Positions 1 to 64,000 of a stretch of 64,000 nt of DNA are shown one piece after another. Within the stretch, counting starts at the first letter, position 1. Each line of letters begins with the position of its first letter. The translations under genes were made by a program, and so were the position numbers. The stretch is from NCBI GenBank assembly GCA_016124495.1, contig WGNP01000001.1:1-64000 (forward strand). The letters are read 5' to 3'. The DNA comes from Hyphomonas sp. Lineage in GTDB: Bacteria > Pseudomonadota > Alphaproteobacteria > Caulobacterales > Hyphomonadaceae. Below the pieces are notes generated by a model. The model saw only the letters and a list, made by a program, of their open reading frames with translations, was not told where the DNA came from and searched no databases.

Positions 1-2
1 TC

Positions 3-113
3 CAGCACGCCTCCCGCGTCGTCGGAGACTGGATCAGCTTCTACAACAACCGAAGGCCACATCAGGCCCTCGGTATGAAAACACCCGCTGAGGCATTCGC
101 TTTAGCGGTCTAA
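3..113 (+). pseudogene. C-terminal end of IS3-family transposase (OrfB), truncated by window start
   Basis: Frame 3 reads QHASRVVGDWISFYNNRRPHQALGMKTPAEAFALAV*, the typical IS3 OrfB C-terminus (YNxxRPHQALGMxTPAE). Confidence 0.85.
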
Positions 114-318
114 GCTGAGCAGAATCCGCTGGGTCGATACAGCCGTGCCCGCTCTCAAGGAAATCTCGGTACGAAAATCCTAGGGCAGGTCACATCTCGT
201 CTCGTCGACTTTTCCGGACCACCCTTGTTTCGTGATTTCATTGATTTCGTTGATGCGCCTTACGATCAGGACCAACCTGGCCTGCATCCGCCGTTCACAC
301 AGAAAAGTGAATCCGGCT

Positions 319-912
319 TCATCGCAGCAGGTAGCCGACCGCCGCTCTGGTGACCCGAGAAGAAAGACCCGCGTGATCGGTCTCTCCTGTCATGCCCGCG
401 GCGTCCACCATGCCTTTTGTCAGTGCAATGAGATCGCGGGCCGCTTGCTCGGGCGCGGTCACGCCGTGTCGCATCAGGAACGCTGACACAATATCTGCGA
501 GATTAGCATTGAGCGTTGAAGACTCGGCATCGAGCGGCAACGTCGGTTCAAGGAAGTCCAGGGCGCGAGCAAGAGCCGGGCGGGTGAGCTGGTGCGCGAC
601 GGCCGCGTCGATAAAGGCGGCAACATCAGCCTCAAGGTTCGACGCCGGTTTGGCAGCGGTCGCAGCGATCCGGCGCACCAGTGCGCCTCGCTCGCGGCGG
701 ATTAACTCCGCCAGCAGCGCGGTCTTTCCCGGAAAGTACTGGTAGAGCGACCCCACACTGACCCCCGCGCGGTCTGCGACGGCGTTTGTGGTCAGCGCGT
801 CCAACCCGTCGCTTTCCAAAATACGAGCAGCCGCCTCCAGGATCGCATCCACGGTAGCTTCTGAGCGGCGCTGGCGCGGCCGTTTTCGGGGATCAACAAC
901 GATCTTCGACAT
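319..912 (-). CDS. TetR/AcrR family transcriptional regulator
   Basis: N-terminal HTH pattern ILEAAARILESDGLDALTTNAVADRAGVSVGSLYQYFPGKTALLAELI. Confidence 0.93.
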   Translation of the reverse strand: MSKIVVDPRKRPRQRRSEATVDAILEAAARILESDGLDALTTNAVADRAGVSVGSLYQYFPGKTALLAELIRRERGALVRRIAATAAKPASNLEADVAAFIDAAVAHQLTRPALARALDFLEPTLPLDAESSTLNANLADIVSAFLMRHGVTAPEQAARDLIALTKGMVDAAGMTGETDHAGLSSRVTRAAVGYLLR

Positions 913-923
913 GCGAGTATCCC

Positions 924-945
924 AATGTGAGCATTAGCTCTTATT
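924..945. promoter_or_regulatory. Candidate TetR operator (AATGTGAGC-ATTA-GCTCTTATT imperfect palindrome)
   Basis: Inverted repeat in the short divergent intergenic region between the TetR gene and the darcynin-like gene; 7/9 arm match. Confidence 0.45.
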
Positions 946-985
946 CTGGCTTTGCGGTCAAGCCCGACCGTGGAGAGATAGAACC

Positions 986-1408
986 ATGAGACATTTTCTT
1001 ATCGCCTGCGTTTCCGCTATCGCCTTACTCGGTTCGCCGCTAGCAGTTGCAGCGGCGGAGCCGAGTGAAGCCGTTACCTTCACGATCTTCATGCAAGTCA
1101 AAACAACTTCGGCTTGGCTGGCGCTGTCGCCTGAGCAGCGGTTTGCGTTCCTGGGGGAAGCGATCGAGCCGATCTTGGCGCGGCATCCTTCAGTGCGGAT
1201 GCGCTTCTTCGATACAGAATTCTACAATGCCGAAGTCACTGACGTCATCGTCTGGGAGGCGCAGAGGTTGGGCGACTATCAGGCCGTCGTCGAGGAGTTG
1301 CGGGAAACACCTTTTTGGGGCGTGTACTTCGATGTCGTATCCATCTTGCCCGGAGTCGAAAACGCCTACGCCGATGCATACGATCAACCGGTCGTCGGGC
1401 GGCAATGA
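986..1408 (+). CDS. Darcynin-like protein with N-terminal signal peptide
   Basis: FTIFMQVKTTSAWLALSPEQRFAF...RMRFFDTEFYNAEVTDVIVWE...FDVVSILPGVENAY resembles the darcynin family; hydrophobic leader MRHFLIACVSAIALLGSPLAVAAAE. Confidence 0.65.
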   Translation: MRHFLIACVSAIALLGSPLAVAAAEPSEAVTFTIFMQVKTTSAWLALSPEQRFAFLGEAIEPILARHPSVRMRFFDTEFYNAEVTDVIVWEAQRLGDYQAVVEELRETPFWGVYFDVVSILPGVENAYADAYDQPVVGRQ

Positions 1409-1693
1409 GCGCGCCTGGCAGCATGCAGGAGCGGGTTCGACCGGTGGTCGATCCCGCGCGGCGAGGCTGCGGGCGCGGGCGTGCGGGTGCGTCCTCACAA
1501 CGTTGCCGAGGTCGAGCGCAGGAGCGCAGAGACGTTCGGCGCCCGGCAGTTGGTCCCGAAACTCAAGGCAGTTACCCGCGGGAAAAGGACGGCAGCGACC
1601 CCGAATGCGGACGCTTGCGCGATGTGCGGTCTGCGTGTGCGCTCGTGTCCAGAACAGGCGATTACGTTGCAGCACCAGGCGCATAGTGAGTGA
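1409..1693 (+). pseudogene. Possible relic of a 4Fe-4S ferredoxin-like C-terminal domain
   Basis: Open frame reads GFDRWSIPRGEAAGAGVRVRPHNVAEVERRSAETFGARQLVPKLKAV...NADACAMCGLRVRSCPEQAITL; ferredoxin-type CxxCGLxVxSCPEQAI with the third Cys replaced by Arg (codon CGT at 1634-1636). Confidence 0.35.
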
Positions 1694-1700
1694 CCGTGAT

Positions 1701-1797
1701 CGGCGACGTCCGGCCTGGTAGCGGCAGGGCCGCCGGACGCCCCGATTGGACTGAGCCTGCCGGTCGAGGAACCTGACGATCAGAGCCGACCAGGCCC
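1701..1797 (+). repeat. 97-bp interspersed repeat, copy A
   Basis: CGGCGACGTCCGGCC...CCTGCCGGTC...GACGATCAGAGCCGACCAGGCCC; aligns without gaps to copies B, C, E, G. Confidence 0.8.
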
Positions 1798-1833
1798 TTT
1801 TCAGACCGTCCTGAGGCAATCTAAGCTGATCCT

Positions 1834-2370
1834 ATGTGCCTTTACATTGCACTCGTCGTTCGAGGGGGCGATGCCGCCACAATAGACCAAGTGCTCCGAC
1901 GGCACGGGCGGCACGCCCGACCGTTCACCAATGCCACGCTCGGAGACTCACTCCTCTCTGGTGAAGCTGCGTTCCTCACCACTACAGGTCACTGCGATTG
2001 CGGGACTGTCCTGGCTCCCAACGTAGTTGATCGCGAAGGAAAGCGATCCGGACAGGCCGCGAAGCTTGTGAAGCGAGGCTGGTCGAAGGGAAAAATTGAG
2101 CGCTGGCGCAAGGATCGAATGAAAGCCGACGAGCGAGCGGAAGAACGACGGCACGCAAACACGCCCGACAGTCTTCAGCTTTGGTCGCGCATTGTCAGCG
2201 AACTGCTATCTACCGCCGGGGTGCAGCAAGCTGGCTTGCTCGTGCACTTCTACTCGGGCGACTTGGAGCAAGAGACGATTGAACCCCTCCGGAAGACGGT
2301 CCGCGCAAGCGACTTTGAGCGGAGCCTTCAACGCATTGAAGAAGATCAGCTGTTGATGGCTGCGTCGTGA
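1834..2370 (+). CDS. Conserved hypothetical protein (MCLYIALVVRGG... HCDCGTVLAP)
   Basis: 178-aa ORF with clear start and stop, bounded by two repeat copies. Confidence 0.7.
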   Translation: MCLYIALVVRGGDAATIDQVLRRHGRHARPFTNATLGDSLLSGEAAFLTTTGHCDCGTVLAPNVVDREGKRSGQAAKLVKRGWSKGKIERWRKDRMKADERAEERRHANTPDSLQLWSRIVSELLSTAGVQQAGLLVHFYSGDLEQETIEPLRKTVRASDFERSLQRIEEDQLLMAAS

Positions 2371-2377
2371 CCGGAAC

Positions 2378-2474
2378 CGGCGATGTCCTGCTTCGCGCTG
2401 GTGATGTCGCCCAATGACAGGACTGAAGCGAACCTGCCATGCGGCGAAACCGATTATCGGAGCCGACCTGGCCC
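2378..2474 (+). repeat. 97-bp interspersed repeat, copy B
   Basis: CGGCGATGTCCTGC...AATGACAGGACTGAAGCGAACCTGCC...ATCGGAGCCGACCTGGCCC. Confidence 0.8.
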
Positions 2475-2528
2475 CAAGCGGCCGGACCAAGCCTTCAGAA
2501 ATAGGCTTAAAAGACCAGATTTCGCTCC

Positions 2529-4079
2529 TCAGGAAATCCTGCTCTTGCGCCCCGCCCAGTAAGGGTCGCGCAGCGCACGCTTGTAGAGCTTGCCTGTGGG
2601 CAGGCGCGGCAACTGGTCAGTGAAGTCGATCGAACGCGGACATTTTATATGTGCGAGGTTTGCTCGGCAGAAGGCGATCAGCTCCGCTTCCAACGCCTTA
2701 TCCGCCACGACACCGGGCGTGGCCTGTACCACGGCCTTAACTTCTTCGCCGAGATCCTCGTTCGGAACGCCGAACACGGCTGCGTCCGTCACCTTCGGAT
2801 GCGTGATCAGCAGGTTCTCGCATTCCTGCGGGTAAATGTTCATCCCGCCGGATATTATCATGAATGTCTTGCGGTCGGTGAGATGGAGGAAGCCATCATC
2901 GTCGAGATAACCGACGTCGCCTACCGTGCTCATCGATCCGTCCGGTGAGCGGCTCTCCTTTGTCTTGGCCTCGTCCTCGAAATACTCAAACGGCGAGGCC
3001 GTTTTGAACCAGATCGTGCCGGGCTCGCCTTTGGGCGACGGGTTCATCTCTTCGTCGAGGATATGAATGTCACCGAGGACGACGCGTCCGACGGTGCCCT
3101 TATGCGCGAGCCATTCGGGCGTGTTACAGGCCGTGAAACCAAGGCCTTCGGTCGCGCCGTAGTATTCGTGGATGATCGGTCCCCACCAGTCAATCATCTG
3201 CTCCTTGACCTGGACCGGGCAGGGGGCGGCGGCGTGGATGGCGACTTCGAGCGAGCTGAGATCGTAGCGCGAGCGCACCTCCTCTGGCAGTTTCAGCAGG
3301 CGCGAAAACATTGTCGGCACGAGCTGGCTGTGTGTCACCTTGTGGCGCTCGATCAGGGCGAGGTAGGCCTGCGCGTCGAAGTGCTCCATGATGACGGCCG
3401 TTCCGCCCGCCCGGATCGTCATTGCGACCGCCATCTGTGGCGCAGAATGATAAAGAGGTGCCGGCGAGAGGTACATCATCCTGTCGCGGTAAAGCCAAAG
3501 GGATTGCAGGAACTTCGCCACAGGCAGGTCTTCATCCGGCCCCGCATCCGGTAGCGGGCGAACGATTCCCTTGGGCCGTCCCGTGGTCCCGGAAGAGTAG
3601 AGCATCGCCGTACCAAGCCACTGATCGGTGATCGGGGTGCCAGGCAGATCCGCGACGGCGTCGTCCAGTGTGCGGACATGTTTTCCGTCGCCCGGACCAT
3701 CAACAACGAGGCAAAGCGTGACACCTGGTGCCTGCGCCATCGCCGCCTGCGCGACTTCAAGCCTGGCCTGAGACGTGATCAGGATTTTTGAACGGCTGTT
3801 GTTGAGGATATAGGCCAGTTCGTCGACGCCAAGGTAGGAATTGATGGGTGTGTAATAAAGCCCGGCCCGCAGGCCTGCCCCGCAGCACTCGACGTAGCGC
3901 GCGTTGTTTTCCATGAAGATGGCGTAATGACCGAGACGGTTGAGCCCCTGTTGGCGAAACAGGTGTGCAAGCCTGTTGGTGCGTTTCTCAAGCTCGCTGT
4001 AAGTGATGGTTTGACCCGACCCCGCCATGATCACGGCGATCCGTCCGGGATCGGTTGTCGCGACTGCGCCCGGCAGCAT
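2529..4079 (-). CDS. AMP-dependent synthetase/ligase (acyl-CoA synthetase)
   Basis: AMP-binding motif YSSGTTGRPKGIVRP, GATEGLG, GDVGYLDDDGFLHLTDRKTFMIISGGMNIYPQECE, C-terminal LPTGKLYKRALRD. Confidence 0.95.
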   Translation of the reverse strand: MLPGAVATTDPGRIAVIMAGSGQTITYSELEKRTNRLAHLFRQQGLNRLGHYAIFMENNARYVECCGAGLRAGLYYTPINSYLGVDELAYILNNSRSKILITSQARLEVAQAAMAQAPGVTLCLVVDGPGDGKHVRTLDDAVADLPGTPITDQWLGTAMLYSSGTTGRPKGIVRPLPDAGPDEDLPVAKFLQSLWLYRDRMMYLSPAPLYHSAPQMAVAMTIRAGGTAVIMEHFDAQAYLALIERHKVTHSQLVPTMFSRLLKLPEEVRSRYDLSSLEVAIHAAAPCPVQVKEQMIDWWGPIIHEYYGATEGLGFTACNTPEWLAHKGTVGRVVLGDIHILDEEMNPSPKGEPGTIWFKTASPFEYFEDEAKTKESRSPDGSMSTVGDVGYLDDDGFLHLTDRKTFMIISGGMNIYPQECENLLITHPKVTDAAVFGVPNEDLGEEVKAVVQATPGVVADKALEAELIAFCRANLAHIKCPRSIDFTDQLPRLPTGKLYKRALRDPYWAGRKSRIS

Positions 4080-4274
4080 CTCTTCCCCCTTTTCTCAGCG
4101 AGTGTGCCTCTCCCTGCTTATCGATACGCGCTCCGTTGGTGTCAAGCGAACCGGGAGAGGCGCAAACGCAGCGGCTGCGAAACAACGTCAGGCGCAGACC
4201 ACGCAATTGCTTGCGCAAACAGGTCGGCTTCGACCGTTGACGGACGTTTGCCAGCGAACGCCTATGGCCGGGAC

Positions 4275-4371
4275 CGGCGAAGTCCGGCCCGGTGCAGGTG
4301 AGACGGTCGAATGACACGATCGGGCTAAGACTGCCGGTGCCCCATCCGGACGAGGGGAGCCGACCTGGGTC
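4275..4371 (+). repeat. 97-bp interspersed repeat, copy C
   Basis: CGGCGAAGTCCGGCCCGGTG...GTCGAATGACACGATCGGG...GGGAGCCGACCTGGGTC. Confidence 0.8.
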
Positions 4372-4560
4372 ACGCTGTCATTCGCGGTGCACCTGGTTCT
4401 GAAGTTCGGGGGCAGTTCATCTTCTCTGCCGCGTCTGACGACTGAAACCCTGAAAAGCCGAACCGTGCGTGCGCGGGGTGAACCATCAACAGCGCCCTAG
4501 CGCGGCCAATCCGCTTCGAATATCGTCAACACCGGGGCTGCGAGCGGGCGGATCAGCATC

Positions 4561-5130
4561 ATGTCGGTCTTTGAATTCTACACCGTGCTGCTCTCGTTCG
4601 TCGTGTCGCTGGGTTTGGCAAGCTTGCTGGGATCGATCGTCCGGCTCTTGCAGCAAGCAGATCGCGTCAAGTTTTCATGGCCTCATGCGCTTTGGACCGT
4701 TACGATCTTCAACCTCCAGATTGTCTTCTGGTTGAAGTCGTGGACCTATCACGACACATTTGACCTGAGCGTGTCGACTGCCCTTCCGCCGCTTGTGCTG
4801 GCAATCATCGCATTCTTTGCCTGCGGTCTCGTATCGCCGCACATTCCCGAAGATGGGACCGTGGATCTCCAGGAATTTCACGCGCGTCAGGGCCGGAAAT
4901 ACGAGATAGCTGCAGCGCTGTTCATGTTTGCGGCAATTATACAGGCGGCGTTTATGGACGGCTTTTTCACGACGGCTGCCAGGGTGACTGAAAGCGTGTT
5001 TCAGTTTGGCCTGGCAATGCTTGCCATAGCTGCTGCACTGACCCCCCGGAGTCGCTGGATGCAGGTCGGCGTGCCAGCAATATGGGTGCTTAGCGTATTG
5101 TTTTTTCTCCCACCACTGTTGGAAGCCTGA
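4561..5130 (+). CDS. Hypothetical integral membrane protein
   Basis: 189 aa with several hydrophobic segments (FYTVLLSFVVSLGLASLLGSIV, LPPLVLAIIAFFACGLV). Confidence 0.75.
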   Translation: MSVFEFYTVLLSFVVSLGLASLLGSIVRLLQQADRVKFSWPHALWTVTIFNLQIVFWLKSWTYHDTFDLSVSTALPPLVLAIIAFFACGLVSPHIPEDGTVDLQEFHARQGRKYEIAAALFMFAAIIQAAFMDGFFTTAARVTESVFQFGLAMLAIAAALTPRSRWMQVGVPAIWVLSVLFFLPPLLEA

Positions 5131-5665
5131 CCCAGCAGCGCTCTCCTGCTCGGCTTCTTCGGCAACAAGCCGTTTTGCATCAGGCAGAACCTTCAGCTTC
5201 CGGTGATGAAGTGTTGCAGAGCGGATCAGCAGGAAACGGCGTAGAAGGTTGGTTCCGGCCGGGGAACCGGACAGATTACCAATGGCGGACTTCGGCGATT
5301 TCCTGCCGAATGAACCGGGTGGGGCAGGGGCGGCAGATAAGCACTGCAATCGCGGCCGCCACCTGGTAACGCAAGCGCCCGCACACTTCAAAGAAATGGA
5401 TTTGCGATACGCAAGCCCGTGAACATCTGTCCGTGCTGCATGTCGTCGCTGGCAACTACATCGTGCCCGATCCCCGTCCAGTTAATTGAAAAGGGGACTT
5501 CTGGTGAACGTTATGCAGCGCGCATCGCGCGCGCCATATCTTGTTTCGATGCCAATCCGTAGGGATTGAGCCGAAAGAACCTCCTGCAATCCGGCAAAGA
5601 AGCTGGCGCCTGTTTCGCATACCGTGTTAGCTTCTGGCGGTACGCGCACATTGCGAGAGGCTGCA

Positions 5666-6802
5666 ATGCCCGACATGGGTTTCAGGGAATGGATAGCCGC
5701 TGGCCAGGCCATCGCGGACGGCCAGCTGATGCGCTATGCGGACAAGGCGCACTACACCGCCCGCTTCGAGCGCGAACTGGGCGAGCATGTCGGCGCAAAG
5801 CATGTCCTGACGGTCAATTCCGGAACAAGCGCGCTGATCGCCGCGCTGGCCGCAGCCGGTATCGGTCCCGGTGATGAAGTCCTCGTGCCGGCCTATACCT
5901 GGATGGCAACCGCAGCGGCGCCTGTGCAGGTCGGCGCCGTGCCGGTCCTCGTCGACATCAACGAAACGCTCACCATCGATCCGGAAGACATCCGGCGCAA
6001 GATCACCCCATACACCCGTGCGATCATCCCCGTACACATGGTCAACGCCCCGTGCGACATGGATGCGATCATGGCGATTGCGCGCGAGCACAATCTTATC
6101 GTCATCGAAGACGCCTGCCAGTCCGGCGGCGTGCGCTACAAGGACAGGTATTGCGGCGCGATTGGCGACCTCGGCGCCTACAGTTTCAACAAGATGAAGA
6201 ACATGAATATCGGCGAAGGCGGCGCCGTGCTGACCAACGACGACGCCTTCTTCGTGCGCGCCCGCAGCTATCATGACCTCGGCGCGATGGTGCGAGGCCA
6301 TGAAGACAACTTCAACGAAAAGGAATTCGTCGGCTTCAACATGAAGGTCACGGAAATCCAGGGTGCGATGCTCCGTGTACAGCTCAAGAAAGTCCAGCCA
6401 CTCCTGAAGCGCATGCAGAAGCGGCGCGCGATGCTGGCGGAAATCCTCTCGCAAAGTCCCCACTTCAAGGTGACACCGCACAACGACCCCGCCAATGCCG
6501 TCAGCCTGAGCATCCTGGCGCCCACCCGCGAGGCCGCCATTGAACTGACGCAGCGCCGCGGCGTGTGGAACCGCCTGCGCGACAGCTCGAAACATGTTTA
6601 CACGAACTGGGAACCGATCCTCGCGAAGCGGACATTCCATCCGAGAATGAACGCCTGGGCCTGGGCAAAGCGGCCGATCGACTACTCGCTGGACATGTGC
6701 GCCCGCACGCTCGATATCCTCGACCGGACCTGCGTGATCAACCTGGGACTCCGCTATCCTGATCCCGTGATGGCCTGGATTGCAAAGAAAATCGCGTTGT
6801 AG
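5666..6802 (+). CDS. DegT/DnrJ/EryC1/StrS family PLP-dependent aminotransferase
   Basis: HVGAKHVLTVNSGTSALIAALAAAGIGPGDEVLVPAYTW, VIEDACQSGG, YSFNKMKNMNIGEGGAVLTND. ATG at 5666 (MPDMGFREW) is more likely than the ORF-track start at 5624. Confidence 0.92.
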   Translation: MPDMGFREWIAAGQAIADGQLMRYADKAHYTARFERELGEHVGAKHVLTVNSGTSALIAALAAAGIGPGDEVLVPAYTWMATAAAPVQVGAVPVLVDINETLTIDPEDIRRKITPYTRAIIPVHMVNAPCDMDAIMAIAREHNLIVIEDACQSGGVRYKDRYCGAIGDLGAYSFNKMKNMNIGEGGAVLTNDDAFFVRARSYHDLGAMVRGHEDNFNEKEFVGFNMKVTEIQGAMLRVQLKKVQPLLKRMQKRRAMLAEILSQSPHFKVTPHNDPANAVSLSILAPTREAAIELTQRRGVWNRLRDSSKHVYTNWEPILAKRTFHPRMNAWAWAKRPIDYSLDMCARTLDILDRTCVINLGLRYPDPVMAWIAKKIAL

Positions 6803-8432
6803 AACCGGCCTGTTCGCTTGTCCTGCGAGACGCCGCACTGACCGCATGGTCTGCAGCCCGCGCCGTCAGCGCCATGATCGTCAGCGTCGGATTATGTACA
6901 TCCACCCGCGGGAAGCAGGCGCCGTCTGTCACATATAGACCCTTGACGTCCCAACACTCATTGTGCGGATCAACCACGGATGTGGCCGGATCGCTTCCCA
7001 TTCGGGCCGTGCCGCATTCATGGATGCCTGTTCCCGGCGCCGCCAGCTTTCGCGTCTGGCTAAGGTGGTCGAGGCCAAGATCTTCGCTGATCTGCTGAAT
7101 GATTTCGCTTTGGCGCCTGCCGATGGCGCGCTGGGCGTCGCTATAGCGGAAACGAATGCGCGGCACCGGCACGCCATAAGCATCGGTCCGCGTCAGCTCG
7201 AGCAAAACGCGGTTCTCCGCATCCGGCAGCACATCGGCGAACGAAACGATATCCACGCGCGCATTGCTGGCGGATCTGGGATGGATGTGAACCTGGATCC
7301 CGAAGGGCCCACCCTCCTCATCGAGTGGCGGCACATAAATGCAGCGCCCCGGCTCAACAGATTGTCCCGCCAGATCCGGCAGACTGTTCGAATAGCCCAC
7401 TGCGCTCATCACGGCATGATCCATCAGGTATCGGCCAAGCGCCGGAGAATGCATCCCGACCGCCTCTGCTTTCGTACCTCCCGCCGACAGCATCAGGATA
7501 CGCGTGGACTCGATGGCCGAAGCACACAGGAAGACAATCGGCGCAGAGGCCGTTTCAATCTGACCCGTGCCGCAGTCGAACCATTCGACACCTTCGGCTG
7601 CTCCGGACGCACTGTACAATACCTGCCGGACCACAGCGCCCGCACGCCCCCGCAGGCGCCCCGTGGCGGCAGCAAGGTCCAGCCAGGCCGCTGGCGGCGC
7701 GTAATGCCCCAGGATCGGCTTTGCCCCCGGCCAGCGGTTTTTTAGTGTGCTGATGATCTTCTTCTCGGCGCTCGAGAGCGGCAAGGCTTCCGACAGCTCC
7801 CTGCCCGGAATGCTGTTCACACTATCCTCACCGCCCCGCAGGCCGAGCGTCCGCTCGATTATGCGGTAGGAGGGATCAAGCTCCATGCTGTCAAAGGGCC
7901 AGACCGGCAGGCCGGCCTTACTGGCCTGGCCGTCCATGCCGCCGAGGCGATAGTACTGGCGTCCGTGTCCGGGAACCAGCATGCGTCCACCAGGCTGACG
8001 CGACCGGTACCAGTGAAAAGGTTCCTCAGAATCTGAGATGTAAGGGCAGTCAACGTCATCGACGAGGCACTGCGGTGACAGGGCCCATGCGAAGCACCGC
8101 GACTGGACCGGCTGCCGGATCCGCCCGGCCAGCCGCAGCGCTTTTTCGCACACGCGCAGGACTGTTGGCGAAAGCCGGTTGTCGATACCGCTGTTGAGCA
8201 AGGCATTCATTGCAGCCGAGACGGCAGCGGTTAGGGGCCGGTGTACGTTTTCCGGAAGCTGGCCAGCTTCGAGAACAAGCACTTTCAGGCCGAGGGAGCA
8301 CAGCCGCCAGGCCGCAACGCCTCCCGCAGCGCCCGACCCTACGACGATCGCGTCATAAGTCGCGTTGCGCCCCGGGTCGCCGCGTAGCCAGAAGCTCGCG
8401 GAATCAAGACTGCCTTTAAGTTTACGTTCCAT
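6738..8432 (-). CDS. GMC family oxidoreductase
   Basis: FAD motif DAIVVGSGAAGGVAAWRLCSLGLKVLVLEAG; C-terminal HECGTARMGSDPATSVVDPHNECWDVKGLYVTDGACFP. 3' end overlaps the convergent DegT gene. Confidence 0.92.
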   Translation of the reverse strand: MERKLKGSLDSASFWLRGDPGRNATYDAIVVGSGAAGGVAAWRLCSLGLKVLVLEAGQLPENVHRPLTAAVSAAMNALLNSGIDNRLSPTVLRVCEKALRLAGRIRQPVQSRCFAWALSPQCLVDDVDCPYISDSEEPFHWYRSRQPGGRMLVPGHGRQYYRLGGMDGQASKAGLPVWPFDSMELDPSYRIIERTLGLRGGEDSVNSIPGRELSEALPLSSAEKKIISTLKNRWPGAKPILGHYAPPAAWLDLAAATGRLRGRAGAVVRQVLYSASGAAEGVEWFDCGTGQIETASAPIVFLCASAIESTRILMLSAGGTKAEAVGMHSPALGRYLMDHAVMSAVGYSNSLPDLAGQSVEPGRCIYVPPLDEEGGPFGIQVHIHPRSASNARVDIVSFADVLPDAENRVLLELTRTDAYGVPVPRIRFRYSDAQRAIGRRQSEIIQQISEDLGLDHLSQTRKLAAPGTGIHECGTARMGSDPATSVVDPHNECWDVKGLYVTDGACFPRVDVHNPTLTIMALTARAADHAVSAASRRTSEQAGSTTRFSLQSRPSRDQDSGVPG

Positions 8433-8529
8433 ACAAATTCAAAGGCGGCTCCGTTTGTCTGAACAGATCCAGGTCGCTCTATAAGTGGATCTCTGACCTT
8501 CGGATTATGCTGCAAACGGGATTGTCTGC

Positions 8530-9090
8530 AGCGCGTTGAACTAAGCCTGATCCGGCGTCTGCCGGTCAAGCGATGAGTCTGGTCTCTTCGCATTGCAAAA
8601 CGAAAGATACCGGGCCGGTCCCGGCGCGGGCTTCCGGAACGCCGATAGGCCCGGGGGTAGATTTCTGCGTATTTAATCGACCGCCACCGACGCTCGGCAA
8701 AGACATTGTCCTTCCAGGCGCCGCGGCCGTCCATGGTGATCTCGACGTTTCGAGCTTTCAGGAGCTGCGCGAACGCGGTCGATGTGAACGGGCTGCCCTG
8801 ATCGGAATTGAAGATCTCAGGGCAACCGTATCGGCCGATCGCTTCTTTGGCGGCCTGGATACAAAAGCCCGCCTCCGCTCGTCATTGTTGCTCGGACCAA
8901 GGGCGCGACAGGCCCGCTGAAGGGCAGGAGCCAGGCAAGCACCCGGCGACTGAACCAGTCGACGACGGCGACAAGGTATACAAATCCTTGTGCCATGGGC
9001 ACGTTCGTGATGTCGATCGCCCGGACCTGGTTGGGCCGCGTCACCGCCAGATTGTGCGGGAGGCAGGGATAGATACTGAGGCCGGGATAC
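8530..9090 (-). pseudogene. Degenerate IS3-family transposase (OrfB) remnant
   Basis: Minus strand reads YPGLSIYPCLPHNLAVTRPNQVRAIDITNVPMAQGFVYLVAVVDWFSRRVLAW ... PEIFNSDQGSPFTSTAFAQLLKARNVEITMDGRGAWKDNVFAERRWRSIKYAEIY, broken across frames and lacking the N-terminus. Confidence 0.88.
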
Positions 9091-9111
9091 CCCTCAACCG
9101 CCCCCTCCAAG

Positions 9112-9136
9112 CCCTCCTCCCTTTCCGGGAGAAGGG
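9112..9136. repeat. Short REP-like hairpin (CCCTCCTCCCTTTCCGGGAGAAGGG)
   Basis: Stem with one mismatch; resembles short palindromic intergenic repeats common in alphaproteobacteria (recall, not searched). Confidence 0.4.
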
Positions 9137-9170
9137 GTGGAATTTGAAACCTCAGCGCTCTTCGCTCAGG

Positions 9171-9803
9171 CTAAAAGCGCAAAGTCGCACCAAGCAAAAG
9201 ATCAATCGTCTGATACTGGGCCTGCAACGTAGCAGCTGCAGGTCCGGGGAGGTTGGGGTCGTCGATGAAGAAGGCGCGAACCTCGCCAAATGCGGTCCAG
9301 CGTTGGCCAAGCGCCAGATCCGCACCGAGGATGCCCTGGCCAGCCAACAAGCCCGTGTCCGAGTATTGCCCCGCCGCCGGGCCGCCTGTCAGGTCGAAAT
9401 CAACCTCCCTTACAAAGCCGATCCCCGCACCGGCATAGGGTTGCACCGCACCGAGCGCGCCGAAGCTATACAGGCCGTTCACCATGATAGCGGTTGAGGC
9501 GTAGTCACCCTCACGGGCAATTGTTGGCGGCAGGCTGTCCACGTCGCTCGACCGATACGTGTACTCGATTTCACTGCGCCATGGGCCAGCGTAGTCGTAG
9601 CCAAAGGTGCCGCCGACCAATAAGCCGCTGCTGAACCTGGCGTTCGCATTTGCACCGCCAGTGCTGATGTCGCTGTCATTGAGCGTCGACAGCCCTCCAT
9701 AGGCGCGTGCGTAAAAGCCGGGTTCCGCCGCCGGGGTTTCTGCTTGAGCGACACCGGCGTAAGCCGCCAGTGCCGCCATGATAACCAGTCCGTGTTTCAT
9801 CAT
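9171..9803 (-). CDS. Outer-membrane beta-barrel protein (porin/OmpA-like beta-barrel domain)
   Basis: Signal peptide MMKHGLVIMAALAAYAGVAQA, then alternating beta-strand pattern ending in TIDLLLGATLRF with terminal Phe. Confidence 0.85.
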   Translation of the reverse strand: MMKHGLVIMAALAAYAGVAQAETPAAEPGFYARAYGGLSTLNDSDISTGGANANARFSSGLLVGGTFGYDYAGPWRSEIEYTYRSSDVDSLPPTIAREGDYASTAIMVNGLYSFGALGAVQPYAGAGIGFVREVDFDLTGGPAAGQYSDTGLLAGQGILGADLALGQRWTAFGEVRAFFIDDPNLPGPAAATLQAQYQTIDLLLGATLRF

Positions 9804-9961
9804 GCCTTCATCTCCTTGTTCTGAGGCATGTTGGATACGTTTCATGTGCGGTCTTCGGCAGGCCTGCCGGAGGCCTATTGCACCAAATGAAGGGGTTTCT
9901 GCACGAATAGCGCTGCGGCGGGGATGCAGATCCACCAATGGCGGGGTTTATGCAGGAATGG

Positions 9962-10849
9962 TCAGGCTTTCGGAAACTTGGCGGCGACCTCCGCCTGGCG
10001 GCTGCGGGCGACCGGAACGGTTGCGCCCGACAGCAGCACGCAGAACATACGACCTTCCTGCCGCCGGACTCCCGCGACATGCGCCGAGGCGACCCAGTGC
10101 GAGCGGTGCACCTGAAGGCCTTTGTCCGACGCTGCAAGTTCCGCCACGGCCTGTCCGAACGAATAAAGAATCAGCGCCTCCCCGCGGGTCGTCTTCACGC
10201 GAAGGTAATGGAGCTCGGCGCTGAGCATAACGAGGTCGCGGCCCAATGCGGGCGCCAGCTGCGCCAGAAATGGCAAGTCCATGTCGGTGTCGGCCGCCCC
10301 ATGCGGGGCGCGTTCCGAGCCTTCGCCTCGGGAAGGCTCACTGCCGGTCGGGACCTCCAAATCCTGCGCCGCCGCTGGATCTTGTTCGACCTGCAACAAT
10401 TGGGGCAGACGCAGCGTCCGCGCCGCGTTCAACCCCAGCCATACCAACACAATAGGTGGGGCTAGCGCAAAGACTTCATCGATCACCAGTGCGTTCAGCG
10501 ACTGGCGCATTTCGCCAGGGCTATCCTCCAATCCAAACGCCCAATCGAGCCCGACGGCCATCGGCGCGAAGAGCGCCGCGCCGACACCGCCCGCAAGGGC
10601 AATCTGCTTCCAGGGGGCGAGACGATGTGTGAGCCGCAGACGCGATACCCCGAGCTGCACGAGTTGCAACAGCGCGAGCGGCAAGCCAACATGCGCCATC
10701 CAGTAGAAAAACCGCGCCACCGGCTCCAACATTCGCGACGACTCGGGGTTGAGGAAAGTGAACAGCATCGTTAGCCCGGCGCCTGAAACGGCAAGAAACC
10801 AGGGCCAGGACATCGCGGCTTGCTGCAAGCGTATGTGACGGAATTGCAT
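9962..10849 (-). CDS. LytTR DNA-binding domain protein with N-terminal membrane segments
   Basis: Hydrophobic N-terminus; C-terminal LSAELHYLRVKTTRGEALILYSFGQAVAEL...GLQVHRSHWVASAHVAGVRRQEGRMFCVLLSGATVPVARSRQAEV is LytTR-like. Start chosen at MQFRHIRLQQ (10849). Confidence 0.88.
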   Translation of the reverse strand: MQFRHIRLQQAAMSWPWFLAVSGAGLTMLFTFLNPESSRMLEPVARFFYWMAHVGLPLALLQLVQLGVSRLRLTHRLAPWKQIALAGGVGAALFAPMAVGLDWAFGLEDSPGEMRQSLNALVIDEVFALAPPIVLVWLGLNAARTLRLPQLLQVEQDPAAAQDLEVPTGSEPSRGEGSERAPHGAADTDMDLPFLAQLAPALGRDLVMLSAELHYLRVKTTRGEALILYSFGQAVAELAASDKGLQVHRSHWVASAHVAGVRRQEGRMFCVLLSGATVPVARSRQAEVAAKFPKA

Positions 10850-11037
10850 GGAGTCTCTTTGGCAGAGCGGGCGCAAATGGCAACTTATTGGCAGGCTGTC
10901 GAGACGGTGGCTGTGGCCGGCTGTATCTGGGGCCATATCGGGCAAGCTGGCTACGGCACGGAAGGTGGGCCTCGCGGCGGCCTGCGATGATGCCGGCACA
11001 CGAGCGACCAAACAGAAATCTGACGAGTGACCGGGTT

Positions 11038-11134
11038 CGGCGAAGTCCGGCCCGGTGGCGGCGAGGCTGCCGGACGGCAACTAATGAGCGGCTCTGCCGT
11101 AGGTAAGAATGAGGCGGGCTCGGCGAGCAGGGGC
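11038..11134 (+). repeat. 97-bp interspersed repeat, copy D (right half diverged)
   Basis: CGGCGAAGTCCGGCCCGGTGGCGG...GCTGCCGGACGG; CTGCC block at the same offset as the other copies; 3' third weak. Confidence 0.6.
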
Positions 11135-11370
11135 CCCCATTTCGTCTTCGGCGCGGCGGGAGGCAGCCAGTCCGTTACTGAATCCGCATCCAGTTCCGGC
11201 GCATCGGCTTCGTCCCTGTCCTCGTCAATGTCGGTGCGTCCCGCAACGATCACGCGCCGGCGCAACAGGGCAGGAGTGTCGCGTTACAGATCACAAGATC
11301 GGCGCCAACGCGCCGCCTGAAGGCTTGGGGGTTCAGCGACGCAGCGGTTCACTGAATACCGGCCACCGGA

Positions 11371-12075
11371 TCAGTCGGGCGCCGCTGTCGCAATCGCCTC
11401 GAGCAGGCGAACCCGTGTGATCCTCTGGTTGTCCCAGTCGAAGGGCTGCGGCGATTCCCGGCCGGAAAGCGTCGCATCGCTCTGCTGGGCCAGCCACGCC
11501 GTGAGCGCCTCGCGCGTCTTGAACACGGCCTCCGTGAACAGTTGGCCGTCGTATACGGAACCATAGACATAACCGTCGTCGCTAATCCCCAATCCCATCC
11601 CGCAATAGTCGCGATGCGAATACGCCACCGTCACGCCCCGGTCGAGCGCATCAACGACCTTGCCGGCAAGCGCCGCGCCATAGGGTGTCGGGTCGTTCAC
11701 GAACGCATTGTGGGTTACTGACTCGCCGAGAAGCTTGAGCGTAATCACCTCGATCGTGTCATGGCAGCCGGGCCGCACATAATCGTCAAGTGACTGCGGA
11801 CTCTGCTGAGCCAGCCAGTCAGCGAAAGCGTTCTTGTCCGGGGTGGAAAAAACCTCCCGTCGGGCGTCCTTGAGAATTTCGTAAACGAGGCGATCGCCCT
11901 TCTTCAGCATCCAGTGCGCGCAGTAGCCCGACAAAATGCGGCCATCGCGGTCAAGCAGGTCGGCGACGCCGTCAGCGATCTCCTTGCCAAATGGAAGGGA
12001 AGAAAGGGTTGGCGCCATGGGAGCGATGGGTACCTCGGCAAGACGCGGCTTCCCGCCGCAAGCGGCATTATCCAT
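11371..12075 (-). CDS. Hypothetical protein
   Basis: 234-aa ORF with protein-like composition; no recognised family. Confidence 0.65.
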   Translation of the reverse strand: MDNAACGGKPRLAEVPIAPMAPTLSSLPFGKEIADGVADLLDRDGRILSGYCAHWMLKKGDRLVYEILKDARREVFSTPDKNAFADWLAQQSPQSLDDYVRPGCHDTIEVITLKLLGESVTHNAFVNDPTPYGAALAGKVVDALDRGVTVAYSHRDYCGMGLGISDDGYVYGSVYDGQLFTEAVFKTREALTAWLAQQSDATLSGRESPQPFDWDNQRITRVRLLEAIATAAPD

Positions 12076-12127
12076 TGATGCGTGTCATCGTCCAGCGAGC
12101 CCGCGGACATCAGGCAACGTCGCCTGC

Positions 12128-12224
12128 CGGCGATCTCCCGCCTGGTGCTGGTCAGCCGGCCGAATGACAGGATTGAGGTGACCCTGCCAATCCCCGAACC
12201 AGAAGAAGGGAGCCGACCTGGCCC
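12128..12224 (+). repeat. 97-bp interspersed repeat, copy E
   Basis: CGGCGATCTCCCGCCTGGTG...GCCGGCCGAATGACAGGATTGAGGTGACCCTGCC...GGGAGCCGACCTGGCCC. Confidence 0.8.
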
Positions 12225-12378
12225 TAAACTTCCAATCTCCCCCGTCTGATCCATACGCGCGCAGCCGATTATGTGCCCGGGCGCGTCGGTGATGCGAATC
12301 AATTAACGAGCGGCTTGAACGTGTGAGCAGTGGTGACGGGGTTGCGTGCTGACCTTTGCGCGTGCCGCCTAGCAAGAC

Positions 12379-13659
12379 CTAGAGCGGGCGGAGTTGGACC
12401 GGAACGTTTGTGATGCCGCGGATGAAATTGTTGGAGCTGCGCTCCACCTCTCCAACGACCTCCACTGTGTGGAACCGCTTCAGAATCTCCTCCCAAAGGA
12501 TGCGGAGCTGCATCTCGGCCAGGCGATTGCCCATGCACCGGTGGACACCGAATCCGAAGGCGACATGGTGGCGGGCATTCTCCCGGTCGATGAGGAAGCG
12601 CTCGGCATCGGGAAACACGGTCTCGTCCCGGTTGGCGGACAGATACCACATGACCACCTTGTCGCCCTTACGGATAGTCTTGCCGCCAAGTTCGACATCC
12701 TGAACGGCCGTGCGCCGCATGTGAATCACCGGCGTCTGCCAACGGATGGTTTCGGACACCATGTTAGGGATGAGCGCAGGATTTTCCCGCAGCTTCCGGT
12801 ATTCCTCGGGGAACTGGTTAAGGGCGACCACGCCGCCGCTGATGCTGTTTCGGGTAGTGTCATTGCCGCCGACAATCAGGAGGAGGATCGTTCCGATCAT
12901 CGTGATCGGATCGCGGCTGAGCTCCTTCGTCGCCTCGCTATGGGCCAGCATGGAGAGTAGATCGGATTTCGGGGCTTCTCCGGCGCGCGTGTTCCAGAGG
13001 TTGAAGAAGACCATGGCGCATTCCATCAGCGCATTACGGCGCGCCTCCATGTCGGTGGCCTGGCCGGTGACACCCGGAACAGCGGTCGTGATGTCCGACC
13101 AGTAGATGAGCCGTCGGCGGTCCTCGTAGGGAAAGTCGAACAGTGTCGCCAGCATGCGGGCCGTGAGCTCGACCGCGACGAGATCAACCCAGTTGAAGGT
13201 TTTGCCGACAGGAAGATTGTCGAGAATGTCTGCCGCGCGCTCGCGGATCAGCGTCTCGAAATTCTTCAGGTTCTGGGGCGCGACAGCGGGTGAGACAGCT
13301 TTTCGCTGTTCCCTGTGGGCGGGCTCGTCCAGGGTGATGAAGGACTTGCTTCTCATGAGGGCCGCCTCGCCGGTTTCGGGCGGATCGACGATAGCGATGC
13401 CTTTGACTTCAGAGGAAAAGGCGGTGTGGTTCGTATCGACCGCCATGACGGTGTCGTGGGTCGTCACGGACCAAAAGGGGCCATTGGCGCTGTCTTCCAG
13501 ATAGTGCACGGGCGATTCACGCCGAAGACGGGCGAACCAGGGTTGCCAGGTATCGTCCTTGAAGCGATGAGGCACGGAGACATCGATCCGGTCGAGCAGC
13601 GCGAGGCCGGCTACGGACGCGGGATCCAGTGGTTCCGGGCTGTCTGCGGTGGCCGTCAT
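12379..13659 (-). CDS. Cytochrome P450, CYP153-like (alkane/terminal hydroxylase family)
   Basis: Heme-binding FGFGVHRCMGNRLAEMQ, I-helix LLLIVGGNDTTRNSISGG, FITLDEPAHREQRKAVSPAVAPQNL, ETIRWQTPVIHMRRTA. Confidence 0.93.
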   Translation of the reverse strand: MTATADSPEPLDPASVAGLALLDRIDVSVPHRFKDDTWQPWFARLRRESPVHYLEDSANGPFWSVTTHDTVMAVDTNHTAFSSEVKGIAIVDPPETGEAALMRSKSFITLDEPAHREQRKAVSPAVAPQNLKNFETLIRERAADILDNLPVGKTFNWVDLVAVELTARMLATLFDFPYEDRRRLIYWSDITTAVPGVTGQATDMEARRNALMECAMVFFNLWNTRAGEAPKSDLLSMLAHSEATKELSRDPITMIGTILLLIVGGNDTTRNSISGGVVALNQFPEEYRKLRENPALIPNMVSETIRWQTPVIHMRRTAVQDVELGGKTIRKGDKVVMWYLSANRDETVFPDAERFLIDRENARHHVAFGFGVHRCMGNRLAEMQLRILWEEILKRFHTVEVVGEVERSSNNFIRGITNVPVQLRPL

Positions 13660-13826
13660 GAAGCATGCTTCCTTTGTAATGTGAGGAGGATTCTACGGAC
13701 GCAGCATGAAGGCACAAGGCGAATTCTAGCCCTTCTGCGACATCGACACCCGTCCGGCACTTAAGCTTCTCACCAGAATCAGAAATCGAAAACAGACCTA
13801 GCTAGAGCGCTTCGGAAGCAGAAGCG

Positions 13827-14927
13827 TCATGGGGTTTGCTCGATTTTCACGAGTGCATCGCCGAGGCCCGACACATAAACCGAGCCGCCGCCAGGCGTGA
13901 GGATCACACCTGTCATCAATCCAGGTAGCTGCCCCGAAACATCCGGTGTCAGCAGGTCGATCGTCGGCACGCCCGCGTCGCGGCGCCGGCGGAACTCGGC
14001 TGCGGCAGCGTCGCCGGCAGGATTCACGGGATGAAACACTACCCGCGTTTCGCCAGTATCGGGATTGATAGTGATCAGTTCGCTCGAAATCGGCGAGGCG
14101 ACCCAGAGCAACCCTGTCTCATCCTGTTCCACATTGTCTGGTGAGGTCACTTCCGCCACAATCCGCCGGTCGCCCAGCTTACCGGCGGCGATGTCGACCT
14201 GGTAGCCAAGCACATGGCCGCCGAGGGTTTCCGACAGGAAGATTTCGCCGCGCCCCTCGTCCACAGCGAAACCATTGGCGAAGTTCAGGCCTGTCAGCTT
14301 CAAAGCAGGAGCGCCCAGCGGCTCACCTTCGGCGGCAGGCGGAATGCGATATAGTGAGCCATCACCCATCTTTACATTGACCGCAGCGAACATCCGTTCT
14401 TCAGCATTGGGCGCGGTGTTTTCCGTGGACTGAGTAAACCAGATCGCGCCCGTAGAATCCCGATGGGCGTAGTTCATGCCGAAGGGGTGGTCGTAGATCA
14501 TCACAGCTGTCTCGGCCGCAATATCTACGCGGTAGAGCGCGCCGGTGAAGATGTCGGCGACCAACAAATGGGTTTTGCCAGGCTCGAATGATACACCGTT
14601 CGGCGCCCCTGCGTTATCCGGCGGCGCATGATTGTAGCCGGCCGCCGTCAGGTTCCCGAATGGCCGCGATATGCCATCGGGCGACAGGGCGACAAGTCCG
14701 TGGACCTGGTCGGCCACTACCAGCGTCCCATCGGCCAGCACGACACCGGACTCCGGCCGGTTCAACGAACGGTCAGCCGGAAAAACCATGCCGTCTTCGA
14801 GCGTCAGGGTGCGCGGCGCTTCGACTGGCGGAGCGGCTTGCGGTTTCACCGCTGGCTCCGTAACTGGCACCGGCGCACATGCGACCATGCCTGCCGCCAG
14901 AGCGGCCAGTGCGATCAATCTTTGCAT
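13827..14927 (-). CDS. SMP-30/gluconolactonase-like beta-propeller protein with lipoprotein-like leader
   Basis: Leader MQRLIALAALAAGMVACAP; FANGFAVDEGRGEIFLSETLGGHVLGYQVD and SPDNVEQDETGLLWVASP motifs. Confidence 0.8.
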   Translation of the reverse strand: MQRLIALAALAAGMVACAPVPVTEPAVKPQAAPPVEAPRTLTLEDGMVFPADRSLNRPESGVVLADGTLVVADQVHGLVALSPDGISRPFGNLTAAGYNHAPPDNAGAPNGVSFEPGKTHLLVADIFTGALYRVDIAAETAVMIYDHPFGMNYAHRDSTGAIWFTQSTENTAPNAEERMFAAVNVKMGDGSLYRIPPAAEGEPLGAPALKLTGLNFANGFAVDEGRGEIFLSETLGGHVLGYQVDIAAGKLGDRRIVAEVTSPDNVEQDETGLLWVASPISSELITINPDTGETRVVFHPVNPAGDAAAAEFRRRRDAGVPTIDLLTPDVSGQLPGLMTGVILTPGGGSVYVSGLGDALVKIEQTP

Positions 14928-15131
14928 CCTGTTTCCGCCGTCAGCGGCGCGGCTTCGACGTCCATGCCAAGGATTAACATCATATCGGCGATCGAAACAG
15001 TCTCACGCTTAATCCAGATTCGGGGCACTATCTGGTCCCCGTTACTAACCTGGAACCGTCGCCGCCTCATATCTCTATGGCTGCAATCGGTGCTAGTCTA
15101 CATCTGGACTTGTCTTGCGGGACCGGCTTGA

Positions 15132-16571
15132 TTGCATAAGCTGCCTTCGGTTCGAGGGACTGCCGCGCAGAGTTCGACAATGTTGGGGGCAGTGATCAGG
15201 CAAGATGATAAAGTAGGCGGCCCGACAGCGCCCGGATCGTGGCGCCTCGCGGCCTTTGCTTTGCCATGCGTTCCGGTAGCCGCGATGCTGATGCCGGTGG
15301 TGGTTTATCTGCCAAACTATTACGCCACTGATCTGGGAGTAAGCCTTGGCGCTATCGGCCTTGCCTTCGGAATCGTCCGGCTCTTCGATTTGTGGCTGGA
15401 CCCGACACTTGGTTTTCTCATCGACAAGACGAACACTCGATTTGGGCGTTTCAAGCCTTGGCTCGTGGCAGGTTTGCCGATCGCTGTGCTCTCGGTTTGG
15501 ATGCTCTTCATGGCGCGGCCGGGCATCGACGGCCGCTATATCCTGTTTTGGCTGATCCTTGGTTTTCTGGGTCAGTCGATGGCCACTATGGCTCATGTCG
15601 CATGGGCCGCAAGGATTGCTCCGGAATACAGCCAGCGAACGCGGGTGTTCGGTTGGTGGCAAGCGTTCACAGTGGTGGGCATGCTGATTGTGCTTGCGAT
15701 GCCTCCGTTGATGAAGAGTGCCTTCGGGCTCGACTATGCATCGGGCGTTCGCGCCATGGGTTGGTTCGTCGTGTTGAGTTTACCGGCGGCTATCCTTGTC
15801 GCGCTCTTCGCAGTGCGAGAGCCTTTGACGCTGCCAAACTCGAATGTATCCAATTGGCGTCACTACCTGGTGCTCTTGCGTCGGCCATCCGTTCTGAGGC
15901 TGCTCGCCGCAGACATCTTAATCGGGACGGGGCCCGTCATTGCAGGAACGCTCTTCTTCTTCTTTTTCGACGCCATCCGAGGCTGGGACCGCTCGGAAGC
16001 GGGTCTGTTGTTGTTGCTCTATTTCATCGGGGCCTTGCTTGGTGCGCCGCTGTGGTCGCGGCTGGGTCGGACTTTCGGTAAGCACCGCGCGCTGAGCATT
16101 GCCGCCGTTGCCTATTCGATAGCGCAAGCGTCGGTGTTGATCGCACCACCTGGTCTCGTCTGGGCGATCGTCACCATGATGCTTGCGGGCGTTCCCTACA
16201 GTGCCGGTCCAATTCTCCTGCGGGCGATGATGGCCGACCTCGGAGATGAAGAACGCTTACACAGTGGCGTTGACCGTAGTGGACTTCTATTTGGAATGCT
16301 AAGCGGCGCAGTGAAGATTGGTTCCGCCTTTGCTGTTTTCGCGTCGGTCACCTCCATCGAGGCCATGGGTTTCCAGGCTGATCTGGGCGCAGGCAATGAT
16401 CCGCTAGCCTTGGCTGCACTATCGAGCGTCTTTGCACTGGCGCCCGCCTTGTTGGGACTTGCCGGAGCGGCCCTGATTTCTGGTCATACAATGGATAAAG
16501 CCGCGCATGATGCTATCCGCCAGCAGTTGGACGCGCGTGATGCCTTACAGAAAGAGCGAGCGACTTCGTAA
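15132..16571 (+). CDS. MFS transporter, glycoside-pentoside-hexuronide/melibiose-carrier-like
   Basis: GAIGLAFGIVRLFDLWLDPTLGFLIDKTNTRFGRFKPWLVAGLPIAVLSVWMLF; about 12 hydrophobic segments. Start could be 15180. Confidence 0.92.
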   Translation: MHKLPSVRGTAAQSSTMLGAVIRQDDKVGGPTAPGSWRLAAFALPCVPVAAMLMPVVVYLPNYYATDLGVSLGAIGLAFGIVRLFDLWLDPTLGFLIDKTNTRFGRFKPWLVAGLPIAVLSVWMLFMARPGIDGRYILFWLILGFLGQSMATMAHVAWAARIAPEYSQRTRVFGWWQAFTVVGMLIVLAMPPLMKSAFGLDYASGVRAMGWFVVLSLPAAILVALFAVREPLTLPNSNVSNWRHYLVLLRRPSVLRLLAADILIGTGPVIAGTLFFFFFDAIRGWDRSEAGLLLLLYFIGALLGAPLWSRLGRTFGKHRALSIAAVAYSIAQASVLIAPPGLVWAIVTMMLAGVPYSAGPILLRAMMADLGDEERLHSGVDRSGLLFGMLSGAVKIGSAFAVFASVTSIEAMGFQADLGAGNDPLALAALSSVFALAPALLGLAGAALISGHTMDKAAHDAIRQQLDARDALQKERATS

Positions 16572-16648
16572 TCGCCATACACCAGTTGGGTCATTGCCAG
16601 CTCCTTGTTCCAAACGCGCTTACTCTGAAGGTGAAGTATGTCGCCTTT

Positions 16649-16744
16649 CGGCGAAGTCCGGCCGGGTTTCGGTGCGGCCGCGCGGCGGCACGATTGATTG
16701 ACCCTGCCGGTCGACCAAAACGACGATGAGAGCCCAGATGGCCT
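16649..16744 (+). repeat. 97-bp interspersed repeat, copy F (1-nt shorter)
   Basis: CGGCGAAGTCCGGCCGGGTTTCGG...CACGATTGATTGACCCTGCCGGTC...GACGATGAGAGCC. Confidence 0.75.
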
Positions 16745-16867
16745 ATGGCGCTCCTTCCTGCGCAACCCGGTCAACGATGCTACTCGCAGAAAACGAGACT
16801 TGTCCGGCAATTGGTGCGGGGTAAGCATTTGAACAGCGTGCAACCGGCATGACCGAAAACAACGCCG

Positions 16868-17332
16868 TCACAGAAGCGTATCGTCCGGGATAAAGCGGTC
16901 GTCGCGCAAAGGCGGCCGATGGTCCTGCGCCGCTCCGATCACCAGCCCTCCAATGAAAAACAGCGGCCATACTGCCAGCGCGAGATTGGGAAGAAACCAG
17001 GCGGGGTCGAACTCTGCGAGCAAGGTCCAGTACGCAATTGCCATAAAGCCCGCCACAAATGTCAGACAGAGCGACAGGATAGCGAGCGGACGCCAGATCG
17101 GGTTGCCGCGCCTTGCAAAGTGAACTGCGGAGATGCCGGTGACAGAAAAGAGCACATCAATCGGAAAGAAAGACCAGTTCCATGCAATGACGCGCGGGTC
17201 ATCATAGTCTTTGTACATCATGCTGGGCGGCAGGGAGATCAGACCGGCGAGATCCAGAACCATTGCTGTCCAATAGCTGAGAAACGCAATGTCCGTGAAA
17301 AGAAGGAATCCTGCGAGGCGCCTGGTCATCAT
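16868..17332 (-). CDS. DUF5360/YvaD-like integral membrane protein
   Basis: FTDIAFLSYWTAMVLDLAGLISLPPSMMYKDYDDPRVIAWNWSFFPIDVLFSVTG; four hydrophobic segments. Confidence 0.7.
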   Translation of the reverse strand: MMTRRLAGFLLFTDIAFLSYWTAMVLDLAGLISLPPSMMYKDYDDPRVIAWNWSFFPIDVLFSVTGISAVHFARRGNPIWRPLAILSLCLTFVAGFMAIAYWTLLAEFDPAWFLPNLALAVWPLFFIGGLVIGAAQDHRPPLRDDRFIPDDTLL

Positions 17333-17398
17333 CCTGTCGATCCGGTTCTCATGCTTCTTGACTTTGTTTCTCAGCAGCGGCGGGCATCGCAGCGGGTT

Positions 17399-18121
17399 TC
17401 AATCTAGCAGGCTTTCGATATGTGCGGTCACCATTGCAACCGCCCGGGTCCTTTCCCTGGGAAAGCGTGCCGGCGCGGCAAGTGTGACCTTTATCCCGAG
17501 GCCGTCGATGAACACCATGAGATGATCTGCCAATTCACTTGATTGCCTGGGCTCTTTTTTCAGGGGCTCAAGGAGTCCCTGAAGGAGCCTGCGCCACTCG
17601 GCATAGCGACGTCTGTTTTCGTCCAGAAGCCGCGCATCGGCAGCAGCGGCGCCCCAGAAGGCCAGCCAGACCTTCCACTCCGTCAGACGATTGTAGTCGA
17701 GGGGCAAAGCCTCGAAGACCACGGCTGTCAGCCGGGCTTTCGCAGACAGGTCCCGTTCTGCAGCCTCCAGCATACGCGCACCAGCCGCCATATGGGCGGC
17801 GCGGAGGGCTTCTATGAGAAGAGCATCGCGATCGCTGAAGTAATGGGTCAAAGCGCCGGTTGTCACACCGGCAACAGAGGCAACGCGGCGCAGCGTGGCC
17901 GCGCCTAGCCCTTCTTGCGCTATGACGTTCCAGCTGGCGGCCACAAGGGCCGCCCTCTTTTCTTCGGGATCGACTATCTTTGGCAGAGCGCACGCTTTCC
18001 TGGCTTCAATTCCGGGAGTGCGTATTTTATAACAGTTGTTATGTGAAAAGCCAAGTCGGTCCGGCAGCCCGCGGGGCCCTTCTCCAGGCCTTCGATATCC
18101 GGGGCAGGCTGCGCTGCACAC
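17399..18121 (-). CDS. TetR family transcriptional regulator (start codon uncertain)
   Basis: KRAALVAASWNVIAQEGLGAATLRRVASVAGVTTGALTHYFSDRDALLIEALRAA. N-terminal ~45 residues of the ORF are doubtful; true start probably downstream of 18029. Confidence 0.85.
   Translation of the reverse strand: MCSAACPGYRRPGEGPRGLPDRLGFSHNNCYKIRTPGIEARKACALPKIVDPEEKRAALVAASWNVIAQEGLGAATLRRVASVAGVTTGALTHYFSDRDALLIEALRAAHMAAGARMLEAAERDLSAKARLTAVVFEALPLDYNRLTEWKVWLAFWGAAAADARLLDENRRRYAEWRRLLQGLLEPLKKEPRQSSELADHLMVFIDGLGIKVTLAAPARFPRERTRAVAMVTAHIESLLD
18029..18042. promoter_or_regulatory. Candidate operator ATAACA-GT-TGTTAT
   Basis: Perfect 6-bp inverted repeat with 2-nt spacer just upstream of the conserved part of the TetR gene. 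Confidence 0.45.
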
Positions 18122-18133
18122 GGGGTCCGACTT

Positions 18134-18230
18134 CGGCGGTCTCCGGCCTCGTGTCTGCAGGGCCGGCTGATGGCAGGATCGAGGTGCCCCTGCCAGAGGC
18201 CGAATTCGATCATCGGAGCCGGTCTGGCAC
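18134..18230 (+). repeat. 97-bp interspersed repeat, copy G
   Basis: CGGCGGTCTCCGGCCTCGTG...GCCGGCTGATGGCAGGATCGAGGTGCCCCTGCC...ATCGGAGCCGGTCTGGCAC. Confidence 0.8.
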
Positions 18231-18352
18231 TAAAGAGCCGGTGGTCGCGCAATGCCAATAAGGCCAGCAGATCGAAGGGCAGGTCAGGTCCTCGCAAGGC
18301 GGCGCTCACTGCATGAATCGCGGAAAGCAGACATAGCGGCGGTCCTGGCGAC

Positions 18353-18742
18353 TCAGATCACGATCCAGATCAGCGCCCCGCCCATGGCCCAAGACATCGG
18401 AGCGATCAGACGGACAGCAGCGACCGGTATTCGGCGTGACCACCATGTCGAGTAGGCGGCATGCCAGCGTCGAGGCAGCAGTAGCAGCACCAGCGCCGAG
18501 ACGATCAGGAAGCTGCCGATAACAGCGACGGCGAGCGGAAATCGGGACGCAGCCGCAGCTAAAACCATGGCAATGCCGGCGAGGATACGCACGGCCATCT
18601 CGCCAATGTGGACCCTGGGGGAGCCGCCCATCTGTCCGAGCGCCCGAAGCGCCTGGCGCGGTTGGATAAGCATAAACACACCCAGACCTATCAGCCAAAG
18701 GCCGGCTACGATGACAAACCATTGGGCCGCAGTGGCAAACAT
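18353..18742 (-). CDS. Small hypothetical integral membrane protein
   Basis: MFATAAQWFVIVAGLWLIGLGVFMLIQPRQALRALGQMGG...; several TM segments. Confidence 0.75.
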   Translation of the reverse strand: MFATAAQWFVIVAGLWLIGLGVFMLIQPRQALRALGQMGGSPRVHIGEMAVRILAGIAMVLAAAASRFPLAVAVIGSFLIVSALVLLLLPRRWHAAYSTWWSRRIPVAAVRLIAPMSWAMGGALIWIVI

Positions 18743-19085
18743 GGACGGTCTCAGTCTTGACGTGACGCGCCCATGCATAGCACCGGCAGCAGAAAAGTCC
18801 GCAGTGGGTCGTTTCTTCCTGTTGCGTTCAGACCAGCAAGCAGACCTTCGCCAAGCAGTCCGCAAACGGGCTCGACATCGGATTTTCTAAATACATGCTC
18901 GTGGAATATCGTCGATGAACTGCCGGACCATCTATCCGACTAAAGCACTGTAAAACAAATTGCTATTTGAAATCCGAATGATCGGCGGTGAGGTTCGGGT
19001 GATGAGGGACAAAATGGTTTCAGAGACCGTTTTCGCCGGGTCCCCTGGTCTCCGGGGTCTGACGGCATCCGGCCAATGCCGCGAT

Positions 19086-19150
19086 TACTGGGGGGCTTTT
19101 CGTTCCTGCGGTCGCCAGATGCGGGTTTGCGGCAGGAACTGGCGGAGCAA
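19086..19150 (+). repeat. Left copy of a ~65-bp near-direct repeat shared with the tRNA-Ser 3' flank
   Basis: TACTGGGGGGCTTTTCGTTCCTGCGGTCGCCAGATGCGGGTTTGCGGCAGGAACTGGCGGAGCAAGAG, compare 27931-27997. Confidence 0.65.
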
Positions 19151-19259
19151 GAGCGCCCCCCCAACCAACGCTCTTTCATCTATGTTATTGTTATGGAACA
19201 CATACGCAGCATGCTGATGATCTCGGCCTCTGGCACAGCTATAAGGCTGAAGCAGGGGC

Positions 19260-20102
19260 TCAGGCCCCCGGGCGGGGGAGGCTGGCGATGAAGTCCAGGA
19301 AGGCGGCGTCGAAGGCCTCCGGCATCTCAAGGAAGGCCGAGTGCCCGGCGTCGAAGCAGGCGATCCGGGCGCCCGGGATCCGGCGGGCGAGACCCCTTAC
19401 CAGGAACCAGGGCAGGATCCGGTCCCTGAGGCCCCAAGCGAAGAGGATCGGCGTCGGCAGCCTCCGGAGAACGGGCCGGATGTCCGCGGCGGGTTCGGCG
19501 AAGCTGCGCCAGGCCTCGGCAAGGACCGGGGCGGCGTGCACCCCGCCCGCAACGATTTCCTCGCGGCGCCAGGCCGCGTCCGGGCGGGGCAGCACCCGGC
19601 GGTAGTACCTGGCGAACCATTGCGGAAAGGCCGGGTCTCCGGCCGCACCCTTCTCGAACCGCCGGGCCATGTGACGGCAGAATATACTGATGAGCGGGTT
19701 TGCGGGGATCAGGCCGCCAGAATTACAGAGCACGAGACCGCGAACTCGATCGGCGTGGTTTGCTGCGCAAAGGATGGCGGCCGCGCCGCCGATGGAGTTG
19801 CCCAGCAGAACGACGTCCTTAAGGTCCAGCCCCTCGAGGACGCCGCCGACGAGGTCGGCATAACGCCCGGCGCTCGCGGGCTCCGCTTCCCTCGGGCTGT
19901 CACCCTGACCCGGCCAGTCGATGGCGATGAAGGTGAAATCTCCGCCCAGTCTCCAGGCCAGCCGGTCAAAGTCGCGCGCGCCGTGCCCGGTAGCATGGAG
20001 GCAGACCACCACTGGCCCCGTACCGCTGCGCCTGACGACAAGGGGAAGGCCGCAGACCTCGAGGGCCCGTACCTCGACTGGATGGGGCATGGCATCGTCC
20101 AT
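19260..20102 (-). CDS. Alpha/beta hydrolase
   Basis: VVCLHATGHGARDFDRL, DWPGQGDSP, nucleophile elbow VLLGNSIGGAAAIL, C-terminal DAGHSAFLEMPE. Confidence 0.92.
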   Translation of the reverse strand: MDDAMPHPVEVRALEVCGLPLVVRRSGTGPVVVCLHATGHGARDFDRLAWRLGGDFTFIAIDWPGQGDSPREAEPASAGRYADLVGGVLEGLDLKDVVLLGNSIGGAAAILCAANHADRVRGLVLCNSGGLIPANPLISIFCRHMARRFEKGAAGDPAFPQWFARYYRRVLPRPDAAWRREEIVAGGVHAAPVLAEAWRSFAEPAADIRPVLRRLPTPILFAWGLRDRILPWFLVRGLARRIPGARIACFDAGHSAFLEMPEAFDAAFLDFIASLPRPGA

Positions 20103-20105
20103 AAT

Positions 20106-20121
20106 GTGATATCAATATCAC
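20106..20121. promoter_or_regulatory. Candidate TetR operator GTGATAT-CA-ATATCAC
   Basis: Perfect 7-bp inverted repeat with 2-nt spacer in the ~60-bp divergent gap between the hydrolase and TetR genes. Confidence 0.65.
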
Positions 20122-20162
20122 TTCCGGTTTGACGCCGTCAACGGCATGAGCGAGGAAGGTGC

Positions 20163-20723
20163 ATGGCCTCGCCTGAACCCCGCCGACACCGTCCGGAAGC
20201 AACCCGGGCCGCCCTCCTCGAGGCGGCTCGGCTGGAGTTCGAGGATCCGGGCTACTTCGCCACCAACACCAATCGGATCGCGGCGCGGGCCGGATTTGCG
20301 CCCCAGACCTTCTATCGTCACTTTCGCGACAAGCCGGCCGTCTTCCTGGCGGTCTACCAGCGCTGGACCGAAGCGGAGCTCGACCTTCTGGAGGGGGTGC
20401 AGGACGCCGCAGGGGCGGCGGCGGTCCTGATCGCCAGCCACCGTGTGTCGCTGAACTTCCGCCGCGCCCTTAGGGTCCTGTCCCTGACCGATCCGGACCT
20501 CCGAGCGGCTCGGGCGGAGAGCCGGAAGTTCCAGATCCGCCGTCTGCAAGCGCGCTCGCCGCACCTGGCCGGGGGCAGCTTCGCCGATCTCGCCGCTGAA
20601 CTCCTGACCCTGGAGCGGCTCGCCGACGCCTGCGCCGAAGGCGAGTTCCGGGATATGGGCCTTCCGGATGACGACGCTGAAGCGGCCCTCGCGGCGGCGA
20701 TCCGCAGAACCTTCAGGACCTGA
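20163..20723 (+). CDS. TetR family transcriptional regulator
   Basis: RAALLEAARLEFEDPGYFATNTNRIAARAGFAPQTFYRHFRDKPAVFLAVY. Confidence 0.92.
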   Translation: MASPEPRRHRPEATRAALLEAARLEFEDPGYFATNTNRIAARAGFAPQTFYRHFRDKPAVFLAVYQRWTEAELDLLEGVQDAAGAAAVLIASHRVSLNFRRALRVLSLTDPDLRAARAESRKFQIRRLQARSPHLAGGSFADLAAELLTLERLADACAEGEFRDMGLPDDDAEAALAAAIRRTFRT

Positions 20724-20949
20724 TACCACGTCGCCACGGACCTGCCCAACTCCGGTCAGCCGCTCCTGTGCGGTTATGATGTTCGGGTCCGGGCACCCCG
20801 GCGCCCCTCTGACCCTGAACCGCGCCGGTAACCCCGGAGGCTGTTTGGCTGGAGCCAAGCATCGATAGCGGTTTCCTTCAGCGCGATAAAACAGTCTCGC
20901 CCCGGCTTGCGCCAGGAGGACAGTTACAATCGGCTCAAGCAGGGGCCGC

Positions 20950-21130
20950 CTGGATGCTCTCGTCTCAGGCTGGACGGACTGGCCGGAACGCGCGGCGATC
21001 CTGGAGTATCATGGCAGCCTGTCCCGCCAGGAAGCCGAGGCCAGGACATTTCAGGACACCATAGCCCATCGAAAAACCGGAGAGGGCTTCGAGTTGGAAA
21101 GATGTCTGCGGCTTGACGGCTCTGGCGTCC
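20950..21130 (+). pseudogene. Fragment of a protein with ERAAILEYxGxLSRxEAE motif (mobile-element-associated type)
   Basis: Frame reads LDALVSGWTDWPERAAILEYHGSLSRQEAEARTFQDTIAHRKTG without an obvious start. Confidence 0.35.
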
Positions 21131-21261
21131 TGCAGGGTTCTCTGAGAATGTTATGCATGGCATTCATCTGTCAGAGGACAGAGGATCGCCCGGCTGAGCA
21201 TCTCGGCATGGCAGAACATCAAAGGCTGCAATCCCGACCAACGGCTCTGCCTTCGCATCCG

Positions 21262-21798
21262 TCAGGGCGCAGGCGTCCACCATGTTCCCAAAAGATCATC
21301 GACAACGCCGTCACAGTCATCATCAATCCGGTTGGGCAGTTCCTGGGCATCCGGGCGGATCGCCGCCTGCTGGTCATTGCAATCCGTCCCAAACTTGCCG
21401 CCGGGATTTGAGACGGCCGCATCGACATACCCGTCCCCGTCGAGGTCGCGCCAGCCAATCGAGTCTGGATCGCAATCCTCATCAAGATCATTTGCGATTT
21501 CGGCATTGTCCGGATAACGCGCGGGATTGTTGTCATCACAGTCTGTTCCGCCCACGCGCACATCCACCGCGCCGTCCCCGTCCGCATCCGTGTCTGCGGG
21601 GATACGGGGCTGAAGGATCTCTGCAGGTACGCCCTTGAGAGCCGGAGCGACACGAGGCGGCTGGACCTTTGCCCCGCTGAGCACGGATGGCGACGCTTTG
21701 GTTTCCTTGTCAGTGTTCAACTGAGCGATCGCCGCAAACGCTCCGGCTGAGGCGAACAGGCTGAAGGCCAGGATGGCCCCACGAATAATCGAAGCCAT
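21262..21798 (-). CDS. Secreted MopE-type putative metal-binding repeat protein
   Basis: Signal peptide; repeats DADGDGAVDVRVGGTDCDDNNPARYPDNAEIANDLDEDCD and LDGDGYVDAA...GTDCNDQQAAIRPDAQELPNRIDDDCDGVVDD. Confidence 0.85.
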   Translation of the reverse strand: MASIIRGAILAFSLFASAGAFAAIAQLNTDKETKASPSVLSGAKVQPPRVAPALKGVPAEILQPRIPADTDADGDGAVDVRVGGTDCDDNNPARYPDNAEIANDLDEDCDPDSIGWRDLDGDGYVDAAVSNPGGKFGTDCNDQQAAIRPDAQELPNRIDDDCDGVVDDLLGTWWTPAP

Positions 21799-21964
21799 AG
21801 ACACACCCTCTCGTTGGCCCACCCGGATCTAGGCAGAGTTTCTGAAGCCGCGCAAGGCTGGTTGGCCGCTAATCATCCCCAAAAACAAGCGACTTGAAAA
21901 CTGGACTTCTCCGGCGTTGATTATCGACGGAGATGAGAATGAGCCGAAGGCAGGCGCAGCTAAC

Positions 21965-22078
21965 AAATCGAGATTTACAGAACCGCAGATCGTTGCGATC
22001 CTGAACCACGGCGAAAGCGGCGTGCCTGTGCCTGATCTCTGCCGCGAGTACGGGATCAGCAACGCGACCTGTTTGTAA
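21965..22078 (+). pseudogene. IS3-family OrfA N-terminal fragment
   Basis: KSRFTEPQIVAILNHGESGVPVPDLCREYGISNATCL*; truncated at the point where OrfA normally continues. Confidence 0.85.
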
Positions 22079-22102
22079 CTGGCGCAAGCCGAGTATGGTG
22101 GC

Positions 22103-23251
22103 ATGGACGACACGATGCACCTGAGGGCAAAGATGTTCAGCGCCGCGATTGGTCGGCTTTTCCGGGCCATCCCGATCACCCTGTGCGTGTCGATGCAGCC
22201 GATTGCGCCAGCGTTTGCGCAAGCCATTACTCGAGACGCGTTGCAGATAGAGGTTGCGTCCGACCCGAGGCCCATGGCTCTGTTCGTGACGGGCAAGGGG
22301 GTCGCTTCACCGTTCGCGGTGTCGGCAGCCGGGAAGGACGGCGAGCCCGCCATTCCAGCCCTCGGGCCCGACACGCCAGTACGCGTTGCCAGCAACACGA
22401 AAACGTTCGTGGCTGCAACGGTCTTGCAACTATGGGAGCAGGGTCGCATCGATCTTGACGCCGCGATAGGGCCGCTCATTTCGCCAGGCCTGGACCAACT
22501 GATGCGGAGCGGCGGCTATGACACCGCCCTGATCACGGTGCGGCACCTGCTCAGTCACAGTGCCGGGATCTATGATCATGCCCAGGACGAGCGTTACCTG
22601 CCATTGGTGCTCTCGCAGCCGGGCAGGCGCTGGACCCGTGAGGACCAGGTTCGCCTGGCAGTGACGTGGGGCAAGCCGCTGGACCCGCCCGGCACGGCCT
22701 TCCACTATTCCGACACGGGCTACATCCTTGCTGGCGACATCATCGAGCGGATCACAGGCCAGTCTCTGGGCAAGGCGGTGCGCACGCAACTGCAACTGGA
22801 TCGCCTGGAGTTGCAGTCGACCTGGTGGGAGATACTGGAAGACAAGCCCCCCGGTGCGCCGTGGCGCGCGCGCCAGTTCATCGGAGATGCCGAGGTCACG
22901 GATATCGACGCCAGCGTCGACCTGCATGGCGGGGGTGGCCTCGTGATGTCTGCCAAGGATCTCGCGATACTGACAGCAGCGCTGTTCGAGGGGCGCCTGT
23001 TCGAGCGCCCCGGGACCTTGCAGGAGATGTTGTGGAAGGGTCCGCACAAGGGCGCTGACGGCTATCGCCTTGGCGTCTTCGTCGGGCAGGCCAACGGCCG
23101 CGATTACTATTGGCACAGCGGCTACTGGGGGAGCGTCGCCTATTATGTGCCTGACACCGGGATTGCGGTCGCCGGCGTCACCAACAACCAGGACGCCTAT
23201 CGCAGGCTGGTGAATGCTGTGCAAAAGGCGGCAGGTGTCGCTGCACCTTGA
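22103..23251 (+). CDS. Serine hydrolase, beta-lactamase class C/D-aminopeptidase-like
   Basis: SxxK motif ASNTKTFVAATVLQLWEQGRIDLD, HLLSHSAGI, YSDTGYILAGDIIERITG, YWHSGYWG. Confidence 0.92.
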   Translation: MDDTMHLRAKMFSAAIGRLFRAIPITLCVSMQPIAPAFAQAITRDALQIEVASDPRPMALFVTGKGVASPFAVSAAGKDGEPAIPALGPDTPVRVASNTKTFVAATVLQLWEQGRIDLDAAIGPLISPGLDQLMRSGGYDTALITVRHLLSHSAGIYDHAQDERYLPLVLSQPGRRWTREDQVRLAVTWGKPLDPPGTAFHYSDTGYILAGDIIERITGQSLGKAVRTQLQLDRLELQSTWWEILEDKPPGAPWRARQFIGDAEVTDIDASVDLHGGGGLVMSAKDLAILTAALFEGRLFERPGTLQEMLWKGPHKGADGYRLGVFVGQANGRDYYWHSGYWGSVAYYVPDTGIAVAGVTNNQDAYRRLVNAVQKAAGVAAP

Positions 23252-23576
23252 CTGACGCATTCAGTTTGCGGCGGCAGAGTAGCTGCCGACACTGACGAGC
23301 AGCCCGGAGTGCATGCCTTTCTTCGCGTTCCGGATCTCCAAACTGGTCAGCGGCATTGACCTGCATCCCGCCATATCGCCGCGAACTGGAGGCAGATCGT
23401 GGTAAGCAGGAAAAAACGACAGTCGAATTATGATCGCACAAAACGCCTATGTTCGATCCCGTAGGCGACCGTCCACAGACGTCTGTGGATGGCCTCCTGG
23501 CGGTGGAAGGGAGCCTGATGGCGAAATCTCGCTGAGCCGCTCAACCTCAAGACCTACGCCGGAGCCGAGCCCGGCC

Positions 23577-23910
23577 TTAGGCACCCAATTCCTCGTGAGA
23601 AAGCGGTTCAGCATTCAGTTCATCACGCAGCAGGCGCCAGGTCGAAAGCGCTTGATCCATAATCGACACGAACCGACCAGAATGGTTTCGCTCGATCGGG
23701 TGCGCTAGCTCGTCCGCGACAATGTACTCGAGGCATGGAAGTGGCTTCGTGATCAGTTCAAGATTGATCCAGATCCGCTGCGCCTGACTGTTGCACGCCC
23801 CCCATTTGGTTTTCATCTTGTTGATGCCCCAGGTGGGTACCGGGACGCCGATCACCTTAGCCCATTTTTCGACGATAGGGCCGAGGCGGGTTTGAAGCTC
23901 GCCGCGTTGC
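23577..23910 (-). pseudogene. 5'-truncated YgjP-like (DUF45/M48-type) metallopeptidase with altered HExxH motif
   Basis: Reads QRGELQTRLGPIVEKWAKVIGVPVPTWGINKMKTKWGACNSQAQRIWINLELITKPLPCLEYIVADELAHPIERNHSGRF; normal HELxH is DELAH; N-terminal half absent. Confidence 0.75.
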
Positions 23911-24024
23911 TAGCGAGTGAAGACACCTTCCCTGTCAGCGGAACGGGGGGGGGCAGCGACAGGGAAACCGCGGCGGCGTCGGGCATGCCGCGGTTCTAGC
24001 ATGTTCCCCTTCCGTTTCGAGGGG

Positions 24025-24498
24025 TCAGTCCGGGGTCGGCTCGGCCGGCAAGGGTGCGCGCAAACCATAGTGCAGGGGAACCAGGATCCCGATCGCACAA
24101 ATGAGGTTAAGCAGCACATTTCCGTAAATGCCATGAACGATGGAAAATGTCGTATCGATCACGAACCATGTCCCGATTGAGATGCGGATCAGCGACCAGT
24201 TCGACGCCGCCGGACCGTTGGGAGAAATCCGCGCTAACCGGTGGATCAGCACCATCCACCCCAGCATCATGGCGCCCAGAACCCCGTGAGCGAAACGGAT
24301 GTACCTGTGGACTTCATCGGAGAATGGCTCAGGCGGCTGGAGAGCGCCATAGTAGACGAGATAGAAGAATTTCTCGCCGATCGAGGGGGCTAGCAACAGG
24401 AGTAGTCCCATTCCTGTCAGTCCCGCCAGCGTCGCCTGCAGCAAGACCTCCCAGGGCCTCGAAAGCGTCCGGTCAGATGAAACACGTATGGAGGTCAT
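24025..24498 (-). CDS. Hypothetical integral membrane protein
   Basis: MTSIRVSSDRTLSRPWEVLLQATLAGLTGMGLLLLLAPSIGEKFFYLVYYG...; four hydrophobic stretches. Confidence 0.75.
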   Translation of the reverse strand: MTSIRVSSDRTLSRPWEVLLQATLAGLTGMGLLLLLAPSIGEKFFYLVYYGALQPPEPFSDEVHRYIRFAHGVLGAMMLGWMVLIHRLARISPNGPAASNWSLIRISIGTWFVIDTTFSIVHGIYGNVLLNLICAIGILVPLHYGLRAPLPAEPTPD

Positions 24499-24506
24499 CC
24501 TCTTGC

Positions 24507-25526
24507 TCAGAAACGATGGGTTTGGCCAACTGAGAGCGGCGTGACCCGATCTCCAAATCGTTGCGCCAGCGCAGTGATGGCGCGCCAACCGGTACAATGG
24601 CCAGGTATGATGCGCTCCAGCGAGAAGTTGGCCAGGTCCTCCACCGTGCGATCAATGATCTGCTCGTTCGGCTGTCCGGAGAGATGCAGCCCCCCCATCA
24701 CTGCGTATAGAGGTATATCCGGAAAGACCGTCCTGGCGTGCCGAAGGACGTTGACGACACCCGCGTGCGAGCATGCGGAGAACACAATCACGCCCTTGTC
24801 TCGCACCTTTACCGCGAGCCAGCGCTCATCCAGGATCAACGGGTCGTCGGTCCATTCCGATGACTTCGGTCGCATGGCGACGTGCCCCGGAAGTCCCACT
24901 TCGTACTCGGTCAGGCGTGGGATTTCGCCACTGAGGTAAGCGTATCCGTCAGCCAGGACCCTCGCGGTCTCTTCGATGATCAGCTTGGCCCCCAACCTCC
25001 GAAGCCGTTCGGGCGAGGGAGGGGAGCGGAAGGGTACAACCCTGTCCGGCGCCGTTCGCATCCCGCGCCGGACGAACATCGAATGGTTCGCGTGAAACTC
25101 GGTGACCTTGGCGGTGGATTGCCGCCTCTGCTGCGTGAAGGGCTCGGTCAGTCCCCCAGCGTGATCCCAGTGCCCGTGTGACAGCACGACCGCGTCGAAC
25201 TGCGTCAGGTCGTAAGCCAGAATCCGCGCATTGCGCCTCAGGCTCTCGCAATCCGGACCGGCGTCGAACATCACGCGCCTTGTTTCGCCATTGGCCTGGA
25301 TGTCGAGCGCCAGGGATAATCCCCAGTTCGCACAACAGAGGCATGTCCCGGTAAGCCCAAACCGAGGCCGCCTGCGGAGGGCGTTGCCGAGGTGCGAGGT
25401 CACCATCGAACCGGAACTCGAGGTGAGATCGGTCGTGTTGTCGAGCAAAACATGGACGTCGAGGGAGTCGCATTCCACGACGGCCAGGGTCGGGGATGTC
25501 TCGCGCCTACCCATGCTTGTGGTCAT
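24507..25526 (-). CDS. MBL-fold metallo-hydrolase
   Basis: LSHGHWDHAGGL motif, FDAGPDCESLRRNA, VIVFSACSHAGVVNVLRHA, AVMGGLHLSG. Confidence 0.9.
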   Translation of the reverse strand: MTTSMGRRETSPTLAVVECDSLDVHVLLDNTTDLTSSSGSMVTSHLGNALRRRPRFGLTGTCLCCANWGLSLALDIQANGETRRVMFDAGPDCESLRRNARILAYDLTQFDAVVLSHGHWDHAGGLTEPFTQQRRQSTAKVTEFHANHSMFVRRGMRTAPDRVVPFRSPPSPERLRRLGAKLIIEETARVLADGYAYLSGEIPRLTEYEVGLPGHVAMRPKSSEWTDDPLILDERWLAVKVRDKGVIVFSACSHAGVVNVLRHARTVFPDIPLYAVMGGLHLSGQPNEQIIDRTVEDLANFSLERIIPGHCTGWRAITALAQRFGDRVTPLSVGQTHRF

Positions 25527-26718
25527 GCGATCCGGCGAAGACGCAGGTCTCATCCCCGGCCTGTTGCTCGAAGGACCTATCGCCCATCCGTTCGCGCAGA
25601 GACATCGCAACCCCCTGCCCGATATCGACCTCCGTCAGGTCTACAAGGACGCCGTTGCCCAGGACATGAGAAGGCGAAGACAGGCGCGAAAGATCCGAAC
25701 GCGGGTCGGTCTCCCACAACACCATGTCGGCCGGCGCCCCTTCCTCGACGCCGGGAAGGCCTAGGGCCTTACGCCCGACGGTGGTCGCCGACCGCAGCGC
25801 TTGGTCTATGCTCAAGCCATATCGCACCATGGCGTCAATCTCCAGGTCAATTCGGCCATGCGGAAGTTCGTCGGATCCGACCAATACCGGCACGCCCAAG
25901 GCGATCGCCGTCTCAAGGGCGTCCTGCGTCCGTCGGGAGTAGGCCTCCCGGACTGCGCCCGGCAGGCCCTTTGTCTCAGCAGCCTTCAGGAAACCTTCAA
26001 CGGTGGCGATCGTCGGACACCATTGGGTTCCGTGCGTCGCCATTGCGCGCACTACGTCTGGCGTTATGTTTGACCCATGCTCAATTGAGTCGACGCCGGT
26101 CGCCACGATCTCAGAGACATTTGATCCCGTGCTGTGGGCGAGAACGCGAACACCCGCCTTGTGGGCCGCCTCTACGACATTGCGGACAATCTCGAGGGGA
26201 TAGGTCAACGGCGCCTCGAAGAGGTCCATCGACGGACCCGGAAAGTCAGCGATGATCTTGAACCACTTAAGGCCATGCGCCGCCACTTCCTCGAAGCGCG
26301 CGAGAAGCTCATCCGGAGCTGTTGACTTGCCGACATCAACCCCGGGGAAGAAGCGACCTTCGGGTACGTGCATCCAGCCGCTCCGCAGGATGATGGGCAT
26401 CGGCGGGAGCTCAACGTCGGTGAGGTTGAGTTGCTGCACGTAACCGGCGTCTCGCAAGGCCGTCACGCCCGAGCGGAGATGGCGCTGGGCATTATGAAGA
26501 ACGAGCTCCGGACTGTGGGGTTTCAGCCCGGTGTTGGCGAAATCGAGAGACAGATGGACATGTCCATCAATAAGGCCGGGAGCCATGAAGGCGCAGGGTA
26601 ATGAGACGGCGTCTGGCGCAGGAGTGAATGTGAAGCGGCCATTCACGATCCACAGGTCGGTCTGCTGCCGCCCTTCCGGCAACAGAGTGGCTCTCAGATG
26701 GTAGTTTATCGGCTTCAT
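25507..26718 (-). CDS. Amidohydrolase family protein (imidazolonepropionase-like)
   Basis: APGLIDGHVHLSLDF, HSTGSNVSEIVATGVDSIEHG, SRRTQDALETAIALGVPVLVGSDELPHG, KALGLPGVEEGAPADMVLWETDP. Start at MKPINYHLRATLL. Confidence 0.92.
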   Translation of the reverse strand: MKPINYHLRATLLPEGRQQTDLWIVNGRFTFTPAPDAVSLPCAFMAPGLIDGHVHLSLDFANTGLKPHSPELVLHNAQRHLRSGVTALRDAGYVQQLNLTDVELPPMPIILRSGWMHVPEGRFFPGVDVGKSTAPDELLARFEEVAAHGLKWFKIIADFPGPSMDLFEAPLTYPLEIVRNVVEAAHKAGVRVLAHSTGSNVSEIVATGVDSIEHGSNITPDVVRAMATHGTQWCPTIATVEGFLKAAETKGLPGAVREAYSRRTQDALETAIALGVPVLVGSDELPHGRIDLEIDAMVRYGLSIDQALRSATTVGRKALGLPGVEEGAPADMVLWETDPRSDLSRLSSPSHVLGNGVLVDLTEVDIGQGVAMSLRERMGDRSFEQQAGDETCVFAGSHDHKHG

Positions 26719-26840
26719 GGTGTTGTGCCCCCGGGTTCGAGACGTCCAGATCCAGATCGCGTTCGCTCTATGGCGAGTATCTCGTGTCCCAGGTCCGCCC
26801 GGCCAGTGGACAACCCGCCAGATTCTGGTCATTTCAGGCC

Positions 26841-27899
26841 ATGACCTTGCCAGCGTCGGCCCTTCCCATGCCGAGTTCCTATTCCGCACTCGTCCTGCGG
26901 GAGTGGGGGGCGTCGCCAGAGGTAAGAGAGGCGCTGGGCGCGGGCGGTCGCGATCCGGACTCCCCCGTCATCGACGTCCGTCAGCAGGCCGCTCAGCTCA
27001 GCAAGCTGGCGTCTGTCCTTCCACCCGGCTGGGGGCTGAAGCTGGGGGCGCTCTTCGACTCAGCCGCTCACGGACCGCTCGGCGTAGGCGTCCAGAGCGC
27101 AGCGACGCTCTCAGACGCGCTGGATTTGATCGCCAGTTATGGCCACGTGCGGACGCCATTCATTCGGTTCGCGATCTGTCGTACTTCTTCGCGGATCACA
27201 CTGAGATTCATCGACACGGGAATACTGGATGAGGCTTGTATCCTGCCAATCCATGAGGCCACGTTGGTCGGAATTCAAACTACGCTTCGGAATTTTATTG
27301 GACCGAGTTCCAGATCCATATCCATAGAGACATCCTTTCCGGCTCCGGATTACGCCGATAGATATCCCGAATTCCTGATGGGCGAGCTTCATTTTTCCCG
27401 CAGAGAGACATCACTATCATTCGATCCCTGGATGCTGAGCACGAGATCCCCCTTAGCGGACCCGGAGCTCTTCCAACTCGCCAGGGGTCAACTGCAGCGC
27501 CTGGCGCACGCCATCGACACGGAAGGCGCATTGGTCGCGCAAGTACGGCAGCGCCTGGCGGCGGCGGACGAGATGCCCGCTCTGCGCGAAATGGCGCGCG
27601 CCTTGCGCATCTCAAGCCGAACGCTGGTGCGGCGACTTGGCGAGGTGGGCGCAAGCTATCGGAGTTTGGTCGACGATGCCCGCCGCGCTAGGGCCGAAAT
27701 ACTCCTGAAGGAAGGGGCGCTCACGGCCGAGGAGATCGGTTACCGCCTCGGCTACTGCGACAGCGCCAATTTTGGTCGTTCCTGTAGGCGCTGGTTCGGC
27801 TGTTCAGGCGGCGAGTACCGGCGAAGGCTTCAGTCCGGAAGACTTTCGACTGAGACGACGCGTGGGCCTCGGCGACGCCCCTCCGATCCCGCCGTCTGA
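26841..27899 (+). CDS. AraC family transcriptional regulator
   Basis: C-terminal HTH: MARALRISSRTLVRRLGEVGASYRSLVDDARRARAEILLKEGALTAEEIGYRLGYCDSANFGRSCRRWFG; start uncertain (26784 or 26841). Confidence 0.92.
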   Translation: MTLPASALPMPSSYSALVLREWGASPEVREALGAGGRDPDSPVIDVRQQAAQLSKLASVLPPGWGLKLGALFDSAAHGPLGVGVQSAATLSDALDLIASYGHVRTPFIRFAICRTSSRITLRFIDTGILDEACILPIHEATLVGIQTTLRNFIGPSSRSISIETSFPAPDYADRYPEFLMGELHFSRRETSLSFDPWMLSTRSPLADPELFQLARGQLQRLAHAIDTEGALVAQVRQRLAAADEMPALREMARALRISSRTLVRRLGEVGASYRSLVDDARRARAEILLKEGALTAEEIGYRLGYCDSANFGRSCRRWFGCSGGEYRRRLQSGRLSTETTRGPRRRPSDPAV

Positions 27900-27930
27900 T
27901 AGGTCGACCGCAGCTCCGCCACCGGCGGCC

Positions 27931-28075
<145 letters not shown>

Positions 28076-28236
28076 GCAGGAAGCGCTGTTTGTGGGAAGG
28101 CGCGCCGGATGGCAAGTCCCTGCGGGGCGTCAGGCGGTAAATCAAATCTAAATGAGTAGCGCCGGACTTTTTGTTTGGTTTGACCGGATGGCGACACCTC
28201 TCATGGTAAACCGGCACCTGAAACGGCCAGAAGGCC

Positions 28237-28264
28237 ACCGGGAGCCCAGAAGGGCTCCTCCGGT
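28237..28264. promoter_or_regulatory. Hairpin in the rlpA-like 5' region (GGAGCCC-AGAA-GGGCTCC)
   Basis: 7-bp perfect stem with 4-nt loop plus outer ACCG/CGGT pairing; function unknown. Confidence 0.4.
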
Positions 28265-28291
28265 TTCTCAGAATGAGGAGAATACAGGCGC

Positions 28292-29506
28292 ATGCCGATC
28301 GTGAAAACCGGGCTTTGCAACCAGCTCGCTTTTGTTGCGTCCGCAATTGTGCTCGCTGCGGCCGCGCTGCCGGCATCTGCCGGTGGGCGCGCGCCGATCA
28401 CCTATGCGAGGGAGACCGGCGCCGCTGCGTCCGTCACGGTCGCAAAACCGTCTGCGCCGGCCGGCAAAGCTGACAAGGCCGCGCAACGGATCGAATTTCG
28501 CTATCCGGGTTCGTCCAGGGAACCTGGCCGTTTTGAAATTGCATCGGTGAGCGTTCCGGCGCGCACGGAATCGGTCGCCGATAAATTGTTTACCGAAGCG
28601 CCGCAGTTTTCATCCGAGGTGCGCGTCTTCGACGCGCCGGCAACCGCAGCGCAGATTACGGCGACCCGTGCGCCGGTGGTTGAATCGGTGGCCTTGCAGC
28701 CTGTTGCTGTCGTGAAACCGGCGCAGATAACGCCCGGCAGTCAAACTGGCCTGGGCGAGAGAGCCGTTGCCATCGTTTACGGCGATGAATTCGCCGGCCT
28801 GCCGACCGCCAACGGTGAAACCTTCGACCAGTCCGCATTGACCGCCGCCCACCCGTCGCTGCCGCTGCCAAGCATCGTGAGGGTTTCCAATCCCGCAACG
28901 GGCAGGGAAGTAAAGGTACGCGTCAACGACCGCGGCCCGTTTGAAGACGGCGCCTCGCTGCAGGTGTCGCGCCAGGTGGCTGTTCTTCTTGGGTTCGAAG
29001 GCGCAGGCAAAGCTGAACTCGTCCTGCAGCCCGCCGAAGAGGCCGCGCCCGCAGTCTTCAAAACCCGCTCTGACTATAAGCCTGCGCTTCTCGTGAAAGA
29101 AACCCGGCCGTTTCCGGCCGACGAACTGCTTGGCGGTTATGAGCCGGGCGGCAGCGCCGGGCAGAGCACGAAACCGGCTGGCGCACCAAAAACCCGTGCC
29201 AGCGTGAAATGGCCAGAACCGCCGGCAGATTGGGAGGTTGGCCCTGCGACCTCGAAAGTTCGCGCCGCTGTTTCGGGCACGCACTACGTGCAGCTCGCAT
29301 CCTTCACCGACATCGGCAACGCCGAGACGCTCTATCGCGGCCTGCGGTCGGACATGGATGTGGAAATCGTCCCCGCCCGGGTGAACGGCGCCGACTTTTT
29401 CCGGGTTCGGGTCGGGCCGCTTGCCAGCCGCGACGCTGCTCAAGAGCTACGTGACCGTCTTAATGCAGAAGGCAAGGGCGACGGACGGGTTATCACTGCG
29501 GAGTAG
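28292..29506 (+). CDS. RlpA-like double-psi beta-barrel protein with C-terminal SPOR domain
   Basis: AIVYGDEFAGLPTANGETFDQSALTAAHPSLPLPSIVRVSNPATGREVKVRVNDRGPF; C-terminal THYVQLASFTDIGNAETLYRGL...FFRVRVGPL SPOR-like. Confidence 0.92.
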   Translation: MPIVKTGLCNQLAFVASAIVLAAAALPASAGGRAPITYARETGAAASVTVAKPSAPAGKADKAAQRIEFRYPGSSREPGRFEIASVSVPARTESVADKLFTEAPQFSSEVRVFDAPATAAQITATRAPVVESVALQPVAVVKPAQITPGSQTGLGERAVAIVYGDEFAGLPTANGETFDQSALTAAHPSLPLPSIVRVSNPATGREVKVRVNDRGPFEDGASLQVSRQVAVLLGFEGAGKAELVLQPAEEAAPAVFKTRSDYKPALLVKETRPFPADELLGGYEPGGSAGQSTKPAGAPKTRASVKWPEPPADWEVGPATSKVRAAVSGTHYVQLASFTDIGNAETLYRGLRSDMDVEIVPARVNGADFFRVRVGPLASRDAAQELRDRLNAEGKGDGRVITAE

Positions 29507-29543
29507 AATGCCCGCAGTGTGCCCATTGACGCTGACCACAAAC

Positions 29544-29579
29544 CGGCCCTTTTTCCCGGATATCCGGGAAGAGGGGCCG
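29544..29579. terminator. Long fully paired hairpin between the rlpA-like and carboxypeptidase genes
   Basis: CGGCCCTTTTTCCCGGATATCCGGGAAGAGGGGCCG: every position pairs (16 Watson-Crick and 2 G-U) around an 18-bp perfect palindrome; no U-tract, so terminator role unproven. Confidence 0.5.
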
Positions 29580-29595
29580 TGTCTGCGCTCGGCCA

Positions 29596-30804
29596 TTGCG
29601 GAATAAGGAGACGAGGATCGTGAAATTCTGGCGTGGGATCGTTTCGGCTGCAGCAGCCATCTGTGTCGGGACGGCGATGTCTGCGTCCGCTCAGATCATC
29701 GACACACCGGCGGAGTTCGCCGTGATTATGGATCATGAAACCGGGCAGATCCTGTATTCCAAGCGCGGCGACGAATTAATGACACCGGCCTCGATGACCA
29801 AGATGATGACAGCCTTTGTCGTCTTCGAACTCATCGAACGCGGCGAGATCTCGCTGACAGACAAATTCACCGTAAGCGAAGATGCCTGGCGCCGCGGCGG
29901 ATTTCCGTCCGGCACCTCGACCATGGGCCTGAAGCCCAGGGACACGCCAACCGTCGAGGAATTGTTGCACGGCGTCATCACCATGTCCGGCAACGATGCC
30001 TGCATTGTGCTCGCAGAAGGCATCTCGGGTTCTGAAGCGGCATTCTCCGCACGGATGACGCAGATCGCTCATGAACTCGGCCTGTCGTCGGTCAACTTTG
30101 TCAACTCCACGGGCCTTGAGGGGGAGGGACATGTCGTCTCTGCCGTAGATCTCGCGAAGCTCGCGAAAATGACGATCGACAAGTATCCGCAGTATTATGC
30201 CTGGTACTCGCTGCCGTCCTATACCTGGCGCGAATACACGCAGGCGAACCGCAACCCACTCCTGGAAGTGGCCGGAGCCGATGGCCTGAAGACCGGTCAC
30301 CTTGAATCATCTGGCTATGGACTGACGGCCTCGGCTGTCCGCGACGGCGTTCGCCGTACGATCGTCATCAACGGTCTGCCGACCATGGCCGCCCGCGCCC
30401 AGGAAGCCGAGCGTCTGATGCGGGTCGCTATCCAGAGTTTCGAACTGAAAACAATCGGCCCTGAAACAGTCACCCTGCCGGATGTGCCGGTCTGGCTTGG
30501 TACCCAGACTTCCGTTCCGGTCTCGCTCGCCGAGCCGGTAAAGGTCGTCGGACACAAGGCAGCTTTTTCCAAGGCCAAAGCTGAACTCGTACTCGACAAG
30601 ACGATCCGCGCGCCGGTGAAAAAAGGCGATGTCGTCGGCACCTTCGTGGTGACGCTGGACGGGCAGGAGCCTGTGACCGCGCCCGTGATTGCTGAAGCCG
30701 ACATCAGGAAACTCGGCTTTGTCGGTCAGGCCATCGCGGGAATCGGCACCCTGATGAAGAGCGAGAACAAACCGGCCCCTGAAGAAGAACTTAAGGGCGG
30801 CTGA
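29596..30804 (+). CDS. D-alanyl-D-alanine carboxypeptidase (PBP5/6-type, S11 family)
   Basis: SxxK PASMTKMMTAFV, SGNDACIVLAEGISGSEAAF, KTGHLESSGYGLTASA. Confidence 0.95.
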   Translation: MRNKETRIVKFWRGIVSAAAAICVGTAMSASAQIIDTPAEFAVIMDHETGQILYSKRGDELMTPASMTKMMTAFVVFELIERGEISLTDKFTVSEDAWRRGGFPSGTSTMGLKPRDTPTVEELLHGVITMSGNDACIVLAEGISGSEAAFSARMTQIAHELGLSSVNFVNSTGLEGEGHVVSAVDLAKLAKMTIDKYPQYYAWYSLPSYTWREYTQANRNPLLEVAGADGLKTGHLESSGYGLTASAVRDGVRRTIVINGLPTMAARAQEAERLMRVAIQSFELKTIGPETVTLPDVPVWLGTQTSVPVSLAEPVKVVGHKAAFSKAKAELVLDKTIRAPVKKGDVVGTFVVTLDGQEPVTAPVIAEADIRKLGFVGQAIAGIGTLMKSENKPAPEEELKGG

Positions 30805-31466
30805 TGTCGCAGACCGCCCGGGGCCGGTTCATCACTCTGGAAGGCGGAGAGGGGACAGGCAAGTCCACCTTGCAGATCGCCTTGCGGGACCGGCTGGCAG
30901 GGCAGGGGGTTGATGTCGTCCTGACCCGCGAGCCGGGAGGAACGCCCCGCGCCGAAGCCATTCGCGCGCTGGTGCTCACGCCGCCCGGCGGCAAGCCGTT
31001 TGCACCTTTGGCCGAAGCGCTATTGATGAACGCGGCCAGAAGCGATCACCTTGATGAGTTGATCCGGCCGGCGCTGAGTGCGGGCACGTGGGTGATCTGC
31101 GACCGGTTCAGCGACTCGACCCGCGTCTACCAGGGTGTGTCCGGTGAGGTGTCACCTGAAGCCCTTCAAAGCCTTGTGGCCCACGTTGTGGGCCCAACCT
31201 GCCCTGACCTTACACTGATCCTCGACGCTCCCGTCAGTATCGCCCAAGAGCGCCGCGCGGCCCGCAAAGGCCCGAAGGATGCGCAGGATGTATTTGAGCA
31301 GCGAGATCTGGATTTCCACCAATCTGTCCGCCTCGCCTTTGCGGACATCGCGCGGTCAGAGCCGGACCGGTGCAAACTTATTGATGCAAGCCGGCTCCCA
31401 AACGAAGTCGCAGACGCGGCCTGGTCCCATGTCGCGCAGCTTCTTTCATCTGCCGAGGTCCATTGA
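30804..31466 (+). CDS. tmk: Thymidylate kinase
   Basis: ITLEGGEGTGKSTLQIAL P-loop, LTREPGGTPRAEAIRALVL, ICDRFSDSTRVYQG. Confidence 0.96.
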   Translation: MSQTARGRFITLEGGEGTGKSTLQIALRDRLAGQGVDVVLTREPGGTPRAEAIRALVLTPPGGKPFAPLAEALLMNAARSDHLDELIRPALSAGTWVICDRFSDSTRVYQGVSGEVSPEALQSLVAHVVGPTCPDLTLILDAPVSIAQERRAARKGPKDAQDVFEQRDLDFHQSVRLAFADIARSEPDRCKLIDASRLPNEVADAAWSHVAQLLSSAEVH

Positions 31467-32401
31467 TGGCGCCCGGCTGGCCCCTTTTCGGACATGGCGC
31501 GGCGGAGCGGCGGTTCCTCGATGCGCATGCGCAGACGCGGCTGCATCATGCCTGGCTGATCGAAGGCCCTGAAGGTATCGGCAAGGCGCGGTTTGCGCAG
31601 CGTCTCGCAGCCTTCCTTCTCGGTGCTCGCGGGGCAGCCGGCAATCCCCTCGATGCGGACGAAGCGGATCCGGTCTGGCGTGCGTGTTCGTCCGGCAGTC
31701 ATCCGGACCTTCGCCTGATCCACCTTGAACTCAATGACAAGGGAAAGCTGTCGCAGGACATCAGCGTCGACCAGATACGCGCGCTGACCGAGTTCTTCAC
31801 GATGAAGCCCGCGCTCGGCGGCTGGCGTATCGGGATCATCGATGCCATCGACGAGACCAACAAGAGCGGCGCCAACGCATTGCTCAAGACGCTCGAGGAA
31901 CCCCCGCCGAAGTGCGTGTTGTTCCTGATAAATCACGGCCGCGAACCCATTCTGCCGACGATCCGCTCGCGCTGCCGCGTGTTGCGGCTGTCCGTGCTGG
32001 CTGAGGAAGATTGTAAAAAGGCGCTCGACGCTGCCGGCGCGCCGGCGCAGGCCGCCCGGGTTGCGAAGGGCAGGCCGGGGAAGGGCATAAGGCTCTCTTC
32101 AGCACCTGCCCTCGCCGCCGTTGACGCGGCCCGCGCCCTGCTCCGGTCCGCACCCGCGTTCAACGAAAAACTCGCCGTAGCAGCGCTTTCGGCGGCAGCG
32201 GCTGATGAGGCGTCGATGGAAGCGTTCCGGTCGGAGCTGCTCGACTGGCTGGCCGACCGGGCCGAGACCGATCCTTCGGCGGCAAAACTCTGGCTGAAAC
32301 AGGCGCGGCTGGCGGGCGATGCCGAGCAATTGAACATGGACGCTGCCCAGGTCGCCTCAAAACTGGTGGCGGGGCTTTATGAATTGGCTCAGCCCGTCTA
32401 A
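31466..32401 (+). CDS. holB: DNA polymerase III subunit delta prime
   Basis: HHAWLIEGPEGIGKARFAQRLA, ISVDQIRALTEFFTMKPALGGWRIGIIDAIDETNKSGANALLKTLEEPP, IRSRCRVL; follows tmk. Confidence 0.94.
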   Translation: MAPGWPLFGHGAAERRFLDAHAQTRLHHAWLIEGPEGIGKARFAQRLAAFLLGARGAAGNPLDADEADPVWRACSSGSHPDLRLIHLELNDKGKLSQDISVDQIRALTEFFTMKPALGGWRIGIIDAIDETNKSGANALLKTLEEPPPKCVLFLINHGREPILPTIRSRCRVLRLSVLAEEDCKKALDAAGAPAQAARVAKGRPGKGIRLSSAPALAAVDAARALLRSAPAFNEKLAVAALSAAAADEASMEAFRSELLDWLADRAETDPSAAKLWLKQARLAGDAEQLNMDAAQVASKLVAGLYELAQPV

Positions 32402-32412
32402 ACGGCGCCGGA

Positions 32413-33186
32413 ATGTTCGATACACACGTAAACCTGCATGGCGAGGCCTTCGCGCAAGACCTTGAGGACGTACTGGGCCGCGCCCGCGCTTCGGGCGTGC
32501 AACGGTTCCTCGCCATCTGCGACCGTTACGACAATTTTCCGGCAGTCCGCGCAATCGCAGAGGCGCATCCGGATATCTGGTGTTCGGTGGGCGTCCACCC
32601 GCACCATGCCAAGGACTTCACCAACCTTACGGCCGAGACACTCATCGCTGAGGCGCGGCATCCGAAAGTGGTTGCCGTCGGCGAAACCGGATTGGACTTC
32701 CATTACGGATACAGCGCCGAGGCCGACCAGGTGCGCAGCCTGCGCGAACATATCAACGCTGCCCGGATGACTGGCCTGCCTCTGATCCTCCACACCAGGG
32801 AAGCCGACACCCTGATGGCCGACCTGCTCGAGGAAGAATACGCGAAAGGCGCGTTCCGGCCTCTGCTGCACTGCTACACCGGCGGGGAAGACCTGTGCCA
32901 GCGTGCCCTGGCGCTCGGCGCTTTCGTTTCAGTGTCCGGCATCCTGTCGTTCAAAAGTGCGAAGGATGTGCGCGCCGTGATCGCCAACGTTCCTCTGGAC
33001 CGGATCATACTGGAGACCGATTGCCCGTATCTGGCGCCCATCCCGATGCGCGGACGTCGCAATGAGCCCTCGTATCTTGTGCATGTGGCCGAAGCGCTGG
33101 GCGCTCTGATGGGCGTTGACACGGAAACGATCAAGCAGGTCACGACACAGAACGCAGTACGCCTGTTCTCCAGGGTTGCCGCCTGA
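32413..33186 (+). CDS. TatD family metal-dependent hydrolase
   Basis: FDTHVNLHGEAF, SVGVHPHHAKD, VAVGETGLDFHYGYSAEADQ, RIILETDCPYLAPIPMRGRRNEPSYL. Confidence 0.96.
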   Translation: MFDTHVNLHGEAFAQDLEDVLGRARASGVQRFLAICDRYDNFPAVRAIAEAHPDIWCSVGVHPHHAKDFTNLTAETLIAEARHPKVVAVGETGLDFHYGYSAEADQVRSLREHINAARMTGLPLILHTREADTLMADLLEEEYAKGAFRPLLHCYTGGEDLCQRALALGAFVSVSGILSFKSAKDVRAVIANVPLDRIILETDCPYLAPIPMRGRRNEPSYLVHVAEALGALMGVDTETIKQVTTQNAVRLFSRVAA

Positions 33187-33989
33187 TGGCGCGCGCGCGG
33201 ATCGTGCTTCTCGGAACCGGCTCGTCCGGCGGCGTCCCGCGCGTTGGCGGTGACTGGGGCGCGTGCGATCCTGCAGAGCCGCGCAACCGGCGGACGCGCT
33301 GCAGCGCGCTGGTGGAACGCTGGAACGAGACAGGCGCCGTAACCCGGGTCCTGATAGACACATCGCCGGACCTGCGCGAACAACTCCTCGCGTGCGCCGC
33401 GACACACCTCGATGCGGTCGTATATACGCATGATCATGCCGACCAGGCGCATGGCATAGACGATGTGCGCGCCTTCGCCATCCGCCAGCGCGCCCGGATC
33501 CCGACATACTTCGACGGCGCAACCAAAGAGCGCCTTGAGCGGCGTTTTGACTACATCTTCCATGGTGCAGGCGGGTATCCGGCCATCATGTCGCCCCAGC
33601 CGGCCGTCGAACCGCTGCGTCCGTTCGAAGTTCAAGGCCGCGGCGGGCCTGTGGAATTCCTGCCGGTCGATATGGAACACGGCCACATCCGGTGCATGGG
33701 CTTTCGGATCGGTGATCTTGCTTATTGCAACGACGTCAACGGATTGCCGCCGGAGTCGATGGAGGCCCTCGCTGGCCTCAGTACGCTGATCATCGATGCG
33801 CTGCGCTACACGCCGCATCCGTCGCATGCCCACCTTGAGTTAACGCTGTCCTGGATCGCCGCGCTCAGGCCGCGCCGGGCTATCCTGACCAATCTGCACG
33901 TCGACATGGATTATCAGACGCTCGTGCGAGATCTTCCAGACAATGTGGAGCCGGCCTTTGACGGCATGGAGATCGCGTTCCAGCTCTAG
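33186..33989 (+). CDS. MBL-fold metallo-hydrolase (PhnP-like)
   Basis: LLGTGSSGGVPRVGGDWGACDPAEPRNRRTRCSALVE, YTHDHADQAHGIDDVR, LTNLHVDMDYQTL. Confidence 0.93.
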   Translation: MARARIVLLGTGSSGGVPRVGGDWGACDPAEPRNRRTRCSALVERWNETGAVTRVLIDTSPDLREQLLACAATHLDAVVYTHDHADQAHGIDDVRAFAIRQRARIPTYFDGATKERLERRFDYIFHGAGGYPAIMSPQPAVEPLRPFEVQGRGGPVEFLPVDMEHGHIRCMGFRIGDLAYCNDVNGLPPESMEALAGLSTLIIDALRYTPHPSHAHLELTLSWIAALRPRRAILTNLHVDMDYQTLVRDLPDNVEPAFDGMEIAFQL

Positions 33990-34286
33990 CGCCGTGCGAG
34001 GGAAGGGCGAACGGGGTGGCGCTATCTGCCGGAGGAAACGCATCCTGGCATCAGATCACAATGACCCGGCAGTCAATTTCCCATAATATTGATTATGCGA
34101 ATGACCGGTCTCTATGGGCGCTCCAGCCAGGTTATCAGCTGAGCTGGACTGATTTCCGGATCGCCGAAAATCACCGGCCGGTACAAACTGCCAGAGCCCG
34201 TTCGCCGGCGCCGCCGGGCTGCAGATTCATTCCGGCTTAACCCTGGCAGCGATCCCCTTCCCCGATCGAGCGCCTCCCGGGTTATT

Positions 34287-35846
34287 CTATTCCCACTCGA
34301 TCGTGCCCGGAGGTTTCGAGGTGATGTCATAGACGACACGGTTCACGCCCTTCACCTCGTTGATGATGCGGGTGGCAACGCGGCCCAGAAACGCGTGGTC
34401 GTAGGGATAGTAGTCGGCGGTCATGCCATCGACGCTGGTCACGGCGCGCAGGGCAAGCACAGCTTCATAGGTTCTCACATCGCCCATGACGCCTACGGTG
34501 TTTACCGGCAGCAGCACGCTGAACGCCTGCCATATCTCATTGTAAAGCCCGGCCTTCCTGATCTCGTCGATATAGATCGCATCGGCCTTGCGCAGCGTAT
34601 CGGCTTTCTCGCGGGTGATGGCGCCTGGGATCCGGATCGCAAGGCCCGGCCCCGGGAACGGATGGCGCCCGACAAAGGCTTCCGGCAGCCCCAGCTCACG
34701 GCCGAGCGCGCGCACCTCGTCCTTGAACAGTTCGCGAAGCGGTTCGACCAGCTGCATCTTCATGCGCGCAGGAAGGCCGCCGACATTGTGATGGCTCTTG
34801 ATCGTCATGCTCGGTCCGCCGCTGACCGACACGCTCTCGATCACGTCTGGGTAAAGCGTGCCCTGCGCGAGGAAATCCGCACCACCGATCTTCTTTGCCT
34901 CTTCGTCGAACACGTCGATGAAGAGACCGCCGATGATTTTCCGCTTCTGTTCAGGGTCAGAAACACCGGCCAGCTTGCCCAGGAAGAGTTCGGACGCATC
35001 CACGTGCACCAGCGGAATGTTGTAGTGTTCGCGGAACAGACCGACGACCTGTTCGCTTTCGCCGGCGCGCATGAGGCCGTGATCGACGTATACGCAGGTC
35101 AGCTGGTCGCCGATCGCTTCATGGATCAGCACAGCGGCAACCGAGGAATCAACACCGCCCGAGAGCCCGCAGATCACCCGGCCCTTGCCAACCTGCGCAC
35201 GGATCCTGCCAATCGCTTCAGCCTTGTATGCGGCCATCGTCCAGTCGCCCGTGAAGCCTGCGACACCGTGAATGAAATTGCGCAGCAGCCTTGCTCCGTG
35301 CGTCGTGTGCACGACTTCGGGATGAAACTGGGTGGCGTAGAAGCGGCGCGACGTATCGGCGATCACCGCATAGGGCGCGCCCGGCGATTTCGCGATTACG
35401 GCAAAGCCCGGCGCCATTTCGGCGACGTGGTCTCCATGGCTCATCCAGACCTGTTCTTCCTCGCCCTCGAAGAGGCCATCGAGCAATGGATCAGCCTTCA
35501 CACGAACGATGAAAGCACGCCCGAACTCGCGGCTGGTGCCGCCTTCGATGCGGCCGCCCAGCTGGTGCATCATCACCTGCTGGCCGTAGCAGATGCCGAG
35601 TACAGGAATTCCAGCCTCGAAGATGGCCTTGTCGGCCATCGGCGCATCGTCCCAATAGACGCTGGAGGGGCCGCCCGAGAGGATGATCGCCTGCGGCCCG
35701 TAGGCCTTCAGGAATGCCGCATCGACCTTGTTGAAGGGATGGATTTCGCAATAGACGCTGCTTTCGCGCAGGCGCCGGGCTATCAGCTGGGTTACCTGGC
35801 TGCCGAAGTCGACGATCAGGGCGCGTTGGTGGCGTGTCTCGGTCAT
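34287..35846 (-). CDS. guaA: GMP synthase (glutamine-hydrolysing)
   Basis: [60 protein letters not shown]-terminal [12 protein letters not shown] track start at 36842 is a spurious upstream extension. Confidence 0.97.
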
Positions 35847-35927
35847 GCGGCGCAGTAGCCGAGGCCGGAGGATTCGTCCACATCTTAGCACCTTGACCGA
35901 TCGCCCGGGTGTCGATTTCCTCCAATC

Positions 35928-36986
35928 ATGACAACCACCGGACCCATTAACGACGGAAAACGCCTCGCGCTGGACGCTGCACGCGCCGGCAGGCTGGAAG
36001 AAGCGAAGACGATTCTGCGCGGCCTGCTCACGGCTGATCCGGGCGACCTGGGCGTCCTGTTGCTGCTCGGGGACGTACTTTTCTCTTCCGACAACCGCGC
36101 TGAGGCCGGGCAGATTTACAGGTCTGCGCTCACGGCGGCGCGTCAGGCGCCGCCGCCAGTCTTGCAGCCCTTTAAGCAGGCCCTCGCACGCGCGCACGAA
36201 CGGCTCGGCGGTTTTGCGGCTGATTTTGCGCAGTTCATCGACACGGTAGTGCCGCTCGCCGAACGGTCCGAGCGGTTCAGCGAGTCCATTGATATCCTGA
36301 CCGGCCGTACGCCCATCTATCTGCAGCAGCCGCTGAAATACTACTTCCCCGGGCTTCCCCAGCAACCCTTCTATCCGCGAGAAACTTTCCCTTGGGCGGC
36401 AGAGCTGGAGGCGCAGACCTCCGCCATCCGGGCGGAGTTGCTGGCCGTCATGCAGGTCGAAGGTACGTTCGCGCCCTACCTCGAGAACACCGCAGACGCG
36501 CCACAACAGCGAACGCACCGGCTTGTGGGAAGCACGGACTGGACTGCATTTTACCTCTGGAAGGACGGTCAGCGGGTTGATCACAATTGCACCCTTTGCC
36601 CTATAACAGCGGCGGCAATTGAAAAACTGCCGCTGGATTTCCTCGAAGGCCAGGCGCCGTCCGTGCTGTTCTCGATGCTGAAACCCGGGGCGCACATTCC
36701 GCCGCACCACGGGATGATCAACACGCGCTTGATCTGCCACCTTCCGCTGCTGGTGCCGGGCCCCGCCTGGCTGCGCGTCGGTGCGAGGCGGCACGACTGG
36801 CGCTGCGGCGAACTCGTGGTCTTTGACGACAGCTTCGAGCATGAAGCGAGGAACGAAGCCAGCGAGACACGCGTCGTGTTATTGTTCGACGTGTGGCGGC
36901 CGGAACTTACACCTGAGGAGCGCGACCACGTCGCACGGTTGCTCGGGTCAATCCGTCTCGCCGCCGAGACCCTGAACGGGCACTAG
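35928..36986 (+). CDS. Aspartyl/asparaginyl beta-hydroxylase domain protein with TPR-like N-terminus
   Basis: [28 protein letters not shown] and [40 protein letters not shown]. Confidence 0.9.
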
Positions 36987-38290
36987 GCGCGGCGTTCCAG
37001 CAGCGCGAAGAAGAAGCCGTCGGTACCCGCCCGGCGCGGCGTCAGCCGAACACTCCCCGTCGGACCACGGAACTTGCGCACGATACCCACTCCGTGCGGC
37101 GTGAGCGCGCCGGAGGCTATGGCAGCCTCGGCGGCGTCGCGTTCCACGAAGTGCGGCGCGCTGGCCAGGAACTCGGCCACCCGGTCCTCGTCTTCCTCGA
37201 TCAGGAAGCTGCAGGTAGCATAGAGCAGCCGGCCGCCCGGCTTCAGATAGGTTGAGGCAGCCTGCAGAATCTCCCGCTGGTCCTGCATGCGTTTCTGGAG
37301 CTGGGCGGGCTTGACGCGCCACTTGGAATCCGGCCGGCGGCGCCAGGTGCCCGTGCCCGTGCAGGGCGCATCAACGAAGACGAGGTCCATCTGACCGACG
37401 AGCGGCTCAAGCGCGTTGCCTTCGCCCGGGTGCACCAGGTGTACATTATGCGCGCCGGAGCGCCTGAGGCGAGGGACAAGCGCTGAGAGCCGCTTACCGT
37501 CGATGTCATAGGCGTGGATCTGGCCCTGGCCCTGCATCTGAGCGGCGAGCGCGAGCGTCTTGCCGCCTCCGCCCGCGCAATAGTCCATGACCTGTTCGCC
37601 GGGTTGCGCATTGGCGGCGGCCGCGGCGATCTGGCTACCCGCATCCTGCACCTCCACCCACCCCTTCGAGAAAGCCGGGATGCCTTCGATACTGTCCTCG
37701 CGCTCGGCCGGGTCGCGCGCCGGGATATGGTAAGCATTCCTGAGCAGGCGCGATGGCTCCGCCTTCACCGACTTCAGTGGCAACGCAGCCCTTTCAGCGT
37801 CAGACTTCAGGGTATTCACCCGCAGGTCCACGTCCGCCCGTACCGCCATCATCTGCGCCTCGACCACGGCTTCAGGGCCAAAGACGCGCTGCATGTGCGG
37901 CGTCATCCATTCCGGGTAGTCGCCTTGAATATGCGGCGCAGCAGACGGGTCGGGCGCCAGGATCAGCCGGCTACGCTCGTCGTTGGTCAGTGGCGTGGGT
38001 CCGTGGTCGTCATAGCAGGCTTCCTCAATGTCCCGCGCATTCCATTCCCACGCTATCCGCAGCGCACCGAGGATCAGCGCACGCGGGTCATTGTGGCCCA
38101 TGTGGTGGGCGATGGAATTGCGCTTGCGCAGCGCGTCCAGCACCAGGCCAGACACCCATGCCCGGTCCTTCGAGCCGGCGTAGCGGGCGCGCTTGCCCCA
38201 GTCGCGCAGGGCGATCTTGAGCGGCTGGTGACGCTCCAGCACGTCGCGCAGGACCTCGATGGCCGCGCTGATCTTGCCGCCTGTGCGCAT
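36983..38290 (-). CDS. RsmB/NOP-family RNA cytosine methyltransferase
   Basis: EQVMDYCAGGGGKTLALAAQM, VFVDAPCTGTGTWRRRPDSKWR, LLYATCSFLIEEDEDRV. Start at MRTGGKISAAIEVL. Confidence 0.94.
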   Translation of the reverse strand: MRTGGKISAAIEVLRDVLERHQPLKIALRDWGKRARYAGSKDRAWVSGLVLDALRKRNSIAHHMGHNDPRALILGALRIAWEWNARDIEEACYDDHGPTPLTNDERSRLILAPDPSAAPHIQGDYPEWMTPHMQRVFGPEAVVEAQMMAVRADVDLRVNTLKSDAERAALPLKSVKAEPSRLLRNAYHIPARDPAEREDSIEGIPAFSKGWVEVQDAGSQIAAAAANAQPGEQVMDYCAGGGGKTLALAAQMQGQGQIHAYDIDGKRLSALVPRLRRSGAHNVHLVHPGEGNALEPLVGQMDLVFVDAPCTGTGTWRRRPDSKWRVKPAQLQKRMQDQREILQAASTYLKPGGRLLYATCSFLIEEDEDRVAEFLASAPHFVERDAAEAAIASGALTPHGVGIVRKFRGPTGSVRLTPRRAGTDGFFFALLERRA

Positions 38291-38410
38291 GATGCGTCCT
38301 CTCAACTCAGTGTCCTGCACGCCATACCCGCGCCGGTCCGGCAATGAAACCGTTGGACAGCGCAATCCTCCAAATCTTACAGTCACCGGGCCCTTGGAGA
38401 GGCCTCCACC

Positions 38411-38713
38411 ATGACCGCCTATGTCGTCGCCAAACTGACCATCACCGACCCCGGGACCTATGCCAGGTACGGCAATGGGTTCATGGCAGCGTTTGCGCCG
38501 TTCGGAGGCAAGTTGCTGGCCGTCGAAGAGGCTCCTGAAGTCATAGAGGGCGAATGGCGCTGCACGCGCACCGTGCTGCTGGAATTCCCCTCAAAGGCCG
38601 TGATGAAGGCGTGGTACACGTCGCCAGCCTACCAGGATATCGTGCAGCACCGTTTCGCGGCATCCACGGCGGATATCGTACTGCTCGAAGGTTTCACCCT
38701 GCAGACTGCATGA
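38411..38713 (+). CDS. DUF1330 family protein
   Basis: MTAYVVAKLTITDPGTYARYGNGFMAAFAPFGGKLLAVEEAPEVIEGEW. Confidence 0.9.
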   Translation: MTAYVVAKLTITDPGTYARYGNGFMAAFAPFGGKLLAVEEAPEVIEGEWRCTRTVLLEFPSKAVMKAWYTSPAYQDIVQHRFAASTADIVLLEGFTLQTA

Positions 38714-38725
38714 GTAGACAACCGC

Positions 38726-40800
<2,075 letters not shown>

Positions 40801-40817
40801 CTAGTAAGGGAGTCGGA

Positions 40818-40834
40818 GGGGCTTGTGAAGCCCC
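40818..40834. promoter_or_regulatory. Hairpin GGGGCTT-GTG-AAGCCCC in the guaB 5' region
   Basis: Perfect 7-bp stem with 3-nt loop in the divergent guaB / IDO-like intergenic region. Confidence 0.4.
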
Positions 40835-40952
40835 TTCCCCGCCCCCCTCTCCACAGGCTTTCTGCGCAGCCGCTTTGACAGTCCCCGCAGCGCAACTGAT
40901 AGAAAGAAAATCAGTTGCATCTGTAACCATCATGTCCCGGGGAGGAACCTGG

Positions 40953-42116
40953 ATGAACTTGGCAGATTATGGATTGAGTATCGAACGCGGCTTCCTGGCG
41001 GGGTTCGAGCCCGCCGCTGTGACCCTGCCCGCCGAACTGCAGCCTGCCCGCGAGATGGCCTTGCGCCTGCCGGAGCTGATCCCGACGGGGCACCTGCGCA
41101 GTTTCCTCGGGACGCTTCCGAAGCTGGACCCTGCGCCCTTCTGCGCCAGCGCCAGCGACGCAGAACTGCGCATCGCCATGCTGCACTACAGCTTCCTGGT
41201 GCAGGCCTATGTCTGGGGCGAGCCCGACGCGCCGAAGGTCCTCCCTGCCTGTCTCGCGGTTCCGATCTGGCAGATCGGGCAGGCCATCGGCCAGCCGCCC
41301 CTCCTGCCCTATTCCAGCTATACGCTCGAGAACTGGAGCCGGTTCGACGGGAAGGCTCCCATCGACCTCTCGAACATTTACACGCTGCAGCACTTCGAAG
41401 GCGGCATGGACGAAGCCTGGTTCATCCTCGTGCACGTCGCCATCGAAGCGCGCGCCGGCGAGATGCTGCACGAGGCAACGAAGCTGGTTGGCGCCGCAAA
41501 AGACGAAGACACAGCAGAGATCGAACGCGCACTCGGCGCGATGAGCGCTGTCTGGGACGATGTCAACGCGATCTTCGACCGGATGCCGGAGCGCTGTGAT
41601 CCGTATGTGTATTTTCACCGCGTCAGGCCGTGGATCCATGGCTGGAAAGACAATCCGGCGCTGGGCGAGGGCCTCGTCTATGAGGGCGTCGCCGCGACGG
41701 CCGGCAAACCCCAGGCCTTCCGGGGGCAGACGGGTTCTCAATCCTCGATCGTGCCCGCGGTGGACGCGCTGCTCGGCATCGGCCATGCGGGCGACCCGCT
41801 GCGCTCCTTCCTGGATGAGCTGCACGCCTACAGGCCGCCGCAGCACCGCCGCTACATTGAAGACCTGCGCGCGCAGAGCGTGCTGCGCGCCGTCGTTCAT
41901 AAGCTCGGCAATCCAGTGATCCGTGAACTGTACAACGACAATATCCGCAAGCTTGCGCGCTTTCGCACACGCCACCTCGAATACGCGGCGACCTACATCA
42001 ATCGGCAGGCCTCAACCGCCGCCGGCAACGATCCTGATGTCGGCACGGGCGGTACGCCGTTCATGCGCTACCTGAAGAAACACCGCGACGAAGCCGAAGC
42101 GCATTTGCTGACCTGA
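40953..42116 (+). CDS. Indoleamine 2,3-dioxygenase superfamily protein
   Basis: FRGQTGSQSSIVPAVDALLGI, PQHRRYIEDL, C-terminal DVGTGGTPFMRYLKKHRDE match IDO-type motifs. Start at MNLADYGLSIERGF. Confidence 0.85.
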   Translation: MNLADYGLSIERGFLAGFEPAAVTLPAELQPAREMALRLPELIPTGHLRSFLGTLPKLDPAPFCASASDAELRIAMLHYSFLVQAYVWGEPDAPKVLPACLAVPIWQIGQAIGQPPLLPYSSYTLENWSRFDGKAPIDLSNIYTLQHFEGGMDEAWFILVHVAIEARAGEMLHEATKLVGAAKDEDTAEIERALGAMSAVWDDVNAIFDRMPERCDPYVYFHRVRPWIHGWKDNPALGEGLVYEGVAATAGKPQAFRGQTGSQSSIVPAVDALLGIGHAGDPLRSFLDELHAYRPPQHRRYIEDLRAQSVLRAVVHKLGNPVIRELYNDNIRKLARFRTRHLEYAATYINRQASTAAGNDPDVGTGGTPFMRYLKKHRDEAEAHLLT

Positions 42117-42123
42117 GTGCAGT

Positions 42124-42537
42124 TCAGTCGACGCAGAGCGTGTAGCCCATCTTGCCGTCTTCGATCATCGCGTAGCAGCCGAAGGGCACATCGACTGCCT
42201 GGCACGTGCCGGTTGCCGGCTCACCCGGCTCGGTTCCCTGATTGCCGGGACCGGCGCGGCAGGTGCCTTCGCAGTCAGTATCCCCGCGGCAAGCTTTTCC
42301 CGCATCCGGGTAGGTCTGGACGCACTGTTCCCAGCCGAGCAGGCCCTGACGGCTGATCTCGCCGCCCACAGCGTCGCAGGCTGCGCGCTCGGCCGGTGTT
42401 GCGACCTCGTCCGCGATTATCACGCGCTGATAGGCCGGGCCGGCGACGGAGGCAGCCGGCTCAGGCGCAGCGGGCGGATAAAACGAGGCGCACCCCGCAA
42501 GGGCGAATGCAGCAACGACCGGCAACAGGAATTTCAT
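42124..42537 (-). CDS. Cys-rich putative lipoprotein (paralog 1)
   Basis: Lipobox LAGCASF; ATPAERAACDAVGGEI...WEQCVQTYPDAGKACRGDTDCEGTC...GTCQ...FGCYAMIEDGKMGYTLCVD. Confidence 0.82.
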   Translation of the reverse strand: MKFLLPVVAAFALAGCASFYPPAAPEPAASVAGPAYQRVIIADEVATPAERAACDAVGGEISRQGLLGWEQCVQTYPDAGKACRGDTDCEGTCRAGPGNQGTEPGEPATGTCQAVDVPFGCYAMIEDGKMGYTLCVD

Positions 42538-42587
42538 CTCGGCTGGGCCCCCAAAATCCGTCCATAACTGTCCACTCGGCGTGTAGA

Positions 42588-43001
42588 CTAGTCCGCGCAA
42601 AGCGTGCGCGCGATCTTGCCGTTCTCGACCGCAGTATTGCAGCCAAAGCCCGCATCGTTGTGCTGGCAGGTGCCCATCGCAGCGGCGCCCGGCGCAAGCC
42701 CGATCCTGCCTTCATAGTAGCACTTACCGACGCAGTCAGTGTCTCCCGAACAGGCCTTGCCAGCGTCCGCGAAGGGCTGAACGCAGTTTTCCCATTGCCG
42801 CCGGCCGCCGGGCCGGATTACGCCGCCGGCAGCCTCGCAGGCTGCGCGTTCAGCAGGCGTCGCCTGGGAGGCGGCAAAGACAATTGGCTTATAAGCTGGG
42901 GGCGGAGTGTCCGGCGCCGCCATGGTCGCCTCCCCCGCCGGGTGAAACAGCGAGCAGGCGGGCAGGGCCAGGAGAGCCAAGCAGAACAGGGCGCTCTTCA
43001 T
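42588..43001 (-). CDS. Cys-rich putative lipoprotein (paralog 2)
   Basis: Lipobox LPACSLF; ATPAERAACEAAGGVI...WENCVQPFADAGKACSGDTDCVGKC...GTCQ...FGCNTAVENGKIARTLCAD. Confidence 0.82.
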   Translation of the reverse strand: MKSALFCLALLALPACSLFHPAGEATMAAPDTPPPAYKPIVFAASQATPAERAACEAAGGVIRPGGRRQWENCVQPFADAGKACSGDTDCVGKCYYEGRIGLAPGAAAMGTCQHNDAGFGCNTAVENGKIARTLCAD

Positions 43002-43405
43002 CCGGGAAACCTGGCAAAGGCCGGAACACCGTCCGGCATGAGATGGAAGGGGTGCGCGTCGGCCGTCTGGAAAATCATCTGCGGTCCGCCGAACAGTCCG
43101 GGCTCGTCCAGCGAGCCGACTTTCAGGATCACCGCAACCGGAAGGGCGGGCGATTTCGTCAGGATCGGTGTGCCGCAGTCGGCGCAGAACTGGCGCGTGG
43201 CGGCACCTTTCAGATCAGGCCTGGTGTAGGATTTCGGCTCACCCCTGGTAAAACGAAATCCGGCGACCGGCATCGCCATGAAATCGTTGCCTTCGCCGCC
43301 GGTGAAATACTGGCACTCACGGCAATGGCACCGTGCCTTCATGACCGGTTCGCCGTCGGCTTCATAACGCACTGCGCCGCAATAGCAGCCACCTGTAAAC
43401 CTCAC
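42998..43405 (-). CDS. GFA family protein (glutathione-dependent formaldehyde-activating-like)
   Basis: GGCYCGAVRYEADGEPVMKARCHCRECQYFTGG, QFCADCGTPI. Confidence 0.94.
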   Translation of the reverse strand: MRFTGGCYCGAVRYEADGEPVMKARCHCRECQYFTGGEGNDFMAMPVAGFRFTRGEPKSYTRPDLKGAATRQFCADCGTPILTKSPALPVAVILKVGSLDEPGLFGGPQMIFQTADAHPFHLMPDGVPAFARFPG

Positions 43406-44145
43406 GAGTTATCTCCCTTCGACGGTTTGCCGCCCTTGAAACCTTTGGCCACAACGTAGATTTCGGGGCTGCCCGAACGGCTTGCCGGCGGCTTTATGTG
43501 CTTCACTGCCTTGAAGTGAGTCTTGAGCGTCACAAGCAGCTCCTGCGTCGTGCCGCCCTGAAAAACCTTCGAACAGAATGAGCCGCCAGGCGCGAGATGC
43601 GCGATGGCAAAATCGACGGCCAGTTCGACCAGCGTCACAGTACGAAGGTGGTCGGTCTGTTTGTGGCCGGTCGTGTTTGCCGCCATGTCGGAAAGGACAA
43701 GATCCGGCGGACCACTGAGCGCAGCGAGAACCTTGTCGACATCTGCCGGCTCGTTGACGTCGCCTTCGAAGATGGTCGCCCCGTCAATTGTCTGAACCGG
43801 CAGAAGATCAATGCCGACCACTTCGGCGGCGCCCTTCAGCAGGGCGACCTGAATCCACCCGCCGGGCGCACATCCAAGGTCAATGACCCGCTGGCCGCGT
43901 TTCAGGATGTGGGCTTCCTCATCGATCTCGAGTAGCTTGTAAGCCGCACGCGAACGATAACCGGCGTCCATGGCCTTGCGAACGTAGGGGTCCTGCAACT
44001 GGCGCTCGATCCACTTCTTCGAGCTTTCAGACTTGGCGTTGCGGGCAATGACCTTGCGCTCGGTCACGCTGCGGCCCGACCCGGTCTTTTCGGTCGTCGG
44101 CTTTTTCCAGCGCCGCTTCTCTTCATCCGACATTGCCGTCTCCAA
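43402..44145 (-). CDS. rlmE: 23S rRNA (uridine-2'-O)-methyltransferase RlmE/FtsJ
   Basis: YRSRAAYKLLEIDEEAHILKRGQRVIDLGCAPGGWIQVAL, LVLSDMAANTTGH, FCSKVFQGG. Confidence 0.95.
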   Translation of the reverse strand: METAMSDEEKRRWKKPTTEKTGSGRSVTERKVIARNAKSESSKKWIERQLQDPYVRKAMDAGYRSRAAYKLLEIDEEAHILKRGQRVIDLGCAPGGWIQVALLKGAAEVVGIDLLPVQTIDGATIFEGDVNEPADVDKVLAALSGPPDLVLSDMAANTTGHKQTDHLRTVTLVELAVDFAIAHLAPGGSFCSKVFQGGTTQELLVTLKTHFKAVKHIKPPASRSGSPEIYVVAKGFKGGKPSKGDNS

Positions 44146-45232
44146 CAGGGGCTGGCCGGGCGACTGGCCGTTTCGGGCGGCGGCGCCTCTGTGGCCGCTG
44201 ACCGTGCATCATCGACAATAGGATGCCTTCACGCAGTCCGCGATCCGCGACGCGCAGTTTATGCTCATCGAACACTTCCCAGACCGCCTCCATGATGGCG
44301 CAGCCCGCCAGCATCAGGGGCGCCCGTTCTTCGCCAATTGTCGGAAGCCTGGCGCGCCCCGCGACGCCGAGATGGCGCAACTGATCCATCGTGTCGCGGC
44401 CCTCCTGGCGGGTCAGCCAGATGCCGTCGACCTTGTCCCGGCGGTACCGTTCGAGCTTCAGGTGGACGCCGGCCAGGCAGGTCACCGTGCCGGACGTCCC
44501 GATCAGGTAGCCGTCATCTTCAGCGAGCCTGCGGGCAACGCGCTCGACAGCCGGCCAGCTTTTTACGGCCTTCCGCGCCCGCTCCAGCATCAGCGGCCAG
44601 GCGGCCGCCTCGTCGCTCAGATCCACGGATTCAGACAGGGTGACGACCCCCACCTTGAGGCTCGTCCAGTCGAGAATCGGCGCATCCTTGAGAATCCCGG
44701 CGAGGCCGCCAGTCCGGATGGCGCCGGCATTCACATGGGAGAGTTCGGTTGAGCCGCCGCCGACATCGACGACCAGTACGGATCTGACCTCCGGAACGAT
44801 CAGGTCATAGCAGCCGATGGTCGCGAGCCGGGCCTCTTCCTTGGCGCCGATCACCTTGAATGTAAGCCCGGTCTCGTCCTGCACCCGCCGGATGAAGTCC
44901 GCACCATTTGCCGCCTTGCGGCAGGCCTCGGTGGCAATACAGCGAACACGGCCCACGCCGTGCTGTCGGAGCTTGTTCCGGATGACATGCAACGCGCTCA
45001 TGGCGCGCTCCACAGCAGCGTCAGACAAGCGGCCGGAATCGTGCAGTCCTTCGCCCAGGCGGGCGATCTGGGAGTACGAATCAACCACACGAAAGGACTG
45101 GCCGCGGGGCTCCGCAACCAGCAGCCGGCAGTTGTTGGTACCAAGGTCCACCGCAGCGTAAAGCGGCTTTCCCCGTTGGGAACCGGGCGGGCTGCGCCTG
45201 CGACCGCCAGTTCCGTCTTTTTTGTCAGCCAT
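44123..45232 (-). CDS. Ppx/GppA phosphatase family protein
   Basis: AAVDLGTNNCRLLVAEP, VLVVDVGGGSTELSHV, GTSGTVTCLAGVHL. Confidence 0.95.
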   Translation of the reverse strand: MADKKDGTGGRRRSPPGSQRGKPLYAAVDLGTNNCRLLVAEPRGQSFRVVDSYSQIARLGEGLHDSGRLSDAAVERAMSALHVIRNKLRQHGVGRVRCIATEACRKAANGADFIRRVQDETGLTFKVIGAKEEARLATIGCYDLIVPEVRSVLVVDVGGGSTELSHVNAGAIRTGGLAGILKDAPILDWTSLKVGVVTLSESVDLSDEAAAWPLMLERARKAVKSWPAVERVARRLAEDDGYLIGTSGTVTCLAGVHLKLERYRRDKVDGIWLTRQEGRDTMDQLRHLGVAGRARLPTIGEERAPLMLAGCAIMEAVWEVFDEHKLRVADRGLREGILLSMMHGQRPQRRRRPKRPVARPAPVGDGNVG

Positions 45233-45283
45233 TGTGTGGCCCGAAACTCAAACTTGAGGCATGCTCTAACACAGGAGCTGAAA

Positions 45284-45733
45284 ATGACCAGTAGACGTGG
45301 ACCTGCAGGTTGGTTGCGTGCCTGGTTCGGCGGGCGCAAGCCGCCCAGGCGCGCGCCTCTCGTGCTGACCGACAAGGTCGACGAGCGGTATCACTACGGC
45401 TCGATTTCCAAGCACATTGCCAAATTCCAGATCGGGCAGGTCGTCCGGCACCGGGTTTTTGCGTTCCGGGGCGTCATTTTTGACGTCGATCCGCAGTTCG
45501 CCAACACCGATGAATGGTACGAGTCCATCCCGGAGGAAGTCCGGCCCAACAAGGATCAGCCATTTTACCACCTGTTCGCCGAGAACGAGCGCACGCATTA
45601 CATAGCCTACGTCTCGGAACAGAACCTCCTGCCCGATAATTCAGACATGCCGCTCAGCCATCCGGACATTCCGGAATGGTTCGACCTCACCGGTCGGGGC
45701 ACCTACGAACTTAAGAAGCATTCAACGAACTGA
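45284..45733 (+). CDS. hspQ: Heat shock protein HspQ
   Basis: KFQIGQVVRHRVFAFRGVIFDVDPQFANTDEWYESIPEEVRPNKDQPFYHLFAENERTHYIAYVSEQNLLPD. Start at MTSRRGPAG. Confidence 0.94.
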   Translation: MTSRRGPAGWLRAWFGGRKPPRRAPLVLTDKVDERYHYGSISKHIAKFQIGQVVRHRVFAFRGVIFDVDPQFANTDEWYESIPEEVRPNKDQPFYHLFAENERTHYIAYVSEQNLLPDNSDMPLSHPDIPEWFDLTGRGTYELKKHSTN

Positions 45734-45738
45734 AGAGC

Positions 45739-45757
45739 GGGGCAGGGCCCCTGCCCT
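45739..45757. terminator. Bidirectional terminator-like hairpin between hspQ and the convergent small ORF
   Basis: GGGGCAGGGCCCCTGCCCT: GC-rich perfect inverted repeat at convergent gene ends. Confidence 0.5.
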
Positions 45758-45938
45758 AGTTCATGTCCTGGGGTGGCAGCTCATCACCTGACAGGATCGC
45801 AGCCACTTCGTCCCAGTGCGCCAATGCTTCAATATCGCCCAGCGCCGCTACTTCGGCGGCCCGCAAAGTGGCGATCACGACCGCGTCCTCGCCGTACTGG
45901 CGCAGCAGGTCGGCTGCGATCTGCGCCGCCTGGCTCAT
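45756..45938 (-). CDS. Small hypothetical protein (DUF6961-like?) translationally coupled to hldE
   Basis: 60 aa, ATGA-type overlap with the upstream hldE stop; weak resemblance AALGDIEALAHWDEVAAIL. Confidence 0.55.
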   Translation of the reverse strand: MSQAAQIAADLLRQYGEDAVVIATLRAAEVAALGDIEALAHWDEVAAILSGDELPPQDMN

Positions 45939-47398
45939 GCGCCGTTCCTTGAGCGGGCTATGATCGAGGTGGTGGATTGGCCGGGCACCAGTGGGACCAC
46001 GAACACCTCGCCCCCGCGTGCTTCAACCAGATCGGCACCAACGATCGTGTCCCGCGTGTAGTCGCCGCCTTTGACGAGCACGTCGGGCTTCAGGGCGGTA
46101 ATGAGGTTCAGGGGCGTGTCTTCCTCGAAGATCACCACCCCATCGACGGCGGCGAGACCGCAAAGGACCTGCGCGCGCGACTGTTCGGAATTGACCGGAC
46201 GCTCGGCGCCCTTCAGGCGCTTCACCGAGGCATCCGAGTTAAGGCCGATGACGAGACGGTCGCAGCGGCTGCGGGATTCTTCCAGGACGCGGACATGCCC
46301 GGGATGCAGAATGTCAAACACGCCATTGGTGAAGCCGATACGCAGCCCCCCTTCCCTCCAGCGTTCGATCTGGCCGACCATGGCATCGGCTGTCAGGGTG
46401 CCCGCTTTCTGGGAGCCGCCCGATAGCTGGATCGCATCCAGAAGCTCGGCCGCGGAAACGGTCGCCGTGCCGGATTTTCCAACGGCGATGCCGGAGGCAA
46501 GGATTGCAACGTTGACGGCCTCTTCCAGGTTGGCGCCCGCCACAACCGCAGCGCCGAGGGCAGCAAGGCTCGTGTCGCCTGCTCCTGACACGTCGAAGAC
46601 TTCCCGCGCCTTGCCGGTGACGTGGCCGCACGCCGATCCCGCCGCGATATAGGACATGCCTTGCGCTGCGCGGGTCACAACCACCGCCCTGGCGGGAAGC
46701 AGGCGCTGCGCGGCGTCCAGAGCCTGCTCGACATCCGCGGTTGTCGAGGTCGCCATTTCCAGGGCTGCGCCGAGTTCACCGGCATTCGGTTTGAGGATAT
46801 CGACAGCGCCGTAGCGTGCGAAATCCTTGCCCTTGGGATCCGCGATCACCGGCACGCGGCGGCGCGCCGCAGCCGAGAGGATCGCCGACAGGATCGCGTC
46901 CGTCAGCAGGCCTTTGGCGTAATCAGAAACCAGCACGGCCGAAACGGTCGGCACAAGGTCTTCGATCGCGCCGATGATCAACTGCTCGCCGGACGCGCCA
47001 GGGGCGCCGACTTCCTCGGCATCGAGCCGGAGCAATTGCTGGCCGCCTGCGACGAGGCGGGTTTTGAGCGTCGTCGGGCGTTCCTTGAGAGGCACGAGAC
47101 GCGCCGAGATGCCGGGGGAATGTTCCAGCAGTTCGTTGAGCTCGATGCCCGCCTCATCGGTGCCGACAGCGCCGATGATGATGGCCTGCAGGCCGAGAGA
47201 CGCGAGGTTGCGCGCCACGTTGGCTGCGCCGCCGGGCATGCTGGCCATGCGGGTCTGGCGCAGGACGGGGACGGGCGCTTCGGGGGAGATGCGATTGACG
47301 ACGCCGTAGACAAAGCGGTCGAGCATGACATCGCCGACGCACAGCACACGCTGGCCGCGCGCTTTGTCCATGATCTGGCGAAGGCGGGCAGGCTGCAT
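45935..47398 (-). CDS. hldE: Bifunctional heptose 7-phosphate kinase/heptose 1-phosphate adenylyltransferase
   Basis: MLDRFVYGVVNRISPEAPVPVL, MPGGAANVARNLASLG; C-terminal FTNGVFDILHPGHVRVLEESR nucleotidyltransferase domain. Confidence 0.96.
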   Translation of the reverse strand: MQPARLRQIMDKARGQRVLCVGDVMLDRFVYGVVNRISPEAPVPVLRQTRMASMPGGAANVARNLASLGLQAIIIGAVGTDEAGIELNELLEHSPGISARLVPLKERPTTLKTRLVAGGQQLLRLDAEEVGAPGASGEQLIIGAIEDLVPTVSAVLVSDYAKGLLTDAILSAILSAAARRRVPVIADPKGKDFARYGAVDILKPNAGELGAALEMATSTTADVEQALDAAQRLLPARAVVVTRAAQGMSYIAAGSACGHVTGKAREVFDVSGAGDTSLAALGAAVVAGANLEEAVNVAILASGIAVGKSGTATVSAAELLDAIQLSGGSQKAGTLTADAMVGQIERWREGGLRIGFTNGVFDILHPGHVRVLEESRSRCDRLVIGLNSDASVKRLKGAERPVNSEQSRAQVLCGLAAVDGVVIFEEDTPLNLITALKPDVLVKGGDYTRDTIVGADLVEARGGEVFVVPLVPGQSTTSIIARSRNGA

Positions 47399-47473
47399 CC
47401 GGCGCTTTCTTTAGGCTTCGGGGCGGTATAGCGGCGCTGGTAGCGGGTTGAAAGTCCAGGCTGCAGGATGGAT

Positions 47474-47499
47474 TGATCCAACGAGCAGGTTAGGGCGTA
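47474..47499 (+). promoter_or_regulatory. Candidate ECF11 (RpoE/ChrR-type) promoter TGATCC-N16-CGTA
   Basis: TGATCCaacgagcaggttagggCGTA, 37 bp upstream of the photolyase ATG. Confidence 0.6.
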
Positions 47500-47536
47500 T
47501 CTGTACATACCAGACTTCAGGATTTGGCCGAGTTTC

Positions 47537-48994
47537 ATGTCAGTTTTGCCGCCCGTCATTGTCTGGTTCCGCGAAGATCTGCGAATTTCCGACAATCCGG
47601 CGCTGGCCGCTGCTGCAGACACGGGCGCCCCTGTTATCTGCCTGTATGTCCGTGAGACGGGTCTGGCGGGTGCGCGCCCCCTCGGCGGCGCTGCCAGATG
47701 GTGGCTTAACCAGAGCTTGCAGGCCCTTTCAGCCTCGCTGGAAGGGCTTGGCGGGCGGCTGGTCCTGAAAACCGGCAGCGCCCTGGAAGTGCTCAGCGCG
47801 CTGGTCACCGAAACCGGCGCAAACTCTGTTTTCTGGACACGCCGCTACGGCGAAGCGGAGAAGACCGCCGATGCAGCCGTCAAGGCGGCCCTGAAAGAGA
47901 CCGGCGTCAATGTCCAGAGCTTCAACGGGCGGCTGCTGATGGAGCCCTGGGCCCTGAAAACGGGCTCAGGCGGCTACTACCGTGTGTTCACGCCGTTCTG
48001 GCGCGCGATGCAGTCGGCGTATAGCGCCCCCTCTGCTTTGCCGGCGCCCAAACGGTTGGCAAGCATTGAGGTTGCCAGTGAAACCCTTGCCGGCTGGGAC
48101 CTGCATCCGCGAGGGCCGGACTGGTCCGGAGGACTTGCTGACGCCTGGTCGCCGGGCGAGGCAGGTGCGCTGGCCAGGCTTGCAGAATTCCTTGACGGCC
48201 CGATCAATGGCTACGCCGAGTCCCGTAACCGGCCAGACCTGCCCGGCTCCACCTCGCGGCTGTCTGCGCATCTGCGATTTGGAGAGATTGGCCCCGCGCA
48301 GATCTGGCGGGCCGTGAAATCGGGTGTCGAAGCCCGCCGCATCGATGAACGGGCCGCCCTGGTTTTCCTGTCAGAAATCGCGTGGCGCGAGTTTTCTCAC
48401 GTGTTGCTTCACTTCAATCCGGATCTCGCACACAAGAACTACAATGCGAATTTCGATCGGATGCCCTGGCTTACGAATGCCGAGGCGCTGGGCGCCTGGC
48501 AAACCGGGCAGACGGGCTACCCGGTGGTCGACGCCGGCATGCGCCAGCTCTGGCATACGGGATGGATGCATAACCGGGTACGGATGATTGTGGCATCGTT
48601 CCTGACGAAGCACCTGCTGCTGCCCTGGCAGACGGGCGAAAGCTGGTTCTGGGACACGCTGGTGGACGCCGATCCGGCGATCAATGCAGCCAGCTGGCAA
48701 TGGACAGCGGGAAGCGGCGCAGATGCCGCGCCTTATTTCCGCGTATTCAATCCGATTACCCAGGGCAGCAAGTTTGATGAGACGGGCGCGTATGTCCGGC
48801 GCTGGTGCCCGGAACTTTCCCGCCTGCCGGATAAGTTCCTGCATGCACCGTTCGAAGCGCCCGACGGCATTCTCAAAACGGCCGGCGTTGTTCTCGGGAA
48901 AACTTATCCTGAGCCAATCGTTGACCACAGCGCGGCCCGCCAGCGCGCGCTCGACGCCTACAAACAGACAAAACAGGAGCAGGGGGCGGCATGA
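47537..48994 (+). CDS. phrB: Deoxyribodipyrimidine photolyase
   Basis: VIVWFREDLRISDNPALAAAADTGAPVICLYV; C-terminal TGYPVVDAGMRQLWHTGWMHNRVRMIVASFLTKHLLLPWQTGE. Confidence 0.96.
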   Translation: MSVLPPVIVWFREDLRISDNPALAAAADTGAPVICLYVRETGLAGARPLGGAARWWLNQSLQALSASLEGLGGRLVLKTGSALEVLSALVTETGANSVFWTRRYGEAEKTADAAVKAALKETGVNVQSFNGRLLMEPWALKTGSGGYYRVFTPFWRAMQSAYSAPSALPAPKRLASIEVASETLAGWDLHPRGPDWSGGLADAWSPGEAGALARLAEFLDGPINGYAESRNRPDLPGSTSRLSAHLRFGEIGPAQIWRAVKSGVEARRIDERAALVFLSEIAWREFSHVLLHFNPDLAHKNYNANFDRMPWLTNAEALGAWQTGQTGYPVVDAGMRQLWHTGWMHNRVRMIVASFLTKHLLLPWQTGESWFWDTLVDADPAINAASWQWTAGSGADAAPYFRVFNPITQGSKFDETGAYVRRWCPELSRLPDKFLHAPFEAPDGILKTAGVVLGKTYPEPIVDHSAARQRALDAYKQTKQEQGAA

Positions 48995-50307
48995 AGAAAA
49001 TTGCGGTCATCGGATCTGGAATATCAGGTCTCGGCGCAGCCTGGGCGCTGCGCGATACAGCGGACGTAACTGTCTTCGAAAAGGATGACCGTCTCGGCGG
49101 ACACGCCTGCACGCACACGTTCGACTATGACGGCGCCGCGATGAACGTCGATCTGGGGTTCATCGTTTATAATGGACTCAACTATCCGAACCTCATCGGT
49201 TTCTTCGATGCGCTGGGTGTCGAGACCGAAGCCTCCGACATGAGTTTCTCGGTGTCTGATCCGAAAGGCTGGACCTGGGCGTCTACGTTGGGCGGTATCT
49301 TTGCGCAGAAGCGGAACTTCCTGAGCCTTCGCTTCCACCGCTTCTGGCGCACGATCCTCAGGTTCAACGACATTGCGCGGACAGAGCTTGCCTCTGGCGC
49401 AATCAATGACACGACGCTCGGCGCCTGGCTGGAGCGGCATGGCTTCGACGAGGATTTTCGCCAGAATTACATCCTGCCGATGGGCGCGGCGATCTGGTCC
49501 ACGCCGGAGGACCGGATGCTCGACTACCCTGCCCTGAGCTTCTTCCAGTTCTTCGACAATCACCGCCTGATGCACAAGGAGCGCCCCAGATGGCGTACCG
49601 TCTCGGGCGGCAGCAAGAATTATGTCAGCCGGGTCTCCCATGCGCTCGGCGCGCGCGTGCGCCCGAACGCCGGCGTGGCCAAAGTGCACCCGTTCGGTGA
49701 CAGGATTGCCGTTTTGCTGACTTCGGGCGCAACGGAAATGTTTGATGAAGTGATCCTGGCCTGTCACTCCGACGAAGCGCTCCGGCTCGTCGAGCGCGAT
49801 TACGAAGATCAGGCGTTTTTCCTGCGCTCGGTTAAATATCGTCCGAATACGATCTATCTGCACCGGGATCCAGCACTGATGCCGGGCCGCAAGGCGGCCT
49901 GGGCAAGCTGGAACGTCCTGAAGCAGGGCAGCGGCGACATCTGCCTCACTTACTGGATGAACAAGCTGCAGAACCTCGACCTGGAGAAGCCGGTCTTCAT
50001 CACGCTCAATCCTGAAACACCCCCCTCCCCCGCGCTCACGTTCCACTCCTATTGCTTCGACCATCCGCAGTTTGATGCGGCGGCGGAAGCCGCCGTACGG
50101 TCCATCAAGCGCCAGCAGGGACAGGACGGCTTGTGGTTCGCCGGCGCCTGGATGGGCCGCGGCTTCCATGAAGACGGCCTGAAGTCGGGACTCTCCGCGG
50201 CGTTGTCACTCGGCGGAAAGGTTCCCTGGGGCGCGAAAGGCGTGGACATTATCTCGGCCCGGCGCGACACTTCGGGATCAGAAGCGAAGGTCGAGGTTTC
50301 AGCGTGA
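48991..50307 (+). CDS. FAD-dependent oxidoreductase (amine-oxidase-like)
   Basis: IAVIGSGISGLGAAWALRDTADVTVFEKDDRLGGHACTHTFDYDG. Confidence 0.95.
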   Translation: MKKIAVIGSGISGLGAAWALRDTADVTVFEKDDRLGGHACTHTFDYDGAAMNVDLGFIVYNGLNYPNLIGFFDALGVETEASDMSFSVSDPKGWTWASTLGGIFAQKRNFLSLRFHRFWRTILRFNDIARTELASGAINDTTLGAWLERHGFDEDFRQNYILPMGAAIWSTPEDRMLDYPALSFFQFFDNHRLMHKERPRWRTVSGGSKNYVSRVSHALGARVRPNAGVAKVHPFGDRIAVLLTSGATEMFDEVILACHSDEALRLVERDYEDQAFFLRSVKYRPNTIYLHRDPALMPGRKAAWASWNVLKQGSGDICLTYWMNKLQNLDLEKPVFITLNPETPPSPALTFHSYCFDHPQFDAAAEAAVRSIKRQQGQDGLWFAGAWMGRGFHEDGLKSGLSAALSLGGKVPWGAKGVDIISARRDTSGSEAKVEVSA

Positions 50308-51113
50308 ATTCACCGCCCCTGAGGCTGTGGTCAGGGCAAACGCTGCATAAGAGGTTTGTCCCGTTTGAACGGGGGTTCCGTTATCAGCTTGCACTGATCG
50401 ACATCGATATCGACCGGCTTGCAGAAGCGGGCCGGATGTCCAGCCTTTTTACGGTAAACAGGCCGGGACTGTTTTCCTTCCATGAGGCAGATCACGGCGG
50501 CAACCAGAGGACCGGTAGCCTCCGGGCGTGGGCGGAGGAAATCTTCGCGACCGCCGGCGTTGCGCTTGAGGCTGGCAAGGTGCGCCTGGTCACATTACCG
50601 CGCCACTGCTTCTACAAATTCGCGCCGCTCTCGCTCTGGTATGGTTATGGAGCGCAGGGAGACCTTCGCGGCATCATCTACGAAGTGCGAAACACGTTCG
50701 GAGAGCGCCATTGCTACGTGGCGGCTGTCCAGGGACCGCGATCCGTGCACTCCGCCGATAAGAGTTTCTACGTCTCACCGTTTTTTGATGTGAGTGGACA
50801 GTACCGGTTCACCTTGCGTGAACCCGGCGAAACCCTCGATGTTGTCGTCGAAAACATGAAAGATGGCGCGCGCACACATCTGGCGAACATCAAGGCACGC
50901 AAGCTGGAGGCGACAAACGCAAATCTCGCGATGCTCGCCCTGAAGAATCCCTTATCCACGATCGGTGTGACATTTGCCATCCACTGGCAGGCGCTTCTTC
51001 TATGGATGCGCGGCGCGAAGTACCATTCCCGTCCGGCATTGCCAGACGGCCCGGCCACCCTCGCGCAAGAGCAGCTTCCTTTCACGACAACCAGACCGGA
51101 TAGTTCACGATGA
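50304..51113 (+). CDS. DUF1365 family protein
   Basis: HKRFVPFERGFRYQLALIDIDIDRL, RLVTLPRHCFYKFAPLSLWYGYGAQGDLRGIIYEVRNTFGERHCY. Confidence 0.93.
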   Translation: MNSPPLRLWSGQTLHKRFVPFERGFRYQLALIDIDIDRLAEAGRMSSLFTVNRPGLFSFHEADHGGNQRTGSLRAWAEEIFATAGVALEAGKVRLVTLPRHCFYKFAPLSLWYGYGAQGDLRGIIYEVRNTFGERHCYVAAVQGPRSVHSADKSFYVSPFFDVSGQYRFTLREPGETLDVVVENMKDGARTHLANIKARKLEATNANLAMLALKNPLSTIGVTFAIHWQALLLWMRGAKYHSRPALPDGPATLAQEQLPFTTTRPDSSR

Positions 51114-52336
51114 CAACACCGATTATTGCCACGCCTCAGACCGTTCGGCAGTTGAAGGGTGTGCCGGCCAGCCTCAAGCTGGCTGCGATGGTCTTGTTCC
51201 GGACGAAGAATGGTACGCTTACATTTGTCCTGCCTAACGGCGTACACCTGAAATTCCAGAATGAAGGTCCCGGTCCGGAGGCCACGATCAACGTTCACAA
51301 TTTCCGGTTCGTGAACCGCGCCCTCTCGGGCGGAGACGTGGCTTTCGCCGAGTCGTACATGGACGGAGACTGGTCTACGCCGGACCTGACCGCCGTGCTT
51401 CGCTTCTTCTCCGCGAACTTCGATACAGCATCGCGTCTGTCCCGCGGCAACATTTTTGTCCGCTCGATGAACATGCTGCGCCATGCGTTCAGCCGGCGCA
51501 ATTCCAAGGCGGGCGCCAGGAAGAACATCATGGCGCACTACGATCTGGGCAACGCCTTTTACGAAAAATGGCTCGACCCGAGCATGACCTATTCTTCGGC
51601 CTGTTTCGAGAGCCCGAACCAGTCGCTCGAGCAAGGCCAGATGCGGAAGTACCATGAGATCTGCGAACGCATTCAGGCTGGCCCGGGCTCTCACATTCTC
51701 GAAATCGGATGCGGCTGGGGCGGTTTTGCCGAGTACGCGGCCAAGCACCGCGGCAGTAAGGTGACGTGCCTGACGATTTCACCCGCGCAGAAGGCCTACG
51801 CCGAAGAGCGCATGCGCGCCAACGGGCTGAGTGACCAGGTTGAAATCCGGCTTGAAGACTACCGGGACCATGTCGGAACCTATGACGGCGTCGCCTCCAT
51901 CGAGATGTTCGAGGCAGTCGGCGAGCCATATTGGCCGAGCTACTTCGCCAAGGTCTTCTCGTCGCTCAAGGACGGCGCGCGCGCCGCGCTCCAGATCATC
52001 ACCATCGATGACGAGTTGTTCCCGCGGTATCGCCAGCGGGTTGATTTCATCCAGCAGCACATCTTTCCCGGCGGCATGCTGATCAGCGAGAAGGTTCTGA
52101 AGGAACAGCTCGCGACCGCAGGCCTGCGGCATGACGGCGTTTCCTATTTCGGGCAGGACTATGCCCGCACCTGCAATGAATGGTCGCGCGCCTTCAACAA
52201 TCGCTGGAATGAAATACAGCCCATGGGCTTTGACGAACAATTCCGACGGCTCTGGAATTTCTACCTGAGCTATTGCGAAGCCGGGTTCAGCGACGGGCGA
52301 ATTAATGTCGGCCAGTTCCAGGTCACGCGGATCTGA
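51110..52336 (+). CDS. Cyclopropane-fatty-acyl-phospholipid synthase family protein
   Basis: NIMAHYDLGNAFYEKWLDPSMTYSSACFE, HILEIGCGWGGFAEYAAKHRGSKVTCLTISPAQ, DFIQQHIFPGGML. Confidence 0.95.
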   Translation: MTTPIIATPQTVRQLKGVPASLKLAAMVLFRTKNGTLTFVLPNGVHLKFQNEGPGPEATINVHNFRFVNRALSGGDVAFAESYMDGDWSTPDLTAVLRFFSANFDTASRLSRGNIFVRSMNMLRHAFSRRNSKAGARKNIMAHYDLGNAFYEKWLDPSMTYSSACFESPNQSLEQGQMRKYHEICERIQAGPGSHILEIGCGWGGFAEYAAKHRGSKVTCLTISPAQKAYAEERMRANGLSDQVEIRLEDYRDHVGTYDGVASIEMFEAVGEPYWPSYFAKVFSSLKDGARAALQIITIDDELFPRYRQRVDFIQQHIFPGGMLISEKVLKEQLATAGLRHDGVSYFGQDYARTCNEWSRAFNNRWNEIQPMGFDEQFRRLWNFYLSYCEAGFSDGRINVGQFQVTRI

Positions 52337-52339
52337 AGC

Positions 52340-54498
<2,159 letters not shown>

Positions 54499-54571
54499 GA
54501 ATCGGGGCCCGGCTGATTGGGATTTTCGCGCTCGCTTATCCCGCTTATGGGCATTCGCCAAGCCGGACGGT

Positions 54572-55327
54572 TCACACTGTCAGTGCGCCCGCCGTGTTGT
54601 AGATGGCGAGAAAGTCCCCCGCCTTCAAGCTTGCACCGCCGATCAGTCCCCCGTCCACGTTCGGAATCGGGAAAATTTCGGCTGCATTTGCAGGGTTGAG
54701 GCTGCCGCCGTACAGGATGCGGACAGACTGGCCCGACTGGCCGAAGCGCTGCTCGAGAAATTGCCGTATGAAAGCATGCACTTCGGCGATCTGGGCGGGT
54801 GTCGCCACGTTACCGGTCCCGATCGCCCATAGCGGCTCATAGGCCAGAACGAAGGAGCCGGGCTGCAATCCGTCCAGCGAGCCCGCAAGCTGGCCTTCAA
54901 TGACCCTCAACGTGGCGCCCGAAAGACGCTCGTCGAGGGTTTCGCCAACGCAGATGATCGGCGTGAGGCCGGCATTCACCGCTGCGCGCGCCTGGGCTGC
55001 GACAATTGCGTCCGTCTCGCCATGTCCGCTCCGGCGTTCAGAGTGGCCGGCAATCACGAACCCGGCGCCCGCTTCCCTGAGCATCAGGGCCGATATATCC
55101 CCGGTAAAGGCGCCTTTTTCCTGGGCATGGCAGGTCTGGCCGCCCATGCGGAGCGCCGTGCCGGAGGCTTGCCGGGCAGCTTCCGCCAAAAGCGTCGCCG
55201 GAACGCATAAAAGCGCCTCCGGAGCAGCGGCCGAAACCGCCAAACCCGCGGCAATCTCCCTTATCGTCTGGAGGTCGGCGGACAGGCCGTTCATCTTCCA
55301 GTTCCCGGCGATCAGCTTACGGTTCAT
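54572..55327 (-). CDS. tpiA: Triosephosphate isomerase
   Basis: LIAGNWKMNGL, VIAGHSERR, VLAYEPLWAIGTG, ILYGGSLNPANA. Confidence 0.97.
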   Translation of the reverse strand: MNRKLIAGNWKMNGLSADLQTIREIAAGLAVSAAAPEALLCVPATLLAEAARQASGTALRMGGQTCHAQEKGAFTGDISALMLREAGAGFVIAGHSERRSGHGETDAIVAAQARAAVNAGLTPIICVGETLDERLSGATLRVIEGQLAGSLDGLQPGSFVLAYEPLWAIGTGNVATPAQIAEVHAFIRQFLEQRFGQSGQSVRILYGGSLNPANAAEIFPIPNVDGGLIGGASLKAGDFLAIYNTAGALTV

Positions 55328-55414
55328 GCCGCGTTCCCTATCTTGCAAGTAACCGGCCCGTCGCCTAGCAAGCTGTGAGCCAACCGGCAAACCCATTCCA
55401 AAGAGACTTCCGCC

Positions 55415-57328
55415 ATGCTTTCCTTGATGAAACGGCTGACAAACTCCGTCTTCGGCAAGATTGTCGTCATGATCATCATCGTCGGCATGGCATTCTGGGG
55501 TGTCGACGGGATCGTCAACCAGATCCGGAACGGCCTCGGTGCCAACATCGCCCAGGCAGGCTCGCGCGGCTTTGACCCGGCAGATCTCGATCGGCGCGTC
55601 GAGAGCGTCCTGCGCAACATGAATGCGACCGCCGAGAAGCCGGTCACCAAGAGTGAAGCGCTTGAGAACGGCCTGGTTGACCAGATTTACCAGTCCGAGA
55701 CTGCCCGAATTACGGTGCTCGGATATGGCGCGGGTCTCGGAATTGCGCCGTCAACGGACGCTGTACTCGAGCAGACAGGGTCCATCGAGGCGTTCCAGAA
55801 CCCGTTGACGGGCGAACTCGACGCAAACCTGCTGCGTCAGAGGGTGCTGCAGCTCGGGTTTACGCTCGAAGACTTCGAGCAGCAGATGGCGGATGACCTG
55901 ACCATCCAGACCATGCAGGACGCAGCCACGGCCGCCGTGAACGCGCCAAAAATCCTCAACGATGTTCAGATCCTGTATTTCGGCGAACTGCGGAATGTGT
56001 CCTGGTTCCTGTTCGACGCCCTCAAGGACGCCGCGCCGGTGGAGCCGACGCCGGAAGAGGTGAAAGCCTACTACGACGCAAACCTTGAACAACTGAAACA
56101 GCCTGAACGGCGCGGCATTGACCTGCTGCGGATGTCGGCGGAAGATTTTCTGGGCGAGGTCGAGGTAACCGATCAGGAAATCGCGACCATTTACGAAGCG
56201 ACGAAGTCCGAACGCTTTTCTGATCCCGACCAGCGCACATATGCCGTACTTCTGTTCGACAACCGGGATTCTGCCCGCGAAGCCTTTGGCATTCTGGCCG
56301 GCGGGGGAGACCCCAACGCGGTCCGCGGCGCCGTCTCCAATGTCCTCCAGACCAGCCGTGCCTCGGAAGTCTCTGACGCCGCCCTCCGCGACGCAATGTT
56401 CGGGGCCGGCAAACAGAGCGGCGCGATGTTCGGGCCGCGCGATGTGAACGGCAAGTGGATGGTCGCGCGCCTCATTTCGGTGCAACCGGGCCCGGTCAAA
56501 CCGCTCGAAGAAGTCTCCGATGTCATCCGCGAGGAACTGGCCGGGGAGCGGGCACAGTTCATCTTCACGGAAAAGATGGACCAGCTCGATGAAAGCCTTG
56601 CCGCCGGATACGACCTGGAACAGGTCGCGGCCAATCTGAAGATCCCGGTGATGAGCTTCATTCCGGTTGATGCAAGCGGCGCTGCTGAATCAGGCATGCG
56701 CCCGGGCCTGCTCAACGAGGCACAGGAAGCCGTGGCGCAGGCCTTTCGTCTGCAACAGGGCGAACTGACCAGCCGGTTCGACACGGCGAACGCGATTTTC
56801 GTGGCATCTACGCGCGAAATCATTCCCGTTTCAACGCCTGCCTTCGAAGATATCTCTGACGCCGTCCGCAATGTCTTGATCGCCGAGCGGCAGAACAGCG
56901 CCGCGCTCGAGGCCGTGAACGGCATCATCGACCGGATCAGCTCCGGCACCGAAACATTCGAGCAGGCGGCCGCCAAGGCTGTCTCGCCGATCGAAACCCT
57001 GCCTCAGTCCGTCACCCGTTCATCCGCGAGCCAGGCGGGCATTCCCGGCCCGATCCAGCAAGCCATGTTCAGCACACCTCTCGGCAAGGCCGTCAGCCTG
57101 CCGACCGGTGCGCCCAACACCTATGTGATCCTCAAAGTCGACAGTATCGAGCCGCCGAGCGAGTCTGCCACAGCGGGCATTGGCAACGAACTTGCCGCGG
57201 CCACGTCAAATGCACTGGGGCAGGACCTGGTCGAGGCACTGCAATCGGAAATCTCCAGATCGATGAAGCTCCGCGCGAACCAGACATCGCTTGACGCCTA
57301 TAAACGGACCATCGCGGACGCTCCATGA
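55415..57328 (+). CDS. SurA_N/PpiD-type peptidylprolyl isomerase, membrane-anchored
   Basis: KLTNSVFGKI-like N-terminal TM (MKRLTNSVFGKIVVMIIIVGMAFWGV), DRRVESVLRNMN...; PpiD-like length and layout. Confidence 0.88.
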   Translation: MLSLMKRLTNSVFGKIVVMIIIVGMAFWGVDGIVNQIRNGLGANIAQAGSRGFDPADLDRRVESVLRNMNATAEKPVTKSEALENGLVDQIYQSETARITVLGYGAGLGIAPSTDAVLEQTGSIEAFQNPLTGELDANLLRQRVLQLGFTLEDFEQQMADDLTIQTMQDAATAAVNAPKILNDVQILYFGELRNVSWFLFDALKDAAPVEPTPEEVKAYYDANLEQLKQPERRGIDLLRMSAEDFLGEVEVTDQEIATIYEATKSERFSDPDQRTYAVLLFDNRDSAREAFGILAGGGDPNAVRGAVSNVLQTSRASEVSDAALRDAMFGAGKQSGAMFGPRDVNGKWMVARLISVQPGPVKPLEEVSDVIREELAGERAQFIFTEKMDQLDESLAAGYDLEQVAANLKIPVMSFIPVDASGAAESGMRPGLLNEAQEAVAQAFRLQQGELTSRFDTANAIFVASTREIIPVSTPAFEDISDAVRNVLIAERQNSAALEAVNGIIDRISSGTETFEQAAAKAVSPIETLPQSVTRSSASQAGIPGPIQQAMFSTPLGKAVSLPTGAPNTYVILKVDSIEPPSESATAGIGNELAAATSNALGQDLVEALQSEISRSMKLRANQTSLDAYKRTIADAP

Positions 57329-58743
57329 CCGCGCGGCTCGTCATCCGGCGACGGATCGGAGACATCGAAACACCGGTCGGCGCCATGCTCAAGCTCGGTG
57401 CGGAACTGCCCGGCAGTTTCCTGTTCGAGTCGATTGCCGGCGGCGAGCGCCTCGGACGCTATTCCTTCATAGGCATCGAACCCGGCCGCTGGTTCCGCAT
57501 CCGGAACGGGGCCGCCGAGACGAGCCGCACGGCGGACTTTTCTGACGCCGCAACGGAAACCGGCACGCCGATCGAAGCCCTTCGCCGCTTCGTCAACGCT
57601 GCGCGCGCCGAAGCGCCCGAGGGGATTCCGCCGATGGCGTCCGGCGCTTTTGGCTACCTCGGCTACGACATGATCCAGTATGTCGAACCGGTCGCCATCA
57701 CCAAGCCTGATGTGCTGGGCGTGCCCGAAGCCTTACTGCTGGTTCCCCGTGTGGTGGTCATCTTTGATCATCTGTATCAGGAGCTTATGCTCGTCGGGCG
57801 CGAGGAAGATGGAGAGTCTGTAGACGGACTGCTGGACGAGGTGGAACTGCGCCTCGAACGCCTCGCATCGATTCCGCCCAAGGACGGCGCTGGGCAACCC
57901 ATCGAAATACAATCGGATACAAGCCAGGAGCGCTATTTCGAGATTGTCGAGACCTGCCGCGATTACATCAAGGCCGGCGACATCTTCCAGGTTGTTCCCA
58001 GCCAGCGCTTCACGACGCCTTACAACCGCAAGCCAATCAGCTTCTACCGGGCGCTTCGCCGGCTTAACCCGTCCGCCTTCATGTTTCACATGAACCTCGG
58101 CAGTGTCTGCCTCGTCGGGTCGAGCCCGGAAATTCTCGTGCGTGTCCGCGATGGCCGCGTCGCGATCCGCCCCATTGCCGGAACGCGCCCGCGCAGCGGC
58201 GATCCCGAAGAAGACGCCCGGCGCGCCCAGGACCTGCTCACCGACCCGAAGGAACGCGCCGAACACCTCATGCTGCTCGACCTTGGTCGCAACGACGTTG
58301 GCCGCGTCGCCGCCTATGGCAGCGTCACGGTAACCGAGCGTTTCGTTGTCGAACGCTACAGCCATGTGATGCATATCGTCAGCCATGTGGAAGGCGATCT
58401 GCGCGAGGGGCTCGACGCCGTCGACGCGCTGCTCGCGGGTTTTCCCGCTGGCACCGTTTCGGGCGCACCTAAAATTCGCGCGATGCAGATCATCAACGAA
58501 GTCGAAACCTCACGGCGCGGCATCTATGGCGGCGCAGTCGGATACTTTGGCTGGAACGGCGACCTCGATACCTGCATTGCGCTGCGCACAGCAGTGATCA
58601 AAGACGGCCAGCTGCATATCCAGGCCGGCGGCGGCGTCGTGCTCGATTCCGTCCCGCAGTACGAGTATGACGAGACGGTTCACAAGTCCGGCGCCCTCCG
58701 CCGGGCGGCGGAACTGTCTGCAGCCTACGAGTTCGACCAATGA
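57325..58743 (+). CDS. trpE: Anthranilate synthase component I
   Basis: DIFQVVPSQRFTTPYNRKPISFYRALRRLNPSAFMFHMNLGSVCLVGSSPEILVRV, RPIAGTRPRSGDPEED, GTVSGAPKIRAMQIINEVE. Confidence 0.97.
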   Translation: MTARLVIRRRIGDIETPVGAMLKLGAELPGSFLFESIAGGERLGRYSFIGIEPGRWFRIRNGAAETSRTADFSDAATETGTPIEALRRFVNAARAEAPEGIPPMASGAFGYLGYDMIQYVEPVAITKPDVLGVPEALLLVPRVVVIFDHLYQELMLVGREEDGESVDGLLDEVELRLERLASIPPKDGAGQPIEIQSDTSQERYFEIVETCRDYIKAGDIFQVVPSQRFTTPYNRKPISFYRALRRLNPSAFMFHMNLGSVCLVGSSPEILVRVRDGRVAIRPIAGTRPRSGDPEEDARRAQDLLTDPKERAEHLMLLDLGRNDVGRVAAYGSVTVTERFVVERYSHVMHIVSHVEGDLREGLDAVDALLAGFPAGTVSGAPKIRAMQIINEVETSRRGIYGGAVGYFGWNGDLDTCIALRTAVIKDGQLHIQAGGGVVLDSVPQYEYDETVHKSGALRRAAELSAAYEFDQ

Positions 58744-59312
58744 TCCTCGTGATCGACAACTATGACAGCTTCACCTGGAACCTCGTCCACTATCTCGAGG
58801 AACTGGGCAGCCGGACGCATGTCATCCGGAATGACGAACTCACGGCCGGTGAAGCGCTCGCCCTGAAGCCGGATGGCGTGCTCCTCTCCCCCGGTCCCTG
58901 TACACCGAACGAAGCCGGCATCTGTCTCGAACTCCTCCGGAAAGCGCCGGAGCCTCTGCCCATCCTCGGCGTTTGCCTGGGCCACCAGGCCATCGGCCAG
59001 GCCTTTGGCGGTGATGTCGTCGGCGCCCGTGAAATCCGGCACGGCAAGCTTTCGCGCATATCCCACACGGGCGGCGCGCTGTTCGAAGGCCTGCCGAGAG
59101 AGTTTTCGGTCGTCCGCTATCACTCGCTGGCCGTGCAGCCCTCTACGCTCCCGGCGGATCTGGTTGCTGATGCGTATACGGAAGATGGGGAGATCATGGC
59201 GCTGCACCACCGCACACGGCCGATCTACGGCGTGCAGTTCCATCCCGAGAGCATTCTCACTGAGCACGGACACGCTCTCCTCCAGAACTTCCTGTCGCAA
59301 ATCCCGGCATGA
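58740..59312 (+). CDS. trpG: Anthranilate synthase component II (glutamine amidotransferase)
   Basis: ILVIDNYDSFTWNLVHYLEELG, LLSPGPCTPNEAGI, ILGVCLGHQAIGQAFGG, GVQFHPESILTEHG. Confidence 0.97.
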   Translation: MILVIDNYDSFTWNLVHYLEELGSRTHVIRNDELTAGEALALKPDGVLLSPGPCTPNEAGICLELLRKAPEPLPILGVCLGHQAIGQAFGGDVVGAREIRHGKLSRISHTGGALFEGLPREFSVVRYHSLAVQPSTLPADLVADAYTEDGEIMALHHRTRPIYGVQFHPESILTEHGHALLQNFLSQIPA

Positions 59313-60340
59313 CCGAAGGCGCGCTTTCCACCTGCCTGCAGGCCGTCGCACGGGGCGAGCCCCTGCCGGCCGACCTGCTTGAACGTGCCTTTGAGGTGCT
59401 GCTGACGGGCCAATCCTCCCCCGAGGAGACAGGTGCGCTTCTGATGGGGCTGGCCGTGCGCGGCGAAACGGCGAGCGAACTCGTGGCCGGCGCGCGCATC
59501 ATGCGCCGGCATGCGCGCAAGGTCGAAGTCAGCGGAACGTTGCTTGATACCTGCGGCACCGGCGGCCTCGCCTGGAAAAGTCTCAACACGTCGACGGCCA
59601 GCGCCATCGTTATTGCGGCGGCAGGCGGGCGTGTGGCCAAGCATGGCAACCGGTCTGTCCCGCCGAAAACAGGCTCGGCCGATGTACTTGAGGCGCTTGG
59701 CGTCAATCTCGAAGTCGATGAAGACACGCTTCGCGCCTGTATCGATACCGCAGGTGTCGGCTTCATGTTCGCGCGCACTCACCACAGCGCCATGCGCCAT
59801 GTCGCGCCAATCCGCCAGAAACTGGGGATACGGACGATCTTCAACCTGCTTGGCCCCTTGACCAATCCCGCAGGCGCCCGGCACCAGGTCCTCGGCGTCT
59901 ACGCGCCGCAATGGGTGCGCCCGATGGCCGAGGCACTCGGCGAACTGGGCACCACAAAATCCTGGGTCGTGCACGGTATCGACGGTGTGGATGAACTCTC
60001 AATCTCCGGGCCAACCAAAGTCTGCGAGATATCCTCAGCCAGCTTGCGGGAGTTTGTTGTCGTGCCCGCAGATGCCGGGCTTCCTTCCCATCCGCTGTCG
60101 ATGATCGAGGGAACAGATGTACACGGAAACGCGCAGGCGATCCTCGACCTGTTTGATGGCCATGCCGGGCCGTTCCGCGACATGGTGGTCCTGAACGCCG
60201 GCGCCGGACTGCACGTCCTCGGCCTGGCCGCCGACCTCAGAACAGGCGCCGCCATGGCCGCAGAGGCGATCGATTCCGGCAAGGCAAGCGCGGCGCTCGA
60301 AGCCTTGCGGCGCACATCGCAGGGCGAGCCCCCCGCATGA
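59309..60340 (+). CDS. trpD: Anthranilate phosphoribosyltransferase
   Basis: LDTCGTGGLAWKSLNTSTASAIVIAAAGGRVAKHGNRSVPPKTGSADVLEALG, LLGPLTNPAGARHQVLGVY. Confidence 0.97.
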   Translation: MTEGALSTCLQAVARGEPLPADLLERAFEVLLTGQSSPEETGALLMGLAVRGETASELVAGARIMRRHARKVEVSGTLLDTCGTGGLAWKSLNTSTASAIVIAAAGGRVAKHGNRSVPPKTGSADVLEALGVNLEVDEDTLRACIDTAGVGFMFARTHHSAMRHVAPIRQKLGIRTIFNLLGPLTNPAGARHQVLGVYAPQWVRPMAEALGELGTTKSWVVHGIDGVDELSISGPTKVCEISSASLREFVVVPADAGLPSHPLSMIEGTDVHGNAQAILDLFDGHAGPFRDMVVLNAGAGLHVLGLAADLRTGAAMAAEAIDSGKASAALEALRRTSQGEPPA

Positions 60341-61131
60341 CCACCGCGCTCGACCGTATCCTGGAGTACAAGGCCGGCGAAGTGCGCACGCTGAAAGCCT
60401 TGCGTTCACTTTCAAGCCTGCAGAACGATGCGAAGGCGCAGCCTGCGCCGCGCGGATTTGCGGCGGCCATGACGGCCGTCGTGCGCGGCGACCAGAACGC
60501 CCTTATCTGCGAGATCAAACGCAAATCCCCCAGCGCAGGCGAAATTCTGATCGGCGCCGACGCGGCCGAAGTTGCGCGCGACTATGAAAAAGGCGGCGCG
60601 GCCTGCCTCTCGGTGCTGACAGATGGCCCCAGCTTCGGCGGAAACCTGGATGACTTTGCCGCGATCCGGGCGGCAGTGTCGCTTCCCATGCTGCGCAAGG
60701 ATTTCATGATCGACCCGCTGCAGATCGTCGAATCCCGCGCGCACGGCGCCGATTGCATCCTGGTCATCCTGAGCGCGGTGGACGACACCCTGGCCGCCGA
60801 ACTGACGCAGACAGCGTTCGATCTGGGCATGGATGTCCTGCTCGAGACCCATGACGAGGCGGAGCTTGAGCGGGCGCTGCGCCTGCCTTCGCCGCTCGTG
60901 GGCGTCAACAACCGCGACCTGAAGCGCATGGTCACCGATCTTGGCACCAGCGAGCGGCTCGTCCCCCTCCTGCCACCGGACCGCCAGAGTGTCTCCGAGA
61001 GCGGAATATCCGAACCGGGACATATCCAGCGCCTGCGGACATTCGGCATCCGGCGCTTTCTCATCGGCGAAAGCCTGATGAAGCGGACGGACCGGCAGGC
61101 CTTCACCCGGCAGCTTCGGATGGCATCCTGA
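60337..61131 (+). CDS. trpC: Indole-3-glycerol phosphate synthase
   Basis: [88 protein letters not shown]. Confidence 0.97.
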
Positions 61132-61188
61132 AGGATTTTCAGCCCGATCTGAGCGACAATGCGCTTGGAACAGGTTGACCCGAAAGGG

Positions 61189-61203
61189 GAACACACATAG
61201 AAC
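61189..61203. promoter_or_regulatory. LexA/SOS box GAAC-N7-GAAC (alphaproteobacterial type)
   Basis: GAACacacataGAAC, 38 bp upstream of the lexA ATG; a further GAAC at 61210-61213. Confidence 0.85.
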
Positions 61204-61240
61204 AGTTGTGAACATAGAATCACACTGGAAGGTCCCGGCC

Positions 61241-61921
61241 ATGCTCACCAGCAAGCAGAAAGAACTGCTTCTCTTCATCAACGATCGCATCCGGGAAACC
61301 GGCGTTTCGCCCTCGTTTGACGAAATGAAAGAAGCGCTCGACCTCGCCTCCAAGTCCGGCATTCACCGCCTCATCACGGCCCTTGAGGAGCGCGGCTTCA
61401 TCCGCCGCCTCGCCAACCGGGCCCGCGCACTGGAGGTTCTCAAGTTGCCGGACTCGGCTGCGCCTTCCCCGGCAAGCCGCCAACGCCGGGACTTCAAGCC
61501 TGCGCTCGTCGCCAACCAGATGTCAGACAGCTACCGGCCCGGCATGATCCCGCTCGTCGGGCGTATCGCTGCCGGTTCGCCGATTTCTGCCATCCAGCAG
61601 GATAATGGGCACGTTCCGGCCCCAGCCGAATTTGCCGATGGCGGCGACTATTTCGCCCTCGAAGTGCAGGGTGATTCCATGATCCAGGCCGGCATCCTGA
61701 ACGGCGATATCGTGATCCTGAAGCGCACCAGCAGCGCGCAGACCGGCGACATCGTCGTGGCGCTGATCGACAGCGAGGAGGCAACCCTGAAACGCCTGCG
61801 CCGCAAGGGCGCATCCGTGGCCCTCGAGGCGGCCAACCCGGCCTACGAGACCCGCATCTTCGGCCCCGACCGCGTGGAGGTTCAAGGCCGGCTTGTTTCC
61901 CTCGTGCGCAAGTATGATTGA
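61241..61921 (+). CDS. lexA: LexA repressor
   Basis: [68 protein letters not shown]24 domain [26 protein letters not shown]. Confidence 0.97.
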
Positions 61922-61929
61922 TCGCGCTC

Positions 61930-62800
61930 GGGGCTGATGCGGTCACACTGCACTGACGTGCGGACTGGACGAACAGGAATGCCGGGGTCGGCGGCCGCAG
62001 ACCGGTGAGCGAGCCTGACGGAAAGCGCCGTCCCTGGAGTACAGCGTAACGCCGCCTTGCTCTGCGGTGTCTGCCCAACGCCGCGTGACCTGTTCTTCCG
62101 AGCCTGCATGCAGGCAGTCTGGTTCGAATTTTGGTGCAAGCTCCGGTGCGTGCCGGAAAACACACAACCGGCTCCGGGAAGGTCCGAACGTCAGCACGAT
62201 GTCCGGAGACGAAGCCACTGATGAATCTGCCTGCCCTCGCAATCTGCGGGCAACGCCCCGGATAAACGCAGCGGCGCGCGACCGCCGCGTTCGGCCAGGG
62301 CCATGCCGGTCGTTCCTGACCTTAGCCCACACCGCCGGGCTGCGCGTTCCAGGCTGACCGCCGGAAGTCCTGCGCACCCGGCATTGATGGCCCGGGCGGC
62401 GGCCCGGCAGGCTTTCGGCCCGGCCAGACATCCTCCACCCAGCCTTCATCCGTGGCTGGCCTGGATTCTGCCGTGACGACGGGTGCGTCCCGACGCTGGC
62501 GGCCAGCACGCCGACGGATATCCCGAAGGCGGCCATCACCCGCATGATGGACGTATCGGAGGTCCACCACCGGCGCCCTGCCAGCGAGGCGAGGAACAGG
62601 ACGCCCGCCCCTGCAGCACCAGCTCAAACCCGAGGTCAGAAGGGGAGGGAAAACACGCTGCCGCGCCGGCGCAAAGGGTGAAGGCGAGCATCAACGGACG
62701 GACGTCTATACGCACGCGCGCGCCTGCGCCTTCGGGCATGCTCAGTCCGGGCAGCGCCACCCCTTGCACTCTGGTTCATCCTCGTGTTTCTGCACCGCGT
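61930..62800 (-). pseudogene. Probable comEC/rec2 remnant (frameshifted, internal part deleted)
   Basis: Minus strand, across frames: RPLMLAFTLCAGAAACFPSPSDLGFELVLQG / AGVLFLASLAGRRWWTSDTSIMRVMAAFGISVGVLAASVGTH / VVTAESRPATDEGWVE, then WADTAEQGGVTLYSRDGAFRQAR near lexA; sits in the lexA-gltX gap where comEC is often found. Confidence 0.5.
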
Positions 62801-62840
62801 CGGCGGCGGTCCCGCCGAGTCGCCGGAGATTGCCCCCATC

Positions 62841-64000
62841 ATGCGCGTCGTTACGCGGTTTGCCCCTTCCCCCACCGGGATGCTTCACATCGGAGGGGCA
62901 CGCACCGCGCTTTTCAACTACCTTTTCGCGAAAAGGCATGGTGGCCGGTTCCTGCTGCGCATCGAAGATACCGACCACGAACGCTCTACACCGGAAGCGA
63001 CGGCGGCGATCCTCGATGCCATGAACTGGCTGGGCCTGACACCCGACGAGCCGCCGGTCATGCAATCCGAACGCATGGGCCGCCATGCCGCTGTGGCACA
63101 TGAGATGGTGGCGCGCGGCACGGCATTCCGCTGCTATGTCAGCGCCGAAGAGCTTCAGGCCCGGCGCGACCTCGGCGAAGAAAAGCGCGTTGCCGCGCGC
63201 CAGGAGGGCCTCGGCGAGAGCGAACGCAGCGCGCTGCTGGCCGAAGCGGGCGCCTTGCTGGCGCCGTTCCGCTCACCCTGGCGTGATGGCGGGGCGCCGC
63301 CTTCGGCGGACGCGCCCTATGTCGTGCGCTTACGCGCACCCGATGGCGGAGACCGCGTCGTCGAAGACGGCGTCCAGGGAACCGTGAGAGTCCACGCCGC
63401 CGAGATCGATGATCTCGTGCTTCTGCGCACTGACAATACGCCGACCTACATGCTGGCCGTCGTAGTCGATGATCACGACATGAACGTCACCCACGTCATT
63501 CGCGGCGACGACCATCTGCGCAACACGTTCCGGCAGATCCCGATTTACGAGGCCATGGGCTGGGACGTTCCCCGGTTTTCCCACCTGCCGATGATCCACG
63601 GCAATGACGGCGGCAAACTTTCAAAACGCCATGGCGCCCTGTCGACGACCGTCTACCGTGACCTCGGCTACCTGCCCGAAGGCATGAAGGCCTACCTGCT
63701 GCGGCTCGGCTGGAGCCATGGCGACCAGGAAATCTTCACCGAGGACGAAGCCATCCGGCTGTTCGGCCTCGACGGCATCAACAAGTCCCCGGCCCGGCTT
63801 GATCTGGAAAAGCTGGGGACCGTCAACGCCCACTTCATCCGCGAAGCTGGCAACGACCATCTGTTCGACCTTCTGACCCCTTTCCTGCGTGCCGAGGGCG
63901 ACCTGGACGCCGCCGCCGCTTCCCGTATCCGCAAAGCGCTGCCTCACATGAAAGATCGCGGCACGACACTCGTGGAGCTCGCGGCAGCATTTCGCTTTCT
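62841..64000 (+). CDS. gltX: Glutamate--tRNA ligase (3' end beyond window)
   Basis: MRVVTRFAPSPTGMLHIGGARTALFNYLFAKRHGGRFLLRIEDTDHERSTPEATAAIL, HGNDGGKLSKRHGALSTTVYRDLGYLPEGMKAYLLRLGWSHGDQE. Not in the ORF track because it has no stop in the window. Confidence 0.97.
   Translation, partial: MRVVTRFAPSPTGMLHIGGARTALFNYLFAKRHGGRFLLRIEDTDHERSTPEATAAILDAMNWLGLTPDEPPVMQSERMGRHAAVAHEMVARGTAFRCYVSAEELQARRDLGEEKRVAARQEGLGESERSALLAEAGALLAPFRSPWRDGGAPPSADAPYVVRLRAPDGGDRVVEDGVQGTVRVHAAEIDDLVLLRTDNTPTYMLAVVVDDHDMNVTHVIRGDDHLRNTFRQIPIYEAMGWDVPRFSHLPMIHGNDGGKLSKRHGALSTTVYRDLGYLPEGMKAYLLRLGWSHGDQEIFTEDEAIRLFGLDGINKSPARLDLEKLGTVNAHFIREAGNDHLFDLLTPFLRAEGDLDAAAASRIRKALPHMKDRGTTLVELAAAFRF

Follow-up and report, generated by a model that had tools for sequence, protein, structure and literature searches.

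The seven degenerate repeats dispersed between the genes of the Hyphomonas sp. DNA analysed here (the window, 64,000 nucleotides, positions 1–64,000 of contig WGNP01000001.1, assembly GCA_016124495.1) most likely each represent a junction site in an array of gene cassettes that can be exchanged much as in an integron, a reading to which a probability of roughly 0.7 is assigned. A recombination site was among the options raised by an earlier sequence-only reading of the same DNA, and it is supported by the enrichment of breakpoints at both edges of the repeat and by the exchange of whole cassettes.

All seven copies that had been reported, every one on the plus strand, are found at their positions in the window. 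Sites A (1689–1811), B (2366–2488), C (4263–4385), E (12116–12238) and G (18122–18244) each comprise a 97-bp core, at 1701–1797, 2378–2474, 4275–4371, 12128–12224 and 18134–18230, respectively, together with outer boxes. The core of site F (16637–16758) is indeed one nucleotide shorter, with 96 bp at 16649–16744, and site D (11027–11101) retains, as had been suspected, only its left part, matching over roughly the first 65–70 bp, its 3′ part being lost or replaced. A hidden Markov model built from the seven copies scores each of them in the window at E = 1e-14 to 2e-22, with the same copies serving as its training set, and a profile of 67 copies, the majority taken from other parts of the window's genome (G000) and from other genomes, likewise recovers all seven at E = 4e-29 to 8e-9. 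The latter matches A at 1690–1808 (E = 1.1e-24), B at 2368–2485 (E = 2.2e-27), C at 4264–4371 (E = 1.9e-19), D over model positions 2–76 (E = 8e-9), E at 12117–12236 (E = 4e-29, the best copy within the window), F at 16638–16748 (E = 5.5e-19) and G at 18125–18242 (E = 6.5e-22). The next-best match of this profile in the window reaches only E = 0.02, no significant match lies between 28 and 64 kb, where none had been seen before, and six control sequences (five Markov resamples and the reversed window) yield a single match at E = 0.058.

The boundaries first drawn around the repeat hold for the 97-bp core and are too narrow for the whole element, since conservation runs on for about 12 bp upstream and about 14 bp downstream. 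Mirrored outer boxes, AATGNCNGN upstream and NCNGNCATT downstream, lengthen the element to about 123 bp and contain the near-invariant positions G-9 (0.97), C-7 (0.97), G+7 (0.95) and C+9 (0.92). No covariation was detected in the outer boxes or between pairs across the element, pairing in the consensus hairpin does not exceed that of shuffles, and the folding energy of ten sites is ordinary (z of -0.5 to -1.5); the element accordingly has the look of double-stranded DNA bound by a protein, and not of an RNA that folds or of an attC hairpin. Structured RNA, another of the initial suggestions, thus finds no support, and a scan of the window at the Rfam gathering threshold returned only a tRNA. 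Together with that scan, the absence of a description of the element or of such a system from the literature searched, with most subscription journals lying outside that search, is consistent with the family not having been recognised at first sight. A coding function was rejected, as some reading frames are open in most copies and yet the conservation has no three-base periodicity (1.04, 1.10 and 1.08 bits). A longer element with upstream and downstream modules and outer GTGACC/GGTCAC ends was also considered, and was judged minor with only about 8 of 99 sites having it. Small families of flank modules, of about 82 bp upstream and 60–120 bp downstream, are seen in the loci L042, L043, L046 and L047, each being common to about 8 of the 99 sites.

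The family is genome-wide, with 13 copies found by BLAST in G000 and 29 by a 123-position profile. According to the same profile it is present in 20 of 42 Hyphomonas genomes and absent from the other 22, the highest copy number being 60 in G014; the relatives that carry it are Hyphomonas metagenome assemblies. In an order-level scan of a 200-genome sample, most matches outside Hyphomonas fall in one other family, and many of these divergent relatives are of full length (model positions 2–121), clustered and co-oriented, with conserved ends. The length of the core is constant, at exactly 97 bp in 165 and 96 bp in 30 of the 219 distinct sites collected. A similarity search of plasmids and an exact-pattern scan of viral contigs gave no match.

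The sites form arrays. Neighbours less than 4 kb apart are co-oriented in 108 of 111 cases, with only 3 exceptions and a median site-to-site gap of 1028 bp, and 51 of these 108 intervals contain exactly one gene. None of 213 sites lies by more than 50% within a called gene, the orientation of genes relative to the site is random (66 same and 81 opposite), and toxin–antitoxin-like pairs, identified by eye and not by a family search, recur among the cassette genes. Within the window, the A–B cassette (1798–2377, plus strand) is filled by an ORF of 178 aa without a Pfam match (1834–2370), which ends 7 bp before core B, and the B–C cassette (2475–4274, minus strand) carries an AMP-binding enzyme (2529–4079; PF00501 and PF13193). 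The D–E cassette (11135–12127, minus strand) contains an ORF of 234 aa, also without a Pfam match (11371–12075), and the F–G cassette (16745–18133, minus strand) a DUF5360 protein (16868–17332) and a TetR regulator (17399–18121). The long C–D interval (4372–11037) holds an ORF at 4561–5130 and, on the minus strand, a GMC oxidoreductase (6738–8432), an outer-membrane barrel (9171–9938) and a LytTR protein (9962–11080), and in the E–F interval (12225–16648) a cytochrome P450 (12379–13659) and an SGL protein (13827–14927), both on the minus strand, are accompanied by an MFS transporter on the plus strand (15132–16571).

Homology between array loci ends preferentially at the edges of the core. Across the complete set of alignments between such loci that span 250 bp or more, 40 ends fall at the 5′ edge (-15 to 15) and 40 at the 3′ edge (80 to 112), in both cases against 2.6 expected, a 15-fold excess, although the counts reuse the same events and are not independent, the distinct sites numbering 35 and 26. 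A further 32 ends, against about 5.7 expected, lie inside the core, all positions being blurred by BLAST extension through the approximately 70%-identical cores. Whole cassettes also recur in new neighbourhoods, the site-to-site length being the same and the outer flanks unrelated on either side: a 924-bp cassette is present at two places in G014 with different neighbours, a 964–965-bp cassette is found in G014, G011 and G000, and a 525-bp cassette occurs twice in G001, the outer flanks of the last two being likewise unrelated. Pairs of sites with both flanks in common have similar cores (82–96%), and in most pairs with one common flank the cores are unrelated. The core goes with the upstream gene in a few cassettes (L163/L171/L179 and L106/L150), with the downstream gene in L050/L174 and with neither in many pairs, a pattern most simply read as crossing over at each of the two core ends. 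Sites D and F of the window behave like the other exchanged sites, the flank being kept and the core differing: the 600 bp upstream of D are 84% identical to those of the G014 site L045_10304, with unrelated cores (62%), and the upstream flank of F is shared with L153_5027 of G046 (89% over 586 bp, core 62%) and L174_553 of G024 (80% over 563 bp, core 53%). Site-specific recombination and circular intermediates probably lie behind the breakpoints; no excised circle was seen. The chief limitation is that draft metagenome assemblies supply all the evidence of exchange; merging of cores by the assembler is unlikely, since the cores of unrelated sites are only about 55–77% identical over the 97 bp.

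The same divergence weighs on the alternative that survives best, namely that dispersed repeats undergo homologous recombination in the absence of a dedicated enzyme and exist for another reason. Some cores are mosaic, as in L042_109 and L046_5726, which have about 55 bp in the middle in common, and the excess of breakpoints inside the core would also fit; however, sequences of such identity over 97 bp are a poor RecA substrate, the breakpoints peak at both edges, and the mirrored boxes and the constant length would be left unexplained, which makes this explanation unlikely. A non-autonomous transposon or MITE inserted between genes, also put forward from the sequence alone, would agree with the mirrored ends, the intergenic position and the many copies, yet it is more improbable still. 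None of 202 flank pairs was found joined without the element, which speaks against the element itself having been inserted, the local co-orientation is strong (108:3), and the flanking genes, not the element alone, are exchanged at the edges.

In three genomes from a related genus, each a single contig (G448, G396 and G324), nearly all sites point away from dnaA on both arms, with the reservations that one G448 site is ambiguous, that dnaA serves only as a stand-in for the origin and that sites within an array are not independent. Such polarity could be expected of a replication-polar or chromosome-organising protein-binding site, and it has a comparable counterpart in sedentary integrons, 25 of 30 of which have their attC bottom strands on the leading-strand template (PMC5371416), the polarity being the same if the plus strand of the sites is equated with the top strand of attC. 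A purely organisational role is nevertheless very improbable, for the sites lie in accessory arrays, are missing from 22 of the 42 congeners and mark gene exchange.

The likeness to sedentary chromosomal integrons and CALINs goes further, as co-oriented sites about 1 kb apart that separate exchangeable cassettes, toxin–antitoxin-like cargo, a tyrosine recombinase oriented oppositely to the sites and arrays pointing away from the origin are common to both. Complete integrons are extremely rare in Alphaproteobacteria, with 6 in one survey (PMC9024848). In the 42 Hyphomonas genomes no protein exceeds the cut-off of the integron integrase model TIGR02249, and the proteins that come nearest to it are tyrosine recombinases which, where their loci were inspected, have an IS91 transposase as partner. 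The R boxes RYYYAAC and GTTRRRY occur in 1 and 0 of 210 sites, respectively, against 4.8 and 3.4 expected, neither a significant hairpin nor covariation is seen, and the core is conserved in sequence and length, unlike attC sites, in which the sequence varies and the structure is kept (PMC9024848). The random orientation of the genes is a further difference, and the cores often do not travel with a gene; an integron site travels with its upstream gene, whereas here most pairs that share the upstream side have unrelated cores. The system works like a sedentary integron, sharing its co-oriented cassette arrangement, and yet it is not classed as an integron because the integrase, the attC boxes and the attC structure are not found, and that the sites are attC sites of an ordinary integron cluster without its integrase is the least probable of the explanations weighed. 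The VCRs of Vibrio, the superintegron repeats, similarly constitute a fixed-length repeat family of comparable size within one genus, but they are attC sites that possess R boxes and fold as single strands, and neither feature was found in the Hyphomonas element.

The leading candidate for the enzyme is encoded within several of the arrays. A tyrosine recombinase of about 220 aa, in which the catalytic R-K-HxxR-H-Y residues are conserved, is intact inside arrays of G014, G022, G024 and G010 and fragmentary inside arrays of G052, G000, G022, G011 and G010. It runs antisense to the sites at every one of the nine loci inspected, three of which share cassette ancestry and are not fully independent, and occurs, at least as fragments, in 10 of the 20 genomes with sites versus 3 of the 22 without. 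It is missing or fragmentary in the site-rich G046, G001 and G000 and present in the site-free G053 and G012, and the window's array contains no match to it. In another family, a 78%-identical homologue adjoins a site remnant, again in antisense orientation, and relatives in other alphaproteobacterial families have no homologous sites nearby. On the 5′ side of the gene, conservation persists for tens of bp before the genomes diverge. The gene is repeatedly divergent from a ParD-like antitoxin gene, recognised by eye and located upstream in L246, L247, L248, L171 and L179, and given this pairing the recombinase may be a passenger. The link to the arrays is correlative, and the protein is a candidate only, with slightly less than an even chance of being the array enzyme. 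It has the catalytic residues in common with XerC, XerD and other tyrosine recombinases (PF00589), whereas its matches to the Xer models are partial, restricted to the catalytic part and far below the cut-off; no sequence match to it was found in the PDB.

In the distant alphaproteobacterium G163, a homologue with 67% identity is flanked by co-oriented repeats of about 107 bp (L237:355–461 and 11667–11773), to which it is antisense; these repeats are few and contain indels. Another tyrosine recombinase, near an array of the window's genome (C17), was rejected as the array enzyme, as it is partnered by an IS91 transposase and its element interrupts a site. At this locus (L106:8530–11019), the IS91-family transposase and the recombinase lie beside a site broken after ACCTG near the 3′ core edge, and an element of the same type is found near a site in L261, from another family.

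In the proposed integron-like array, the site would consist of the 97-bp core between the mirrored, recombinase-type boxes, and the cassettes would be the roughly 0.5–2.5 kb segments that separate one co-oriented site from the next. At either core edge, site-specific recombination, with crossover predicted between about TTT and CGGCGA at the 5′ edge and between CCTG and GCCC or GGCCC and TAA at the 3′ edge, would excise or insert a cassette with or without the neighbouring core, and genes and cores would therefore be shuffled independently. The window's array would then be a site cluster with no enzyme of its own close by. That these features add up to an integron-like system independent of IntI and attC, with double-stranded sites, crossover at each end of the 97-bp core, a single-domain tyrosine recombinase and genes and junctions shuffled independently, is a tentative proposal, given somewhat less than even odds. 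Integrons are the textbook example of how bacteria stockpile and shuffle genes. If the proposal is true, a similar architecture built on another site, and probably on another recombinase, would show that gene collecting evolved more than once, and it would explain a class of accessory islands in the order that lies outside the design of attC/IntI search tools.
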